The notes under the pieces: generated by a model
What the model was told of the DNA's origin: nothing
Seen by the model: the letters and a program-made list of their open reading frames with translations, nothing else
The model's database searches: none
Translations under genes and position numbers: made by a program
Shown here: piece by piece, positions 1 to 64,000 of the stretch
Layout of the letters: each line of letters starts with the position of its first letter
Numbering within the stretch: position 1 is the stretch's first letter
NCBI RefSeq assembly: GCF_029203305.1
Contig: NC_089462.1
Location: 1,612,001 to 1,676,000 of the forward strand
Source of the DNA: Yamadazyma tenuis
Taxonomy: Eukaryota > Ascomycota > Pichiomycetes > Serinales > Debaryomycetaceae
Direction of reading: 5' to 3'
DNA: 64,000 bases

Positions 1-703
1 AGTATGATATGTCTTGCATGAAGGTGTTGAAGTTTTTCATTTTTTGAATACATATTCTCCTTACAAATATGTAACCGTATCTCTTGCTTTTTGTATTATA
101 ATTATTTAAATAAACGACAGTTGAGTGATACGGGTTTATCTGGTAGTAAGGTTTGATAACACCTGAACAGGAACTTATTGAAGTACATGACCGACATAGC
201 CCACGGCGCCTTAACCCACTGAAGATAAGAGGTTTGTTTGGTGGTCCAAAAATACAACCGACTCACTGAACATCAACATAATAATCATATTGTGGAGTAA
301 ACATAAACCTATAATTAAATATAGCCGGCTGTGTTCGGACCCGCACTTTTTCAAATGCGACAGGAGCCCGAAAGCGGCTGAAAAAGGTAATGAGCATAAC
401 CTGAACCACCTTTGCAAATCACCTAGATAGGCCACCATCACCCTGTGGCAGAGAACCACAGATGACCATCTTTACTAGCTTACGAAAAACACCCACTTAG
501 TGCAGTTTAATTGGTGGCCGGCGTTTCACGGGCTGCCACGGGGTTAAAGTCCCATACGCGCAGATAGATGGAATAGGAAATGCCTGAAAGGTTGCCTGAA
601 GTCAGTAGGAGCAGGACTGCTCCAAGAGAGTGACTATAAAAAGAGCCCCGAATCCCCTTCCTGTTTTCTGGTTAAAATATTACCTTCTAATATCTATTCA
701 AAT
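1..703. other. 5' edge of window, no gene recognised until 704
   Basis: No open frame with a convincing ATG start, tRNA or repeat is visible. The longest frame (minus strand, about 211-459) opens on GTG and looks accidental. The last 70 bases look like a promoter and leader for the small ORF at 704. They hold a TATA element at 635-643 and a CCCCT motif at 654-658, which is the reverse complement of the yeast stress-response element AGGGG. Confidence 0.5.
635..643 (+). promoter_or_regulatory. TATA box for small ORF at 704
   Basis: TATAAAAAG lies 61 bp before the ATG at 704, within the usual yeast spacing. A CCCCT element at 654-658 follows it; read on the other strand this is AGGGG, the Msn2/4-type stress-response core. 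TATA plus STRE is typical of inducible genes. The functional role is inferred. Confidence 0.45.
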
Positions 704-871
704 ATGCTGCTCAAAACTAGACTTCAGTCCTTAAAGAACAAACTTTCTTCTAACAAAACCAAAAGCTCAAAGAACAGTACAGCAGAGCAAATCCATAAGG
801 CTAACAAGAGGGTGCCTCAGCCTTATGATAAGCCAAGTCTGCCTGGTGGAACTAAGATGCATATCTTATGA
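704..871 (+). CDS. small basic protein, 55 aa, unknown function
   Basis: An ATG-initiated frame of 55 codons plus TGA, with A-rich context (caaat) before the start. The product is very basic (many Lys, Arg and Asn), with a Lys/Ser/Asn-rich middle and a C-terminal part containing PQPYDKPSLPGG. There is no signal peptide or membrane segment, and I do not recognise a family. The TATA element and STRE-like site upstream, and the lack of any other candidate in the first 1.6 kb, favour a real stress-regulated small gene. Two CTG codons occur, which would be Ser in a CTG-clade yeast. It could still be a chance ORF. Confidence 0.45.
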   Translation: MLLKTRLQSLKNKLSSNKTKSSKNSTAEQIHKANKRVPQPYDKPSLPGGTKMHIL

Positions 872-1644
872 GTATTGTCTTGCCATACTCACTCAAGTGT
901 TGAACTAGAGAGGTTCTAACCTATTTGTGATTCTTGAGATCCAAGCACCTACAACACCATCAATGTGTTTTAGGTACATGGAACTTGTGCTATTTCTCGG
1001 AATTCATCGTGAGCAAGGTCACGGTGTGTGTTGTCGCCGGGTTGTGGCTCTACTTTTGTTTCTTTTATGTTTTCAATATTTTGTGTATTTCAATATACCT
1101 GTGATTAAATTTCGCACCCAACCTGCACGAAAAGTAAAATATCACGTTGCAGACGAATTCGCCCGAGAGTGCAAGCGGATCCTCGTTATTTCAGTAAACG
1201 GGTATGCATACCCCGGAGAGTCATAGTCACGTACGGTCTATCTCGGAAGTCATAAGGCCATTGTATGATCAGAATGGCTAGGTGTACACCCCACCATACG
1301 CTCTAACAGGTCTGATTTTGGCCCGCACACGTCTACCGGACCCCAGATCTACCCCTAGGTTCACGCACGCCATCCAGATCTTGTTCACATGCACTGGCAA
1401 AGCCCAGGAAGCCACTTCATCCCTATATTTCTCACCCTCATTAGTATCAGTTTCAGTCACTGCGTGCTTCCCAAATTATCTACATTAGGATAAAACTATT
1501 CTCCAAAGTCCATCAATGAATCTCAACAATGGGGTACGCAAGCAATGACGTGCGCGTACCCGTAATTTCAGTCACACGAGAAGCGCGGGCATTTTGTTTG
1601 CAGCATTTCATCTCTAGCAACTATTCCAGTCTCCTATAACCAAC
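872..1644. other. intergenic stretch, no gene recognised
   Basis: One frame on the plus strand (about 927-1226) is open for some 100 codons, but it begins at GTG, its first ATG is at 963, and its codons look random with a chance hydrophobic stretch. Overlapping frames at 1278-1488 on both strands are equally unconvincing. The final part is the promoter of the EEP-family gene at 1645. Confidence 0.5.
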
Positions 1645-2535
1645 ATGGGTCTTGGAAGTATCATCACCAAACACATCATTCCTCGTGCAGAGAAGAAGTT
1701 CCGTGAGCATCAGAATGCCCCACCTTCAATCAACATCAAGAACTCGCAATTGCCTGCGCTTCAGGTGCAAGTCTTCTGCCACAACGTGCGGCAAGATGCC
1801 AAAGACCGAATGGAAGGAGAAGAGCCATGGACTATTCGCCGGGAAGGTGTTTGTGCTAACATCTATGCTGCCAGTCACAAAATGCCTACAATTGTTGGAC
1901 TTCAGGAGGTTAAACATAATCAATTACATGATATATTGTATGGTCTCGGTAATGACTGGAAATACTTTGGGGTAGGAAGAGATGATGGGAAAACCAAAGG
2001 GGAATTTGCTCCTATTTTGTACAGATCCAGCGAGTGGAAACTCTTGAATGGTGCCACCTACTGGTTGAGTGATGACTCTTCACGTCCCAATATTGGCTGG
2101 GATGCAAAATGTTCGAGAATCGTCACTTTGGTTACGCTCCAACATCTGCTGGGAAAAATTGTCAATGTCTTCAACACCCATTATGACCACAAGGGTAAGC
2201 AGGCACGAATCAACTCATCCAAACTTATCATGAAATTGATGCACCAGGTTGGTGATGTAAGTGTGTTATGTGGAGACTTGAACAGTGAAAGTCATGGAGA
2301 AGCGTACAAGACATTTACCCAGGGAGGATTGCACGAATCTTCTTGTTATTGTAAGAGTAAGCGTGGATATGATCACACAGACACAGGCTTTAAGAAGGGA
2401 AGGAAGGAGAAGTCAATTGATTTTATTTGGACGACACCCGATATTGACATCGAATCCCATGAGGTCTTAAACCATGAATACAAGGGGATTCGGTGTAGTG
2501 ATCACCGACCCGTTACGGCAGTAGTCCAGCTTTAG
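1645..2535 (+). CDS. endonuclease/exonuclease/phosphatase (EEP) family protein
   Basis: A 296-residue protein carrying the full set of metal-dependent EEP motifs: Asn47 in HNVRQD, Glu88 in GLQEVK, His179 in NTHYDH, Asp211/Asn213 in GDLNSE, Asp259 in SIDFIW, and the terminal Ser285-Asp286-His287 of SDHRPV. Proteins of this fold cleave phosphodiester bonds in nucleic acids or remove phosphate from lipids and small molecules. No signal peptide or DNA-binding extension is visible, so the substrate cannot be told. The ATG at 1645 is the first in frame and gives the normal single-domain length. It converges on RPN2 with 39 bp between stop codons. I recall no clear S. cerevisiae orthologue, so I give no symbol. 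Confidence 0.85.
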   Translation: MGLGSIITKHIIPRAEKKFREHQNAPPSINIKNSQLPALQVQVFCHNVRQDAKDRMEGEEPWTIRREGVCANIYAASHKMPTIVGLQEVKHNQLHDILYGLGNDWKYFGVGRDDGKTKGEFAPILYRSSEWKLLNGATYWLSDDSSRPNIGWDAKCSRIVTLVTLQHLLGKIVNVFNTHYDHKGKQARINSSKLIMKLMHQVGDVSVLCGDLNSESHGEAYKTFTQGGLHESSCYCKSKRGYDHTDTGFKKGRKEKSIDFIWTTPDIDIESHEVLNHEYKGIRCSDHRPVTAVVQL

Positions 2536-2574
2536 ACATGTATAATTAGAATGCGATTTTTATATAAACTTTAT

Positions 2575-5424
2575 TTAAAAGTCTTCATCTTCGTCTTCCA
2601 AGTCTTCACCACTCAAGATAAATGGTTCAGGGACTGGAGCTTCAGTGACGTTAAGCTGTCTAACAGTCTTGATGAATTCGCATCTCTTGTGGGGCTGGGT
2701 GTCGTTCAACACTATGATTCCACTAACACCTCTCGATTTCCTGACGGGAACAAACCGTGAATCCTTCAAGAAGGAAGTGTAGTTGGCTTGCGCAGGCAAA
2801 ACCCTCGACAAATTTTCGATTTTGTAGGGGGTCTTGCTGTAGCGTACAGTTTCCTCTCTTTTGTCTTCGGTATCTTCAGACTTTGTTTCTTCTATATCTT
2901 TTACCTCAAGCTTGCTTTCGTCAACTTCCATTTTGTCCAACGGTTCTTCCTTTTCGCCTTCTTTCTTGGTCTGCTTTTTGGCTCTGGCATTGGCTCTAGC
3001 TGTGGTTGATAATACCGCCGTGGCAACTTTATCTGGCTGCTTTTCCTTTGACTCTTCAACTTTTGGTGGATATTCAAAGAATTTGGGTTTGGTGTGACAG
3101 TTCAACTCGAACTTGGGGATCTTCAAATCCTTGCCTCTTATACCAATAACAGCCGTAGGAGTGAAAGATAACGACAAAAAGTGGGCAAATGGAAACCAGT
3201 ACCATGATTGCAAGAAAACCAGCAATCCAACAATCGCTTTCATGTTTAATGTGTTAGTTTGGGAGTTTTCCAAGTTAATGGTGACATTTCTACCACCAGC
3301 ATGTATGATTCCTTGAGCCAAAGTAGCACCGAATTTGGCTAACGCATCCTCATGCTTGTTGCTGATAGTTGCAGCAAGCTGTTTGTGGAACTCCTTCACC
3401 TTCGGATAGCTATGTTCGTTTTGTTGGATCAAAATCATCGAAGTTGCCATTAAAGCACCTTGTCTCACGAAATCCACTGGGTCTTTAGTCAAAGGTTCCA
3501 AAACTTCAATAGCAGCAGGCAAGGCTCTACCGGCACACGAAATACCCAAGGCCATGGCAGTACCATAACGAACGTGTGGGTTATAAGATTGAGATAATAA
3601 TTCAACAATTTGAGGAGCAGCAGTGTAGTCTCTAATCAAAACAAAACCCAAACACATGACTGCAGCTCTTCTAACATCATCAGAGGGATCAGACACAGCC
3701 ACATGTAATAATTGTTGAATAGCTTTGTTGTTACCGGTTCCAGCATAGGCCAACGCAATAGTGAAAACACCACCATATCTCAACATGAAGTTCTCTTTAC
3801 CCATCAACTCTTTGATGTATTTATCGGCTTCAGCTTCTCTTCCATAGTTCAAGAGAGTAACACCTATGGCTAAGCCACGGATAATGTTTTCATGTTGAGT
3901 TTCTTCAGCATAAGTCATCATGTCAAGGATTGCCGATTCGTTTCCAGATCCTAACATAATCAAACCCATGGCTAAACCAGCAGCTTGACCAGAAACAGCA
4001 GAGTCCAAGTACAATACCAGCTTCACTGCCTCATATAAGGACTCATTATTGCTGGCCATACCGGCTACACCACATCCAAGACAGGCACCGTGGAGCATCA
4101 CATCGTTATCACTGTTACCGGCTGAGATTCCATGTTCATCAATAAACAGCTTCAAATATTCAATTGTCTCTTTCCCATGGCCGGCAAAAATCAACCCAAG
4201 AGCAAAAAGAGAACCTCCCTTAGAGTGTGGAGAGTTTGAAGAACCTGGCAAGTAAGGCTTTAAAATGTTTCTGCCTTGAGTCAAGTTCCCTTTATGAATC
4301 ACACCCAAGGCAGCAGTTGCAGAGAACTTGGACCAATTGGTGGCTTTTCCCAACCACTCCAAATTTTTTCTGATAAATGAATCATCGGTGGTACCAGCAT
4401 GAATAAAAGCATTGGCAAAGGTAACGGCCGAGTGGAAAATAGAACTTCTACCTTCTAATGAGTTCTTGGTCTTGTTCAAGATGGTCTTATCTGTGTTATT
4501 GTTCTTGTGCAAGAACGTTATGTCCAAGTCACAAGTAGGAACCCCACTCAAAATATGCAACAAGGTGGATTGTAGTGGCTTCGACGACTTGAAGGTCTCG
4601 TCAGCCTTCAAACTAGCAGACACATTGTCCAACAACTCTTGGGACGCCGAGCTCACCAAGTCGAAAGCTCCTTGATAAGCAATTGCAATTCGGCCATTGT
4701 CAAACATTTGTTTGAACAACTGTGTGGCAACTTCAAAATCGTTCAACTGGACAATGATCTTGAATACAGTGAAGTAGTCTTGGTGATTCTTCAAGCTCAA
4801 CAACAAGCTGAGACAAGACTCCAACACAACCTTTCTGAACTTGACGTTACTTATGACATTGCTCGAACACACTAAAATATAGTTAATCAAGTTCATGGCA
4901 TTTTCGGGATGGGTCTCTATTTGTTCGTGTAAAATCTTTTCCACAATATCCAATCTAAGAGATTCCAAGGAAATTCCCAAGGCCAACTTGAAGTCGTTGG
5001 CCTTGATGCACTTGAGTAACATTCTTTCAAAGATGGCAGTCAATTGCTTGTCAATAACGACCGATTCATTTTCAAACTTCTTCTGTGCCAATGAGGTGTA
5101 CAAGTTGATACACTGGGACACAATGGTTTCAATATACTGACTTTGCTCGTCGATGTCAAACTCGTCGCCGGCTGCTAACGAATACTTAACGGAAGAGTCG
5201 AAGTCACCCAAATTGTAGTAGACTTTGGATATGATTAAAGCTGCTAAAGAACGCTTTTCGAATGATTCATCCTCATACAACTCTTCCAAGTCGGTGATGT
5301 TGTTGGCAATTTCGGCCCACAACTGGTCGACCACGTCGTTTAAGGAGGTCAAGGCATAAGCCTTTAAGCTGGAATCCTGTTCATTCAACAAGGCCAAGTA
5401 AGGAGCAGCTGATACTAAGGCCAT
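2575..5424 (-). CDS. RPN2: 26S proteasome regulatory subunit Rpn2
   Basis: Largest base subunit of the 19S regulatory particle, a scaffold that binds Rpn1/Rpn13 and the ATPase ring. The 949 residues fit the family (about 945). Visible are the N-terminal helical block starting MALVSAAPYLALL, a central run of proteasome/cyclosome repeats (GLAMGLIMLGSG, YGGVFTIALAYAGTG, VRRAAVMCLGFVL and similar), the HFLSLSFTPTAVIGIRG segment, and an acidic/basic C-terminal tail. The frame stays open upstream for 45 codons to 5559, but that stretch is Cys-rich and unlike Rpn2, so I use the ATG at 5424, which aligns with the family start. Only 146 bp separate it from the SER33 stop upstream on the same strand, so its promoter is very short. 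Confidence 0.95.
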   Translation of the reverse strand: MALVSAAPYLALLNEQDSSLKAYALTSLNDVVDQLWAEIANNITDLEELYEDESFEKRSLAALIISKVYYNLGDFDSSVKYSLAAGDEFDIDEQSQYIETIVSQCINLYTSLAQKKFENESVVIDKQLTAIFERMLLKCIKANDFKLALGISLESLRLDIVEKILHEQIETHPENAMNLINYILVCSSNVISNVKFRKVVLESCLSLLLSLKNHQDYFTVFKIIVQLNDFEVATQLFKQMFDNGRIAIAYQGAFDLVSSASQELLDNVSASLKADETFKSSKPLQSTLLHILSGVPTCDLDITFLHKNNNTDKTILNKTKNSLEGRSSIFHSAVTFANAFIHAGTTDDSFIRKNLEWLGKATNWSKFSATAALGVIHKGNLTQGRNILKPYLPGSSNSPHSKGGSLFALGLIFAGHGKETIEYLKLFIDEHGISAGNSDNDVMLHGACLGCGVAGMASNNESLYEAVKLVLYLDSAVSGQAAGLAMGLIMLGSGNESAILDMMTYAEETQHENIIRGLAIGVTLLNYGREAEADKYIKELMGKENFMLRYGGVFTIALAYAGTGNNKAIQQLLHVAVSDPSDDVRRAAVMCLGFVLIRDYTAAPQIVELLSQSYNPHVRYGTAMALGISCAGRALPAAIEVLEPLTKDPVDFVRQGALMATSMILIQQNEHSYPKVKEFHKQLAATISNKHEDALAKFGATLAQGIIHAGGRNVTINLENSQTNTLNMKAIVGLLVFLQSWYWFPFAHFLSLSFTPTAVIGIRGKDLKIPKFELNCHTKPKFFEYPPKVEESKEKQPDKVATAVLSTTARANARAKKQTKKEGEKEEPLDKMEVDESKLEVKDIEETKSEDTEDKREETVRYSKTPYKIENLSRVLPAQANYTSFLKDSRFVPVRKSRGVSGIIVLNDTQPHKRCEFIKTVRQLNVTEAPVPEPFILSGEDLEDEDEDF

Positions 5425-5441
5425 GGTGTTGTTGAAGTTAT

Positions 5442-5450
5442 CTTGCCACC
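5442..5450 (-). promoter_or_regulatory. PACE-like (Rpn4) element before RPN2
   Basis: The minus strand reads GGTGGCAAG, eight of nine bases of the proteasome-associated control element GGTGGCAAA bound by Rpn4 in yeasts. It lies 18-26 bases before the chosen RPN2 ATG, closer than usual, so it could be coincidental or lie in the leader. The same short intergenic region holds an alternating GTGCGCGCGCGCA run at 5514-5526 and the inverted repeat TTCGTGCGAA at 5461-5470. Confidence 0.4.
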
Positions 5451-5570
5451 AACAGCGATTTTCGTGCGAACACAGGCAGCGAGATCGGTAGGCGCACGCG
5501 AGGTCTCCACCAAGTGCGCGCGCGCATTGGGTGCAATTATTATCATTTCTATAATCCATATCAAAGCTAA

Positions 5571-6965
5571 CTAATACAACAACCGGGTAACGATCTTGTA
5601 TGGAGTCTGTTCCAACTGTTCATACAAACTCTTGATATCACTGCTGTCGACATCAGCAAGATCCGCCATTAAGTAGGCCACGTCACCTCTCGAATCAGAA
5701 AACTGCTTCTCGATGTTATAGATTGACAAGATGTTGTTGACAGTCTTCAACACACCAGGGACGTTCTGGTGAATGTACAACACTCTGACCGAGTTCTGCT
5801 GGTCCAAGTCCAAGCCTCTTAAGGAAACCTCGGGGAGGTTCACGGCTCCCGAAGAGTTTCCTTCATTGATGTACTTTGTCAAAGCACTGGAAACTTCCAC
5901 ACCAATGGCAGACTGAGCTTCCTCAGTAGATCCACCAATATGTGGAGTTAAGATCACGTTTCGCAACGAAGTCAACTGCGAGGCCCAGTCATTCAACGAG
6001 TCGGAGAACAACCCTTCACCATTCTTGGCAGGTTCATGAGGGTAAACATCTAAGGCTGCACCGGCTATTTTACCCACCTTCATGGCTTGTACCAATGCAG
6101 GAATATCGACAACTTGACCTCTTGAAGCGTTGATCACATAGGCGCCGTCTTTCATGGCGGCAAATTGTGGGGCACTCAACAAGCTGTTAGTTTCGGCAGT
6201 GGCAGGGACATGACAAGTGATGAAGTCAGCCTTGTTCAACAACTCGTCTAAGCTGCCCACCTGCTTGGAATTACCCAAAGACATGATCATAACCACGTCG
6301 TAGTAGATGACGTTCATACCCATGGCTTCTGCCAACACTGACAACTGAGAACCAATATGTCCATATCCAATAATCCCCAAGGTCTTACCTCTGATTTCCC
6401 AGCACTTGGCCGAGACCTTGTTCCAGGTTCCGGTGTGCATCTCGATGGATCTGTCACCTAATTGTCTGGCCAAAGTGATGATTTCAGCAATCACCAACTC
6501 AGCAACTGATCTGGAGTTGGAGAATGGAGAGTTGAAAACGGCAATACCACTCTTGGCAGCAAACTCTAAGTCCACCTGGTTGGTACCAATACAGAAACAA
6601 CCAATTACCACCAAGTTTTTGGCAGCACTTAAGACTCTTTCAGTCAATTTGGTCTTGGATCTAATACCAACGGCGTGAACATCTCTGATTTTTTCAACCA
6701 ATTCATCTTCAGGCAACGAGCTCTTATAGAACTCCACCTGGTAACCTTGGCCCTTGAAAATATCAATGGCAGTTTGGTTGACGTTTTCCAATAATAAGAT
6801 TTTCATGTCTCCAGTAGAAAATGGCTTCAACGCTTTGGCTTGCTTTTTGTACGGGGTGTAGTTGCTCAAGTACGACTGCGTGGGCGAGGTGGAGACGGCA
6901 TTGGGAGAACCAGTCAAGTTGACGGCCTTTTGGAACGAGTCTATTATATTTTGTTGGCTAGCCAT
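5571..6965 (-). CDS. SER33: 3-phosphoglycerate dehydrogenase
   Basis: Oxidises 3-phosphoglycerate to 3-phosphohydroxypyruvate with NAD, the first step of serine synthesis. The 464 residues fit the yeast enzymes (about 469). The Rossmann motif GIIGYGHIGS lies near residues 197-206, catalytic Arg282 in NASRGQVVD, Glu311 in YPHEPA and His342 in TPHIGGST. A C-terminal ACT domain (about 390-464), the usual serine-feedback module, is present. The start at 6965 is supported by the family-like Ser/Thr-rich N-terminus. SER33 lies directly beside RPN2 in S. cerevisiae as well, which favours the SER33 rather than the SER3 name; one gene probably serves both roles here. Confidence 0.93.
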   Translation of the reverse strand: MASQQNIIDSFQKAVNLTGSPNAVSTSPTQSYLSNYTPYKKQAKALKPFSTGDMKILLLENVNQTAIDIFKGQGYQVEFYKSSLPEDELVEKIRDVHAVGIRSKTKLTERVLSAAKNLVVIGCFCIGTNQVDLEFAAKSGIAVFNSPFSNSRSVAELVIAEIITLARQLGDRSIEMHTGTWNKVSAKCWEIRGKTLGIIGYGHIGSQLSVLAEAMGMNVIYYDVVMIMSLGNSKQVGSLDELLNKADFITCHVPATAETNSLLSAPQFAAMKDGAYVINASRGQVVDIPALVQAMKVGKIAGAALDVYPHEPAKNGEGLFSDSLNDWASQLTSLRNVILTPHIGGSTEEAQSAIGVEVSSALTKYINEGNSSGAVNLPEVSLRGLDLDQQNSVRVLYIHQNVPGVLKTVNNILSIYNIEKQFSDSRGDVAYLMADLADVDSSDIKSLYEQLEQTPYKIVTRLLY

Positions 6966-7181
6966 GATTTGTGTTTGGGTGACTCAATAAGATGTTAGAA
7001 CGAAAATTTACTGTGAGATGATTTAATTTATTCAGAGTCATATGGAGGACCGATGCGTCATACTCACGTGAGAGCAGGTAATTGGGTGCGCCGGTGCCAT
7101 CTCCGCGCCGGAGTTGGTGGTAGCGGCTGCCACGACTTGGGTGCGAAATCGATTGGTGCATTATGCTATTAAATGATACTA

Positions 7182-9881
7182 CTAACCCACTAAAACCGGC
7201 ACTTCAGTAGTAACCACGTTATCAGCAAACTCGTTACGTTCTCCACTACCCCCTTTAAACTTTACCACAACTTGCAAGCAGTATAATCGCCCAAATAAAC
7301 AGCTTTGGAACGTTGGAATGAGGGCAATATTGTGCTTGTTGAGGATGTCTAGTGGGATGCGTAAGTCTTTAGTCCACTTGTTGGTACCTGTAAGTTTCCA
7401 GTTATCGGCGAAAATTTCAGGGTGGGAAGTTTCGGAAATTGGCAGAAAAAATTCGGTGATGGTATCACGTTTAATCCCTAATGTCTTCATGGATTTCAAG
7501 TAAAGGTAAGAATTTTTTGAAATAAACGTCTTATTAGCCTTGAGGAAATGAATATAATTGGCCGTTTGGTCTTTAACCTGCTGGAGGTTCTGTTTGGTGA
7601 TTTCCACTTGGTCCACCTTTTTTGTCGAGGGATGCAAGGATTCATAGAAAAAGTCGTATTCAAACTCGCACGGTAAAGGGTAATCTGCCTTGAATGACCA
7701 TGCAACTATGTTACAATCGATATTAGCAATGGGTGGAGGAGTACACCCAGAATCCAAACCTTCGAATACCACCGAAACTTTAACGTCCTTTGCGTAATCA
7801 TCTTCTATTCTGCGGTATAATTCATTGATCCGGTTGCTGCTTATGCTGTTAACAGGTACAAGTTCATTGGACTTAAGACTATAATCATCCGTGAGGTTAT
7901 ACCGTTTTATCAACTTAGGAGACTCATATGTCACGGGCTGGTCAGGAACCTGAACGTACATCTTCAGGTGACCGACCTTCACTAGTGAGGACAATATCTT
8001 CTTCTTCTTCTTGCTAAACACATCGACTGGGTATCGACTTCCTATCATTCGTTTCTCACAATAATATGCTTCCTCGTCCACTTGTTGCAGTTGGAGTTGT
8101 TGTTCCTTGGCAACGATTGAAGTTTGTCTAATATTGGTGTTATTGTAATTGTCAATGATGAGGTTTTTATGTTTGATATCATCGTCCGAGAGTTGTTCTC
8201 TTTCGAGACGAGCATCGATTTCTTGCTCAATTAGCGAGTTGAGGCTATTAAGTTCCCTCCAAGTCTTGGTATAAATATAGTTGTTGAACAATTTACCATC
8301 GATACCAACGCTCCCAAAGGTCTCATTTCCAAAGATGATGTCCTCATTGAAATATGAAATAAGCTCTTTCAAGTCGGGAATGAACCGCAAAAAATACTGG
8401 GCTCCTCGTGAAACCACATAGTCTTTCATATTGTCAGACTCATTGATTTCGTTGTGACTAACGGGAACTTCTTGGGAGCTGTTCACCTTGTCAATAAACT
8501 TTGCTTCAATTGTGTACGAAACACTCATGTCGTGAAACCCATGATCTCTTGTAAGTAAAGGTGTTCCCCTGTCGGGAATAAACCCGTACCCCAAAGCTTT
8601 ATTCAATTCGATATGGCTAGCTTTCCCATTGAACGAGGTACTATCGACCCCTACTGATGGTGGAGAAAGAATGTGTGGAAGAATGCTGGAAGAACAGGTG
8701 GTATCGAGTAGACGGTTGGGAAATTTGAAAGTAAAGAACTTCTTGTATTTTTGTCCAGGAACAAGGATTCTCTCATTTGGCAATCCAAGAATGCAGTCGT
8801 CATATAAGTCTCTTGAACCTGGTTTATACTCAATCCCAGCACTGTTGGGAACATCTGTATATCCATATGATGCATTCAAATCATACATCTTTAAAAACTT
8901 TTTCATCAACACCTTGGAGAACAGGTTGTGATGGTCGGAGTTGGTTTTCTTTTCCACAGCCTTGGTGGTCCCTTCTAATGACACTGTAAATAGCCCAAAA
9001 CTCACAGGTTTGCTCGAAGTATTGTGGATAACAATATACCCATTGACCAAATCTCCGTTAGTATACTCTTTGAGTCTTGTTTCTAGCTCATTTTGCATAT
9101 GGGGTTCAGGGACTCCTTTAGTTAAAAAAACCTGGATATCAATGGGCGAAGTATTAAGTTTCGGCAACCGGTCGATGTTATCCAACACAGTGTGCCCGTA
9201 TGTGTTATTGGCGTTGGTGATGTTGTTCCTACTGTAGTACTCTCTGTTAGAGTTCTGGAGCCCATCATCTGCTTCGTCTTCACCGAATCCATAGTTTTCT
9301 TCGAAATTATACTCCTGTTCTTGCAGGGTCTCAGGACGTAACATCCCATCGATAGTCTCGTGCTGCTCAGTACCAGGGGTGCTTGAAGCACTACTCATTG
9401 GAGATAAGTTTGGGGGTGAAGGAGAAGTGTTTCTGGTATCACCATACTCTGGTGGTAGGATCAGTAAGTTCTCGTTGAACTGCTCATCATCTCGTTTCAA
9501 TATCGACTGGAACATCTGAAACGACGGTAACACATCAAAGTATTCAGTGTGAGTGTTGGAAGATACAGTTGAGATGGAAGTGACGTTAGATGATCCGAGC
9601 TTATCGATATGACTTTGCTGTTCTGGAGCTGGTCTGTACGGAACATTCTTTTTCTTCTTGGGTTTCTCATTGAGAGAGAGTAACGATGTGCCACGTAAGA
9701 TACTGGAACTGCTTTGCAGACTAATCGGTGGTGGTCCTGTTGATGTGGACAGGGATGAGCTCATGGAGAGATCATACGAAGGAGGATCCTCTGACGGCGT
9801 GCCGAGATTGTTGTTAGTATTGGAGGAGTGTAAATCATCGTCGTGTTCCAGACGTGATGACCTGCGGGTGTTGAACCGCAT
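7182..9881 (-). CDS. BUL1: Rsp5-binding arrestin-like adaptor Bul1/Bul2
   Basis: An 899-residue protein with a low-complexity Ser-rich N-terminus containing a PPSY motif at residues 33-36, the PY signature that docks on the WW domains of the ubiquitin ligase Rsp5. It is followed by the Bul1 N- and C-terminal arrestin-like regions (for example HNTSSKPVSFGLFTVSLEG and the C-terminal GRLYCLQVVVKFKGG). Bul proteins direct Rsp5 to plasma-membrane permeases for nitrogen-regulated endocytosis. Paralogues BUL1/BUL2 come from the S. cerevisiae genome duplication; a single gene is expected outside that lineage, so the symbol is by convention. Start is the only suitable ATG. Confidence 0.88.
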   Translation of the reverse strand: MRFNTRRSSRLEHDDDLHSSNTNNNLGTPSEDPPSYDLSMSSSLSTSTGPPPISLQSSSSILRGTSLLSLNEKPKKKKNVPYRPAPEQQSHIDKLGSSNVTSISTVSSNTHTEYFDVLPSFQMFQSILKRDDEQFNENLLILPPEYGDTRNTSPSPPNLSPMSSASSTPGTEQHETIDGMLRPETLQEQEYNFEENYGFGEDEADDGLQNSNREYYSRNNITNANNTYGHTVLDNIDRLPKLNTSPIDIQVFLTKGVPEPHMQNELETRLKEYTNGDLVNGYIVIHNTSSKPVSFGLFTVSLEGTTKAVEKKTNSDHHNLFSKVLMKKFLKMYDLNASYGYTDVPNSAGIEYKPGSRDLYDDCILGLPNERILVPGQKYKKFFTFKFPNRLLDTTCSSSILPHILSPPSVGVDSTSFNGKASHIELNKALGYGFIPDRGTPLLTRDHGFHDMSVSYTIEAKFIDKVNSSQEVPVSHNEINESDNMKDYVVSRGAQYFLRFIPDLKELISYFNEDIIFGNETFGSVGIDGKLFNNYIYTKTWRELNSLNSLIEQEIDARLEREQLSDDDIKHKNLIIDNYNNTNIRQTSIVAKEQQLQLQQVDEEAYYCEKRMIGSRYPVDVFSKKKKKILSSLVKVGHLKMYVQVPDQPVTYESPKLIKRYNLTDDYSLKSNELVPVNSISSNRINELYRRIEDDYAKDVKVSVVFEGLDSGCTPPPIANIDCNIVAWSFKADYPLPCEFEYDFFYESLHPSTKKVDQVEITKQNLQQVKDQTANYIHFLKANKTFISKNSYLYLKSMKTLGIKRDTITEFFLPISETSHPEIFADNWKLTGTNKWTKDLRIPLDILNKHNIALIPTFQSCLFGRLYCLQVVVKFKGGSGERNEFADNVVTTEVPVLVG

Positions 9882-10104
9882 TTTGACGTAGGAATGGTCT
9901 TTTTTACCTTAAAAAAGCGATGGTTTTGTGCGTATTAAAATACTGCAAATGCGAATGTGGGCCCTTAATTTGAATACGCCGTACAGTAATAAAATTGTAT
10001 TATATACCTAAATAATACTACGCCATTATTTTTAGTTGATATTTATCAATCCACGAGAATACGGTAATATCTTTAGTCATGTTAGTAAAGCTTTTGGAGT
10101 TATG

Positions 10105-10228
10105 CACCTAGAATCTCAGGGACCACGGCCGGTCAAGGCCTAAATTTATCATCAAGGTAAGGAAATTACAAGTCTCCAAACACAGTAGACCGTCGTGAAT
10201 TGTGGTAAGATCATCATATACGTAGGTG
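10105..10228 (-). ncRNA. box C/D snoRNA, guide to 25S peptidyl-transferase region (snR69-like site)
   Basis: Within intron 10243-10071: stem CACCTA/TAGGTG (10228-10223 with 10110-10105), a perfect C box ATGATGA, a C'-like TGATGA, and a D box CTGA. The upstream guide TTCACGACGGTCTA is complementary to 25S UAGACCGUCGUGA and is followed by CTGT, a degenerate D' box. The fifth base selects a C of GACC, which I place at or next to C2948, the snR69 site. By cluster order it occupies the place of snR73, whose known target lies about ten bases further along the same rRNA segment, so the assignment between the two is open. Confidence 0.72.
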
Positions 10229-10308
10229 AACAAATTAATACATACCGTTTGGTAGAAACAATTATCTCGAGGTACAATCCAGTACGTTCCAGTATCTAAA
10301 ATATTCGA

Positions 10309-10389
10309 AGCTAAACTATCAGACTGAAAATGTATCTTCTTGCAGAATCAGACATATGCTTGTCAATTTTCGAAAATCATCTTTTAGCT
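10309..10389 (-). ncRNA. SNR74: box C/D snoRNA, snR74-like (18S Am28)
   Basis: Terminal stem AGCTAAA (10389-10383) with TTTAGCT (10315-10309), a C-like box AGATGA, an internal D' CTGA directly after the guide, and a D box CTGA next to the closing stem. The guide GACAAGCATATG is complementary to 18S CAUAUGCUUGUC. The fifth base before D' pairs with A28, the residue modified by snR74 in S. cerevisiae. It lies between the fourth and fifth recognisable introns. A weak donor GTATTC (10402-10397) and a TTTTAG acceptor ending at 10296 could define its own intron, or the fourth intron may extend further and carry two snoRNAs. Confidence 0.87.
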
Positions 10390-10463
10390 GAGCATCGAAT
10401 ACTTTCTATAGCAAAAAATATAGACTAAAGCTGTTGTTAGTTTTGTGTTTTGCAACCATATTT

Positions 10464-10555
10464 TGATCTCAGTAAGGCATGAATGGTATAAATAAGTGTT
10501 TATCAGCATCGGATTACCCGTATCTGACTCGTCATCGTGGCATCATCAGTGATCA
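10464..10555 (-). ncRNA. box C/D snoRNA in fourth host intron, target uncertain
   Basis: Inside the intron opening at 10572: stem TGATC/GATCA (10555-10551 with 10468-10464), C box TGATGA (10548-10543), D' box CTGA (10506-10503) and D box CTGA (10472-10469). The D guide is complementary over ten bases to GCATGAATGG of 25S rRNA (GACGCGCAUGAAUGGAUUAACGAG), beginning exactly at the fifth base from the D box, which would select the G of GCAUG. I recall no S. cerevisiae methylation there. The D' guide matches nothing I recall. By order it occupies the snR75 place, but the known snR75 site does not fit. Confidence 0.7.
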
Positions 10556-10646
10556 GTTTTTGTGGTACATACTTGTATTGGTCCTCCTTTAGTGCGCAAT
10601 TAACGCTGGACTGTCAAAAGGTTAGTTTTGTCGACATTAAAAATAA

Positions 10647-10739
10647 ATTTATCAGTCACGGAGGGTTTCTGAGGCCCACCTTAAATGCGTTGTCACTCAT
10701 GCAATTTCAGTGCCCAGTGCAATAATTCGTCATCTAAAT
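10647..10739 (-). ncRNA. box C/D snoRNA in third host intron, target uncertain
   Basis: Inside intron 10759-10611: short stem ATTTA/TAAAT (10739-10735 with 10651-10647), a C-like box AGATGA overlapping the stem end, D' box CTGA (10710-10707) and D box CTGA (10655-10652). The ten bases next to D' are complementary to TGCCCAGTGC, which occurs in 25S rRNA (CUGCCCAGUGCUCUG, near the U2347 region). The D'+5 rule would select the last C of GCCC, a position I do not know to be methylated in S. cerevisiae. Family assignment is open; by cluster order it occupies the snR76 place. Confidence 0.65.
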
Positions 10740-10797
10740 CCTGTGACTAGGGTACATACACTTATACGGTTAGTAAAAACTATCAATAATATTGATC

Positions 10798-10899
10798 TTG
10801 TGTGAGTTGGATCAGAGATAAATGCAAAACGTTTTCAATCACAGAGATTCAGCAGGTAATTCCAGCTTTGTTTGTTGGTTTCATCAGAAAATCACACAA
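10798..10899 (-). ncRNA. SNR77: box C/D snoRNA, snR77-like (18S Um578)
   Basis: A textbook C/D RNA: terminal stem TTGTGTGA (10899-10892) with TCACACAA (10805-10798), C box TGATGA (10886-10881), D' box CTGA (10852-10849) and D box CTGA (10815-10812). The guide before D' is complementary over 13 nt to the conserved 18S sequence GGUAAUUCCAGCU. Counting five bases from D' selects the U of GGUAA, which is U578 in S. cerevisiae numbering, the residue modified by snR77. It sits alone in intron 10920-10761, so it is probably released from a debranched intron. Confidence 0.88.
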
Positions 10900-10966
10900 T
10901 AAAGTTGTAGGATAACATACGGTTAGCTTCCAGTTGTTAGTATAGGATAACAAAACATTTAACATG

Positions 10967-11064
10967 AGGGAGATTCACAATCAGCAACTAATTAAGATCA
11001 TTCGATAGTCATATACTCTAGTTTGAATTGGTTGGTTGGATCATCTTCTATGGATCGTCTCCCT
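10967..11064 (-). ncRNA. candidate box C/D snoRNA in first host intron
   Basis: Within intron 11084-10927 there is a C-like box AGATGA (11046-11041), a D box CTGA (10984-10981) and a 7-bp outer stem AGGGAGA/TCTCCCT (11058-11064 with 10967-10973). The stem is several bases away from the boxes, weaker than in its neighbours. The sequence before the D box (CTTAATTAGTTG) matches no rRNA segment I recall, so no target is proposed. Position alone would fit snR78 of the S. cerevisiae cluster, but the guide does not match that site. Confidence 0.45.
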
Positions 11065-11204
11065 ATGTGTTTATAGTAACATACTTTTCCCAAACTATGT
11101 TTGGAGAAGAGCTTACACTGAAAAAATTTTCCACGCGAAAATGTTTCATTTAAGGTGGTGTTGGCGCCGGGTAACCATAGGCCCTATACACATATAAAGT
11201 GATT

Positions 11205-12584
11205 TTACTTTTTAGGAGAGCTGGACGTGGCAGGTGGAGGGGGCATCATCATTTGTGGCATCATCATAGGGAAAGGAGGCATTCCAGGCATAAATGGCAT
11301 GCTAAATGGAGGCATCATCTGCCCTGGCTGGAACCCCAAATTCTGTCGTTTTTGAGCATCCTCATCTCCTTCAGTTTCATTACTTCTCTTTAAAGCATTG
11401 TCCATAGCAGCAGATGGATCCTCAATACCCAATTCAGCTGTTTTAGCTTCTATATAAGCCTTCAATTCTTGCTCCAACTCTTCGTTTGGCTTCAAAACAT
11501 CGATAAATACATCTTCTGTGTCGCAGTTGGGACAGTGGAAATCATTATCGATCAAAAGCTGTTCGAGGTCGTTTTTATTGTAATTGAAGTTCGTCATTTT
11601 CTGTAGCTTGGCTTTATCTCGGCAGCAGGGGGTCATAACAATGGGAGGGGTAAGTATTTTTTTGCCGGAGAGTGCCAAAGGATCCAAGAATTCAGTCTTA
11701 CCATCCTTCTCTATATGCTCTATGATCTTATCGTCAAACTCCTTTTTGGCTTTCATGACAGCATTCTGTTGTTTTTCCTGGTAACTCAACCACGTCTTCG
11801 TATCGGCCATGGCTATCACATACTCACCAGTATCAGTTATCATATAACGGTTACCTTGGTTGTCTACCATTTCTCCATTGTCATCGGTTGTAAATTGGGA
11901 AGTGTCATCAATGGCATCCTTGGAAACAGTCTTCAAATACGACCTGGGGATACCCGTTGTTTTCCGCAACTTCTTTCCCTCATAGTTGGGGTCCGTGTTT
12001 GTCGGACAGTTCTTGATCCAGTGGTCTCTGCCCCCACATCGGTAACACACGTATCCTGGTGGAGGAGCGTCTTCTGGATTAGCAGCAGCAGCAGCCGTGG
12101 GCTTGCTGTATATGACTTTGTGTTGGGCCAATTCGTCCTGGGTTTGGGCCCATGCACTTGATTGGTTTTCAAACATCAACTTGATTCGGTCTTCTTCCGA
12201 GATATTGTCGTCAATTGGTTGTTGAATTGTAGCGTTGGAGTTGGCTGCTGCTTGGGAATTGGAAGCATTGATGGCTTTACGGTTAATACGTGGTCTGCCG
12301 CTCACATAACGAGAAGCGTTACCGAATTTTCCGGCACGTGGGTTTGCAGGTGCCCTTCTGGCGTATACAAACGATGACCTGGGTATCACATCTTGATCCT
12401 GGTCATACTCGATATCTGGCTGCTCCAGGTGGAATAGCTTCAAATCAAAGTCATTCCCCTCGCCCAACTGGTTTTGCTTGATGATCTCATGTTTGAGATC
12501 AAACACATTGATCCCTGTCCCGTCGAAGTGGATCGTGGACTGGCTTTTCTGGTGAAAAAACTTATAGAAGATGGTGGATGACAT
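11205..12584 (-). CDS. MPE1: cleavage and polyadenylation factor subunit Mpe1
   Basis: A 459-residue protein with an N-terminal DWNN ubiquitin-like domain (from MSSTIFYKFF; SQSTIHFDGTGINVFDLK), a CCHC zinc knuckle near the middle (CYRCGGRDHWIKNC), a Cys-rich RING/U-box-like segment (MTPCCRDKA ... FHCPNCDTEDVF) and a Met/Pro-rich tail. Mpe1 is an essential component of the CPF complex acting at mRNA 3' ends. The frame extends 45 codons upstream of 12584, but the DWNN domain begins at this ATG, so I use it. It is divergent from NUP120 with only 90 bp between start codons, and adjacent to it in S. cerevisiae apart from TOA2. Confidence 0.93.
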   Translation of the reverse strand: MSSTIFYKFFHQKSQSTIHFDGTGINVFDLKHEIIKQNQLGEGNDFDLKLFHLEQPDIEYDQDQDVIPRSSFVYARRAPANPRAGKFGNASRYVSGRPRINRKAINASNSQAAANSNATIQQPIDDNISEEDRIKLMFENQSSAWAQTQDELAQHKVIYSKPTAAAAANPEDAPPPGYVCYRCGGRDHWIKNCPTNTDPNYEGKKLRKTTGIPRSYLKTVSKDAIDDTSQFTTDDNGEMVDNQGNRYMITDTGEYVIAMADTKTWLSYQEKQQNAVMKAKKEFDDKIIEHIEKDGKTEFLDPLALSGKKILTPPIVMTPCCRDKAKLQKMTNFNYNKNDLEQLLIDNDFHCPNCDTEDVFIDVLKPNEELEQELKAYIEAKTAELGIEDPSAAMDNALKRSNETEGDEDAQKRQNLGFQPGQMMPPFSMPFMPGMPPFPMMMPQMMMPPPPATSSSPKK

Positions 12585-12674
12585 GAAGAGTTGTAGTAGA
12601 AAAAAAACCCTCTGGCGCGCACTTGAAGTGGAAGAAAAAATAAACTCTTCGAGTGTTTTGAACTGGTACCAAAG

Positions 12675-15600
12675 ATGAAGAAAAACGCATGTTGTAGTCT
12701 TACGGGGTTCCAGAGCCATTTACCCACGAGTGTGGTGCGTATTCCATTGCGCTATAATGACCATGGAGCTGACTCCCACGATGTGCATGAAAAATTCACA
12801 AAGAAACTTGCGGTGTCAAGCCAGTTGATCGAGTTTGAAAAGCACCCGTCGTTTGTTGATGTGGTTTCAATTGACATTCCAGCTGACTTGACGGCCATTC
12901 GGTTATGTCCAGTGATACTGAGTTCTCAATTGAAGCTTGATCTCCAGAATGTTGTCATCGATCTACCTAACAAGATGATATCCAACACCTGTTTCTCGGT
13001 AACAATTGAAGAACAAGAGAATGATGATTTGAATTTGATAGTCGATTTTATCGACGAGAGATTCCTTTTTATAACGGTTAGGGTGAACCTCAAAGACTTT
13101 GTGGTTGGTGAAGGATCAGGATTTGAATTGTCCAACTTCAAGCACTGGGGAAACATATCTGTGCCATACTCATTTGAGATGCGCTCCAACCCATTCTTCA
13201 TAAAATCCATTGACCACAACAATTGTATCGTATCCTTGACCGACGGGGGATTGTTGCATTTTCTGAGAACAGGAACGCTCGAAGCGTTCAATATTTTCAA
13301 CTTCAGAGAAGACTCGAAGCTATCACTCGGGTTCTTCAATGCCTTTTTTAAGGATAACGCTTCAGGTAAGAACTGTGCGGTTGATTTGATTGTGGTTAAG
13401 GAAAAATTGGTGATAATGACTGTGGATAAACATATAAAGGTGTTTGACATCAACACCCATGAACTTGTTAATGTGCTCCAGGTTTCCAACGATGGTAACT
13501 TCTTGACTTTGGTTCCAAATAAATATTTGCAGTCTTTCATAGTCGATGACAAAACCTTCATCTTGTCTCATGCTGCAAATTCCTTAGATGTTCAAGGCAA
13601 ACTCCAGTTCCAAGTTTGGAATGTAGATGATTTTCAGGGTAAGACTTTCGAAGTAACGTTGCCAGATACTACTTTAGATGAGCATAAGATAAAACCTTGG
13701 TACATCCAAGACTACTGTATTGAGGTTGTGACCAGCAACCATATAAAGATACATATTTTATGGAAGTCTAACTTTTCAAGCTTAGTGGCGACCTATTCTG
13801 TTGATGCATCAACATTAACCATAATAGAAGTTGAATCTTCAGCTGTTGATGACGATGAGGAATTTTTGCAGATGTTTGACCAAGAGTATTACAAAAACCA
13901 GGTAATGAATTCTGGGGCTTATGACGAGTTAGTGTTGGATACTGCTTTCGAAACATTGAGGGAGAGATTGAATCTTAAGTCTTCAAAGCTAGTTCTTGAG
14001 GCACTTAATAAGGAAACTGCTGATGATATATCTGAAGCCCATACAGAGTTCTTCGATAAAGGGTGGTTCGTACTCTATTCACTTTGTGAGGAGTATAAGA
14101 AACTTTGTAAAGAATCATTAAGTATATCTGTGATCAAGGGAAAAACAATCATTTTGCAAACGAACGGTGTCGGAATATTCAGGCCCTTGAGTTTATTTGA
14201 AGTGTTTGCAAACAATGAAGGTGATCCACTTAATCAGCTTTTACGTGGAATCACCTTAAAGTTGTCAAATAAGGCCATCTACAAAGTGTACCAGTACATT
14301 GCTTCGGCTAAACAATTGACTGAAGAGGACTTGGATTATATTTCAGACAACCTAATAGGTGGAAAGTTTGATGATGATCAAGAAGCTATGAGCAATGTTC
14401 TTGATTTCTATGATGGCACTACAAATGATATAAGCTCTTATTCAACTGCTGACTTCGACCTTAAATCTGAAGGAAATTCGACGGCTATCAAAACACTCTA
14501 CACTTTAATCAATGGACCACATGTTGAAGAACTTGGGTATGAAAACAACTTGAGCATTATTGACAAGATATACACCATAGTGGCATTCAAAGATATTTCC
14601 AAGGTGCAAAAGGAATTGTTGGTCCGATTGGTCATACTCATCTCCAACATAGATGCTGATAATGAAGTTCTTGTTCATTTGGCCAATAGTGTATTGCAAA
14701 AGTTGAAAGACTTTAGGCTATTCGATTTTCTTTTTTCAAAGAACTATGAAGATTCGATTATTTGGAAGCAAAAGATTGCTAAAGGTGACGTTTTGAACAA
14801 GTACAACTATTTGAACCAAAATATCCATGAGCAAGATTACCTAATAAAAATAGTCATTGAGTTGGTTGATTCCAACAGTGAGCAGAACATCTTGAACGAA
14901 ATGTTAGACAAGTTGGATTATGAATCCAACCAATATTTGATCGGGTTGATATACCTTTTGAATAAGGATATAAAAGCTGTTGACCTATTGAGTTATGATA
15001 ACTACAGGTCTTTTGGCAGCAAGAGATACCATTTCAACAATGAGTTAAACGACTTCTTGAGCTCCAACTTCACCAATGAGCCTGAGTATTACCATAATTT
15101 GTCTAAGCTCATAGCCTCCCAAAAGGATGAAGTCTTCTTACACAAATCCATAGAATTGGAATTGAAAGCCATTGATTTGGCCGATGATTTTGTTGATAAC
15201 TCCAGTTACTATAAAAACGTTTTCGAGTTGTCTATAAAGTTATTCGATATCGAGACCATTTTAAAGTCCTTGGTGAATCTTCAAGAAATACCCGAGTTCG
15301 AAAATTCGATGAAAGTATTTGTTCAAGCCCTATTTGGAAGGGGTCTGGTTAATACCATCTTCAACATCTCGAGTTCCAAAGGGGAATATTCCCAGTTCTT
15401 TATCGATAACTTCAAGCTTATCGATATAATATTGAACGAAATCGCTGAAGCTCAACCGATTTTGGTATCTATGAAATACTACGATATCATATGTGCATGG
15501 AGAATTCACAATTCCTTGAGACGTAACTCCATTGAGGCATTATACAAATTCATCACCAGATTTGCGAAGGAAAGCCCCAGCTTGTCGTTAGAAAACCTCA

Positions 15601-15776
15601 AGATCGGATACTTGAAAGCCTTGGAATACTATCTCATCATCATCAACTGCTTGAAAACGTTCAAGAATGATAACGACAGATGGTTGATAAAAAATGACCT
15701 GAAAAATGAGCTTATATCGTTGGCACAATTGTCCCAAGAGTACGTACATTGCTTGAAGATGTTAAATAGCTTATAA
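12675..15776 (+). CDS. NUP120: nucleoporin Nup120
   Basis: A 1033-residue protein of the size and layout of Nup120 (1037 in S. cerevisiae): an N-terminal beta-propeller-like half with the GGLLHF strand and WNVDDFQGK, then an all-helical half. It is a scaffold of the Y-shaped Nup84 complex of the nuclear pore. Primary similarity is low, as is normal for Nup120; the C-terminal stretch with EALYKFI, YYLIIINCLKTF and DRWLIK matches the family. Linkage with MPE1 and TOA2, its S. cerevisiae neighbours, strengthens the call. It is convergent with TAP42, 17 bp between stops. Confidence 0.8.
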   Translation: MKKNACCSLTGFQSHLPTSVVRIPLRYNDHGADSHDVHEKFTKKLAVSSQLIEFEKHPSFVDVVSIDIPADLTAIRLCPVILSSQLKLDLQNVVIDLPNKMISNTCFSVTIEEQENDDLNLIVDFIDERFLFITVRVNLKDFVVGEGSGFELSNFKHWGNISVPYSFEMRSNPFFIKSIDHNNCIVSLTDGGLLHFLRTGTLEAFNIFNFREDSKLSLGFFNAFFKDNASGKNCAVDLIVVKEKLVIMTVDKHIKVFDINTHELVNVLQVSNDGNFLTLVPNKYLQSFIVDDKTFILSHAANSLDVQGKLQFQVWNVDDFQGKTFEVTLPDTTLDEHKIKPWYIQDYCIEVVTSNHIKIHILWKSNFSSLVATYSVDASTLTIIEVESSAVDDDEEFLQMFDQEYYKNQVMNSGAYDELVLDTAFETLRERLNLKSSKLVLEALNKETADDISEAHTEFFDKGWFVLYSLCEEYKKLCKESLSISVIKGKTIILQTNGVGIFRPLSLFEVFANNEGDPLNQLLRGITLKLSNKAIYKVYQYIASAKQLTEEDLDYISDNLIGGKFDDDQEAMSNVLDFYDGTTNDISSYSTADFDLKSEGNSTAIKTLYTLINGPHVEELGYENNLSIIDKIYTIVAFKDISKVQKELLVRLVILISNIDADNEVLVHLANSVLQKLKDFRLFDFLFSKNYEDSIIWKQKIAKGDVLNKYNYLNQNIHEQDYLIKIVIELVDSNSEQNILNEMLDKLDYESNQYLIGLIYLLNKDIKAVDLLSYDNYRSFGSKRYHFNNELNDFLSSNFTNEPEYYHNLSKLIASQKDEVFLHKSIELELKAIDLADDFVDNSSYYKNVFELSIKLFDIETILKSLVNLQEIPEFENSMKVFVQALFGRGLVNTIFNISSSKGEYSQFFIDNFKLIDIILNEIAEAQPILVSMKYYDIICAWRIHNSLRRNSIEALYKFITRFAKESPSLSLENLKIGYLKALEYYLIIINCLKTFKNDNDRWLIKNDLKNELISLAQLSQEYVHCLKMLNSL

Positions 15777-15793
15777 AACTACCAATACACACT

Positions 15794-16807
15794 TTACCCA
15801 CGATTCATGGTGTTTCCTATTCCTTTGGGATTGGCATCCTTCCAGTCATCCCATTCCCGCTTGCGGTACTCTTCGTCCTCGTTATCTTCATCCTCATCAT
15901 CACTATTGGCAGGAGGTTCCTCTGGTTGGGCCATTTTTCCATTCGCAAGCTCGTAGTCAAGATACTCTTCTACCGTCATTGAAGGTAGAACTTGGCCAGT
16001 ACCAAATACTTTATTCTTCAAGTCCTGTCTCGTCAATGTAAACGGCTGGAGAACTCGTCCTTTGCTTAGAAGATTTTGGATAGGCTGATTCTGAGGAAGT
16101 GTTTCCAATCTGGTGGTATAGTCATCTGCGGTTTGTTTCCTACGGTCTTCATTATTGGGCTGTATTGGAGCTGATATTTCTTCAATGGAGCTGGGCCGGT
16201 TGGAAAGTACCTGTATCTCCATTTCTATCATCTGGAGATGATGCAAAGCTCGTATGGTAAGCAAGTTTATGTGGTCCAAGTATAACTGTCGTTTGATATC
16301 TTCATCCTCTGTTGTATGTACAAGTGCAAGCTTTCCTTCCAACTCCTTTTGATATCGGTACTGTTGGATCTTTTCTTCTCTGTTCAACAGGTATCCCTTC
16401 AATTGCTTAGTTTGAAGAGGATTAAGAAGCTCCAATTCAATAAGTCTTTGGAGATAGAGGTTGAAGTATTCCAGTGAAATTTTGAGATTGTCGGCCTTAA
16501 AGTCAATAGAAAGTTCAAGGTTCGCATCTACCATGAAATTCAAGAAGAGCTCTCCCAAATAATAGTTAACATTAAGGAACGGTAAATAGTTAACGTTGAT
16601 CTCCTCAATGAACTCATTGTCACTGAAGAGATCGAGGTCCGCGATGATTTTATCAATGAATTTAAACTGCTTGATTAACAGGTAAAGTTGGGTCTGGTAC
16701 TCCTTGGAGTTCTTGGGAATCGGTTTGGCTTCCAAAGCAGTGAACTTGCTAATTAGGTGCTCATATCGTTCTCCCACAGTTGCTTGTTCATTTGGCCCGT
16801 TACTCAT
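15794..16807 (-). CDS. TAP42: PP2A-associated TOR pathway protein Tap42
   Basis: A 337-residue protein of the TAP42/alpha4 family, which binds PP2A-like catalytic subunits and relays TORC1 signals. It is helical and TPR-like in the N-terminal two thirds (RYEHLISKFTALEAKP, FLNVNYYLGELFLNF), followed by the family block LSKGRVLQPFTLTRQDLKNKVFGTGQVLPSMTVEEYLDYE (only key parts named) and an acidic tail ending DDWKDANPKGIGNTMNRG. The ATG at 16807 gives the standard N-terminus. It is divergent from TOA2, only 61 bp between start codons. Confidence 0.93.
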   Translation of the reverse strand: MSNGPNEQATVGERYEHLISKFTALEAKPIPKNSKEYQTQLYLLIKQFKFIDKIIADLDLFSDNEFIEEINVNYLPFLNVNYYLGELFLNFMVDANLELSIDFKADNLKISLEYFNLYLQRLIELELLNPLQTKQLKGYLLNREEKIQQYRYQKELEGKLALVHTTEDEDIKRQLYLDHINLLTIRALHHLQMIEMEIQVLSNRPSSIEEISAPIQPNNEDRRKQTADDYTTRLETLPQNQPIQNLLSKGRVLQPFTLTRQDLKNKVFGTGQVLPSMTVEEYLDYELANGKMAQPEEPPANSDDEDEDNEDEEYRKREWDDWKDANPKGIGNTMNRG

Positions 16808-16868
16808 TAGGTGCTCGCTTGTTCAGTTTTCGCACTCGTGACAAAAAAGTTATCACTGCTTACACATC

Positions 16869-17231
16869 ATGAGTGCACCCGCATACTACGAGTTATACAG
16901 AAGATCCACCGTCGGGGCAACGTTGACCGATGCTTTGGACCAGCTCATCTCTGATGAGAAGATCCAGCCTCAGTTGGCCATGACGATTGTAACTAACTTT
17001 GATCGGGTTATCTCTGAATTGTTGAAACCCGAGCAGAACATAGCGAAGTCCAAATTGACATTCAAAGGCGACTTGAGTACCTACCGGTTCTGTGATGATG
17101 TCTGGACATTCATCATTAAAAACGTGTTGATCAAATTGACTGATACCAGCCATAGTGAGTTGAATGATGAAGTGACTGTAGACAAGTTTAAGATTGTTGC
17201 CTGCAACTCCAGAAAGGCTGGGGATGTTTAA
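16869..17231 (+). CDS. TOA2: TFIIA small subunit Toa2
   Basis: A 120-residue protein matching the gamma subunit of TFIIA, which stabilises TBP on the TATA element. The N-terminal four-helix region (YYELYRRSTVGATLTDALD, QPQLAMTIVTNFD) and the C-terminal beta-barrel part (LTFKGDLSTYRFCDDVWTF, VDKFKIVACN) are complete, and length equals that of S. cerevisiae Toa2 (122). It shares a very short bidirectional promoter with TAP42. Confidence 0.96.
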   Translation: MSAPAYYELYRRSTVGATLTDALDQLISDEKIQPQLAMTIVTNFDRVISELLKPEQNIAKSKLTFKGDLSTYRFCDDVWTFIIKNVLIKLTDTSHSELNDEVTVDKFKIVACNSRKAGDV

Positions 17232-17282
17232 TGTATTATAGTAATTAATATAAATCTTTGGGAAACCACGACAATTGTATAT

Positions 17283-18524
17283 CTACTGTCTGGGGTTGAA
17301 GAAGCTGATTACAGCGTACTTACCACTGGCACTCCAGAAGTCACCTGCTTCCTTTACCAACCTCTCGTCAACACCTTCTGGTAATCCAACTACCACATCG
17401 GCTTTGCAAGTTCTCAACGACACTATAGGCAAGTTGGCATTTTTCAAGTCCTGAATGGCCTCTGCAAACGAGGTGGTTCTTTCCCAGTTCAAGTCGCCGG
17501 TCAATTTTCTGTAGTTCAAGTCACCTTTGAAAATCAACAATTTGGACGACTTCAACGTCTCGTAAACGGGGAACTTAGCCAAATCCCAGAAGGGGCCTGA
17601 CATGGTCCAGTACGGGTCGGTAACAACCGCCATTTTGTCGGCAGCAAGGTAAGCTTTAATGTTCTCGATAAACTTATCCACATGTTTGTTATGGAACTTG
17701 GAGATCTCAAAGAACAATTCGTCAAAGTCCTTGATCATAGTGTCACTCACAAACCATGGAATCTGTTTACAATGAAAATTGACTTTGGAACAAAGCTTGC
17801 TTTCAAGTAAAAAAATCGCCAACACCAAGTCACTGAATAATTCAAACCCAGAGTTATCCAATATGATGTCAACGATTCCAGAAGACAGCCGCGCAGTCAA
17901 GTGCTCAAAAATGGCCTTGGTGTCGTTAACTAAGATATTCTTCTCGTTCTTTTTCCTGATTTCCTCTCCCTGAATAGATTTAATGTCTTCCAACGAAACG
18001 TCACCTGCCAATAACGACAAGTCAGTAGAGTTCCCCCACAAGGAGATATCAATAAACTCCTTGAACAATACGAGTTTGTCCAGGTCCTTAGTATCCAATG
18101 TCAACGACGACAACTTCTTGCACAACTCGGTGATTCCCACTTCACTCGACTGTAAAGTAGACTGCTTCAATCGGTTGAATATGTCGTAGTGAGGCAAGTT
18201 GGCCTTCAAAAATATATTATTGATTGCCTGGTAGATGTAGCACTCCAAATATAACCAGGGACCGTTGTGCCAGTGGACATCAACGAAATTGTCATTGTAG
18301 AACTTCAAATTGGGGTTCAAGGCGATTTCTTCGTCTGTGAACTTAATTATCTTGAGGTCTTGCTCGATCAGCTGCAAGATCTTTTCAAACTGAGGAATCA
18401 ACTCAGGGTGATCGGACACATCATCAATACATCCCTTGATGATCTTGGGCCATCTTTCTTGAACGGTCGAGTAGCCAAATGATTTGGGATCACTAGTAGA
18501 AGCTGGTGGTGGGAGCATGGTCAT
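17283..18524 (-). CDS. HRT2: DUF89/ARMT1-type damage-control phosphatase (YMR027W-like)
   Basis: A 413-residue member of the DUF89 metal-dependent phosphatases, which dephosphorylate damaged or overflow phosphometabolites such as fructose-1-phosphate. Family marks are the metal-binding DNSGFELFSDL, the LIFKGDLNYRKLTGD segment and the C-terminal RTCKADVVVGL. In S. cerevisiae YMR027W lies beside TAP42; here one small gene (TOA2) separates them. A second ATG two codons in could also be used. The symbol HRT2 is the S. cerevisiae name and is given with caution. Confidence 0.85.
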   Translation of the reverse strand: MTMLPPPASTSDPKSFGYSTVQERWPKIIKGCIDDVSDHPELIPQFEKILQLIEQDLKIIKFTDEEIALNPNLKFYNDNFVDVHWHNGPWLYLECYIYQAINNIFLKANLPHYDIFNRLKQSTLQSSEVGITELCKKLSSLTLDTKDLDKLVLFKEFIDISLWGNSTDLSLLAGDVSLEDIKSIQGEEIRKKNEKNILVNDTKAIFEHLTARLSSGIVDIILDNSGFELFSDLVLAIFLLESKLCSKVNFHCKQIPWFVSDTMIKDFDELFFEISKFHNKHVDKFIENIKAYLAADKMAVVTDPYWTMSGPFWDLAKFPVYETLKSSKLLIFKGDLNYRKLTGDLNWERTTSFAEAIQDLKNANLPIVSLRTCKADVVVGLPEGVDERLVKEAGDFWSASGKYAVISFFNPRQ

Positions 18525-18916
18525 TGCGGGAAGTTTTCAGCCGACTGCGAAAGTTGTCTTCAACAGCGGAGACAAGCAAAACAACAAAACAACAAAATCA
18601 CCTTGAAGATGACGGGGAATGTGAGCAAAAACAGAATACTTGGGGTAATTGACGGTCAGAGTAACCACTTGGGTCGGTGGAGAAAATGAGGAAAAGGACA
18701 GTAGTAGTGTATTTTTTCGATAGGCTGGAGTAACCTAGCGACCCTGGAAGTCAATACATTCGCCTAACAAGGAACGATAATGCGTTTATGTATCTGCCAA
18801 CAGTTTTCCCTTTTCATGGTTCTATTCCATTTGTGTTTTGAACTCCCGATACGCGTCGATAAGAAAACAAACAATACATTTAAAATACTAATAAAACATA
18901 TACTACACTAAAGAGA
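18525..18916. other. intergenic between phosphatase promoter and NHP6 3' end
   Basis: It carries the promoter of the YMR027W-like gene and the AT-rich 3' region of NHP6. I see no further gene, RNA or repeat in it. Confidence 0.5.
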
Positions 18917-19186
18917 TTAGCTATTCTTCTTGGCGTACTCAGCCTTTTGTTTCTCGTATCTCTTTTTGTCATCGTTAGCCTTCTTTTCGTAGGGAATCTT
19001 TTCGTCGGCAGTCAAGGCTTTCCATCTTTCACCTAATAATCTACCAACTTGACCAAAAGCGATACCTGGATTTTCAGCCCTGACGATATCTCTGTTATCG
19101 TTGGCGAAAAACATGTAAGCACTCAAAGATCTCTTTGGTGCATCTGGGTCCTTCTTCTTTCTGACAGCTTTCTTTCTTTCAGCCAT
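18917..19186 (-). CDS. NHP6A: HMG-box chromatin protein Nhp6
   Basis: An 89-residue protein: a basic N-terminal arm ([15 protein letters not shown]) and a single HMG box ([47 protein letters not shown]). Nhp6 bends DNA without sequence preference, supports Pol II and III transcription and helps FACT. Codon use looks strongly biased, as expected of an abundant protein. NHP6A is beside MAK3 and ATG11 in S. cerevisiae; here they lie 8-11 kb away. Confidence 0.95.
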
Positions 19187-20069
19187 GTTAATTTATTTCT
19201 AGCAAAAAATGTTAGTAAAAAAACAAATATCCAGCACTGTGCGGTTTATATATTTTCTCCAATTGTTTATTTTCTGGCGGCGCCTTTTTATCAACGAGCA
19301 ACATTCGCACGCCAAAACAAACAAAAATTGCCTCCACCAATAAAGTCAAGGGCCGGTGTGTGTGTGTTTATCAGACCTGGCAGGGCGCTGGTTATTTCAA
19401 CACCGACTTTGCGACACTAAGTGCCAAGGACACGCCTCGACCAATATTCCAGAGCAAATTGCATGTCCGCACCTTAACCAAATAAACCTGAAATTTTCCT
19501 ATAACCAGCTTTCCTACCAAACCCAAATCACCCCCGCCTGGACTCCGACTTCACCACCCCTTCAAAATCACCTTTTTTATCACACCAAACCTGGAGGCCA
19601 AAATATTGGGTTGCCTGGCTGCAATCATTCGAGTATCTGCAGAATTTGAAATTTCGCAACTGCAAATTGCCCAGCCATTTGGCATACTGGAGAAATGTAC
19701 TGGTGTTTTGGTAGCTGGTGAAACAAAGGGAAAAAGTGCCGTCATTCAACCCGCAAGGATGGTTCTAGCGTGGGCGGTGAGACAATGGCTCATCAATGCA
19801 TTTGTGGATAAACACTTTTGAAGGTGCAAAAAACATAGTGTGAGGGCATTTTATACGTACATTTTACTAGTAGTAATAAAATATGTTAGTTGGATTTTTA
19901 AGGGTGGAAGCTGCGCTGCTATTTAGTGATGATTTTTACTGTGATGACACATATTACAAGCGGTCTGAAAAATACACGCGCTTACCACCTGAAGCAGAAA
20001 GTCGCGGGAGGGCCCGCCAATGTCGCACTTTTGTCGTCCTTCCATATATTGCCTATAACTGCCTATACA
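19187..20069. other. long intergenic region upstream of NHP6
   Basis: About 880 bp separate the NHP6 start from the DEF1 stop, long for this window and in keeping with a strong NHP6 promoter. The frames inside open on TTG or GTG and have no family resemblance. Two GTGATGA boxes and a CTGA at 19925-19968 recall a C/D snoRNA but are far too closely spaced. No gene is called. Confidence 0.5.
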
Positions 20070-21863
20070 TTAGTACCATCCGGCACCCCGATACTGGTTG
20101 GAGTCTTGGTAACCGTATTGAGGATATTGTTGGTACCCTCCAAACTGTGGCATAATTGGTTGCTGGTTTGGAGTAGCTTGTTGTGCCTGGACTTGCTGTG
20201 GAGCTTGGGCTTGGGCTTGTGCTTGTGCTTGTGCTTGTGCCTGAGCCTGTGCTTGAGGCTGCTGTTGTCCAGCACTCACACTAGCATTGGCCACACTTGG
20301 ACTATTGAATCCATTCTGGTTCAAGCCTTGTTGGTAGAATGGTTGGTTATAATAGTAATTGTAGTATGGGTACCCGTATGGAACTTGTCCTGGGGTTTGT
20401 CCTGGAACACCTTGTTGTTGAGGAACACCTGGTTGAGGAACACCTGGTTGTCCTTGGCTAGGCTGTTGTTGGGCTGGTGTTTGGGCCTTGCTGTCGGCTG
20501 GGCCAGCACTTTGTTGTTGAGCAACACCCAATGGTTGTTGATAGTATTGTTGAGTCAACGCGGCTGGGGACTGTTGGTTGACGTCTTGGCCACTGGTTTG
20601 TCCTTGAGGTTGGTTTTGCATTTGCAAAGCAGCCATCTGCTGAGCAGCTAACATCTGCACGTTATAGTTGGAGTAGTCAACTGGGTAGCCACCATATTGG
20701 CCAGGAACCTGCTGAGTTTGTTGAAACTGTTGGGTTTGCTGGTTGGGGTATTGGCTGTAGTAGTCGTATTGACTCTTTTGGTTTTGGTTGTAGTAGTATT
20801 GGTTACAACGTTCTTCTTCCGTTTGGGGTTGGGGTGGTTGGGCCGTCTGGGCAGCTGGGGCACTCTGAGGTTGCGTTGGTGGTTGAGCAACAGCCTCCAC
20901 TTGTTCAACAGGGGCCACTGGCTCTTCCTTCTTCTCGTCTAAAGCCAAGGACCCGAAGCTCACGTTGACATTGTTCACGCTGTTTGGTAAAATCACACTG
21001 GGTTCGTCCTTTACTTCAGGAACCTTTGGAAGTAATTCCTTGATTTCTTCGATTGGAATGTCCAACTCCGTTTGTACCGATTGTTCCACGACCGGTGATT
21101 GTTCTTCTAGGCCAGTATTGGTGGTCTTGGTCTTTGGCTGAGAAGCTTTCTTGGGTTGAGGCTTTGGTTTTGGCTTTGGTGCCACCATGGATGCCCATGA
21201 AGATGCTTGTGGTTTGGGAGCTTCTTTAGCTGGTTTTCCTTTATCCGTTTTCTTTGGCTCGGGTTCAGCCACCTCTACGGCAGCTTCAGCCGCTACCACG
21301 GCTTCAGGAGCAGGTTCTGGTTCAGCAATAGGCTCTCCTTTCTTTGCAACAGGTTTATTGTCTCCCGACAAAGCAGCAGCCCACGAAGACTTGACATCTG
21401 GTACGGCAGCCGCGACGGCGGCAGCAGTGGCAGAGGCAGAAGCCGACCCGTTGGCGTCGCTGGTGTCTATTTTCTTAACGTCTCTTTTAGCAACTGGTTT
21501 CTTGGTCACAGGCTTTTTAGCAGCTGGGGTAACAGCTCCTCTTGCAGTCTTTGGTATGTGAGATTTGGAAGGCACAGACTTGGCGGTATTCCCAAAGTTG
21601 GTCGTTATGTTGGACTCCTCCACTTCCTTCTTCTTTTTGGGTTCTTTCTTGATGGGTTCCCATTTAGATACTTTCCCGCTGACAATCAAATCGATCACTT
21701 TTTCAAAGTCATTATTGTTTTCTGATAACAAACTGGATAAGTCTTCTTTGCTCCAATCGGGGAACATCTCACTTAAGTTATTTAATTCGAGAGAATTGCT
21801 GCTGGCAGCATTGCCATTGCCGGTGGGCCTCTTCAGCTGATTCTTATACTTTCGTGTGGACAT
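20070..21863 (-). CDS. DEF1: RNA polymerase II degradation factor Def1
   Basis: A 597-residue protein with an N-terminal CUE-type ubiquitin-binding domain (LSEMFPDWSKEDLSSLLSEN, about residues 28-75), an Ala/Pro/Lys-rich middle with SSWAAAL and ASSWASMVAPKP motifs, and a long Gln/Tyr/Pro-rich C-terminal half. In S. cerevisiae Def1 promotes ubiquitylation and destruction of stalled Pol II and is proteolytically processed to release the CUE part to the nucleus. The low-complexity half includes an Ala-Gln dipeptide tract. Confidence 0.9.
   Translation of the reverse strand: MSTRKYKNQLKRPTGNGNAASSNSLELNNLSEMFPDWSKEDLSSLLSENNNDFEKVIDLIVSGKVSKWEPIKKEPKKKKEVEESNITTNFGNTAKSVPSKSHIPKTARGAVTPAAKKPVTKKPVAKRDVKKIDTSDANGSASASATAAAVAAAVPDVKSSWAAALSGDNKPVAKKGEPIAEPEPAPEAVVAAEAAVEVAEPEPKKTDKGKPAKEAPKPQASSWASMVAPKPKPKPQPKKASQPKTKTTNTGLEEQSPVVEQSVQTELDIPIEEIKELLPKVPEVKDEPSVILPNSVNNVNVSFGSLALDEKKEEPVAPVEQVEAVAQPPTQPQSAPAAQTAQPPQPQTEEERCNQYYYNQNQKSQYDYYSQYPNQQTQQFQQTQQVPGQYGGYPVDYSNYNVQMLAAQQMAALQMQNQPQGQTSGQDVNQQSPAALTQQYYQQPLGVAQQQSAGPADSKAQTPAQQQPSQGQPGVPQPGVPQQQGVPGQTPGQVPYGYPYYNYYYNQPFYQQGLNQNGFNSPSVANASVSAGQQQPQAQAQAQAQAQAQAQAQAPQQVQAQQATPNQQPIMPQFGGYQQYPQYGYQDSNQYRGAGWY
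20202..20258 (-). repeat. hexanucleotide repeat coding (Ala-Gln)n in DEF1
   Basis: The plus strand runs through about nine imperfect copies of a GCTTGT/GCTTGG-like hexamer, giving alternating Gln-Ala in the Def1 C-terminal region. Such in-frame hexamer tracts can change length between strains. Confidence 0.8.
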
Positions 21864-22126
21864 TGATATATTACAAGGGATATATTATATGTGTGTTGGG
21901 AAATGGCGGTAGTGTCTGTGAAGTTCTATCAGTATCAAAAACTGTTATGATCCTTTATTGGATGCTCTTATATGTACTTTAACAAAACCACAAAGAAACT
22001 AGTCACCGTTGTGAATGGAAGTGAAATTTTTCGTCGATTTTTTTTCCTTCACCGACCAAGCGCGGGTAGTGCGCGCGCCCAATATGCCTCTCTTCACCAT
22101 ATGGCTGCAAAATGTATATGTATTTA

Positions 22127-24181
22127 TCAAGATCTACTTTGGTAGTATACTTCGGTAAGTACCGAATCCTGTGGTACTCGTGCAGTACCACTCATACTAG
22201 GTGCTATCACCTCGTGCACAGTGGCCTCTAAAAGATCATGAATTATCGAATGGAGTGCCTCTCCAGTTTGCTTGAAGTCAGGATAAGCATTGACTTCCAA
22301 AAGCTTCAATTGCATGTTATTGTCAATGATGAAGTCCACGCCATAGAACTCAGTGGCATTTCCTAACGGCTGAAAGTTGATTTTATCGATACTGGTTGCT
22401 GCTTTGAATACCTCACCCACTATCTGGCAAATTCGGTTGTAAATTATCTCTTTATCAAATTTGTCAATTCCTTTCATATTCCAGAAGCTTTCGACGATTG
22501 GTGTTTCGTTCTGAAGACAGGTGTTGGTTAAATGGCCACCCATAGGAACCTCGCCTGTGTCATCATCTTGAAGTACAAAAGGCTGAGTGGCAAAAAGCGC
22601 AAGAATTCCTCTGTACACAAATACTTGCAAGTCTCCATTTGCAACTACATATACACGGAAATGAAACTTCTTGTTGTCATACTCTGGGAGAAGCAAAGGA
22701 TTCTGTTGGTACTCTTGGACAATAAACTGCCTGAGCTGGGAAGTGATGATTCCATTATTGTCATCATCTTCTTCTTCTACATCACTATCTTCACCTTCTT
22801 CAAACAGATTGAATATTTCCTGAAGCTGGTCAATAGTTTTGAAAAGACGTATACCCTGGCCCTTATCGCTCATACTTGGCTTCAAAATCCAGTATTTGTT
22901 GTTGGAATTAACCTCTTCTCTCAATTCATAACTCTCATCCAAAGCATCGTCCAAGAATTCAGCATAATCAAGCTCAAACTGGTATGTAACCGGATAACTG
23001 GAAGCCAAAATGGATTTAGGGTTCTTGACCGAGTACTGGTGAATCATGTTGGACAAATAGTTCTTTCTGATGAGACCTTTTCTGTAAATATTGGAACAAA
23101 TATAATAATTCTGGGGAAACGCTTCTATCAAGTCGAGATCCAAATCCTCATACTCAGCATAATGAAACACTTTAATTCCGGGCAAGCTCTTTAAGATGCC
23201 TTTGTCACTAGTTATGTGATATCCAATGCCCTCAAACGCTTTCCTGAAGGATTCGTAAAGGTAAGAGCTAGGGTTTATATCAAGTAAAAGATACTCTTCA
23301 AGAGGCTCATCTTCTTTGTCAGACAAGCTTATTTCTCCAAATAAAGGCTCAAGTTGTTGAAACTTAGCCTTCAATGGGGTAACACTGATGTTATTATTGA
23401 GCAAGATCCTATTATCACTGTGAGAGAAATCTCTTAATCCATCTTTATAAACCTTCTTGAAGTTTGGGTTCCACACAAAGCTGTCTTCACTAACAGCCTC
23501 ATATATGGAGTGACCCCACTTGTTATCCATGATAGGTGCAAAATAACACTTGGTGTTTTGCAAGGATAAACCCTGATTTAATGGAACATTCATCGTGTAC
23601 AATTCCACACCATCATTCCAGTTATTGTACAATTTTTGAATTAATTTAACTGCAAGTACACTGGCAGTTTTGATCTCATCAAAAGTGTGGTTAGTAGAAC
23701 TGTACGAGTAGCTCACTGCAATAGATTTCTTATTGTGTAAAACAGCTTCCATGGCACTTCCTACAGTTCCACTAGCCAATATGTATAAATTACTGGAGTT
23801 CTTTCCAAAATTGGGGCCAGATATCACCAAATCTATGTCCTCAAATATATGGTTCAATCCAATATCAGTACAAGCAGCAGGAGTAGAATCGATCAAGTTC
23901 CATTCCTGATACCCAGATAACAGTTGTTTGGAATCAAAGGGCCCTTCATATTCGTTGATCTTCTCGTTGAACTCTTCAGTGGAGTTTTTGGTGTATAAAT
24001 ATGTTCTCTTCAAAGGCTTTCCCGCAAAATGAGCTTTTCCGATCCAGGATCTTTGCTGATTTGGAACACAAATAGACAACTTCCAGTCAGTAGACCGTTG
24101 TATCTCGTCGACCATGTACTTTATGTAAGGACAGGTCTTGTCATCCAAAGGACCATCATCGTTCACCAATAAAACGTGCAT
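22127..24181 (-). CDS. PBY1: Pby1, SurE-like plus tubulin-tyrosine-ligase-like protein
   Basis: A 684-residue two-domain protein. The N-terminus is a SurE/survival-protein domain with the NDDG metal motif at residues 7-10 and downstream SGPNFGKNSSNLYILASGTVG. The C-terminus is a TTL-like ATP-grasp domain (WILKPSMSDKGQGIRLF, FHFRVYVV, EFYGVDFIIDNNMQLKLLEVNAYPD in parts). In S. cerevisiae Pby1 associates with processing bodies and binds the decapping enzyme; its enzymatic reaction is unclear. TIM12 is divergent, 113 bp away, as part of the POL30-TIM12-PBY1-RXT2 block. Confidence 0.92.
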   Translation of the reverse strand: MHVLLVNDDGPLDDKTCPYIKYMVDEIQRSTDWKLSICVPNQQRSWIGKAHFAGKPLKRTYLYTKNSTEEFNEKINEYEGPFDSKQLLSGYQEWNLIDSTPAACTDIGLNHIFEDIDLVISGPNFGKNSSNLYILASGTVGSAMEAVLHNKKSIAVSYSYSSTNHTFDEIKTASVLAVKLIQKLYNNWNDGVELYTMNVPLNQGLSLQNTKCYFAPIMDNKWGHSIYEAVSEDSFVWNPNFKKVYKDGLRDFSHSDNRILLNNNISVTPLKAKFQQLEPLFGEISLSDKEDEPLEEYLLLDINPSSYLYESFRKAFEGIGYHITSDKGILKSLPGIKVFHYAEYEDLDLDLIEAFPQNYYICSNIYRKGLIRKNYLSNMIHQYSVKNPKSILASSYPVTYQFELDYAEFLDDALDESYELREEVNSNNKYWILKPSMSDKGQGIRLFKTIDQLQEIFNLFEEGEDSDVEEEDDDNNGIITSQLRQFIVQEYQQNPLLLPEYDNKKFHFRVYVVANGDLQVFVYRGILALFATQPFVLQDDDTGEVPMGGHLTNTCLQNETPIVESFWNMKGIDKFDKEIIYNRICQIVGEVFKAATSIDKINFQPLGNATEFYGVDFIIDNNMQLKLLEVNAYPDFKQTGEALHSIIHDLLEATVHEVIAPSMSGTARVPQDSVLTEVYYQSRS

Positions 24182-24294
24182 TCCCCCTAATGTCTATGGT
24201 CAAGTTGAGTATTTGAGAACCTTCACTGCGCACTGGTTTTTATTTTACTGATTTTTTTCACTCACTGAGCACACATTTTAACACCTGCCAACAC

Positions 24295-24615
24295 ATGTCG
24301 TTGTTCTTGGGAGGACAAGCTCAGTTCCAGAATGTGGATCCAGAGAAGATCAAACTTGCAGATATTCAATTCGACGCCCAGAATTTGATGTTCAAAAAGC
24401 TCTTGCTGAAGTGTAATACAAAGTGTATAGCACGAGAATATGGTGAAGCCGATTTGAATACCGGTGAACAAAGTTGTGTTGATAGATGCGCAGAGAAGTT
24501 TTTCAAGACCAACCGGTTGATGGGAGAAACCCTACAATATAACCGGCAATTCAATATCCAGAAAATGCCGGATTACCAGAAGGTGCAACTGATGCTCCAC
24601 CAACCAAAGAACTAA
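24295..24615 (+). CDS. TIM12: mitochondrial inner-membrane import chaperone Tim12
   Basis: A 106-residue small TIM with twin CX3C motifs (Cys40/44 and Cys61/65). The sequences around them, FDAQN before the first and GEADLNTGEQ before the second, followed by NRLMGE, resemble Tim12 more than Tim10 or Tim9. Tim12 sits peripherally on the TIM22 translocase and helps insert carrier proteins. Linkage to PBY1, POL30 and RXT2 supports TIM12. Confidence 0.87.
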   Translation: MSLFLGGQAQFQNVDPEKIKLADIQFDAQNLMFKKLLLKCNTKCIAREYGEADLNTGEQSCVDRCAEKFFKTNRLMGETLQYNRQFNIQKMPDYQKVQLMLHQPKN

Positions 24616-24748
24616 TAGCATGTAAATATTCACGACTTAATATAAGATACAAGATAAATGTTATTGTCACAGTGACACATTATTCTACCCATGATATACC
24701 CACTCACAATTTTACAAGATAAAATGTATTTTGCTACACAAAAACACC

Positions 24749-25831
24749 TTAGATTTGGTTCTTGGTGTGGAAAATAGCCAAGGCTTCAGTGATTCTTTCA
24801 CTCATGGTCTTTTCACCTTCTCTGACCCAGACTCTTGGGTCAAAGTACTTCTTGTTTGGCTTGTCTTCACCGTCTGGGTTTCCGACTTGAGACAATAAGT
24901 AGTCCTTCTTGTTCAAAACATAGTCTCTAATACCCTTCAAGTATGCGTATTGGCAGTCAGTATCCAAGTTGACCTTAACAACCCCACTGGAGATAGCAGT
25001 ATCGAACTCTTCTTGGGTAGAACCAGATCCACCGTGGAAAACCAAGAACAATGGCTTGTCATTGTCAGTACCGATTTGCTTTTTAGCGTAGGCCTGGTGA
25101 TCACCCAAAATGGATGGTTTCAACTGCACGTTACCTGGCTTGTAAACACCGTGCACGTTACCGAAAGCAGCAGCAATGGAGAAGTTATCAGAAATTGGGG
25201 ACAAGGCTTCGTAAACCTTGTACACGGTTTCTGGCAAGGTGTACAAGGATTCCTTTTGAACATGTTCATTGTTAACACCGTCTTCTTCACCACCAGTGAT
25301 ACCGATTTCCATTTCTAACCATTGACCCAACTTGGCCATTTTTTCAAAGTACTTGGCACAAGTACCAATGTTTTCTTCATCAGCTTCCTCGGACAAATCC
25401 AACATGTGAGAAGAGAACAAAGGAGTACCGTGTTCAGCAAAGAATTCTTCATCAGCCTTCAACATTCCGTCGAACCATGGCAACAACTTCTTAGCACAAT
25501 GGTCAGTATGCAACACCACGGGGATTCCGTAGGCAGGAGCAATAGCTCTGATATAGTGAGCAGCGGCAATAGAACCTTGGATCGAAGCAAATTGGTCCTT
25601 GTTGTCCACACCCTTACCGGCAAAGTAGGCGGCACCACCCTGGGAGGTTTGCAAGATGATTGGGGACTTGCTGTCTCTGGCAGCTTCCAAAGCCGCAACA
25701 ACGGTGGAAGAAGAAGTGACGTTAATGGCTGGAATAGCAAAACCCTTCTTTTGGGCGTACAAAAACAATTGACGAACGTCATCTCCGTAGATGACACCGG
25801 ATTTGGTCTTTAAAACATCTAAAACTGACAT
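24749..25831 (-). CDS. FBA1: fructose-1,6-bisphosphate aldolase, class II
   Basis: A 360-residue zinc aldolase interconverting fructose-1,6-bisphosphate with dihydroxyacetone phosphate and glyceraldehyde-3-phosphate in glycolysis. Zinc ligands and substrate loops are visible in LHTDHCAKK, EIGITGGEEDGV, GNVHGVYKPG and FHGGSGST. I use the ATG at 25831 (MSVLDVLKTKSGV), which matches the family start, not the in-frame codon 13 residues upstream. Codon use is very biased, with no CTG codon noticed, fitting a highly expressed gene. Confidence 0.97.
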   Translation of the reverse strand: MSVLDVLKTKSGVIYGDDVRQLFLYAQKKGFAIPAINVTSSSTVVAALEAARDSKSPIILQTSQGGAAYFAGKGVDNKDQFASIQGSIAAAHYIRAIAPAYGIPVVLHTDHCAKKLLPWFDGMLKADEEFFAEHGTPLFSSHMLDLSEEADEENIGTCAKYFEKMAKLGQWLEMEIGITGGEEDGVNNEHVQKESLYTLPETVYKVYEALSPISDNFSIAAAFGNVHGVYKPGNVQLKPSILGDHQAYAKKQIGTDNDKPLFLVFHGGSGSTQEEFDTAISSGVVKVNLDTDCQYAYLKGIRDYVLNKKDYLLSQVGNPDGEDKPNKKYFDPRVWVREGEKTMSERITEALAIFHTKNQI

Positions 25832-26700
25832 GATTTCAAGTAGTTGGTAATTTAATTTATTGGGATTCAAAAATAAAATTTGTGAAGGGTGGATTTTCTG
25901 GGATTCTCCTCCCTTTTATAATTTATTGGATGGCCAACTGCGATTCGAAAAAAAATCGTCCATCACCTCACTTGAATGGAATTGCCATGAGACATTGCTG
26001 GGGGTGAAGGTACATTCGGATATGGGCATAGTGCTATACTCTCACTGGGTTGTTTGTCCGAGGCGTAACTGCAGAGTAAATTTATATGTTTTAGAGGTTA
26101 TAGTGTTAACTTATAGAGTCATGTTCAGATTGCAGCCATTTGCAACTTCAAAACATTTATCCGCTAATTCAACCGCAAAACGGCGGTTTACCAACCGGCG
26201 TTGACGGCACCCGGTTCGGGCGGTCCTTCGGAGACTGATGTTTGCTAGGACAAAGCAATGAACGGGTGTTTACATAGGTTTTTATGATAAGTTGTTGGGG
26301 TTTAAGCAAGTGAAAAAGTCCGAAGCTGGCAAGGATCACAATCATCCGGAATCGTAGAAAATGGGGGCGTGTACGCACTTTTTTTTTGCTTTGAGTCAAC
26401 TGATGTCAGAGTGATATCATAGTTTGGAAGAATACGAAATAGTGCGTTAAATGGGTATAAATGTGTTTGTTGGGTGTTAATGAACTTAATGGAAGTGAAA
26501 TATGGGGTAACCGACACCGGCACCCGGTGAGGGTCGGGTGGTGGGACGGTTCGCCTTTTGCCCGAGGGTTTGGTTGGGCAGGGGCCCAGCCTGCGACATT
26601 TGTCCTGATGGCGGCAGTACGACATTCGCGTTCGACATGGGACATTGGACATTCGACATTCGACCTTCACTTCGCTTTCTTCAACTGGCCCTATTCTCCA
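25832..26700. other. divergent FBA1/MAK3 promoter region
   Basis: About 870 bp between divergent starts. The FBA1-proximal half is AT-rich with T-tracts. The MAK3-proximal part is GC-rich and ends with a tandem heptamer repeat. The MAK3 frame stays open through the last 240 bp, but that stretch does not resemble Mak3. No further gene is seen. Confidence 0.6.
26634..26664 (+). repeat. tandem heptamer GACATTC/G repeat upstream of MAK3
   Basis: Four consecutive 7-bp units (GACATGG, GACATTG, GACATTC, GACATTC) followed by GACC, with two more GACATTYG copies at 26595 and 26621. They lie 37-107 bp before the MAK3 ATG, in leader or promoter. Confidence 0.85.
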
Positions 26701-27285
26701 ATGGACTCTTCCGGCCTGTTCAAAGACACTGATGACTACGGTTTAGTGGCCACCGTCGGCAACCTTCGTTACCAGCGGTTCAATCCCGCCTCCCAAAACC
26801 AGTTCCGCATCATCCTGAACCTCATTGCTGACCATCTCAGTGAGCCCTACTCCATCTACGTCTACTGGTATTTTCTAAATACCTGGCCCCAATACTGCTA
26901 TATCACCAAGGATCTGGCCGACACCGTCGTCGGCGTGATCATCTCCAAAATCAACCTCCACCGGAACGTCCGGACCCGGGGCTACATTGGAATGTTGGTG
27001 ATTGATCCCATATACCGCAAGAAGGGTATCGCCAAAAAATTGGTGCAGTTGACTATAGACGCCATGATCGAGGCCGATCACGTGGACGAGATCAGCTTGG
27101 AGACCGAGGTCATCAACAAGGGTGCTCTCCGGCTCTATGAAAGCTTAGGGTTCATGCGGGTGAAACGGTTGTATAAATACTACTTGAGCACCCACGATGC
27201 GTTTCGTCTAATTCTCCCGGTGAGCGACCGGGCCTTCAAGCGCATCGCCTTCCTCGACCAGTTACCGGAGCCCGTCAGCACGTGA
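26701..27285 (+). CDS. MAK3: NatC N-terminal acetyltransferase catalytic subunit Mak3 (Naa30)
   Basis: A 194-residue GNAT acetyltransferase that acetylates N-terminal Met-Leu/Ile/Phe peptides. The family block LSEPYSIYVYWYFLNTWP, the HRNVRTRGYIGML strand, the acetyl-CoA loop RKKGIAKKL (Arg106-Gly109) and ETEVINKGALRLYESLGF are all present. The ATG at 26701 gives the usual length with a short N-terminal extension. CTG codons fall at residues 39 and 72, variable polar positions in Mak3 relatives. It converges on POL30 with 54 bp between stops. Confidence 0.94.
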   Translation: MDSSGLFKDTDDYGLVATVGNLRYQRFNPASQNQFRIILNLIADHLSEPYSIYVYWYFLNTWPQYCYITKDLADTVVGVIISKINLHRNVRTRGYIGMLVIDPIYRKKGIAKKLVQLTIDAMIEADHVDEISLETEVINKGALRLYESLGFMRVKRLYKYYLSTHDAFRLILPVSDRAFKRIAFLDQLPEPVST

Positions 27286-27339
27286 CCGCCCTTGCCCTTT
27301 GTATATAATGATTTCTGCATGTATTACTATTATAATAAA

Positions 27340-28119
27340 CTACTCATCTTCGTCAAACTTAGGAGCCAAGTAGAATCTCAAGTATCCACCAGCGTCTAAC
27401 TTGTATTCAAACAAAGCAGGAGTTTTGTCGGCCAACTTGATGGTGATGGAAGAAGACAAACTAGTGGCCTTAATAATATCCCCCAAGTACTTCAATCCAA
27501 ACGTCAAATCAACTGGGTTATCCAAGTTGATACTGATAGTTTCTTCAGGGTGGTCGATGTCACTATATGGCTTCAACACAACAGAACCACTGCCACTTTC
27601 ACCTTCACTCGACAATTTGACGGAATCTTTGGTGACAACGATGTTCAACGATTCACTCAAGTTCTTCAAATCCTTTACGGTCTTACCGAATTCAGTGGAT
27701 GGCATTGTTATGACCGCATCATAGTCCATGTCGTCAATGTTCAAGAATTCACTATCAATATCCATCAACTTCAACGAATATTCGCTGACTCTTTCCTTCT
27801 TCTTATCTTCGAAAATAGCCATGACACTGTCAGGCTTGTCTTCAGCCAACAAAGTTAAGTAGTCTTCGTTGTTTCCACATCTCAAGATCTTTCCGAAACT
27901 GTCTAATTCGATTCCCAACGTGATGTCTCTGTCACATCTGTATTCAGTGAAGGCACTTTGTCCCACCAATAATGATACCAACAACACTCTGGAGTCATCC
28001 ACTGCTTGCACAGTCAACCCGTGCTCAGTACAATTGATGTTGCACATCTTGACACTGTCTTTGATGGAGTCCACGATCTTTTTCAATAACGAAGCTTCGT
28101 CAAATTTGCCTTCTAACAT
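27340..28119 (-). CDS. POL30: proliferating cell nuclear antigen (PCNA)
   Basis: A 259-residue sliding clamp for DNA polymerase delta and repair factors. Both PCNA halves are complete: QAVDDSRVLLVSLL, the interdomain connector region after YSLKLMDID, and the C-terminal YLAPKFDEDE. Length is within one residue of the S. cerevisiae protein. A MluI cell-cycle box lies 78 bp upstream, fitting G1/S expression. Confidence 0.97.
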   Translation of the reverse strand: MLEGKFDEASLLKKIVDSIKDSVKMCNINCTEHGLTVQAVDDSRVLLVSLLVGQSAFTEYRCDRDITLGIELDSFGKILRCGNNEDYLTLLAEDKPDSVMAIFEDKKKERVSEYSLKLMDIDSEFLNIDDMDYDAVITMPSTEFGKTVKDLKNLSESLNIVVTKDSVKLSSEGESGSGSVVLKPYSDIDHPEETISINLDNPVDLTFGLKYLGDIIKATSLSSSITIKLADKTPALFEYKLDAGGYLRFYLAPKFDEDE

Positions 28120-28496
28120 GGTTTATTAAGTTGTTTTGTAAAAAGAGATATGTAAGGTTTTGGAGGATTTTTATGAATTTTTCGCAACGCGCCTGGACGC
28201 GTACTGGCATGCGATGCTACTGCTTGTAGGGTTGGTGATCTGGAGAGAGTTTTGGGGGTGAGAAGTAGTGGGCTGTTTTGGTGTGCTATTGTATATGTTG
28301 TCTGCTCGACATAGTTTTCTGATAAGCTCTAGCTCATCTGATCCTCATCTGATTCCAATCTAAATTGAGCACTCCTAAATGCGTGAATTTCACCATTTGC
28401 ATTCATTTTGAAAATCGTTCTCTAAAATTCCCACTCACACTTAATCAGTTCTTGAGTTACAATATCTATTATACATACTTGTCCTACTACACCTAC
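28120..28496. other. POL30 promoter and RXT2 3' region
   Basis: Apart from the MCB element there is nothing gene-like. A short direct repetition of CTCATCTGAT occurs near 28330-28355. Confidence 0.5.
28197..28202 (-). promoter_or_regulatory. MCB (MluI cell-cycle box) upstream of POL30
   Basis: ACGCGT, the MBF binding core, lies 78-83 bp before the POL30 ATG, with a partial AACGCGCC about ten bases closer to the gene. MCB elements drive DNA-replication genes at G1/S in yeasts. The site is seen; its function is inferred. Confidence 0.7.
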
Positions 28497-29588
28497 TCAA
28501 CTGCTTTTCTTGTCGTACATCTCCTTGCCCCATTTCCATAAGCTGGTCTTCAATCTATCTGCCCGCACAATGTTCTCTCTCAACTTCATCAAGTTCTTAA
28601 TATGCTCCTGCTGTCTCTGAATGCTAACTTGCAAATGGTTGATCAAGTCTTCTTGCACGTGCTCCAACTCGGATTCCTTACCAGGTTCAGGCTCTTCCAC
28701 CACCCGAGCCTGGTGCATCTCATACTTCTTCAAGGTGTCTGGCAACATGAAAAATGGGTCTGAAACATCATCAACTTCAGCATTGGACTTTCTGGTGATT
28801 CTCTTGGGGATCCCATTTTCGTCCTCTTTCTTCACCTCACCCTCAGGTTCTGGAGCTCCGTTTTGCAGAGGACTGGGCTTTTTATCAGGGTTTTCCGGTT
28901 CTTCATCGTTGACCAATCCATGGTCGTACTTGGGCAACCCCAAATTCTCCTCCAATAAGTAGTACCAGTCTTCCCCGTTCAACACCTGTAACAACTTGTT
29001 GAACCAGTTCAATGTGTTCTGCTCGCTTTCTATCACCTCGATCAACTCGGTGGCCAATTTACTCAAGGCTTCCAGCTTAAACGTCCCCAGTAACACAGGG
29101 TGGGAGATGATTTCAGAGGGATGTGATAGCGGCAGCAATATTTCAGTCACATTGAAATCATGTAGCGGATTGAGGTCCTCATCGTAGTCACGGTCATCAT
29201 CTCCGCCGCCAGTTTCGGAGCCTTCGTCATTGTCATCAATTTCGTTATCTTCGTGGCTGGCTTCATCGCCATCATCAACATCACTAGACTCGGCCTGCAG
29301 TTGCAGTTTGGCTTTTTTGAACTCGTCCGTGGATTCGTAGTACTCTTGCCATCTTCTCTTGTTACGACGAGTTGAGCTACTGATTTTTCTATTGCTTGAT
29401 ACCAAATAATTGGTACCGTTGAATTCTACCACCTTGGTTCTCAAGTGATCGTCATTTTCAATTTCGTCGACCAATTTCTGGCCCCGGTTCGAGTCCAAGA
29501 TGTGTGAATCTGCCGCCACTGGGATGGTGTCGTTGGCAAGTGCCTGCTTGAACCGAGTGATCACTGCAATACTTTTTTCATCCAACAT
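28497..29588 (-). CDS. RXT2: Rpd3L histone deacetylase complex subunit Rxt2
   Basis: A 363-residue protein whose N-terminal part contains the Rxt2-type DSNRGQKLVDEI block and STRRNKRRWQEYYES, followed by a long acidic Asp/Glu stretch, and a C-terminal coiled-coil (SIQRQQEHIKNLMKLRENI, RADRLKTSLWKWGKE). Rxt2 belongs to the Rpd3 large complex, which deacetylates histones at promoters. Similarity outside the N-terminal block is weak. Linkage with PBY1, its neighbour in S. cerevisiae, helps the call. Confidence 0.7.
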   Translation of the reverse strand: MLDEKSIAVITRFKQALANDTIPVAADSHILDSNRGQKLVDEIENDDHLRTKVVEFNGTNYLVSSNRKISSSTRRNKRRWQEYYESTDEFKKAKLQLQAESSDVDDGDEASHEDNEIDDNDEGSETGGGDDDRDYDEDLNPLHDFNVTEILLPLSHPSEIISHPVLLGTFKLEALSKLATELIEVIESEQNTLNWFNKLLQVLNGEDWYYLLEENLGLPKYDHGLVNDEEPENPDKKPSPLQNGAPEPEGEVKKEDENGIPKRITRKSNAEVDDVSDPFFMLPDTLKKYEMHQARVVEEPEPGKESELEHVQEDLINHLQVSIQRQQEHIKNLMKLRENIVRADRLKTSLWKWGKEMYDKKSS

Positions 29589-29858
29589 TCCTATTCTGCT
29601 TCACGAGGAAAAAACTGGTTGCATTCAGTTTCGCATTTTTGGCCAGGGAGAAGCAACGGCTTACAGTCACTAGCTGATAACACTAATAGCCATATCTAAT
29701 TTATTTGATTCATTTCGTTGATCCGAGAACCTAAATAACATACACATCAGCATCTAAACCCCAAGGTCCTATTCAGAACCCTCCAATTTTATCTGTCTGC
29801 TTAGTTTTTACCTTGTGGTTTGCTTAGTTTTTTTGCCGTCTATGTCACACCTCCCACA

Positions 29859-32800
29859 ATGCTGTTAGATGTCACTTCACCGCCAATAACAGCGGGTCCA
29901 ACAACTCAAACGGAGTCGATAGAGACCATGTCGTTTCTCATGATATACAATTGCCACAGCGGAGAAGTGCTAAAGACTCCCAAACCATTGAGATATCACA
30001 CGGTAAATGACTTCAAGCAATTCATCTACGAGTCACTAACAAACTACTTGATTGAAGATGTAGAGAACATCTTCCTCTTGACGTCGTTCGGGATCAAGTT
30101 GAACTTTGGCATCATCAACGAGATCAATGAAGTGTACGTGTTTGACAAGCGCATGTTCAATAACGCAGAGCTGCTTGTGACTGATTATTTTGAGCTGAGC
30201 TTAGGGAATTTTAACAACTTGATGCTTGAGTATAAGCAATTACGGGACGAGTCCGTGCTTCCAGACGTCCATAATCTGAACATAAAGACCATGACCTCGA
30301 ACTTAAAACGGTTCCAAAGTTGGAGCCAAACGTTCTTGAATCACTGTTTGAAGGTGAATGACTTGATCAAAAACCATTACATGAAGCAGCTCAACAACAT
30401 CTTCAAAAGCTTGAACGTGATTTTCCAGTTCATTAACAATTTTGTCAATGACATAGAAAAGAGCTTCAATGGCTACTATAACTTTATCAAATTGTTGAAC
30501 TACAAGAGTTTACATAAGACGTGGGCTCAGTACTATACTAACATCAAGAAATTCCCCAGCGTAAAATTCAAGCTGTCCAACGAGTACATCAATTTGGTGA
30601 ACCTTTTGGATTACGATAGGTTGGTATCAAGTTCCAAATTCATAGGCGAAAAATTGCCCATTATTTTGACTAAATTCAATGATATGATTGCAAGTTTGAA
30701 TGATATAAACAAGGAAAAGGTGCTGATTGATAGGTCAATCGAGACGGAAAGGAACGAATCAATTAAGAAGTTTAGAGTCAATATAGCAGAAGGATTAGTC
30801 AAAGAATTCAAAAACAAGGTTAACGAAATTTCAAGAAGTTTGGAGTCCTTTGACAGTTCCAATGACTCTATTGCACAGATATATTCGTCAACCCAGAAAG
30901 GTCACAAAGAACTTCTTCACATGGCATTAAAGATCAATGATAGCCTCAACACGGTATTAAACTTCAAATTAAGTTTACTCAATTCCAGTTTCAAGATTTT
31001 TAACAAAATCTCAAACTTGCAAATTGAAGTGGTGAATATCAAGAATGACTTGAAAGTTCTTTCCCAGCCTTCTCCATCAGCAGAGGTATTATCCAATCGA
31101 ACCATCACCCAAATAAAAGGAGCTGAAGACTACTTGTCTTTGACTATTGATCTCCCTCTCCTATTTGGATTTGTACTCATCGAAAAGAGAAGACAATTCG
31201 AGTGGTACGATTTCTACTCCAAGGGAATAATCAACAATGCCACAGAGCAACTAGTGACAATTATTGACCACGAGAAGATCTTCCAAAAGTTGTGGTTGAA
31301 GAAGTTTGGTAGTTTTTTGTCCCTATTAGACAAAGGCAATGTTATCTTGAAACCAGCCTTGCCAAACCTTGATATCACCCTAATCCATAATCAAAGTCAA
31401 CAAAGCATCTTCTTAATGGTTAAAGATATCACCATTGAAAGAGATGATTTATTAGAGTATCTCAAGTTGACAGAAGTATTTGTACAAAAACATTACCCTG
31501 AAAGCAACAATAAGTTCAGTGAGCACTTGAATAAGACTTTCAAGGATTTGGTCAAATCCACCAACAATATGAAACTGGTGACTAAACTAATATCCTCAAT
31601 CTCAAGTTTCACTTCTCCGAAAGAAGATCTTTCCAACTCGAAATTAAAACGAATTATAGAAAATGATGAGGAGTTCAATGAAAATCTAATCAAGGGCTTA
31701 AAGACAAGAATCCGAAAGTTAGAAGACTTGCTTCACCAACAGCAGTTCAAGAATTTAGCCAATTGGCCGGTCACAAGAGGATACTCTTCTCCCAAGGGGG
31801 GGCCATCTAGCCCATTCCCTACATCACCACCTCCACAACGCACACAATCCCTAGGTTCTGTCTCTAAAGGCCTGAACCAAAGTCCAAATTTAAACATTCA
31901 ACTGTCCAACGCTCTCAGTCCTATTACACTGGGTAATAAAACAAATCCGACTTCTTTGTTGAGAAAAGATTCGTTGTCAGCACCTTTGGATGCGTCTATA
32001 ACTATTGACAAACACCTCGACAACTTGAGATTAAGAAAAGAGAACAAAGAGCTTTCGGAAGATAATCAAAGGTTAACAAATGACAATGTTAGCAAAAGTT
32101 TGGAGATCGAAAGGTTGTTGAACGAGATCGAAAACTTAAAGGCAGAGAAGGGTGCATCTTTAGAAGAAATAAAGAAGTTGGAGGTGCAGCATACCAGCGA
32201 GGTTGATAAAATAAAGGAAATTAACAATACCCAGATCTCTTCGATGACCAAAGAAATCAATGAGCTCAAGGAGCAGCTTACCCACACTAGGTCTATAATC
32301 AATGAGTACAAGTTGATTAATGAATCCAAAGATCGTGAGATCAATTCATTTGATAGTAAGTTGGACCTGAAACTACAAAAGATCAAAGATTTGATGCACA
32401 TCAAGGATGACCTTATATCTAATATGACTGCCAAGGAACTTGAGTACGTGAAGTCCTCAAACAATTATGAACAGGAAATCAAGGATTTAAAGATCAAAGT
32501 AGAAGAAATTTCAGAAGATTATGAAAACTTGATAGAGTTAACTGAACAGCAAAGCGATTTCGGCATAATTCATGAATTGAACGAAATTATCAAGCATTTG
32601 ATAATTGATGTCAAAAACTCCCTTGAGCTCAATTATGAATTCTTTTACGAATTTTGCCTTGTGTTGGAATCAATTGGGCTCTTGCTTCTTAAAGAATACA
32701 ATCAGGAAACACATCAGGAAGAATATAAAATCACCAGGGTTAAAGGCTTAAGGTCCAAGAAGTCTGAGGATCCCAATACCACCAACGGTGACATTTCCAT

Positions 32801-33530
32801 TGTTTCCATAGAGAACAAGCCAAGTTCCAAGGTTGTGGATGAAATTAACTCTCTAATGAGATGGGTTCAAGAAATCAAATTAGATAAAGGATGGCTAGAT
32901 GGCCATAGTAATGATGATGTTAAATCCCTATCCACCAATGCGGACGAGAATAATGAGATGTACGAGGAGAAGGAGGTTTCTGCCCAACTAATTGGGTACT
33001 ATAACCAGTATTTCAAGCCAAATCATGAGCACAGCAGTGATTTCGAAAGATTCATTGAAACCGTCTCATTCAACAGTGGAGGGCTGGAAAAGTTCTTTCT
33101 ATCGGCAATTGCAAAAAGATTCCGTGATGTTGAAGGTTTTGCAAAGAAGTTGACTAAAGAGAACAAACTTAAGCTTCAAGAACTTAACAAGCTAGCAAAG
33201 AGCCTGCTGAGTAAGATATCCATGAATAACTTCGCTGTGGGTGACTTGGCCCTATTTTTACCTACCCGAATCGAGAGCTTGAATGAGGTGAAATTGACTT
33301 ATCAACCATGGGCTGCCTTCAACATAGGTGCACCTCACTTTTTCTTGAACAACTTGAACAAGAGCAATGATAATCTTAATAATAAGGAGTGGTTGGTAGC
33401 GAAAATCATCAACATCAAGGAGTTCAAGGTTGACGAGACGAACATAAATGATGAGCAAGGTAACCCTTACAAGTTGAGTTTGGGAATTAACTGGTATTTG
33501 ATTGAAGCCAGAGAAGAAATCATCTCTTGA
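29859..33530 (+). CDS. ATG11: selective autophagy scaffold Atg11
   Basis: A protein of 1223 residues from this ATG. It has an N-terminal ubiquitin-like portion (MIYNCHSGEV, VYVFDKRMFN), long coiled coils (about residues 640-920) and the C-terminal Atg11 domain (NFAVGDLALFLPTR, PWAAFNIGAPHFFL, WLVAKIINIKEF). Atg11 links cargo receptors to the phagophore assembly machinery in pexophagy, mitophagy and the Cvt pathway. An overlapping short upstream ORF (29842-29868) covers this first ATG; a second in-frame ATG at 29928 (MSFLMIYN) begins right at the conserved region and may be the main start. It is convergent with PRS4, 23 bp apart. Confidence 0.9.
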   Translation: MLLDVTSPPITAGPTTQTESIETMSFLMIYNCHSGEVLKTPKPLRYHTVNDFKQFIYESLTNYLIEDVENIFLLTSFGIKLNFGIINEINEVYVFDKRMFNNAELLVTDYFELSLGNFNNLMLEYKQLRDESVLPDVHNLNIKTMTSNLKRFQSWSQTFLNHCLKVNDLIKNHYMKQLNNIFKSLNVIFQFINNFVNDIEKSFNGYYNFIKLLNYKSLHKTWAQYYTNIKKFPSVKFKLSNEYINLVNLLDYDRLVSSSKFIGEKLPIILTKFNDMIASLNDINKEKVLIDRSIETERNESIKKFRVNIAEGLVKEFKNKVNEISRSLESFDSSNDSIAQIYSSTQKGHKELLHMALKINDSLNTVLNFKLSLLNSSFKIFNKISNLQIEVVNIKNDLKVLSQPSPSAEVLSNRTITQIKGAEDYLSLTIDLPLLFGFVLIEKRRQFEWYDFYSKGIINNATEQLVTIIDHEKIFQKLWLKKFGSFLSLLDKGNVILKPALPNLDITLIHNQSQQSIFLMVKDITIERDDLLEYLKLTEVFVQKHYPESNNKFSEHLNKTFKDLVKSTNNMKLVTKLISSISSFTSPKEDLSNSKLKRIIENDEEFNENLIKGLKTRIRKLEDLLHQQQFKNLANWPVTRGYSSPKGGPSSPFPTSPPPQRTQSLGSVSKGLNQSPNLNIQLSNALSPITLGNKTNPTSLLRKDSLSAPLDASITIDKHLDNLRLRKENKELSEDNQRLTNDNVSKSLEIERLLNEIENLKAEKGASLEEIKKLEVQHTSEVDKIKEINNTQISSMTKEINELKEQLTHTRSIINEYKLINESKDREINSFDSKLDLKLQKIKDLMHIKDDLISNMTAKELEYVKSSNNYEQEIKDLKIKVEEISEDYENLIELTEQQSDFGIIHELNEIIKHLIIDVKNSLELNYEFFYEFCLVLESIGLLLLKEYNQETHQEEYKITRVKGLRSKKSEDPNTTNGDISIVSIENKPSSKVVDEINSLMRWVQEIKLDKGWLDGHSNDDVKSLSTNADENNEMYEEKEVSAQLIGYYNQYFKPNHEHSSDFERFIETVSFNSGGLEKFFLSAIAKRFRDVEGFAKKLTKENKLKLQELNKLAKSLLSKISMNNFAVGDLALFLPTRIESLNEVKLTYQPWAAFNIGAPHFFLNNLNKSNDNLNNKEWLVAKIINIKEFKVDETNINDEQGNPYKLSLGINWYLIEAREEIIS

Positions 33531-33553
33531 GTAGGTATATGTATATTAGAAGT

Positions 33554-34525
33554 TTACTCAATGGCATTATTGAACAAGTACGAAACACTTTCACCGTTAT
33601 GTAATCTCCTCACCGCTTCCGCCAAAGTGCTGCTTATATCGAGACAGGTGATTTTGGGACACTGACTTAACTTTTTTTGTAACGGTAATGAGGTCGTGCA
33701 TACTATTTTGTCCAATTTGGAGTTATTCAACTTATCCAACGCATCGGCAGAGAAAATCCCATGTGTAATCATGGCAATCACCTTCTTGGCCTTGTTTTTC
33801 ATCAACACATCTGCTGCTTTACACAAGGTTCCACAAGTATCAGCCATATCATCGATCAACAAACACACTTTATCCGAGACATCACCAACTAACACCATTT
33901 TGGATACTTCATTGGCTTTTTGACGTTCTTTGTGGATCAATGCAAAATTCACGTCCAACTTATCGGCAATTCCTGCCACTCTCTTGGCTCCTCCTGCGTC
34001 TGGCGACACTATTATCACATCTTTTAAATCAAAGTTGTCTTTGATATATCTCAAGAAAATGGGCTCTGAGTACAAGTTGTCGACTGGAATTCTGAAGAAT
34101 CCCTGGATTTGGGAAGCATGCAAGTCCATGGTGATGACATGATTGCATCCGGCAGTAGTTAATAGATTGGCCACGAGTTTAGCGGTAATGGGAGCTCTAC
34201 TTTTGTCCTTTTTGTCTTGTCTTGCGTATGGAAAACAGGGAATGACAGCGGTGATCCTTCTGGCACTGGCAGTACGGCAGGCATTGACTATTATTAACAA
34301 CTCCATCAAGAAGTCATTTATGTTGCTCTCTCCGGAACCAGTTTGGATTATATATACATCTTCATCTCTCACGGATTCACCCACGGAAACGGCAGTCTCT
34401 TTGTTAGTGTACTGGAAGGCTCCTATTTTGGCAAGGGGCAACCGGAGCTTCTCTGCTATAAGTTTGGCCAACTGCGGGTGTGAGTTTCCAGATATTATTT
34501 TGATAGAATTCTGGTTCGGGTGCAT
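33554..34525 (-). CDS. PRS4: ribose-phosphate pyrophosphokinase (PRPP synthetase), Prs2/Prs4 type
   Basis: A 323-residue enzyme transferring pyrophosphate from ATP to ribose-5-phosphate, giving PRPP for nucleotide, His and Trp synthesis. Motifs: [41 protein letters not shown], and the PRPP loop [12 protein letters not shown]. The start [13 protein letters not shown], the uninterrupted length and the end [13 protein letters not shown] match the Prs2/3/4 type rather than the long Prs1/Prs5. Choice between PRS2 and PRS4 is a convention. Confidence 0.92.
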
Positions 34526-34658
34526 TTGAGGAGTGATGAGTTTGATGATAATAATTTTTTAATCGCGGATGAACCCACTGCTCCAGTAATTTCAATATAT
34601 GTATTAGTCATTAGGATTATATATGCCAATAAATGGGAGTTTCCATTGGGCCTGCTAA

Positions 34659-37343
34659 TCACAGAATTCTATAAATTTCGTTATATAACCCGTATAGTTC
34701 ACCCACCATGCTGACATAGTCTTGTAGGAAACAGTTGATAGACCACCAATGGCTAAAAGCACTGGATGAACTATTGACATGTTTGAAGTAGACAGATTTT
34801 AGAAAATCGTTGGATACAAGGTTCAAAAAGTTAATCATCATAAAAATAGGAAATTGGTTGAAGTTTTTTACCAATCCATTGTCAATCAAGGAAAGGAATT
34901 TGAGTAGGCTGGTAAACTCATAATTTGTCATTTTGAAATCAGACGTCAATGATTCAAACTCAGGTTCTTCCAGCTTGACCTCTGAGTTCTCGATGGTTGC
35001 CAACTGAGTGGCTTCAAAGAATTGGTGCAAGTCCACAAGGAAGAATGCTTTTAGGTTATTGACGTTATCATTCAAGAAAGAATAGTTCAACGACTCGGTC
35101 ATGTCGAAGATGATCAAAGAGTCAACCAAACTGTTGATCAAATTGTCGTGGTTACTATTGTCAAACACGTGGTGTAAATCACCCATGATCAAAGTGTCCT
35201 TAAACACGTATTTGACGAGGTTAATGAGTAAGTCGTTCAAACCAATCAAGTTCTTGAGTAACAACTTGAAGTTGGTTAAGTTTTTCTGGTTGAGTGATGC
35301 AAACTGATCATCATCAAGGAAGTGCAATAAACTCAGCTTGAGTTCCCGAAGATTTGTTGAAGGTTCGATCATAAGCATTTTGGGAAAAACCTCTAACAAG
35401 ATGCATAAGTATACTTTCAAATCGTTACAGTGTTCTGACATATTGAACCCGATAGCATTGAGGTTAGATACCAAGCTGGAACCAAAATCCGAGCCACCAG
35501 TTTGGGAGTCAACAAGCTGCTGGACCACTCCATCAATATCCTCGGGTGAGTCCAGCTTAAGACTTAATTTAGTGATTTTGATCCAGTCACTAACATTGAA
35601 ATCAGAGGGAAACTTCAAGGTCTCATCCAAAAACGAGTATAACGGCTTACTGAACTCAACATCAAAGCTCTCGCTGGCCATGATGGTAGAAGGGTTGGAA
35701 GCAATGGTGCTCAAGACGGCATCAGAGCGACCACCCGAAGTGTCGCCCGTGTGGACTTCGGTTAAGTTCTGGGACTTTAATCCACTTTGGCTGATCAAGT
35801 TCTCAAACTTGGCCTTATATTTGGCCTGGAAGATTTGATTCAAATCCTCCAACTCGTAATTGTTACAAAGGGCTGCTATCTCACTGTCAATAATGTTCTC
35901 GTTCCACACCACACCCAAATAGTTGTATTTAGATTCACCCCTGGAACCCAATCTCTTGATCAAAAGATCAGGGAACACCAACTTGATCAATTTGCCTAGT
36001 TTGGACTGGCCCAAAATTAGCTTGTGATGCTCGTTGCTTGAACTCAAGGAGGAAGGATACTGCAACAACAACTTCTGGCAAATAATGAAATAGGTCTTGT
36101 AGAGCGAGAGTCTGGGAATGTTAAAGTTAGCTAAATCAGCATCTGAATTTCTAGGCAACTCAATCAACATGTCCTGCAAGATTTTGATAGCAAGGAATGT
36201 CCTCAACAACTCGTGATAGTTGATGTTGGACAACTTGACCTCTTTGGAAATATTGTTGTTGGATAACAATCCGTGGATAATATCTGGTTTCTTAAAGATC
36301 TCGAGAATTTGATGCAAAATTTCTACACATTTTTGCAGCAAGTTGGATGCAATTTGGGTTCTATCGATTTTATCAGCAGTGTCCAACTCAATGAGCTTCT
36401 GATCATTGTACAACAAGTTGAAAAAATCGTCAAGCGGGATCGGGTTATCCAACTTGTACAACATCTTGACGAGAAAGCCATTCACCGACGGTTGGTCAAT
36501 ATCGGCCAAGTTCAACACGAGATCGTTGAACAAGGCATTCTCATTGAACAGGTACTGTTTCTCCTCCGGCTCGTTCAAGCTGAACAAGTTGAAGTGGGAC
36601 GAGATCGATAAGTTGGCTTTGTGGTGAGGCAATGCCAACGCTGGTTTGGAGGAAGAAATGTCGGTACCGGCTGGAGTTGAGATCAGAAGTCCTCGAGACG
36701 GTCTTCTGACAGTTCTTCGGGCAGGAGATGTCCTGGCAGACGCATATGTGGTTCTGGGAGTAGAAATACCCGAGAATACCGCACTCATAGGGCCATGCCC
36801 CCCCATGGCCATAGGAGACCCCTGAGGGAGGGTGGGCATTGTCGGCATGGACATCGACTGCTGCAACGAGAACGGCTGGCCCACGGGCGGACCCACGGTG
36901 TGAACCAGCAGCGACAGCTGGTGCTGGTGCTGGGGCGGTGGGGGTAAATAATTACTACTGGAGGCACTGGAGAACGCCACTTGGTCCATCAGATAACTCG
37001 AAGGTGGCGCCGAATAGAACAATGTCGACCGGTCTTGGGGCGGGAAGTTGTAGTTGAGCGGATTATACACATCTTGCTCATACATTCCTTGGTCCAAAGC
37101 CGGGGAGTGAACGGACCGGGGGTTGGAATGGGTGGGCAGAGACATGGGCTGAGACATGCCTGTGGAAAGAAGTGATGGAGATAAGGTAGGATCTGGTTTT
37201 AGTACCGGGGTGGTGGAGGCACCTGAGGCGGAATGGGTCTGGAGTCTACTGGGGCTGTGGGACGGCAGCAGATCAGGAAAATAGTAGCCCACGTTCAGGA
37301 TGGAGGATTTCTGCCGTTTGTGGGATTTGTGGTTGTTTGGCAT
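34659..37343 (-). CDS. RFX1: RFX-family winged-helix transcription factor
   Basis: An 894-residue protein. Around residues 400-480 is an RFX DNA-binding domain: IPRLSLYKTYF, then LGKLIKLVFPDLLIKRLGSRG (in part) and ESKYNYLGV, corresponding to the canonical FP..RTRRLGTRGNSKYHYYG helix. Before it lies a long Pro/Ser/Met-rich region; after it is a helical C-terminal half. In S. cerevisiae Rfx1/Crt1 represses DNA-damage genes such as the RNR set. CTG-clade yeasts have more than one RFX gene, so orthology to Crt1 is not certain. The frame opens at TTG 37388; the first ATG is 37343. The last sense codon is CTG. Confidence 0.8.
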   Translation of the reverse strand: MPNNHKSHKRQKSSILNVGYYFPDLLPSHSPSRLQTHSASGASTTPVLKPDPTLSPSLLSTGMSQPMSLPTHSNPRSVHSPALDQGMYEQDVYNPLNYNFPPQDRSTLFYSAPPSSYLMDQVAFSSASSSNYLPPPPQHQHQLSLLVHTVGPPVGQPFSLQQSMSMPTMPTLPQGSPMAMGGHGPMSAVFSGISTPRTTYASARTSPARRTVRRPSRGLLISTPAGTDISSSKPALALPHHKANLSISSHFNLFSLNEPEEKQYLFNENALFNDLVLNLADIDQPSVNGFLVKMLYKLDNPIPLDDFFNLLYNDQKLIELDTADKIDRTQIASNLLQKCVEILHQILEIFKKPDIIHGLLSNNNISKEVKLSNINYHELLRTFLAIKILQDMLIELPRNSDADLANFNIPRLSLYKTYFIICQKLLLQYPSSLSSSNEHHKLILGQSKLGKLIKLVFPDLLIKRLGSRGESKYNYLGVVWNENIIDSEIAALCNNYELEDLNQIFQAKYKAKFENLISQSGLKSQNLTEVHTGDTSGGRSDAVLSTIASNPSTIMASESFDVEFSKPLYSFLDETLKFPSDFNVSDWIKITKLSLKLDSPEDIDGVVQQLVDSQTGGSDFGSSLVSNLNAIGFNMSEHCNDLKVYLCILLEVFPKMLMIEPSTNLRELKLSLLHFLDDDQFASLNQKNLTNFKLLLKNLIGLNDLLINLVKYVFKDTLIMGDLHHVFDNSNHDNLINSLVDSLIIFDMTESLNYSFLNDNVNNLKAFFLVDLHQFFEATQLATIENSEVKLEEPEFESLTSDFKMTNYEFTSLLKFLSLIDNGLVKNFNQFPIFMMINFLNLVSNDFLKSVYFKHVNSSSSAFSHWWSINCFLQDYVSMVGELYGLYNEIYRIL

Positions 37344-37601
37344 ATCATGAATCAGGACAGACACTTTGACTAGGGGCGATGGGAACAAAACAGGGGCACC
37401 GCTAGAAACCCGGGGTATTAGTGGTGGTAGCGGTATTCAAGGGAGATCAATAGGGATAGTTTACCGGGTAGGGGTAAGCCTTAAACTAAAGAAAATATAG
37501 TTAATGGAGGTTCAATGACATGAACGATGCTAGGCCAAGACTGTGCGGGCACGGGACTTGGGGATGGGGGAAATAAAGTGATCAAAATTAAGGGTAACCC
37601 C

Positions 37602-37654
37602 GTTGCAAGGACAGATCACTAAAATTAGATGGGGATTGTTTTGGTTGCAAGGAC
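37602..37654. repeat. direct repeat GTTGCAAGGAC in RFX promoter
   Basis: Two exact 11-bp copies whose starts are 42 bp apart, about 260-310 bp before the RFX ATG. GTTGC followed by AGG loosely resembles an X-box half-site (GTTGCC..GGCAAC) bound by RFX proteins; whether they allow autoregulation is speculation. Confidence 0.5.
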
Positions 37655-38098
37655 TAGCGATTGCGGATGGGATGAGGAGGATGACCTTGAAATTTTGGTA
37701 GATGGACTCCTGCAAGAATTTATACAATAAAGGAATGGCTTGGTTTAAGGATGGTGATGGTATAACGAGGAAATCTCTTAGTATATAAAATGTTTTGCTT
37801 CTAACGAGCCAATGTTTTCGAGTTTTTGGCGTTTTAGGGAATTTGTTTTCATTTTTCTGCACTCGTCAAAGTAGCCATTTTCGTCTAAAATTCACAAATA
37901 TACAAACTCCCACAGGCTCTATTGTTCATAAGGATTCATCATTGGTCCATGCTGCATGCCCGTCGTCTAACTTTATAATGTGATGATACTAGTATTACCT
38001 TGCCCAATGGGTCTGATACCCCGTTCACCGCTGGTGTAATAATTTTGGCGGAGTGTTTAATCCGCACAATCAGACTTCCCAATTGGGTGATTCCGTCC

Positions 38099-38112
38099 AG
38101 TGTTTAAACACT
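38099..38112. promoter_or_regulatory. 14-bp perfect palindrome in RFX promoter
   Basis: AGTGTTTAAACACT is fully self-complementary, with CCCAATTGGG 12 bases away at 38078-38087. It is a plausible site for a dimeric regulator; no known factor is assigned. Confidence 0.4.
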
Positions 38113-38278
38113 ATTGTCATCAGTGAAATTTCTTCGGCATACAATTGCCCTTCTAGTACACGGTTTAGTACCTGCAGGGGTTAGGCGATGAGGTTGATGA
38201 AATTCGGAGGTAAATGTGCCCGCATTAGTTCAACCTTGGTGTTGGTGCCCCGTTCCAAACACCGCTGCAAGGGCAAGG

Positions 38279-38296
38279 GGCATGCCAGGCATGCCA
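38279..38296. repeat. tandem GGCATGCCA repeat between CAT2 and RFX gene
   Basis: Two back-to-back 9-bp units, each containing the palindrome GGCATGCC, about 60 bp beyond the CAT2 stop. It may be a regulatory site or part of the CAT2 3' end. Confidence 0.6.
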
Positions 38297-38355
38297 GTTA
38301 AAACTACACTATGTTGATGGCTCTGCCTTAAATTTTATTTATCAATCTATAGATC

Positions 38356-40209
38356 TCACAATTTGGGCTTTTGTAATTGAGTGGATAAAATCTCCTTCAT
38401 CTCGTTGGCAGCTTCTGTCAAGTACCATTTCAAGTACTTGCTTTCCAAGCCATTACCTTTCTTACATGAAATGTGGACATGAATCCAGTCCTTATTGATC
38501 AAGTAGGCGAGTCCGAACCCATCATCAATAACTTGAGACCAACCCCATGATTGGAAGTATTCCGAAGGGATTTGAGACGATGAAATATACCAGGTTTGGG
38601 AGTAGCTGAACACAGGGTCAGTAAAGATTTCAGGAACTGGCTCTCCACTTTTTAACATTTGCTTCAATCCAAACAAGTGTCTATCAACACCCTTACCATC
38701 AGCGGCTTCCACCAAGTATCCGACATGTTGCTTACAAGCAGCATTGAAAGTGTTAATTTTGTCTTCGGTAGAAGCATCCACATCCGTCCAAGTTTCCACA
38801 AACTTCTTCGACTCATTGGAAGTAACTCTACCAGTTTCAGTTCTACCTTTCAAGAACTTTCTGGTGGCAGCTGACTCGTACGTGGGTCTTACTTTCCCAG
38901 TGTACTTGTAGTAAGCCAATTGCATCAACATTTGCACATAGGCATCGGGACTTACCTTGAATTGTTTAATCAAGTTCTTTCCGTAGCCGTAGTACTGGAA
39001 GATTTCTTCATCATGGGCTTCGATAGTTTTGTTGAAGCTTTCAATAGCGTTGTAGATATCACTTCTTACTTTGGGGTTGATGTCCCACTCTAATAATTCA
39101 GGCACCAACTCAGCCGACAAAGTTGGCTCCAAAGTGGCTTCACCAATGAAGTTCTTTGGGTTTTCCTTTGAAATCTCCGAAAGCACCCAGTTGTTCATCT
39201 GCACCGTAGGAGTGGCATCCATTCTCGAATGTTCACCCAAGAAACCAGAGTTACCGTTGGCACCCACAAAGAATTCCAAGGGCTTGTCAAAGAAACGGTT
39301 CTGACCGTCTCCGTGCCAGCAGTTCTGGGACTTTTCTTCAATGGTGATGGGGCTGTGGGAATCCAAACAAACCACAAACGAAGAGGCAAAGATAGTCTCG
39401 AGGCTTTGGTGGTTGATGGGGGATTTGGTCAAGGCTTCATAGCTGCTCAACCATTCATCTCTATTTAAAGACGTCAAGGCCCCTAAACCAATGCCTTTAC
39501 CCAACTTTTTAGAGCTGTGCAAAATGTACTGGAATTGGTTGTACAATTGACTCTTGGAAATAGGCTGTCCGTTGATGTGGTGAGGCACCTTGTAGAAGTG
39601 GTTGTCACTAATGACGGTAAAGTATTGGTGTTCAGCTCCATCGTACTTCTTGGTGATATCCAGACCAGCAGCAGGAACACGAGAGTTGTTAAACATGTAG
39701 TGGAAAGCATTCATACAGTAAGGATTACCCTTAATGACTTCTGGTTCCAAAGTCTCGTTCTGCACCGACAACATGAACTGGATGGTATAGTAGGAAAGAG
39801 CTGTAGCCTTCAACACCTGGCTCTTACCTATTTCGTTGCGGACATCCTTATGACTGAAGAAATACGACACGTAGGGTACCACAGGATCTCTGTAGGACAT
39901 ATAAGCATAATCATCCCAGAATTCGGCCAACCAATTGTCCTTATCTTGACTGAAAGATTCCAATCTCTTCTGCAATTCAGGGCCTTGGCTCTTCTTAAAC
40001 TGCTCAATCTTCTGCTTACTTGCCTCCAATTGCGAAGGGGATAAGAATGGCTCGATGGTTTTGATGTACTTGGCGGTAGTTTCATCGAGAGAAGGAACTG
40101 GCAACTTGGGAAGTGCCAGTTGGAATTTGAAAAGGTCTCCTTTAACGGAAGATTGATGGAATTGCCTAGTCATGTTCTTTACGTTTAGCTTGTTCAAATT
40201 CTTGAGCAT
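38356..40209 (-). CDS. CAT2: carnitine O-acetyltransferase, mitochondrial/peroxisomal
   Basis: A 617-residue enzyme that transfers acetyl groups between CoA and carnitine so that acetyl units can leave peroxisomes and enter mitochondria. The catalytic His is most likely His327 in GFLGEHSRMDATP. NPYCMNAFHYMFNNSRVP and the CoA/carnitine-binding GRTETGRVTSNES region are present. Residues 1-20 are basic and Ser/Asn-rich like a mitochondrial presequence, and a second in-frame ATG is codon 13. The C-terminus Lys-Pro-Lys-Leu resembles a weak PTS1. In other yeasts CAT2 yields both organelle forms from alternative starts, and the same may hold here. Confidence 0.94.
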   Translation of the reverse strand: MLKNLNKLNVKNMTRQFHQSSVKGDLFKFQLALPKLPVPSLDETTAKYIKTIEPFLSPSQLEASKQKIEQFKKSQGPELQKRLESFSQDKDNWLAEFWDDYAYMSYRDPVVPYVSYFFSHKDVRNEIGKSQVLKATALSYYTIQFMLSVQNETLEPEVIKGNPYCMNAFHYMFNNSRVPAAGLDITKKYDGAEHQYFTVISDNHFYKVPHHINGQPISKSQLYNQFQYILHSSKKLGKGIGLGALTSLNRDEWLSSYEALTKSPINHQSLETIFASSFVVCLDSHSPITIEEKSQNCWHGDGQNRFFDKPLEFFVGANGNSGFLGEHSRMDATPTVQMNNWVLSEISKENPKNFIGEATLEPTLSAELVPELLEWDINPKVRSDIYNAIESFNKTIEAHDEEIFQYYGYGKNLIKQFKVSPDAYVQMLMQLAYYKYTGKVRPTYESAATRKFLKGRTETGRVTSNESKKFVETWTDVDASTEDKINTFNAACKQHVGYLVEAADGKGVDRHLFGLKQMLKSGEPVPEIFTDPVFSYSQTWYISSSQIPSEYFQSWGWSQVIDDGFGLAYLINKDWIHVHISCKKGNGLESKYLKWYLTEAANEMKEILSTQLQKPKL

Positions 40210-40658
40210 CGTAATTCAACAAACAGGCCCACGCAAAATAATTTTGTATGGAGTTGAAGAAAAGAACTAGGTAGGAAATACAACTATTTATAAGAGTTTT
40301 TTTTTGTGGGGGTGACCGAGGAATGGAAAAAAGGATCCCATGTTGGCTCTTTGATTAGCACTGATAAAAAGTCCCGGGAAATCGGATAATATTATAAGTG
40401 TCATACCACCACACGGAGCACATCATCCATAGGTTCGGATGTTACCTACTATGATGAGTTCTTCTGACTGAGTGATGTGATGGCATATGTTGGTGAACGT
40501 GAAAACGGATGGGCCGTGGCCAGCGCACGTCCCTGTGGAAAATATAGTTGGTGATGGCGCACGACCAGTGTTAACTCTGATGGAGGCCATGTCGCAGACT
40601 GCAGCGCACGCGGACGCGCCGGCGTGAGATCGGTTCAAGCTGAAAATTTGACACCATA
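40210..40658. other. divergent CAT2/HSX11 promoter region
   Basis: About 450 bp between divergent starts. It contains an A/T tract near 40295 and a GC-rich, CGCG-containing section near 40600-40625. No gene or RNA is seen. Confidence 0.5.
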
Positions 40659-42077
40659 ATGATTGATTTGTGGAGTTGTGTATGTGTGGTGCTTCTCCTA
40701 TGGTACGCTGCAATCCTCATGGTGGCGGTCGTGGGTGTTACCGAGCTCCTCTTCAACTACACCACCCAAAAGTTCTTCACGCTCGACAAGTCCGAGTATG
40801 AGCCTGTCACCATCTTAAGACCCATCAAAGGTATAGACCCCGAGTTGGAAACATGTTTAGAGTGTTCTTTCCAGCAGGCGTACGCGGTGAACGCCCTAGA
40901 GGTGATTCTCTGTGTCGACAGTGCTGCCGATGAGTCGATGCCCATCTTGAAACGACTTATTGCAAAGTACCCTGAAGTTGATGCAAAAATCCTAGTTTCA
41001 CCAACCGACAATCATGGTAACTCCGTCGACCATTTCGGACCCAATCCCAAAGTGAACAACTTGGCCAAAGGCTTTTTGGCTGCTAAATATGACATTGTGT
41101 GGATTATGGATTCAAACGTCTGGGGCCACCCCAACCTCTTGGTGAACCTGATCAAGTCGTTGAACCACAATTTGGTGGATGGAGGACGCACCAACTGGAC
41201 CTGGGGCCCCAGTGCCGGGCGCAAGGTCAAGTTGGTACACCACGTACCGTTGGCGATGTCCATCACTGCCCAGCTGCTGCTCTGGGATAAACTCGGGGTG
41301 AAGTTGGACGAGACTTTCCTCTTCTCATCACACTGCAAGTTCTACGTGGGCTTGAACAAACTCAGCCCTGCGCCTTGTGTCAACGGCAAGAGCAATATGT
41401 TCCGCCGCCTGGACCTCGACGAGGCTGTGGCCCGAATTCCTAACGCAAATAACCCATTTTTTAGTGATCCCAGCGTCAAACTACATGCCCAGCAGTTAGC
41501 ATCAGAAGGACCAGGCCATTCGCTCAAGTTCTTCAGCAAGTACATTGGCGAGGATAATATGATTGCCATTGCGCTCTGGGAGTTTTTGTTCAGCAGAACC
41601 TCGTTGACGCTGGATGTGGTGATCCAGCCGCTCAACAAACTGGAAACCAGCAAGCACGGAATCGTCGAGTTCTTCAAACGCCGGATCCGCTGGCTCCGCG
41701 TGCGCAAGTATATGGTGTACCTGGCAACTCTCGTGGAGCCCACCACCGAGCTGATAGTGAACGGGGTCTTTGGGACCTTGTCAATCAGTTATTTAATGTT
41801 TGGTGAGGTTTTCATCAAAAAGTTTTTTATGCTCCACATGATCTTGTGGTATTTATCAGACACATGCCAATATCGAATGCTCATGTCCCGGATAGAGTCG
41901 TACGCACGGCCGGTGTGGTTTTCGTGCCAGTTCAATTGGTACGAGTGGACGTGTGTGTGGATGTTGCGAGAGGTATTTGCGCTTCCGATTTGGATCATAG
42001 CGATGTTAGGACACGAGATAGACTGGCGCGGACGGCCGTTCCGAATTAAGCCCGACTTGACGGCGGAGGAGCTCTAG
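40659..42077 (+). CDS. HSX11: ceramide glucosyltransferase (glucosylceramide synthase)
   Basis: A 472-residue GT21 enzyme that transfers glucose from UDP-glucose to ceramide at the Golgi. An N-terminal membrane anchor (residues 8-35) is followed by the D1,D2,D3,RxxRW signature: Asp87 (CVDS), Asp151 (IMDSNVW), Asp299 (IGEDN) and RRIRW at 341-345. C-terminal hydrophobic segments follow. The gene is absent from S. cerevisiae but present in CTG-clade and many other fungi, where HSX11 is the C. albicans name. It uses more CTC/GTG/CTG codons than its neighbours. Several CTG codons fall at polar positions of the family, consistent with Ser decoding. Confidence 0.92.
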   Translation: MIDLWSCVCVVLLLWYAAILMVAVVGVTELLFNYTTQKFFTLDKSEYEPVTILRPIKGIDPELETCLECSFQQAYAVNALEVILCVDSAADESMPILKRLIAKYPEVDAKILVSPTDNHGNSVDHFGPNPKVNNLAKGFLAAKYDIVWIMDSNVWGHPNLLVNLIKSLNHNLVDGGRTNWTWGPSAGRKVKLVHHVPLAMSITAQLLLWDKLGVKLDETFLFSSHCKFYVGLNKLSPAPCVNGKSNMFRRLDLDEAVARIPNANNPFFSDPSVKLHAQQLASEGPGHSLKFFSKYIGEDNMIAIALWEFLFSRTSLTLDVVIQPLNKLETSKHGIVEFFKRRIRWLRVRKYMVYLATLVEPTTELIVNGVFGTLSISYLMFGEVFIKKFFMLHMILWYLSDTCQYRMLMSRIESYARPVWFSCQFNWYEWTCVWMLREVFALPIWIIAMLGHEIDWRGRPFRIKPDLTAEEL

Positions 42078-42636
42078 GTCTGGACCTGGCCAGCGGCGGT
42101 AGTCAGCAACTGGAGGGATTTTAGCATTTGCTGGCGGTAGTTGCAAACTTGAATCGCAGCTGTCGCGCTCGCGGGTAGCAGCCATGTTGGCCAGACTCCC
42201 TTCCCCCCAAATAAACACATGGGATGCCATGGTCCCGGCACAATACACAATAGTCTTATAAAAACAAGCATGACATAGACAGCCCTTGTCTACCACTACT
42301 TATTGTATATAGAATAGCATATGCCAATATAGCATAGTATGCATCGGCTAACCTGGAAATTATCCAGATTCGCGAGGATGTGCGAGCACCTTGTTTCATT
42401 GAATTATTCCAACCTTGACTGAGACCCGAATCACCGCTAGTATTTTAAGCTCAGCTAAACTTCGCTATTTTCCCCCTGCTCATTGCTCGACAACGCTCAT
42501 TTCCCTCCGCACCCACCTACACGCTTGTGTCAATTTATCGTCTACGTTGTTTCTATTTGAAAACACGTTCTCCCGTTCTAGCATTGACCGTGTATTTTTT
42601 TTTTAATCTGCTTAACTTGTACCAACAGCTAACACC
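42078..42636. other. intergenic HSX11-RGA2, RGA2 promoter
   Basis: No convincing gene: the 96-codon minus frame around 42006-42296 opens on GTG and overlaps HSX11. C/T-rich tracts and poly-T at 42595-42605 precede the RGA2 start. Confidence 0.5.
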
Positions 42637-45600
42637 ATGAGCACCATCGCCGACACGCACGATCCATTTGCCGAAGAGAACATTCAGAACTGCAAACGAT
42701 GCAGCAATCCCATCTACGAAGGCCATGCCTATGAGTTGGGTGATGATAGATGGCATATCAATTGCTTCAGATGCTCCAAATGTGATAGCTCCTTGGGGTG
42801 TAATTCGAATTTTTTGGTTTTGGGAAACGGAAACTTGATCTGTTCCAACTGCTCCTACAACTGTAAACAGTGTGGTAAGAAAATCGATGATTTGGCCATC
42901 TTAACCGGCGACCAGGCGTATTGTTCCTCATGTTTTAAGTGTAGGGCTTGTAAACAGAAGATTGAAGATTTAAGATATGCCCGGACACTGAAGGGGCTCT
43001 TCTGTATGAGCTGTCACGAGAAGTTGATGGCCAAAAAGAAGAAGTATGATATGAAGAAGAAAACCTTGCGCAAAGATAAAGATAAGAAGTTGGATCATAT
43101 TGAAAAGGACCGGGATTTGAAACCCACCAACTCGAGCTCCACCGTGGAAGTCTCCACCCCTCTATTGGATGAACTAGAAGAAAAGCCCTTGACCCAGCCC
43201 CAAACGGTGCTGACTTCGGTTTTGCAAAGTGAGTCTGATTTGTATGATTTATATGACCGGTCCAGGTCTCCCACTCCACAATTGTCGTCTAAGACGTCGA
43301 GTGCCAACGAGCTTTATAAATCCATCACCAGGTCGTCGTCTACCATGTCCAAGGCCAAAGACCTTCCTTCCACTCCGGACTTAATTCAACCATTTGACAG
43401 CAAAAAACATAAGAAACTGCAAGCGCCAATTTCAATCCCGATTTCTGCTCCAGTCCCACCGGATATTGAGCAACCCGAACCTAAAAAGGCGTCTATTGAT
43501 AGAGAGTTCTCAATTGAAGAAATCAACGATTCAGATGATGAATTAAACCAACGTGACGCCTTAAAATCCCCTGGAAAACTCCAACCAGCAGTCGAGATCC
43601 AAAAACACCACAACTTAAAGCTTCCTACGTCTCCCGCGTCAGTCTCTCATACAAAGTTCCAAGGGAAGAATTTACTCATATTGTCACCTGGTCAGAATAG
43701 TGAAGAAGCACTCAGATCCCCCAAATCACCTGAAAGCATACCCTTTGATAAGGCTTCACTTGGTGTTGAAAGTGATCAAGCCAGATCAAGATCCAGTTGT
43801 CCCAGTCCTTTTGCAAAAAACAACAGGCACGCAAGGGTGTTTGATGCCCAAGATAATGATAATGATAATAATGACAATAACGACAATAATGGGAAGGGAT
43901 ACAACGATTACAATGACAATGTTGAAGGACTTCAAGAGGATACTGGAGACAAGACCATTGAACCAAATAATTCAACTCCAACTGTTCAGAGTTCCGGGGT
44001 AGACACATCAGCTGAGCTTGCTACTCCCAAGAGAAAGCATCACAGGACTCCTTCTAATACCAACTTCTCGTCCCCACCTCCAAGAATGCCATTACCATCT
44101 GTTCCTCCACTCTCGTCTACACCATTGCAAAATCGGAGAAACTCGATCGAATCAGACAATTACTACCTAGGAAAGGCCATTAACAATGATGAGTTTTTGA
44201 GTGGGTTGGGACTAGAGGGTGTCGAATACAGCGAGCAGAACGGAATGCAGCACAAAAGAACTGGCAGTAACCTGCTTTTGAAGAACACGAAAATCGTCAT
44301 GAATCCAACCCCAACTGTGACCAATCTTGAAGAATCTCCCAACGATTCTAGTCTCCATAGGATGCAGAGTATCATGAAAACACCAAGATTGGGATTAAGA
44401 CACAAGCGATCCATCAGTGGAGGAAGTAACAATGGATCCAGTAGTATCTCCAAGCTAAACTTTTTCAAGGGCAGAGATGATCGAGGCCATTCCCGCCATG
44501 TCAGTGATGGTTCGATTAGTGGTGCTATACACAATGGAGGCTCTGGAACCTACATGGCTCCTGGGTTTACCGTTGCTGTCCACAGCAGATCGACCTCAGA
44601 AAACAACTATATCAACCATCGAAACTTTGAGTTCTCTGATATTCTTTCTGGCACCAACGACTTTGATTTAAAGGCTCTTCGGTTGGAAGTCAGTCAATTG
44701 GAAGCTAAAAAAGGAATCTTGGGGAATGATGTCAAGAAGTTGGAGGACGAGAAGCAAAAATTGGGAGAAGAGATAGAAGTCATGAGGGTCCGGTATAACG
44801 ATGAGTTCAGAAGACTTGACACACTCTCGAAAGAAGTCACTGATTTGCGGGTACACAAACGTGATTTGGAATCCAAGTCGTCTTCCAGTGAAGAGACTGC
44901 CGTCCACACTGCACACCAGATCTCACATCATCCCTCGAACTCTTCTTCGTCTTTGGTAAATCACACCACAGAAATTGGAAATGATGAAGTGGTTGAAGCT
45001 CAGAAGGCCACCAAATTGAAATTCTGGAGAAGAGCCAAGATGGGCTTCAACAATGGGCCTAACTTGGTAGTTCCAGCCACAGGTACGTTCCAAGTATCAC
45101 CCAACCGTAATGAGGATGAAGATGGTGGTAAGAAAGGCTTTGGCTTGATGACCAAGTCGCGGTCTACCAACATCTTGGACTCGTTCTTAAGTAGCAATAC
45201 GGCCCTTAGTGATTCTCAAAGTCAGGACGGTGAGCCTAGTTTATTCAACTCCAGCATTGAGAAGAGAGCTAGGCTTGAGAACAGTGCCATTCCTTTGATT
45301 GTCACCAGATGCATCCAAGAAGTAGAAGAAAGAGGGTTGGACTTGGAAGGTATCTACCGAATCTCGGGAGGTAATCTGACCATCATTGCTATTGAGCAGG
45401 CTTTTACCAGCATCAACCCCAGAATCAAGGACGACAGGAACCTCGCCAAGTTGAATGAGGTACTTGATTGTGACATCAATGCCATCACTTCTGCCTTGAA
45501 GAGATACTTGAGAAAAATCCCCAACCCATTGATTCCATTTGAGGTTTACAACGACTTCATCAAGTTGAACTCCGTGCAATCACTGACCAAGAAAATTGCC

Positions 45601-45849
45601 GAGTTTAAGCTGAAAATCATTGACCAACTTCCTGATTCCAATAGGCAGGTGCTACACTTGTTGTGTAAACATTTACAATTGGTGGACTCCTACTCTAATG
45701 TCAACCGAATGAACTACAAGAACTTATCGGTTGTGTTTGCCCCCACCATTGCCCGAGACGAAACGGGACAGCGGGAAATGATGGATATGGGTAGCAGAAA
45801 TGATATGACCGAGTTTCTCCTAACAAACTATAGCCTGGTATTCGATTAA
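42637..45849 (+). CDS. RGA2: LIM-domain Rho GTPase-activating protein (Rga2-like, Cdc42 GAP)
   Basis: A 1070-residue protein with two N-terminal LIM zinc domains (about residues 19-72 and 75-125; CKRCSNPIYEGHAYE, CKQCGKKID), a long Ser/Pro-rich linker with an Asn/Asp repeat, a short coiled coil (about 690-745) and a C-terminal RhoGAP domain (about 880-1065) whose catalytic Arg lies in GIYRISGG. Rga proteins switch off Cdc42 and control polarity, budding and hyphal growth. Linkage with ARH1, ATP17, LSM6 and SDH6 equals that of S. cerevisiae RGA2. It is convergent with SDH6, 59 bp apart. Confidence 0.93.
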   Translation: MSTIADTHDPFAEENIQNCKRCSNPIYEGHAYELGDDRWHINCFRCSKCDSSLGCNSNFLVLGNGNLICSNCSYNCKQCGKKIDDLAILTGDQAYCSSCFKCRACKQKIEDLRYARTLKGLFCMSCHEKLMAKKKKYDMKKKTLRKDKDKKLDHIEKDRDLKPTNSSSTVEVSTPLLDELEEKPLTQPQTVLTSVLQSESDLYDLYDRSRSPTPQLSSKTSSANELYKSITRSSSTMSKAKDLPSTPDLIQPFDSKKHKKLQAPISIPISAPVPPDIEQPEPKKASIDREFSIEEINDSDDELNQRDALKSPGKLQPAVEIQKHHNLKLPTSPASVSHTKFQGKNLLILSPGQNSEEALRSPKSPESIPFDKASLGVESDQARSRSSCPSPFAKNNRHARVFDAQDNDNDNNDNNDNNGKGYNDYNDNVEGLQEDTGDKTIEPNNSTPTVQSSGVDTSAELATPKRKHHRTPSNTNFSSPPPRMPLPSVPPLSSTPLQNRRNSIESDNYYLGKAINNDEFLSGLGLEGVEYSEQNGMQHKRTGSNLLLKNTKIVMNPTPTVTNLEESPNDSSLHRMQSIMKTPRLGLRHKRSISGGSNNGSSSISKLNFFKGRDDRGHSRHVSDGSISGAIHNGGSGTYMAPGFTVAVHSRSTSENNYINHRNFEFSDILSGTNDFDLKALRLEVSQLEAKKGILGNDVKKLEDEKQKLGEEIEVMRVRYNDEFRRLDTLSKEVTDLRVHKRDLESKSSSSEETAVHTAHQISHHPSNSSSSLVNHTTEIGNDEVVEAQKATKLKFWRRAKMGFNNGPNLVVPATGTFQVSPNRNEDEDGGKKGFGLMTKSRSTNILDSFLSSNTALSDSQSQDGEPSLFNSSIEKRARLENSAIPLIVTRCIQEVEERGLDLEGIYRISGGNLTIIAIEQAFTSINPRIKDDRNLAKLNEVLDCDINAITSALKRYLRKIPNPLIPFEVYNDFIKLNSVQSLTKKIAEFKLKIIDQLPDSNRQVLHLLCKHLQLVDSYSNVNRMNYKNLSVVFAPTIARDETGQREMMDMGSRNDMTEFLLTNYSLVFD
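43848..43921 (+). repeat. GAT/AAT trinucleotide-rich tract in RGA2 (Asp/Asn run)
   Basis: An imperfect GATAAT/GACAAT repeat encoding alternating Asp and Asn (DNDNDNNDNNDNN) in the disordered linker of Rga2, likely length-variable. Confidence 0.7.
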
Positions 45850-45908
45850 TCTATGTACAAAATAAAGTCGTGAGATGAGTAAATTTATTGTATGCCGAGC
45901 ATTCTTGA

Positions 45909-46142
45909 CTAGTGTATGTCCTTTATTTGGTCGTTCAGGTACATTTCAAGTCGTCTAGTACCTGCTCGAATCAAATGCTCAACCGCTGCAAACAGCTTCT
46001 TGGGTATGTGCTGATGCTTGTCGAACTCATCACGAGTGAATTTCCTCCAGTGGGGCTGGTACTCCACGGGCTTTTTGTAAGCCATACGCACACACGAGCG
46101 GTAGAGGTGGATAACCTGTTTCTGGAGACCTGAGAGTTTCAT
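45909..46142 (-). CDS. SDH6: succinate dehydrogenase assembly factor, LYR protein Sdh6 (SDHAF1)
   Basis: A 77-residue mitochondrial LYR-motif protein: MKLSGLQKQVIHLYRSCVRMA carries the LYR tripeptide, with the C-terminal KLFAAVEHLIRAGTRRLEMY of the family. SDHAF1 helps insert Fe-S clusters into the SDH iron-sulfur subunit. The start is the ATG at 46142; the frame extends two codons upstream only to a TTG. It lies next to RGA2, as in S. cerevisiae. Confidence 0.92.
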   Translation of the reverse strand: MKLSGLQKQVIHLYRSCVRMAYKKPVEYQPHWRKFTRDEFDKHQHIPKKLFAAVEHLIRAGTRRLEMYLNDQIKDIH

Positions 46143-46317
46143 TGGCAATATCGGGTTTCATCAGCATCAACTAGTAGGGTTCCCGAACATCGCGAGTCGC
46201 ACACCGGGACGTGCCTCAACCACACATACCCGAACAGGTGCGTGTACCACGCGAGCAACAGAGAGAAACAGCGTGCAAACCACAAAATGTAATGTCAATT
46301 AGTATATAATAAATAGT

Positions 46318-46542
46318 TTACTTCAAATTAGTGAAGTCGGTTTCCCCCTCTCTGGCACAGTCACCAGCCGCCCCACAAGTACAAGCCTTCTTTGCTCTCT
46401 TTCCACAAGAACAAGCATCACCAGCAGCAGGAGCTACATTCTCAGTAGCAGCCTTTGAGCAAGAACATTGCAAAGCAGGTTTGGCCCCGCACGAGCAGGT
46501 GGACTTTTTGGCACAAACACATTCAGCTAAAGAACAAGCCAT
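46318..46542 (-). CDS. small Cys-rich metallothionein-like protein
   Basis: A 74-residue protein with twelve cysteines, mostly as C-x-C pairs: ECVCAKKSTCSCGAKPALQC, then ACSCGKRAKKACTCG, ending EGETDFTNLK. The pattern of repeated CxCG units and the terminal ETDFT motif matches a widespread, essentially uncharacterised fungal family that looks metallothionein-like. Metal binding is inferred from the Cys pattern only. The ATG at 46542 is chosen because the upstream 57 codons are unlike the family. A TATAAAG element at 46597-46591 lies about 50 bp before it. The next gene upstream on the same strand is a Zn2Cys6 regulator. Confidence 0.85.
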   Translation of the reverse strand: MACSLAECVCAKKSTCSCGAKPALQCSCSKAATENVAPAAGDACSCGKRAKKACTCGAAGDCAREGETDFTNLK

Positions 46543-46761
46543 AGTTAATAAAATATGTATACTGAATCCCAAACTTGCGATCTTCTGCTTCTTTATATCT
46601 TTTCTGGTTTTTGCAATCGCATACAAATGGCTTGATACGGTCGCAAACCTTGGCGGTGTGCACCAATCAGCGCGCTCACATTTGTAAGCCCAGACTGATG
46701 TTTTCGTTTGCAACTATTCGGTCGAACCAGCCAATCGCACTGGCTGCAAACTAGATGACCA

Positions 46762-48570
46762 TCACCAATACTCCATTTCAAGGGAGTTAACAGACCCTAC
46801 CATCGAATTGACAAACTCAGAGTTATCAAAGAGCACGTCGTGGTCCAAGATGTCCAGTTCTGGCACAGTCTGTTTTTCAAACATCTCGGCAACATTATCT
46901 CGCATGCTCTTTATGTTATTGCTGCAAGCTGTGCACTGATTAAAGCAAATGGGCTCAAGCCGCTGGAGGAACTCGGTGGCAGTCGTAACCACGTGATCCA
47001 ACTCCGGGAGCCTTACAGTCGCTCTGATCGGCTCCACCACGTAGATTACATACAAGTATGTGATGGCACTGAGGAAGATATTATTCACAGAAACCCATGA
47101 ATAGTTGAGTAGCCGAAGACGGTTTTGAAGTGCCTCGTAGCTGAAGATGATCTCTGTGCTGGCGCTAAGGATGCGGTTGAACTGTGGCAAGTCCGGCTTG
47201 AGCTGTGGTTCAAAGAGCAAGAACTTGTAGATGTTGACGATGCTTTGGAAGTAGTTGAGCTTGAAAATAAGTTGGTTGAACTCGTTAAATTCCAGCGAAA
47301 TGATGGCTTGGGCCTCACTGTACCACTGCACGAGCTTGCTCTCAAGCACTTGTCTTCCATCCATGTCTGCGGTCGACACCGCGATCTGGTCCTGAAGAAT
47401 TCGGAGCTTTATGTAATGAATGGTGATTTTCTTATCCCCCGAGTCGTACTGATGTACCTGCGAGATGTCCAAGTAAATGCCACAGAGGTACGAGTCATCT
47501 GCACTGCTCGGCAACTGGATGTCAAACCGCAGCACCATTCCAAATGGCTTTTTGAAGTACATGGAAATCTGTCTATCGAGAGAGTAGCAGCTCCAAAAAA
47601 TCCGCCGTTTGAGGTCGATGATAAATGGGTCAGACAGCGTGAGCTCGGGGTCTTCGTGGAGATTCAAGTCGTATAATAAGCGGATGGTGTTTCCAATCAA
47701 ATACCATGCCCCAGGGTTGGAGGGCCTCATTAGCGAATAGGCAGAGAGAAGAAGTAGGCTCTGGATCATCTCGAGTTTCCCGAGGTCCGTGGCAGTCTGG
47801 GGGTCCAGTGTGTTCCAAAAGGCGTCGGCGTACTTGAAACTTTGTTGCTGATAGTGGTTGGATAGTGATAGCGCATATTGCCGCTGTTGGATGGATGTCA
47901 GAATCGCAAGAATGATATTCATGAAAAAAAGACATTTACGACGTTTCACCGGGTCCGATGTGGCCGACACATTCCTCTGTGGCACTGGTATCGTATCTTT
48001 CATGCCTAGTAGACGAGACCGTAACTGGGGGCTCTCTTGGCCATAGAGCGGCTTGAAATAATGCAGGAGGAAATGCTCGCGGTGAAGAATCGGGAGTTGG
48101 ATATTGGAAATCTTGAAATATAGCACCACGGCTTCTTCATACACGGAGACTGGAGGAAGCTCATCGTCGGGAATACTTTTAAACTTTTTCACGTCTTCAT
48201 CCCTCAACAGGAGCACTTTATAGTTGATGTATCCGCTAGAGCTACCATTTTTGACACTGCTGTTTATCGGTTCTTCTGGGGGCGGCGGGGGTTTCGACTC
48301 GGAAACTGGAAGTGTGGGTGACACCATTGACTTGGCTGTGGCCTTGCCTCCTTGCTGCAACAACCGCACTTGATGTTTCAACAAGTCTATCTGTTTCTCA
48401 AGGTCATAAACATAAGACCTACTGACGGTCTCACCGGTGCCGGGGTCAATCGATACACATTCAAGTCCCTTTCTTGAGCAGTTCCCACACTTGGGAAACT
48501 GCTTGTCACACTTGATACGCTTAGTACGACACCATTTACACGCAGTTATATTGCGTACGGACCTAGACAT
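46762..48570 (-). CDS. Zn2Cys6 fungal transcription factor
   Basis: A 602-residue regulator. The binuclear zinc cluster uses Cys11, 14, 21, 28, 31 and 38 (CKWCRTKRIKC ... CGNCSRKGLEC) and is followed by a linker and coiled-coil dimerisation segment (YVYDLEKQIDLLKHQVRLL). A fungal-specific transcription factor domain occupies the middle (about 190-450, with GAWYLIGNTIRLLYDLNLH). I do not recognise the specific orthologue. The frame runs up to TTG 48651; the ATG at 48570 sits just before the cluster. It is 219 bp upstream of the Cys-rich gene on the same strand. Confidence 0.9.
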   Translation of the reverse strand: MSRSVRNITACKWCRTKRIKCDKQFPKCGNCSRKGLECVSIDPGTGETVSRSYVYDLEKQIDLLKHQVRLLQQGGKATAKSMVSPTLPVSESKPPPPPEEPINSSVKNGSSSGYINYKVLLLRDEDVKKFKSIPDDELPPVSVYEEAVVLYFKISNIQLPILHREHFLLHYFKPLYGQESPQLRSRLLGMKDTIPVPQRNVSATSDPVKRRKCLFFMNIILAILTSIQQRQYALSLSNHYQQQSFKYADAFWNTLDPQTATDLGKLEMIQSLLLLSAYSLMRPSNPGAWYLIGNTIRLLYDLNLHEDPELTLSDPFIIDLKRRIFWSCYSLDRQISMYFKKPFGMVLRFDIQLPSSADDSYLCGIYLDISQVHQYDSGDKKITIHYIKLRILQDQIAVSTADMDGRQVLESKLVQWYSEAQAIISLEFNEFNQLIFKLNYFQSIVNIYKFLLFEPQLKPDLPQFNRILSASTEIIFSYEALQNRLRLLNYSWVSVNNIFLSAITYLYVIYVVEPIRATVRLPELDHVVTTATEFLQRLEPICFNQCTACSNNIKSMRDNVAEMFEKQTVPELDILDHDVLFDNSEFVNSMVGSVNSLEMEYW

Positions 48571-48719
48571 GCTTCCAGATAAATAGTCGCGAATATTATT
48601 TACTAACAGTTGCTGAACGCTCCACGGTGCTAGATGAGAGATGCAAGACAACAGCGATATGCGGTGTTAGCCTTTACTCGAACTCATTGACCATGACTCG
48701 TACCTCATTTATTTCATAC

Positions 48720-50231
48720 TCACTTACTAACGTACTCGTTAAATCGCTCGTAGAGAATCGACCCCATTCCACCCGAGGAATTAGCATTATCAGACCTCTT
48801 TGAGTCTTCGTTAAACTCGGGATGCTCCTTGCTTATGTCCAAGAGCACATCTTCAAAAAGGTTGGACACCGAGTTGGACTTGAGAGTGTTATCCTTTGAA
48901 TTGTTTTCTTTCTGGTGGGTGATGAGTGAATGATAAACCGTCGATGCAATGGAGTTGTGGCCGGTCTTCTCCTCGATAAACGGACTATCTTCATCAACCT
49001 TTTCTTCTTGCTCGAGCTTCCTCTTCTTTTTGTTGGAATCCTCCATTCGACGACGCAAGTCAATTGTCTCCAACTCCGGCAACGGAACTACATCGGATTC
49101 GGGCGGCCCTGTCGCTGGCTCTGGCACCAACTCCGGGATGTTGGTGATGCTGGGAGGCCGCAAGTCGCTCTCGTCTCCATCGAATTCACGCCGAATTTCG
49201 CCTGGGGTCTTGACAAATGAAGTGCGGGCCAGTCCACCGCTCAATCTTACATTCTCTCGTTCAAACTGTGGGGTACGAGGAAACCGGTGTGTATCGGCAG
49301 CCGGGGAGTCCACAACCTTCTTGTGATCTCTCTGGCGCTGGTCCAGTTCACTGGAGGGATTTAGCCCAATCTCCGATACGAGAACTGGGGGTTCAGGCAA
49401 CGTAGGAGAAGAATCCTTGAAGCCTTTGATCATGGAGGACCTTCGATTAAAATCATTATCTCGCAGAGGAGTCTTGGGGTGACGTTTCTTGCGAGGACTG
49501 ATTGAGAGCCGGTGGTACTGGTCAAGAGATTTCCTCATGGTATAAACCACCGATTCTTGATTTCGTGTAGGCGATTTGTTCTCACTACTGAAGTTGGTGG
49601 CCATCATGGGCGGGGGATTTAGGTTCAAGCTTTCACTCAAGTCGAACTTACCGAACCGCGTGGCCGGTTTACCTTGTGGAGTAGAAGCAGTCATTTTCTT
49701 ATGGGGCTGATCTGTAGACCATGTTGGGGTCAGGTCATCTATATTTCCTCGCAAAAGGGGCTTCTTGAACCGGGCCATTCGAAGGGCATCAGATTCACCG
49801 GCAGGGTTAGTAGTGGTGGTGGTGCCGGTGTCCCTTCGGGTGTTGTAAAGTTCGTCATCCAGTAATAAAATGTTCTTTTGGTTGTTCTTGATCGCGTTAT
49901 TCATAGGAGATTGGTAACTGGTAAGTTCAGCATTGGCCGACAGTTCAAAAAAGTACTTCCAGTAATTCACATTCCCCCACACTGATTCGGTCGACTTGGA
50001 GTACTGCCGTATTATGGGGAAAATTTTATCGTTCAATATGGCGTTTGATTTGGAAAGGTTCTTATCTATGTCTTGCAAGGTGGAGGTTATAGATTGCTCG
50101 AGCTGTTGGAGTTCTAGAGTGGCGTTTTCACGGGCAGTGGGACCATCATCTATAGGAATCGAAGGGTTCACGATGGACTTCCTTCGGGTGGAAGAGGGTG
50201 CAATGGAATACCTCTTCATATTAGTGTTCAT
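48720..50231 (-). CDS. ASK1: DASH/Dam1 kinetochore complex subunit Ask1
   Basis: A 503-residue protein. The conserved Ask1 domain is near the N-terminus (about 38-105: LEQSITSTLQDIDKNL, SNAILNDKIFPIIRQYS, WKYFFELSANAEL), followed by a long disordered region rich in SP/TP sites suited to Cdk phosphorylation. DASH rings couple kinetochores to microtubules. It is divergent from MDM35 with 102 bp between starts, the same pair as in S. cerevisiae. An ACGCGCG core lies in the shared promoter. Confidence 0.9.
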   Translation of the reverse strand: MNTNMKRYSIAPSSTRRKSIVNPSIPIDDGPTARENATLELQQLEQSITSTLQDIDKNLSKSNAILNDKIFPIIRQYSKSTESVWGNVNYWKYFFELSANAELTSYQSPMNNAIKNNQKNILLLDDELYNTRRDTGTTTTTNPAGESDALRMARFKKPLLRGNIDDLTPTWSTDQPHKKMTASTPQGKPATRFGKFDLSESLNLNPPPMMATNFSSENKSPTRNQESVVYTMRKSLDQYHRLSISPRKKRHPKTPLRDNDFNRRSSMIKGFKDSSPTLPEPPVLVSEIGLNPSSELDQRQRDHKKVVDSPAADTHRFPRTPQFERENVRLSGGLARTSFVKTPGEIRREFDGDESDLRPPSITNIPELVPEPATGPPESDVVPLPELETIDLRRRMEDSNKKKRKLEQEEKVDEDSPFIEEKTGHNSIASTVYHSLITHQKENNSKDNTLKSNSVSNLFEDVLLDISKEHPEFNEDSKRSDNANSSGGMGSILYERFNEYVSK

Positions 50232-50333
50232 CTTGTTGTTTTGTTTGAAGTTGTTTTAGACGCGCGCTTTCTCCGTTTTCTCATCCCGAAAAATCCACAG
50301 ACTCCAGAAAATTTTCAATCTGACCAAGAGGGA

Positions 50334-50600
50334 ATGGGGAATATCATGTCAACATCTTTTGCCCCCGAGTGTACCGAGAAGAAAACCAAGTATGATGACT
50401 GCTTCAACAAATGGTACACGGAAAAGTTTTTACAAGGAAAATCCATGGAAAATGAGTGTGTTCAATTATGGGATGACTATATCACCTGCGTCAACTCTGC
50501 ATTGGCTCTGCATCAAATCAAACCCATTTTAGACAAGGCCAGACAGGACCAGCCGTTCACTTCGGAGGAGATTGACTCGGCCATTGCCCCCAAGAAGTAA
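50334..50600 (+). CDS. MDM35: mitochondrial intermembrane-space protein Mdm35
   Basis: An 88-residue twin CX9C protein (Cys13/23 and Cys42/52) with the Mdm35 N-terminus MGNIMSTSFAPECTEKK. Mdm35 binds Ups1/Ups2 and protects them while they shuttle phosphatidic acid and phosphatidylserine across the intermembrane space. The frame is open for 31 codons upstream, but the conserved protein begins at 50334. Confidence 0.95.
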   Translation: MGNIMSTSFAPECTEKKTKYDDCFNKWYTEKFLQGKSMENECVQLWDDYITCVNSALALHQIKPILDKARQDQPFTSEEIDSAIAPKK

Positions 50601-50836
50601 GGGTTTTTTCACTCCCACACCTGTAAATAGAAATTGTAAATAAAAGACAATCGTCTCATGGCCTCCTCGAAAACCATCCTTTTATAAATGAATCAATGAA
50701 CGTACATATACTAAATGTCCGCTTGTTTTCCTTGTTTTACTTGTAATCTGATGTGTCTGCCCTGTTTTCTGAAGTTTCTGGTTTTGCCATAAACTGCTCC
50801 CACTCAAATCGCGACAAATTATCTACTCACCCTACA

Positions 50837-51517
50837 ATGTTGATTGAAGAGATTCCCACCAAAAGGAATGCCAATAGTTCCACCGTCTACTTCACCTCGT
50901 CCATCAACATCTCGGCGAGGCCCACCTCCCGGTTGAACCAGCAGAATAGTGAGGCGCAAAACCAACCCAAAGCAAAGAAGACAAAAATCAACTACAACTT
51001 GAATGACTTGATGAACAAACAGATCCAATCAAGCGACAGTTCCCAGCTCAGTTCGGGCCCGTTGAAGTCGTCACAGCAGCTTACGCTCGAGCGGCTGGCG
51101 ACAAAGAGACTCTTGGACTTGAGCAAGGAAACTAGTCAATCTACCTTTGATTTACCCAAGAACTTTGAATATAAGAACAGAGCTGGTAAAGGTACAGGTT
51201 CAAGACAGGGCAATACCCCTGGAACCAAGAAGATCTTGTCGGCGCGCCGTAACTTGAATCTGTACTTTGAAGAAGAGAGAAACTTGGTGTCCATAAATTC
51301 AATCTTGGGATTGAATTATCAGTACCTTGACCAACTAGACTCGACAGATACAAATAATAAGGGCAAAAAGAATTCTCCCACCAAGTTATCCCGTCCCAGA
51401 ATCAAGTTGTGTTGCATTTGCAGCAACTTGCTGAGCTATGCCAGATGCAACAGTTGTGGTTTGTTCTTCTGCAAGATCCAATGTTATAAGCTTCACCAGG
51501 AGAGCAGATGTCTTTAA
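50837..51517 (+). CDS. VPS71: SWR1 complex zf-HIT subunit Vps71/Swc6
   Basis: A 226-residue protein ending in a HIT-type zinc finger (CCICSNLLSYARCNSCGLFFC ... CYKLHQESRC in parts), with a disordered basic N-terminus. Vps71 is part of the SWR1 remodeller that deposits histone H2A.Z. Other short zf-HIT proteins exist (Hit1, Bcd1), but the finger at the extreme C-terminus and linkage to CAT2, its neighbour in S. cerevisiae, favour Vps71. The ATG at 50837 is the first in the frame. Confidence 0.78.
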   Translation: MLIEEIPTKRNANSSTVYFTSSINISARPTSRLNQQNSEAQNQPKAKKTKINYNLNDLMNKQIQSSDSSQLSSGPLKSSQQLTLERLATKRLLDLSKETSQSTFDLPKNFEYKNRAGKGTGSRQGNTPGTKKILSARRNLNLYFEEERNLVSINSILGLNYQYLDQLDSTDTNNKGKKNSPTKLSRPRIKLCCICSNLLSYARCNSCGLFFCKIQCYKLHQESRCL

Positions 51518-51722
51518 TATAATCCGCTAGTTATGAAGCGGCAGTCAGCTGTCTAGATGCCTCTTGAAGATTATCCCTTACGACTCATGACCTGTACACT
51601 ATTTAGGTGTTTCTCAATAGACAATCTAGACATGTAAAGTTGTTATGCTCGTAATCCAGTTGGCTTTATGGGCTGTACTGCTCATATAAATGCTTGTATT
51701 ATCCAAGAATTCTAGTATTAAG

Positions 51723-52775
51723 ATGTTTCGAATGTTTTTTTTGGTGTTTTCAATTCTTCTGTTACCATTAGTAGTTGCAAATAATGTATGGTCTCCAGTT
51801 TCAAATCATACAACTCCAGTTGCAAATATACCCATATTGCCAGTTCCAGAAGACTACAAGAAGTTGGTGGAGTTCGCTAACATTGTTTCGTTTTCCTATT
51901 GTACCCAATTCGGTCTTCAAGCAGGCAAATTGGGAGAAGAAGACTCTCATTGTCCCGGGGTAAGGTGCAAGTACCCTGAGTTTTCTAACATTGAGGTTCT
52001 AAGAACTTTCGACTTCAACACCTTAAAAAGTGTTGGTTCTGGCTTTTACGGTGTCGATTACCAAAAAAAAAGGATAATCCTAGCGTTCAGAGGCAGCAGT
52101 ACCAAGAGAGATTGGTTTGCTAACCTCGATTTCATTCAAAAACCATACCAGCCCCTTTTCAACCTACTAGATAAGAAGAAAGCGGCTGAGAAGGTGGATT
52201 GTAATGGTTGTATGGTTCATCGAGGATTCTACAACTTTGTCGAAGAACATTGTAAAACAGTCATTGCTGCTGTTAGCGAATTGAAGCAGCAGCTTGAAGA
52301 TTATGAATTAGTCGTCCTTGGACACTCTTTGGGAGGGGCATTTGCTCTTTTGAGTGGGATTGAATTCCAGTTATTGGGATATAATCCTTTGGTTGTCACC
52401 TTTGCTAGTCCTCGTGTTGGTAATAAGAAGATGATGAGATACGTTGATAAAATATTCAACTCTGAAAAAATTCAGATCCTTTCGCAAAAGCAAAAGCAGA
52501 TGAGCAAGGGGTTCATACGGGTTGTTCATAAGCATGATATAGTTCCCATGCTACCTCCAAGCCGTATCTCATACGTCCACGGTGGAGTTGAATATCTCAT
52601 TACCAGTACGAAACTACCACACTTACCAAAGGACATACAACGGGTGGGAGTATACAATTATGACGACTCTAAGTCAGTTAGTGCTGACCTTGACAAGATT
52701 TTACGGATTATACCTGAGATTTTTACCAATTTTGAACATGTTCACTACTTTGTTAAAATTTCTGGTTGTAACTAA
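51723..52775 (+). CDS. secreted class-3 (triacylglycerol) lipase, copy 1
   Basis: A 350-residue alpha/beta-hydrolase with signal peptide MFRMFFLVFSILLLPLVVA. The nucleophile is Ser202 in GHSLGG, with Asp272 (HDIVP) and probably His339 completing the triad; an FRGSS oxyanion strand and a Cys-rich lid segment (CNGCMVHRGFYNF) are present. It resembles secreted lipases of the Yarrowia Lip2 / Candida deformans type. Another ATG 11 codons upstream (51690) overlaps a TATAAA, so transcription probably starts after it and I use 51723. The following gene is a tandem paralogue only 54 bp away. Confidence 0.88.
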   Translation: MFRMFFLVFSILLLPLVVANNVWSPVSNHTTPVANIPILPVPEDYKKLVEFANIVSFSYCTQFGLQAGKLGEEDSHCPGVRCKYPEFSNIEVLRTFDFNTLKSVGSGFYGVDYQKKRIILAFRGSSTKRDWFANLDFIQKPYQPLFNLLDKKKAAEKVDCNGCMVHRGFYNFVEEHCKTVIAAVSELKQQLEDYELVVLGHSLGGAFALLSGIEFQLLGYNPLVVTFASPRVGNKKMMRYVDKIFNSEKIQILSQKQKQMSKGFIRVVHKHDIVPMLPPSRISYVHGGVEYLITSTKLPHLPKDIQRVGVYNYDDSKSVSADLDKILRIIPEIFTNFEHVHYFVKISGCN

Positions 52776-52829
52776 CGTGGCTGCAAAAAAGATAGATTCT
52801 CGCAATTGTGGCCTTTCAAAGTTGCAAAC

Positions 52830-53840
52830 ATGATATCCAGCTTTTTACTATTGGTAATATTTTTGATTACCGGTGGTTTGGGTGCTACCGAGTACAAGAA
52901 CACAGTGGATAGTTATCCATCTGACTACAAGCTGCTTGTGGAGTACGCGAACATAGCGTCCTTTGCGTATTGTGTCAAGCACGGGTTACAACCCGGTCCC
53001 CTTGGGAAAAAACTGTCACAGTGTCCTATTGCAAGGTGCCAGTTGGATGAGTACAAAGGCTTACAAGTTATTTCTACCTTCAACTTCAACGAGATGGGAG
53101 ATGTCGGAGCGGGGTTATATGCCATTGACATCAGAAGTAAACGGATCATTTTGGTGTACAGAGGTACAAGCTCCAGACGAGACGGGCTTGCGAATATTGA
53201 TATATTCCCCATGAAATATGAACCTTTGATCAACTTGGTCAATGGATATGAGAAAGTGGGTTGTGACGGATGCCGTGTCCACAGAGGTTTCTACAATTTC
53301 CTTAAGAAAGATGCTTACAGTATTGTAACTGAGGTTAATCAGCTCTGGAAACAGCATAAGGATTACCAGTTGGTTGTAGTAGGACATTCTCTAGGGGCAA
53401 CGTTGGCTCTTTTAAGTGGTATTGAACTTCAACTTATGGGCTTGAATCCACTTGTTATCACCTATGCCAGCCCTAAAATTGGAAATAAAGAGATGATGAT
53501 GTTTGTGGACACTTTATTTGAGAGTGAGAAAGTTGCAGCCATGTCCTTGGAACATAAAGAATTGCACCACGGATACATCCGAGTGGTTCATGAAGGCGAT
53601 ATTGTGCCTCTGCTTCCCCCCACCAGCGTTTACCGACACGGTGGAGTGAAATATGTGATTAACAAACCAGAACTTCCTCATTCTCCAGAAAACATACTTC
53701 GCGAGGGAATGTCTCTGTACGCCTGGGACGTTTCAAACATGGACTACAGTAAACCAGCGATTCTCCAGAACTTGAACCCGATATTCCAGGAGAAGGAGGC
53801 ACACTCCTCCTACTTTGTGAAAATCACTGGTTGCACCTAA
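52830..53840 (+). CDS. secreted class-3 (triacylglycerol) lipase, copy 2
   Basis: A 336-residue paralogue of the upstream lipase, with signal peptide MISSFLLLVIFLITGGLGA, nucleophile Ser187 in GHSLGA, Asp257 (GDIVP) and His325 (AHSSYF). The Cys pattern and terminal GC(N/T) match copy 1. Main differences are the GHSLGG to GHSLGA change and divergence in the region before the C-terminus, so the duplication is old enough for specialisation. Only 54 bp separate it from the stop of copy 1; its promoter must lie in or before copy 1. It ends 14 bp from the convergent ARH1 stop. Confidence 0.88.
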   Translation: MISSFLLLVIFLITGGLGATEYKNTVDSYPSDYKLLVEYANIASFAYCVKHGLQPGPLGKKLSQCPIARCQLDEYKGLQVISTFNFNEMGDVGAGLYAIDIRSKRIILVYRGTSSRRDGLANIDIFPMKYEPLINLVNGYEKVGCDGCRVHRGFYNFLKKDAYSIVTEVNQLWKQHKDYQLVVVGHSLGATLALLSGIELQLMGLNPLVITYASPKIGNKEMMMFVDTLFESEKVAAMSLEHKELHHGYIRVVHEGDIVPLLPPTSVYRHGGVKYVINKPELPHSPENILREGMSLYAWDVSNMDYSKPAILQNLNPIFQEKEAHSSYFVKITGCT

Positions 53841-53854
53841 CGTTAGTTATACAA

Positions 53855-55351
53855 TTATTTACAAGCAATAGCCAACATCAGCTCTGGAATACACACTTTA
53901 TTTCTGGTTTTTCCCTTTTTCTCCCCGTCCTTTAGTTCAAAGTCATTCAACTTTTGCCAGCCGGACCACGAGACATAGTTCAAACTGGCCAACTTGTCGT
54001 CCACCTCATATGAAGTTGGGTTGGTGTGTACGCCATTAGCGAGATCCTGAATCATGTTCTCAGCAGTGTCGAAAGAGTCCATCATAGTGGAGGCAATCAC
54101 CCCTTTAGGCCCATTTTTGATCCAACCGGACGTGTAGAACCCAGCCTTATACACCGGCAGTTTTGGGTCGGAGGTCTGGGAAGAAATCACTCTTCCACCG
54201 CCATTGAGAATTCGATTCTGTCTGTCATCAAAAGTCATTTCATTAGCATCAAATTCATTGAGAGCCGAGCCCTTGTATCCGATGGAAAGAATCACCAAGT
54301 CGTTCTCAAGCTCCACGGTGTCGGTGTTGGTAGAAGCGACTATTTTGTACCCGTCGTTGTCAGGCACTATTTCGTTTCTCGAGAAAATAGTTTTACATAA
54401 AAGCTGAGGATCATCTTCACTGGCCACAAACGCAACAGGCGTCTTTAAGTACTGAAGTGACCAGGATTTCTCTGCCTCGATGTCTGACACCTCAAGTTTA
54501 GAATACTTGTCGAGAATTGAAACTCTTCTCTTATTGACTCTATCCAACTTCTTCACAAAACCAGCAAGAGCATCGTACATATCGTCACTCACAGGTACAA
54601 ATCTGACCTTCCCGGTGTTGCTCAACTCTAACAACTCTCTTAGCTCCTTGTTGGTGAAAGCACTTTCAAGAAGACCTCTACGGGCAATAATATTGACGGT
54701 TTTCACCGAACTAGTCTTCAACACCTCCACTGCATCAGCTGCTATGTCTGTAGGAGCCCAGTGTGATTCGGGGTCAGCTAGTAGCACTCGTGCGACGTCC
54801 AAAGCGACATTCCCGTTGCCTATGATTGTAACATTCTGAATCTTGTGAAGTGGTGGAGGCTCGAAGCTGGTGTGGGAGTAGAAATCAGGATGTCCATTGT
54901 ACCAATTGACAAACTGGCGGGCAGACACTACACCTGGTAGATGGCTTCCAGGGATGTCCAATTTGGCATCGGCGTTGACACATCCGTAAGACAATACTAC
55001 TGAATGGTAGTTTTGTTGGAGATATTTAATGGAGATATCTTCACCAATATTGACATTACCAAAGAACCGGACCCGGTCCTTCATTTCCATGATATCATTC
55101 ATGTACTCTTCGCAGTTCTTGACTTCAGGATGGTCGGGAGCCACTCCGTATCGACTCAAGCCATATGGAGCAGGTAGTCTTTCGAAGAAATCCACCTTGA
55201 TGTTGAACTTTTCTGTCGGGGACTTTTTCAAGAGGTGGTATGCGGTGTAGAATCCAGCAGGACCTGAGCCGACCATGGCCACCCGGTAAGTTGGGACTAG
55301 AGCTCTCAGAGACCTGGTGAAATGTCTGGTCAGCAAATGAAGCATTCGCAT
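53855..55351 (-). CDS. ARH1: mitochondrial NADPH:adrenodoxin oxidoreductase Arh1
   Basis: A 498-residue flavoprotein passing electrons from NADPH to the ferredoxin Yah1 for Fe-S cluster, heme A and ubiquinone synthesis. It has a short basic N-terminal presequence, the FAD motif VGSGPAG (27-33), PYGLSRYGVAPDHPEVK, the NADPH motif IGNGNVALDVAR, the ARRG arginines, and the C-terminal SGWIKNGPKGVIASTM. The ATG at 55351 gives the presequence. It belongs to the ARH1-ATP17-LSM6-RGA2 block. Confidence 0.95.
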   Translation of the reverse strand: MRMLHLLTRHFTRSLRALVPTYRVAMVGSGPAGFYTAYHLLKKSPTEKFNIKVDFFERLPAPYGLSRYGVAPDHPEVKNCEEYMNDIMEMKDRVRFFGNVNIGEDISIKYLQQNYHSVVLSYGCVNADAKLDIPGSHLPGVVSARQFVNWYNGHPDFYSHTSFEPPPLHKIQNVTIIGNGNVALDVARVLLADPESHWAPTDIAADAVEVLKTSSVKTVNIIARRGLLESAFTNKELRELLELSNTGKVRFVPVSDDMYDALAGFVKKLDRVNKRRVSILDKYSKLEVSDIEAEKSWSLQYLKTPVAFVASEDDPQLLCKTIFSRNEIVPDNDGYKIVASTNTDTVELENDLVILSIGYKGSALNEFDANEMTFDDRQNRILNGGGRVISSQTSDPKLPVYKAGFYTSGWIKNGPKGVIASTMMDSFDTAENMIQDLANGVHTNPTSYEVDDKLASLNYVSWSGWQKLNDFELKDGEKKGKTRNKVCIPELMLAIACK

Positions 55352-55637
55352 CTATGTGTGGAACTACGAGAGTGAAAAAGTCTCACCCCGTAAGAGAAAC
55401 AGAGCTGCAGAAGAGAAAATGGCCTTTTTAGCAGGAAAAAGGGATGGGAACTATACAATTGCTTACATATAATTACATGTCCACTTTGAATCACTTCTTC
55501 AAGTCTGCTGTCCACATGTACATAAAACATACACTTTGCAATCAAGTAAACTGGTAGCTTTGGCCTGGTGCACTACACCAGTTCGCACTCTTTTAGCTCT
55601 CATCAAACAAACTGCTTCATAATCACCATCTCTTACC

Positions 55638-55959
55638 ATGTCTGAAGTTTCCAGTAACAGCAGCATCAAGACCGATCCGTCGACGTTCTTGAGCGGTATC
55701 ATTGGGTCCAAGGTGAGCGTCAAGCTCAATAACGGCGTTTCCTACGTGGGAAACTTGCAGAGCATCGATGGCTTCATGAACATTGTAATGGACACCACCG
55801 CCGAATTTATAGGAGGTGCCGCCAGTGGCACCAAGTACGGCGATGTGTTCATCAGAGGTAATAACGGTATGTGTTCCCTGACGTTTCTAGGACCTTTAGG
55901 GTTTTTTTTCGATTTTTTTATACTAACAGCCACCAGTTTTATACATCAGTAAAGTATGA
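55638..55959 (+). CDS. LSM6: U6 snRNA-associated Sm-like protein Lsm6 (one intron)
   Basis: Exons 55638-55866 and 55937-55959 give 83 residues. The intron (70 nt) has donor GTATGT at 55867, branch TACTAAC at 55921-55927 and acceptor CAG at 55936. Splicing joins GNN to VLYISKV, restoring the C-terminal Sm2 motif; without it the frame runs into intron sequence. The Sm1 motif SIDGFMNIVMD identifies Lsm6 rather than SmF. Lsm6 serves in the Lsm1-7 decay and Lsm2-8 U6 rings. Confidence 0.92.
55867..55936 (+). other. LSM6 spliceosomal intron
   Basis: A 70-nt intron with GTATGT donor, TACTAAC branch point (55921-55927) and CAG acceptor nine bases after it, in phase 1 within the last conserved strand of Lsm6. 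Confidence 0.9.
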
Positions 55960-56171
55960 GGTAGCTTACCTGCCTGGGTACGTATGGCATAGCCCAAGTG
56001 GCTACATTTAGTCTAGCTTGTAATATACACATTTTCTGAAGTTGTTGAACCTACCACTTTGTGTCACAAGTGGGTGGCTTTGTGTAACTTTTTTCTCATC
56101 CAATAAGTTTGAGTTTCGCGAGTGAGCGCTAAACCGAGAAACATTCAAAACTTTTCATACTCAGAGTAACC

Positions 56172-57017
56172 ATGTCATTCATCATCAGAAGACAATTATC
56201 GACTTTGATCCCCCCAAAGATTGCTTCGGCTAAGGTATGTAACTTATATGCGCCTGTGAGTATTTTATGGGTCCAAAATATAGGACAAATTTATGTTATG
56301 TGTGAAAGTTTGACATTGAGAAAGGATGTATTACCCATGTTATTAATGATCAATCACGACGTTTTGACTTAAGATGGAAGGTACCCGTTAGTCTTTCTAG
56401 GCCATGGAGCTGTTTTTCCCTTCCCTGTTAAAAGTGTGGGACTCCCGAGTTTTTGTACACATACCCGAGTGTTCCAGCTGTTTTACTGTGTTTGACGATA
56501 TGTGTCCATGAATTTGGTGGTGCTTGCAACCAATGGGTCTATCACTTACGTCCTCCGCTCGTCACTCAAGCTCCTCGTATCTCCAGGTATTACATGTCAA
56601 AGGCCTTCTTTCCATACATTTGACTTTAACTCCCAAGTCCATACATTTCACTTCCAATTCCTAAGTCCCTTTCCTTCCCTACCTATCAAGCCCCCATACA
56701 CATTGCACCGTGCTACCGATGTCTGATCCCATCACAAGCCTAATCCCATTACTCATCAAACATACTAACTCGTCTAGAACATTGGCTCGAACCCAAACGC
56801 CAAAAGAATGGCTGAAGTCGTCTCCTTTTACAAGAAGTTGCCCACAGGCCCAGCCCCAGCCCCAAAGAAGCCAATCACCCCATTGGCCAAATACAAGGCT
56901 GCCTTCTTTGACGGTGACAACGCCTCCGGTAAACCTTTGGTGCACTTGGCTGTTGCCATTGTGATCTTGGGTTACACCTGGGAATACCAATCCCACTTGA
57001 AGCACCACAAACACTAG
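56172..57017 (+). CDS. ATP17: mitochondrial F1F0-ATP synthase subunit f (one long intron)
   Basis: Exons 56172-56234 and 56778-57017 encode 100 residues. Exon 1 gives MSFIIRRQLSTLIPPKIASAK; exon 2 continues NIGSNPNAKRMAEVVSFYKK, through DGDNASGKPLVHLAV, to the end SHLKHHKH. This aligns throughout with S. cerevisiae Atp17, including presequence, the NASGKP loop and one membrane helix. The 543-nt intron has GTATGT at 56235, TACTAAC at 56763-56769 and acceptor TAG ending at 56777. It follows LSM6 in tandem. Confidence 0.95.
56235..56777 (+). other. ATP17 intron, 543 nt
   Basis: It interrupts ATP17 right after the presequence. Donor, branch and acceptor are canonical. It is long for a yeast intron, and its last third is C/T-rich. 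I looked for box C/D features and found no matching C and D pair; an H/ACA RNA cannot be excluded by eye. Confidence 0.9.
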
Positions 57018-57452
57018 ACTGTTTGCTTAGATATTCAATAAAACGATCATATTCTTCCTCTACGTAATAAATCACAACCCGTTGTCCAACACGCACCGGC
57101 ACACGACCACCGCCAGTCGCAGGATTTTTCATTGTCTGCGGCTATCAAAAATTAAAAACTAAGGATAAAGGCGCTGCATTACCATTTTTCATCGACAACA
57201 CCAATCCTTGAAGAATCCATTCAAGCAGACACTCCAGAACGGCACAATTGAACCTAAGTCGTGCCACCTGTCAAAGTTCTGTCATTAAGCATCTTTATAT
57301 CGCTTTGCTCTGCTTGGCGCCGGTGTATCTAAGCTATCTTAAGCATACCTGTTACTTTGATCTTGCAGGTTTATTGATTGGTAACCTGTTCTTTCCTGCC
57401 GACACGGCTGTATAAAGTATCGACTCGAACCATCGCCGCTAGAGAAACCCTC
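57018..57452. other. ATP17 3' region and KIN1 promoter
   Basis: The KIN1 frame is open for 25 codons before the ATG at 57453 but has no in-frame ATG there. No other gene or RNA is seen. Confidence 0.5.
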
Positions 57453-60400
57453 ATGAACAATCAGGATTATCAAAGGTCCAATCCGTTTGGTGACCAACCC
57501 ATGAATTTCCAGTATGGTGGTAGTCCAGCGTCACCGCTGGCTCCCCAGATGCTGGGACAGTCCTCACAAGCACCTCATCCAGCCACCAGTGCCAGCACGA
57601 CGCGCCCAGGCCAACCGGCTACTCCAAGGATGCTACGCAGCGTTAGTGGCAGCCTTAGAAGCTCTCGCAGTGACGTGAACGCAGACCCGGCCTTATCGCC
57701 AACTCCTCGCCACCTAGATGAGTTTCCCCTGTTGCTGTCGTCCCAGACCCACCGCTCGCACTCCCGGAACCCCAGTTTCCAACAGCAGCCTCCGCAACAA
57801 TTAGACCTGATGTTAACTCCACATACCCCAGTACATAGAAGGGTTCCTTCTGCCACACAACCCATCACCACTCCTGGCCCCAGCACTCCGTCCAGAATTG
57901 CTCCCGATAACTTTCCTCCCATGAACCCCAAACTCATTAGCCAGCAACAAATGGCTATGGCGGCTCTGGCACAAAAGCCAAACGAGTTGCTTCCTCCCGT
58001 GTCGATGTCAACTTCGGGCAACTCAAATCCTGGAAGCACGATGAACTCAAAGGTGTCGATAAAAATGGCGCCTGTCAGTAGTACCCAGCACCAGCCCCAA
58101 TTCAGTAAGCATGAGCCTACCCATGGCAGTAGCACTCACAAATCACCTCATCAACACCAGCAACAGCAGCAACCGTTTCATAGAAAGTCCATAGGTGACT
58201 GGAATTTTGTCAAAACCATCGGAGCCGGTTCTATGGGAAAAGTCAAGTTGGCTCAACACAACTCGACGGGAGAAATATGTGCGGTGAAGATTGTCCCTCG
58301 TGCAGCCAAGTTGTATCAAAGAGCTCATCAAGATGACCCCCCACCACAAACCCAGCAGGAATTGCAACAGAAGCAGAAGGAGTTTGAAAAGGAAATCGCT
58401 AGAGATAAGAGAACCACCAGGGAAGGGGCCTTGGGGAGGTTATTATTCCATCCTTATGTGTGTCGATTATATGAAATTGTCCCCATGACCAATCACTACT
58501 ATATGTTGTTTGAATATGTTGAGGGAGGTCAGATGTTAGACTATATTGTGGCCCATGGTTCTTTGAAGGAGAAGCATGCTAGAAAGTTTGCTAGAGGTAT
58601 TGCGTCTGCTTTGGACTATTGTCACAGAAACAATGTGGTGCATCGGGATTTGAAGATTGAAAACATCATGATCAACCAAAAGGGTGATATAAAAATCATC
58701 GATTTCGGTTTGTCTAATTTATACTCACCCAAGTCTTTATTGAAGACTTATTGTGGTTCGTTGTATTTTGCTGCTCCTGAACTCTTGTGTGCTAAACCAT
58801 ATGTTGGTCCTGAAGTTGATATTTGGTCTTTCGGGGTTGTTTTGTATGTCTTGGTTTGTGGCAAGGTTCCTTTTGATGATCAGTCTGTGTCTGTATTGCA
58901 TGAAAAGATTAAAAAGGCCAACGTTGAGTATCCCCTGTTTTTGTCCAAGGAATGTATCTCATTATTATCAATGATGTTACAGGTGGATCCATCCAAAAGA
59001 GCTACCTTGTATGAGGTTATCAATCATCCTTGGATAAACAAGGGTTATGAATTTGCCATATCCAGCCATGTTCCAAAAAGAACCCCTTTGACCTTACCTT
59101 TGGATTCTGATATCATTAAGGCTATTTCCACATTCGACTTGGGTGACTATCAATCCTTGTCGGACGAATTGACCTCAATTGTTGGCAGTGTTGAATATCA
59201 TATGAGTAGTGAAAACTGGTACAAAATAATGGAACAAGGCAGAGACTATGCTTCAGCATCTAATGCTCATATTTTGCCGGATCCAACTGGAGGTTTCCAC
59301 CCGTTGATTTCCATTTATTACTTGGTGGACGAAATGAAGAAACGTAAGAAGGCTAAAGAGGAAGCTGTTAAAGTTCAATTACAGGAAGTTGAAAGGAAAA
59401 AGCTTCAAGAACAACAAGAATCTTCTCAAGGTTCAGTAGCTCAAGTTGCCCAAATAGCCCAGAAAGGTGTTCCAACAATTGTCACCGAACAACCAAGGCC
59501 TATACCTCCTCCTCAGTTGGTTGGTGCTCCACCTCAGATTTCATTCCCCGAACAAGCGCACACCTCAATGTCTCCTCACATGAAGACCACTGGGTCACAA
59601 GAGTATTCTAATGATATAGGTTCTCCTATTCCCGAGCAGCAACCACAAAGTCCTGTGCAAGAACCTTCTGATGGCACTGGAAAGGGTATCAACTCACTTT
59701 TGAGAAGACTTTCCGCTAAAAAGCCTACCAGAGGTAGTAACCTTTCACCTCAAAGAACTCAAGATTCTTCTAGAGACTCTGGATCTGATTTCGAAGAGAG
59801 ATCATCTCCTTCCAAGAGGGACCCTATGGTTCGTAGAGGTGTTAGTATGAAGGTGACTGCCAAGGAGAAGTCTGATTCCAGAAGCTCTAAGTTGAACGTA
59901 GTTGATAAACAACAACAACAGCAACAACAACAAGCTACGGTGAAGCCAATTGTTAGAGAACCAAAGAGAACAGGGCATGGAAGATCGCAATCCATCAACG
60001 TATCTATCAATAACAAGCATGGCTTTGTTCCTGTTGAAAACCTCCCCCCATTACCAAGTATTGACGCAGAGACCAACAAAATTATTGCTAAGCACTCATC
60101 GGCTAATTCTGGCAAGACCATGCATCCTACCGCTAGATCTAAGTCCGTTGGCGGTCATATTAGAAGAGACTCTCAAGGTGGAAAATACAGAGCCCCAACG
60201 AGTCAACATCGTCCATTGCCTAATACTATGGGAACTCAAAATAGTGATGAGTTGGTGGCTCAGGACAAGAAGGAAGAACTCTTGTACGATGGCTTCTTTG
60301 ATGATATTTTGTTAGACGAAGAGCTAGATGTCAAGGAAATACCTCAATTGAGTGAAGATGAAATCATTGAGCAGTTCAACAACGCCAAACCAAACACCAT

Positions 60401-61289
60401 GCCCTCAATTGAATATCCCAAAACATTGTTTCTCAAAGGGTTTTTCAGTGTTCAGACAACATCTACCAAGCCCTTGCCGATTATCAGATACAGTATTATC
60501 AATGTATTGACAAGTCTTGGTGTTAAGTTCCAAGAGGTTAAAGGTGGATTCATTTGTTCTCATGCACCTTCTTTGCAACACGAAGAAGTTGAAGATATTA
60601 CTGGCACCGAAAACGAAAAGGATTCGGAGGAAGATCGCTTATATGGTGACGCGTTCAAGTCTACGTCGTCTTCTATTGAACAAAGATCCAAAACTCCCGA
60701 ACTTATCGAGCCTGTGGGTACCAATGGTGTGCCAGCTCTTCAATCTCCATCAGGAAATTCTAGAGGACCAAGCAGACAGCCATCTTTGCACTTGAACACT
60801 CAAAACTTGTCAACTCCAAAAGGACATCATCGGCAATCTAGTTCAATCAGTAGTGTGGGAAGTGAGCGTGGACACAGAAGAAAGTTCTCCATTGGAGCTA
60901 ATATTTTGGGATCGTACAGAAAGAAGAACGGATCCCAAAGTCAAATCATGCCTCCGAACACTCCAGCTGCTGCGAGGATTAATAAGCTGTTGTACGGTAA
61001 TCTCGAAGATTCCGACGACTATGAGACCGAGATGAAGCAAATCACCGATGACGATTCGATTGACTCGGTTGGGAATTTGATGATTGGAGGTGGGTCCGAT
61101 ATGTTGTTCTCTTCCAGAGTAGACCATAAGTCTAAGTTAAAGACCAAAAGATCACCTTTGAAATTCGAAATACATGTGGTAAAATTCCCCTTGGTTGGAT
61201 TATATGGTGTACAATTCAAGAAGTTGTTGGGTAACACCTGGAATTACAAGACTTTGGCAGGTCAAATCTTAAATGAACTAAAATTATAA
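57453..61289 (+). CDS. KIN1: Kin1/Kin2 (MARK/PAR-1 family) protein kinase
   Basis: A 1278-residue Ser/Thr kinase: a disordered N-terminus, kinase domain about residues 246-528 (IGAGSMGKVKLA glycine loop, VVHRDLKIEN catalytic loop, IDFGLSN, YCGSLYFAAPELL activation segment), a long linker with a glutamine run, and a C-terminal KA1 domain (HVVKFPLVGLYGVQFKKLLGNTW in part). Kin1/Kin2 act at the plasma membrane in exocytosis and polarity and in ER-stress mRNA handling. The adjacent INO2-like gene, separated by one insert, mirrors KIN1-INO2 of S. cerevisiae. Confidence 0.94.
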   Translation: MNNQDYQRSNPFGDQPMNFQYGGSPASPLAPQMLGQSSQAPHPATSASTTRPGQPATPRMLRSVSGSLRSSRSDVNADPALSPTPRHLDEFPLLLSSQTHRSHSRNPSFQQQPPQQLDLMLTPHTPVHRRVPSATQPITTPGPSTPSRIAPDNFPPMNPKLISQQQMAMAALAQKPNELLPPVSMSTSGNSNPGSTMNSKVSIKMAPVSSTQHQPQFSKHEPTHGSSTHKSPHQHQQQQQPFHRKSIGDWNFVKTIGAGSMGKVKLAQHNSTGEICAVKIVPRAAKLYQRAHQDDPPPQTQQELQQKQKEFEKEIARDKRTTREGALGRLLFHPYVCRLYEIVPMTNHYYMLFEYVEGGQMLDYIVAHGSLKEKHARKFARGIASALDYCHRNNVVHRDLKIENIMINQKGDIKIIDFGLSNLYSPKSLLKTYCGSLYFAAPELLCAKPYVGPEVDIWSFGVVLYVLVCGKVPFDDQSVSVLHEKIKKANVEYPLFLSKECISLLSMMLQVDPSKRATLYEVINHPWINKGYEFAISSHVPKRTPLTLPLDSDIIKAISTFDLGDYQSLSDELTSIVGSVEYHMSSENWYKIMEQGRDYASASNAHILPDPTGGFHPLISIYYLVDEMKKRKKAKEEAVKVQLQEVERKKLQEQQESSQGSVAQVAQIAQKGVPTIVTEQPRPIPPPQLVGAPPQISFPEQAHTSMSPHMKTTGSQEYSNDIGSPIPEQQPQSPVQEPSDGTGKGINSLLRRLSAKKPTRGSNLSPQRTQDSSRDSGSDFEERSSPSKRDPMVRRGVSMKVTAKEKSDSRSSKLNVVDKQQQQQQQQATVKPIVREPKRTGHGRSQSINVSINNKHGFVPVENLPPLPSIDAETNKIIAKHSSANSGKTMHPTARSKSVGGHIRRDSQGGKYRAPTSQHRPLPNTMGTQNSDELVAQDKKEELLYDGFFDDILLDEELDVKEIPQLSEDEIIEQFNNAKPNTMPSIEYPKTLFLKGFFSVQTTSTKPLPIIRYSIINVLTSLGVKFQEVKGGFICSHAPSLQHEEVEDITGTENEKDSEEDRLYGDAFKSTSSSIEQRSKTPELIEPVGTNGVPALQSPSGNSRGPSRQPSLHLNTQNLSTPKGHHRQSSSISSVGSERGHRRKFSIGANILGSYRKKNGSQSQIMPPNTPAAARINKLLYGNLEDSDDYETEMKQITDDDSIDSVGNLMIGGGSDMLFSSRVDHKSKLKTKRSPLKFEIHVVKFPLVGLYGVQFKKLLGNTWNYKTLAGQILNELKL

Positions 61290-61398
61290 TGTCCTTTTTC
61301 TAATTGCATTTCTGCTGGTTTTTATTTTTAGCTTCAAGACATAACTTAATCTCGTTAAATTTAGTAGTCTATTATATACCTAGATGGTTGTTGAGAGT

Positions 61399-62661
61399 TT
61401 AGTTTATAGGCTCTGGTTTCTCTTCACCATTGGTTGATTTATGGCCGATGATCTCTTCTTCAATCTTTTCAATCTTTTCTTCAATATTTGGTTTTGCTTC
61501 ACCAATGTCCGGGGTCAAGCTAATGGTTTCCAGCTTCACAGCCTCTGGAGATACACTCTTTGGCTGAGAAGAGTCCTTTCTATAGTCCGTATTTAACTTT
61601 CTCATTTTCAACCTTTCTTCTCTGCTCAAAACGTTTGAGTTATAGTTCAAAGGTTTGGAAATTTTGTCGAGTTCTATAGCCAATCTCATTTCTCTTTCCT
61701 TTTGAGCCTTTATATCTTCAATGTCTTGCTGTTTTTGACGTTCCTTGGCCTCTATTCTGGAAGATCTTTTTCTGGTGGCCATCAAGTTGATCATCTGGTA
61801 CTCTTTCTTTCTGTTCATGATGATCCTTCTTTTCTTGATCTCAGACGAAACCACGTTGGCCTGAAATGCATTTGTGGTCAACAGTTTGAAGGTCAGGTTC
61901 TTCTTATGTGTCTTTATGAACTGGTTAAAATTGTCCAAAGTCCATGCCTCTACGCTAAACGATACTTGGGCCAAATCCACATCGAATTGGTCCCAGAAAA
62001 AGTCCTCTGGGTCTTCAGGAGCATCTTTTCTCTTCTTTGGAACAATCAACTCCGGGTACTCAATCGTTCTTTTGTAAACCTTTGTCAGGTTGAAAAGCAA
62101 TAAATAGTCTTCTCGTTTGTTCTTGGTATCGGAAGACTTTAGTATATGAGCGTTCAAACTCAAATCAACATCTGGAGTCTTATCCAAAAATAACCTAAAG
62201 TTAGCCAAGGAAGACAAGTAGTTCAAAATAACGAACAAGACCTCGAATTTTTCACTCAACTTCAAGGTATCAAAGATGGTAGCGGTGTCTGCATCACCTA
62301 ATGGAGTATTAACAAAGAATCGCTTAATAACCATATCGAAATCCAGGGCCAGGAACTTCGAGGCCGAGTTCGTGAGGTGGTTGATGATCTGAGTTTTGAG
62401 CTTGTTGATAAATAACACCGACTCATCCAATGGTGGAGGATCTAAGAGATTAAGCAACTCCATTTCGAACAACTCCACATCAAAGTACTCTGACGATAAC
62501 CTGAGATATCCTTTAAAGTTGTACAACCAGTTGATGACATACAAGTAGTCGAAGGAAGCTCTTATCTTGTGCAACTCATGGGTGGGCGGGAAGGAAGTCT
62601 GAGGAACCCTGGCAGATTGGAGCTTTTCCAATACCGAAAGTTGCTCTTTATCACCAAACAT
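61399..62661 (-). CDS. DDT-domain-like protein, probably chromatin-associated
   Basis: A 420-residue protein. Residues about 25-95 (SFDYLYVINWLYNFKGYLRL, FEMELLNLLDPPP, LFINKLKTQIINHL) fit the helical DDT pattern of chromatin-remodeller partners. A later basic, charged stretch, MATRKRSSRIEAKERQKQQD, resembles the RSSRI motif of RSF1/CECR2-like proteins, followed by coiled coil and a Glu/Lys tail. I cannot name an orthologue, and the assignment rests on pattern only. It converges with KIN1, 109 bp apart. Confidence 0.5.
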   Translation of the reverse strand: MFGDKEQLSVLEKLQSARVPQTSFPPTHELHKIRASFDYLYVINWLYNFKGYLRLSSEYFDVELFEMELLNLLDPPPLDESVLFINKLKTQIINHLTNSASKFLALDFDMVIKRFFVNTPLGDADTATIFDTLKLSEKFEVLFVILNYLSSLANFRLFLDKTPDVDLSLNAHILKSSDTKNKREDYLLLFNLTKVYKRTIEYPELIVPKKRKDAPEDPEDFFWDQFDVDLAQVSFSVEAWTLDNFNQFIKTHKKNLTFKLLTTNAFQANVVSSEIKKRRIIMNRKKEYQMINLMATRKRSSRIEAKERQKQQDIEDIKAQKEREMRLAIELDKISKPLNYNSNVLSREERLKMRKLNTDYRKDSSQPKSVSPEAVKLETISLTPDIGEAKPNIEEKIEKIEEEIIGHKSTNGEEKPEPIN

Positions 62662-63131
62662 GTTTACGTGAATTTGTGCGCGTCAATTTTTCAGTATATA
62701 GTGAGACAGGATGGAGAACAGGGAAGACTAAGGGCAAGAGTGAGCATAGGTGGAATATTCGCTTGAGAAGCGAGGAGTAGGGGATTGCCAATACGGGGGA
62801 GATCTGGTTTGAGAGGAGTATCGAGGACGTTGAAGTTGTGTATTTCGGTCTTTTCTCTTTGACTGAAAGTTGCAAAATTCAAAAAAACTTCTTGAATATT
62901 TTGAAATCAAAAACCTTTCACTCAACGTAGAACTTTAAGGTTTCTGTTTCTTTATGGGCACAGCTTATACTTTGATTTAAAGAACTAAATCCTTAAATCG
63001 GTTACTAGGGCACGTTTTAGGTTAAACCCATCTCAGCCTAAGTTCTTAATAACCCTAATCCACGTATTAGTCCTACAAAAGACAATAAATATCATAATCA
63101 TTAATCGTTATACTTATACAAATGCCCTATC
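62662..63131. other. intergenic, promoter of DDT-like gene and 3' end of bHLH gene
   Basis: It is A/T-rich in the half next to the bHLH stop, with no gene, RNA or repeat recognised. Confidence 0.5.
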
Positions 63132-63986
63132 CTATACCACCCCGTTCATCTCCAACAACCGCTTCAAGCCATCGTTCTGACCCTTGATCTTGGTCATTTC
63201 ATGAGATATCTTCATCAACGCACAGTGCTTCAGCAAGTTCGGTAAGCCGTCCTTGGTAAACTGTTTTCTTTTGCTCTTTTTATTCACAGGGGGTTTTTTG
63301 GAGTACGACTCGAAGTTAGTGATCAACCGCAAGCATCGTTCGTAGGCAAGCTTACATAGCTGCCTTCTTTTTTGTTCACTATGAGAGTGATTTAAACGTC
63401 TCTGTTCCAAAGACAACAACGGCTTGGGGTTAGATCTCTTCACCCCGTGGGCCTCATAATCCGCATAGTCGGGAAAGTCTTCCACCGACATGGACCGCTT
63501 GGACATCTCGTAGTCTTCGTCGATGGACGACTGGCGAGACTCTGGCGTGGGTAACTGGGTGTTGAGACTTGAATCATGTTGTACTTCTACCTGCGAAGCA
63601 AACACACTATTGGAGGGAGGATGAGCAAAAGCATTAGCCACATCTTGTTTGGCGGGCTTTTGCTTGGGCTTGAACTGGAACTGGTGGGCATAAAGGTCCA
63701 ACGGGTTGTGGTTGGTGGGATTGGCTAAGTTGTCCAAAAACTTCTCCAAGGCGTTGGATTCGGTGTTGGAAAAAAACCGGTCAAAGTCTTCATTTTCGTC
63801 GTCCTCTTCCTCGTCCTCACTTTGCGACTGCGAGGGCGGTTGTGGAGGGTGGTTGAGTTTCTGTTTTTTCAATGGTTGCGGCAGCTGAGGTCTATCATAT
63901 TTATACTTCATCAAGTTCATATCCTGAATTTTTTGAAGGTCTTCGATGGCGTTGAGGGCATTTTCTTGTTGTAAGTGATTATACAT
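63132..63986 (-). CDS. INO2: bHLH transcription factor, Ino2-like (may be 5'-truncated by window edge)
   Basis: At least 284 residues. The C-terminal part is a basic helix-loop-helix domain: basic region RRLNHSHSEQKRRQL, helix 1 YERCLRLITNFESY, a long Lys-rich loop, then helix 2 PNLLKHCALMKISHEM. The N-terminal part is acidic and Pro/Gln-rich, fitting activation. Ino2 pairs with Ino4 to switch on phospholipid synthesis genes in S. cerevisiae. The name rests mainly on its place beside KIN1. The frame is open beyond the ATG at 63986 to the window end, so the real start may lie outside. Confidence 0.6.
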   Translation of the reverse strand: MYNHLQQENALNAIEDLQKIQDMNLMKYKYDRPQLPQPLKKQKLNHPPQPPSQSQSEDEEEDDENEDFDRFFSNTESNALEKFLDNLANPTNHNPLDLYAHQFQFKPKQKPAKQDVANAFAHPPSNSVFASQVEVQHDSSLNTQLPTPESRQSSIDEDYEMSKRSMSVEDFPDYADYEAHGVKRSNPKPLLSLEQRRLNHSHSEQKRRQLCKLAYERCLRLITNFESYSKKPPVNKKSKRKQFTKDGLPNLLKHCALMKISHEMTKIKGQNDGLKRLLEMNGVV

Positions 63987-64000
63987 CGAGTAAGCCTGTT

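Follow-up and report, generated by a model that had tools for sequence, protein, structure and literature searches.

A cluster I-like box C/D snoRNA locus with five predicted introns, and snR74 outside them, between BUL1 and MPE1 of a CTG-clade yeast

Studies have shown that snoRNA clusters occur in nearly all fungi analysed, and that in some hemiascomycetes their members lie mostly in individual introns (PMC3596301). Cluster I is composed of snR78, snR77, snR76, snR75, snR74, snR73 and snR72, in this order (Luo et al. 2013, PMC3596301). In S. cerevisiae and its close relatives, cluster I is unspliced, which has been ascribed, after Mitrovich et al. 2010, to the decay of splice signals (PMC3596301). 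In Candida-clade yeasts, an intronic cluster I with small exons has been described, and the cluster of S. cerevisiae is regarded as the derived form (PMC3596301, PMC5033589). Intronic forms have also been published for filamentous fungi (PMC2780460, PMC3596301); for example, cluster I of Neurospora crassa has intronic snoRNAs and alternative splicing (PMC2780460). In the C. parapsilosis group, cluster I mixes exonic and intronic members and shows exon skipping (PMC5033589). The splicing of homologous clusters has been published from EST, RT-PCR and RNA-seq data (PMC3596301, PMC5033589), and the loss of snR72 has been reported in several species (PMC3596301, PMC5033589), including its loss from cluster I in some Candida-clade species (PMC5033589). 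C. tenuis is named a single time in PMC5033589, as a CTG-clade species that degrades xylose.

In this study, a 64-kb stretch of DNA (the window) was analysed, and the assembly to which it belongs was scanned genome-wide (8 contigs, 10.86 Mb). In the database record of TAP42 from the window, all three of three CTG codons are read as serine, and its best named relatives are [Candida] jaroonii, Scheffersomyces amazonensis and Candida viswanathii, at 54%, 43% and 42%, respectively (metagenomic relatives reach 65%); these relatives and the reading of CTG as serine place the host yeast in the CTG clade. The snoRNA cluster occupies the minus strand from 11084 to 10071, in the 1323-nt gap between BUL1 (9881-7182, minus strand; Pfam Bul1_N and Bul1_C) and MPE1 (12719-11205, minus strand; Pfam DWNN domain). 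The 120 nt from the MPE1 stop to the first donor (11085-11204, minus strand) would hold the first exon and either the MPE1 3' UTR or a promoter of the cluster's own. We believe, with a probability of about 0.92, that the locus represents cluster I, the polycistronic C/D snoRNA cluster conserved in fungi, apparently without snR72, carried on one minus-strand transcript that would be spliced at five introns and would leave snR74 exonic. The sequence itself shows which snoRNAs are present and in what order, where the splice motifs lie, and that snR74 falls outside every donor/branch pair. From the published homologous clusters we infer expression and processing here, that is, transcription, splicing, lariat processing and methylation.

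The window was compared with 4227 Rfam families, with the gathering score as the cut-off. Five matches exceeded it, all in the cluster and all on the minus strand, with whole-window E-values of 1.2e-18 to 1.9e-5. These are snR77 (10810-10891, 18S Um578 guide; RF01181, 57.6 bits, cut-off 50), snR76 (10648-10738, 25S Cm2197 guide; RF01209, 87.4 bits, cut-off 55, the single match reported genome-wide for this family), snR75 (10467-10551, 25S Gm2288 guide; RF01185, 64.3 bits, cut-off 40), snR74, or SNORD27 (10315-10388, 18S Am28 guide; RF00086, 57.9 bits, cut-off 52), and snR73 (10114-10221, 25S Cm2959 guide; RF01207, 51.8 bits, cut-off 37). U27 (SNORD27) is given as yeast snR74 in a table of PMC2780460. 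Upstream of snR77, on the same strand, a snR78-like element with a 25S Um2421 guide (10979-11051) scored below the threshold, reaching 29.5 bits where 48 are required; in a permissive search its E-value was 0.037 for a 1331-base stretch and 1.8 for the 64-kb window. Its guide is CAAACTAGAGT, with A as the fifth nucleotide upstream of the D'-like box ATGA. The element lies in the right place, carries the right guide and has strongly paired flanks, so that reading it as snR78 is sensible despite the sub-threshold score.

In all six snoRNAs, the fifth nucleotide before the D'-like box complements the type of the listed modified base, the targets being those of the S. cerevisiae list in a table of PMC8307265. 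The pairs in snR78, snR77, snR76, snR75, snR74 and snR73 are A-Um2421, A-Um578, G-Cm2197, C-Gm2288, T-Am28 and G-Cm2959, respectively. The D'-like box differs from CTGA in snR75 (CAGA), snR73 (CTGT) and snR78 (ATGA). Guide pairing was judged by the Rfam consensus, the target bases given in that list and the rRNA of S. cerevisiae instead of the host's own rRNA, because the assembly yielded no rDNA (0 matches for an 18S 5' pattern and 0 for the 5.8S family); the rDNA may be missing from the assembly. The six RNAs follow one another on one strand as snR78-77-76-75-74-73, which is the fungal cluster I order, with snR78 below threshold but right in guide and position. A preliminary description of this DNA had proposed six C/D elements, named two of them snR77 and snR74 in the order known from S. 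cerevisiae, and claimed that both obey the D+5 rule. Six elements were indeed found, both names were right, the rule holds by base type in all six, and the full published order is kept apart from snR72; snR78, snR76, snR75 and snR73 had escaped naming.

The minus strand of 9881-11210 carries five GTATGT donors and five TACTAAC/AACTAAC branch sites, which alternate strictly as the donor/branch pairs 11084/10942, 10920/10775, 10759/10627, 10572/10442 and 10245/10087. The plus strand of the same interval has no GTATGT and no NACTAAC. In 5000 dinucleotide shuffles of 9990-11150, with a pair defined as a neighbouring donor and branch site 40-250 nt apart, the averages were 0.38 donors and 0.34 branch sites, and no shuffle reached five of either. 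At least one pair was formed in 94 of the 5000 shuffles, two in one and three in none, against the five pairs observed. The scan of both strands thus upholds the perfect alternation claimed in the preliminary description, and the shuffle means uphold its estimate of fewer than one of each signal by chance; its central claim, a snoRNA cluster with spliceosomal intron signals between BUL1 and MPE1, stands on the Pfam neighbours, the Rfam matches and the motif scan. Applied to all 64 kb of the window, this definition of a pair yields five on the minus strand, all in the cluster, and one on the plus strand. The plus-strand pair (55867-55927, +), with CAG nine nt after it, probably marks a short intron of the usual kind.

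Across the genome, 49 matches to GTATGT-N35..65-TACTAAC were counted, compared with 14 to the reversed control; of the 49 short matches, 30 were inspected, and in 27 of these YAG follows the branch site at 7-14 nt. This enrichment and these acceptors indicate that the two words are the intron signals of the host yeast. Longer gaps are enriched too: N105..135 occurs 32 times versus 16, and N136..166 occurs 22 times versus 5 (three of the 22 belong to this cluster). Seven other Rfam snoRNAs, namely snR71, snR79, snR55, snR61, snR56, snR40 and snR54, sit inside such pairs.

Exon and intron bounds were predicted from the splice signals, taking the nearest usable AG, and all lie on the minus strand. 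Predicted intron 1 (10927-11084, 158 nt) hosts snR78, with its donor at 11084, TACTAAC at 10942-10936 and the acceptor AAG ending at 10927. Predicted intron 2 (10761-10920, 160 nt; donor 10920, TACTAAC 10775-10769, AAG ending at 10761) hosts snR77, and predicted intron 3 (10611-10759, 149 nt; donor 10759, AACTAAC 10627-10621, CAG ending at 10611) hosts snR76. Predicted intron 4 (10431-10572, 142 nt; donor 10572, AACTAAC 10442-10436, CAG ending at 10431 or TAG ending at 10425) hosts snR75, and predicted intron 5 (10071-10245, 175 nt; donor 10245, TACTAAC 10087-10081, AAG ending at 10071) hosts snR73. The predicted internal exons 2 (10921-10926), 3 (10760), 4 (10573-10610) and 5 (10246-10430) are 6, 1, 38 and 185 nt long, respectively, and exon 5 carries snR74. 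Small or absent internal exons are known more widely (PMC3596301), and other yeasts of the Candida clade have one-base exons in their clusters II and III (PMC5033589). In the same genome, cluster II (contig C7, about 471720-472180) has three GTATGT/TACTAAC introns separated by gaps of 1 and 4 nt; Rfam places snR55 and snR61 in the second and third introns, and the first, the presumed host of snR57, gave no Rfam match for snR57.

Within 5-20 nt of the branch site, YAG is absent in three of the five cluster introns, which have AAG only. AAG-only acceptors also occur in two (snR79 and snR40) of eight other snoRNA introns, seven of them defined by an Rfam match and one by position. The 30 short intron-like matches comprise, besides the 27 with YAG, none with AAG and three with neither, which are perhaps chance matches. 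AAG as against YAG was therefore found in 5 of 13 snoRNA introns versus 0 of 27 short matches (Fisher p 0.002), and with the unresolved short matches counted as non-YAG, YAG was found in 8 of 13 versus 27 of 30 (p 0.04), in a comparison of small samples that was picked after the data had been seen. Under the same rule, 20000 random positions gave YAG in 6666 cases (33%) and AAG in 4473, or either in 56%, and the chance that all five branch sites have YAG or AAG is 0.05. At this chance level the acceptors add little, and an AAG 8-10 nt from the branch site is weak evidence for a real acceptor.

The preliminary description had each RNA in an intron of its own, and this is contradicted by the cluster: there are six RNAs and five predicted introns. 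Five of the six snoRNAs lie inside a donor-branch pair, and snR74 (10388-10315) is the exception: it follows the branch site at 10442, precedes the donor at 10245 and hence lies outside every pair. Neither GTATG nor NACTAAY occurs in predicted exon 5 (10430-10246) around snR74, and one intron per RNA was rejected on this ground. Within the exon, GTATTC occurs upstream of snR74 (at 10402) and TACTGGA twice downstream (at 10294 and 10284); these words may be remnants of an intron that has been lost, or may be there by chance.

The flanks of snR74 form the best duplex of the six, with 22 pairs and -20.7 kcal/mol, which none of 500 mononucleotide shuffles equalled. The snR78 flanks follow with 16 pairs and -17.4 kcal/mol, again unequalled in 500 mononucleotide shuffles, and the duplexes of snR77 and snR75 reach -10.5 and -9.8 kcal/mol, with shuffle fractions of 0.020 and 0.016, respectively. 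Flank pairing of snR76 (0.536) and snR73 (0.284) was not above shuffles, and the 185-nt exon as a whole folds no better than expected (z -0.79; equalled by 45 of 200 shuffles), so that around snR74 the flank pairing alone stands out. The long terminal stem around the exonic snR74 would fit a splicing-free release, but snR78, which is intronic, also has a strong stem. A more speculative reading, which we regard as rather doubtful, is that the cluster is part-way through de-intronization: the splice signals of snR74 would be gone and its 22-bp stem would replace splicing for release, while in the snoRNA introns the acceptors would be deteriorating (AAG in 5 of 13, compared with 0 of 30 short matches, 27 with YAG) and would thus decay earlier than the donors and branch sites. 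Should related yeasts show the same acceptor bias and snR74 stem, this would hint at the sequence of steps by which introns are lost through signal decay.

Other explanations of the locus were considered. That the motifs arose by chance and no snoRNA gene exists draws on the sub-threshold score of snR78 and on nothing else; it is refuted by the shuffles and by Rfam E-values of such size in a known order, and its probability is practically nil. The introns might belong to the 3' UTR of MPE1 instead of an independent non-coding gene, as MPE1 is on the same strand and its stop lies only 120 nt before the first donor. The word TTACCCGG at 11174-11167, which we take to be a Reb1 site, lies between the genes and speaks against this, but weakly, because the window holds two such words and 22 of 100 shuffles hold as many. 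In Candida, a gene is known whose 3' UTR contains two introns with snoRNAs (PMC5033589), and even so we judge a 3' UTR origin unlikely.

It is also conceivable that the introns have largely decayed and that the RNAs are processed by endonuclease and exonuclease, with the splice motifs as relics, in the way that the S. cerevisiae cluster is processed exonically by Rnt1 and Rat1/Xrn1 (PMC5033589). The AAG-only acceptors in three of five introns, an acceptor set barely above chance and the lack of consensus splice signals around snR74 would agree with this. Neutral decay, however, would not preserve a full GTATGT in five of five introns and ACTAAC in five of five, and two other snoRNA introns of the genome are likewise AAG-only, so that we consider extensive decay very improbable. 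A further possibility modifies the spliced cluster I that we favour and does not oppose it: splicing might be nested, recursive or exon-skipping, so that the exons of 1 and 6 nt would never exist as separate exons, introns 1-3 would be removed in a set order or together, and snR74 might partly leave in a long 10572-10071 intron. Predicted introns only 1 nt and 6 nt apart point this way, as do the nested and recursive splicing of Candida cluster II, the exon skipping of cluster I (PMC5033589) and the possibly stepwise splicing in D. hansenii and Y. lipolytica (PMC3596301). Splicing round a one-base exon by the classic mechanism has also been described (PMC5033589), and we give this variant a serious chance, somewhat below even.

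For the favoured reading, we propose that one polymerase II transcript would either start in the 120 nt between the MPE1 stop and the first donor or arise by read-through from MPE1, and would be spliced at five introns. The debranched lariats would be trimmed by exonucleases to snR78, snR77, snR76, snR75 and snR73, and snR74 would be cut or trimmed from the largest internal exon with no splicing step dedicated to it; its long terminal stem may aid this release. The six RNAs would guide 2'-O-methylation of 18S A28 and U578 and of 25S C2197, G2288, U2421 and C2959.

The closest published relatives are the CTG-clade clusters I of C. parapsilosis, C. orthopsilosis, L. elongisporus and C. albicans, which have the same RNAs, the GTATGT/TACTAAC signals and an intronic/exonic mix in one non-coding transcript; in some species, snR72 is missing from the cluster (PMC5033589). 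The acceptors in the species of that source are TAG or CAG, whereas three of five are AAG here, and its branch sites are TACTAAC except for one GACTAAC, whereas two of five are AACTAAC here. S. cerevisiae cluster I has the same RNAs and order, and snR74 is exonic there as it is predicted to be here; there, however, all members are exonic and unspliced and snR72 is present, while here five are predicted to be intronic and snR72 was not found. In N. crassa and other filamentous fungi, cluster I is intronic in a UHG-like non-coding host gene (PMC2780460, PMC3596301), and snR74 is listed as intronic in N. crassa (PMC2780460) and would be exonic here. The contrast that the preliminary description drew, with intronic snoRNAs here and exonic ones in S. 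cerevisiae, is thus already known, and the intronic state is read as ancestral. With this locus, a further CTG-clade genome joins those in which the move of the cluster from introns to exons has been documented; unless the acceptor bias and the snR74 stem hold in relatives, it is routine annotation.

As for snR72, no Rfam match was found in the 64-kb window, and a pattern for the snR72 guide had five matches genome-wide, none with an upstream C box or GTATGT within 400 nt. Fusion of its guide into the snR78 element was rejected, by eye only, as the stretch upstream of box D is not complementary to the 25S A876 region, which we take to be the snR72 target. In N. crassa, by contrast, a single fused RNA carries the guides of both snR72 and snR78 (PMC2780460). 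Six further intron-like pairs of snoRNA-host length occur in the genome without an Rfam match at the gathering score, and four of the six contain the word TGATGA; these may be diverged or unannotated snoRNAs, perhaps including snR72.
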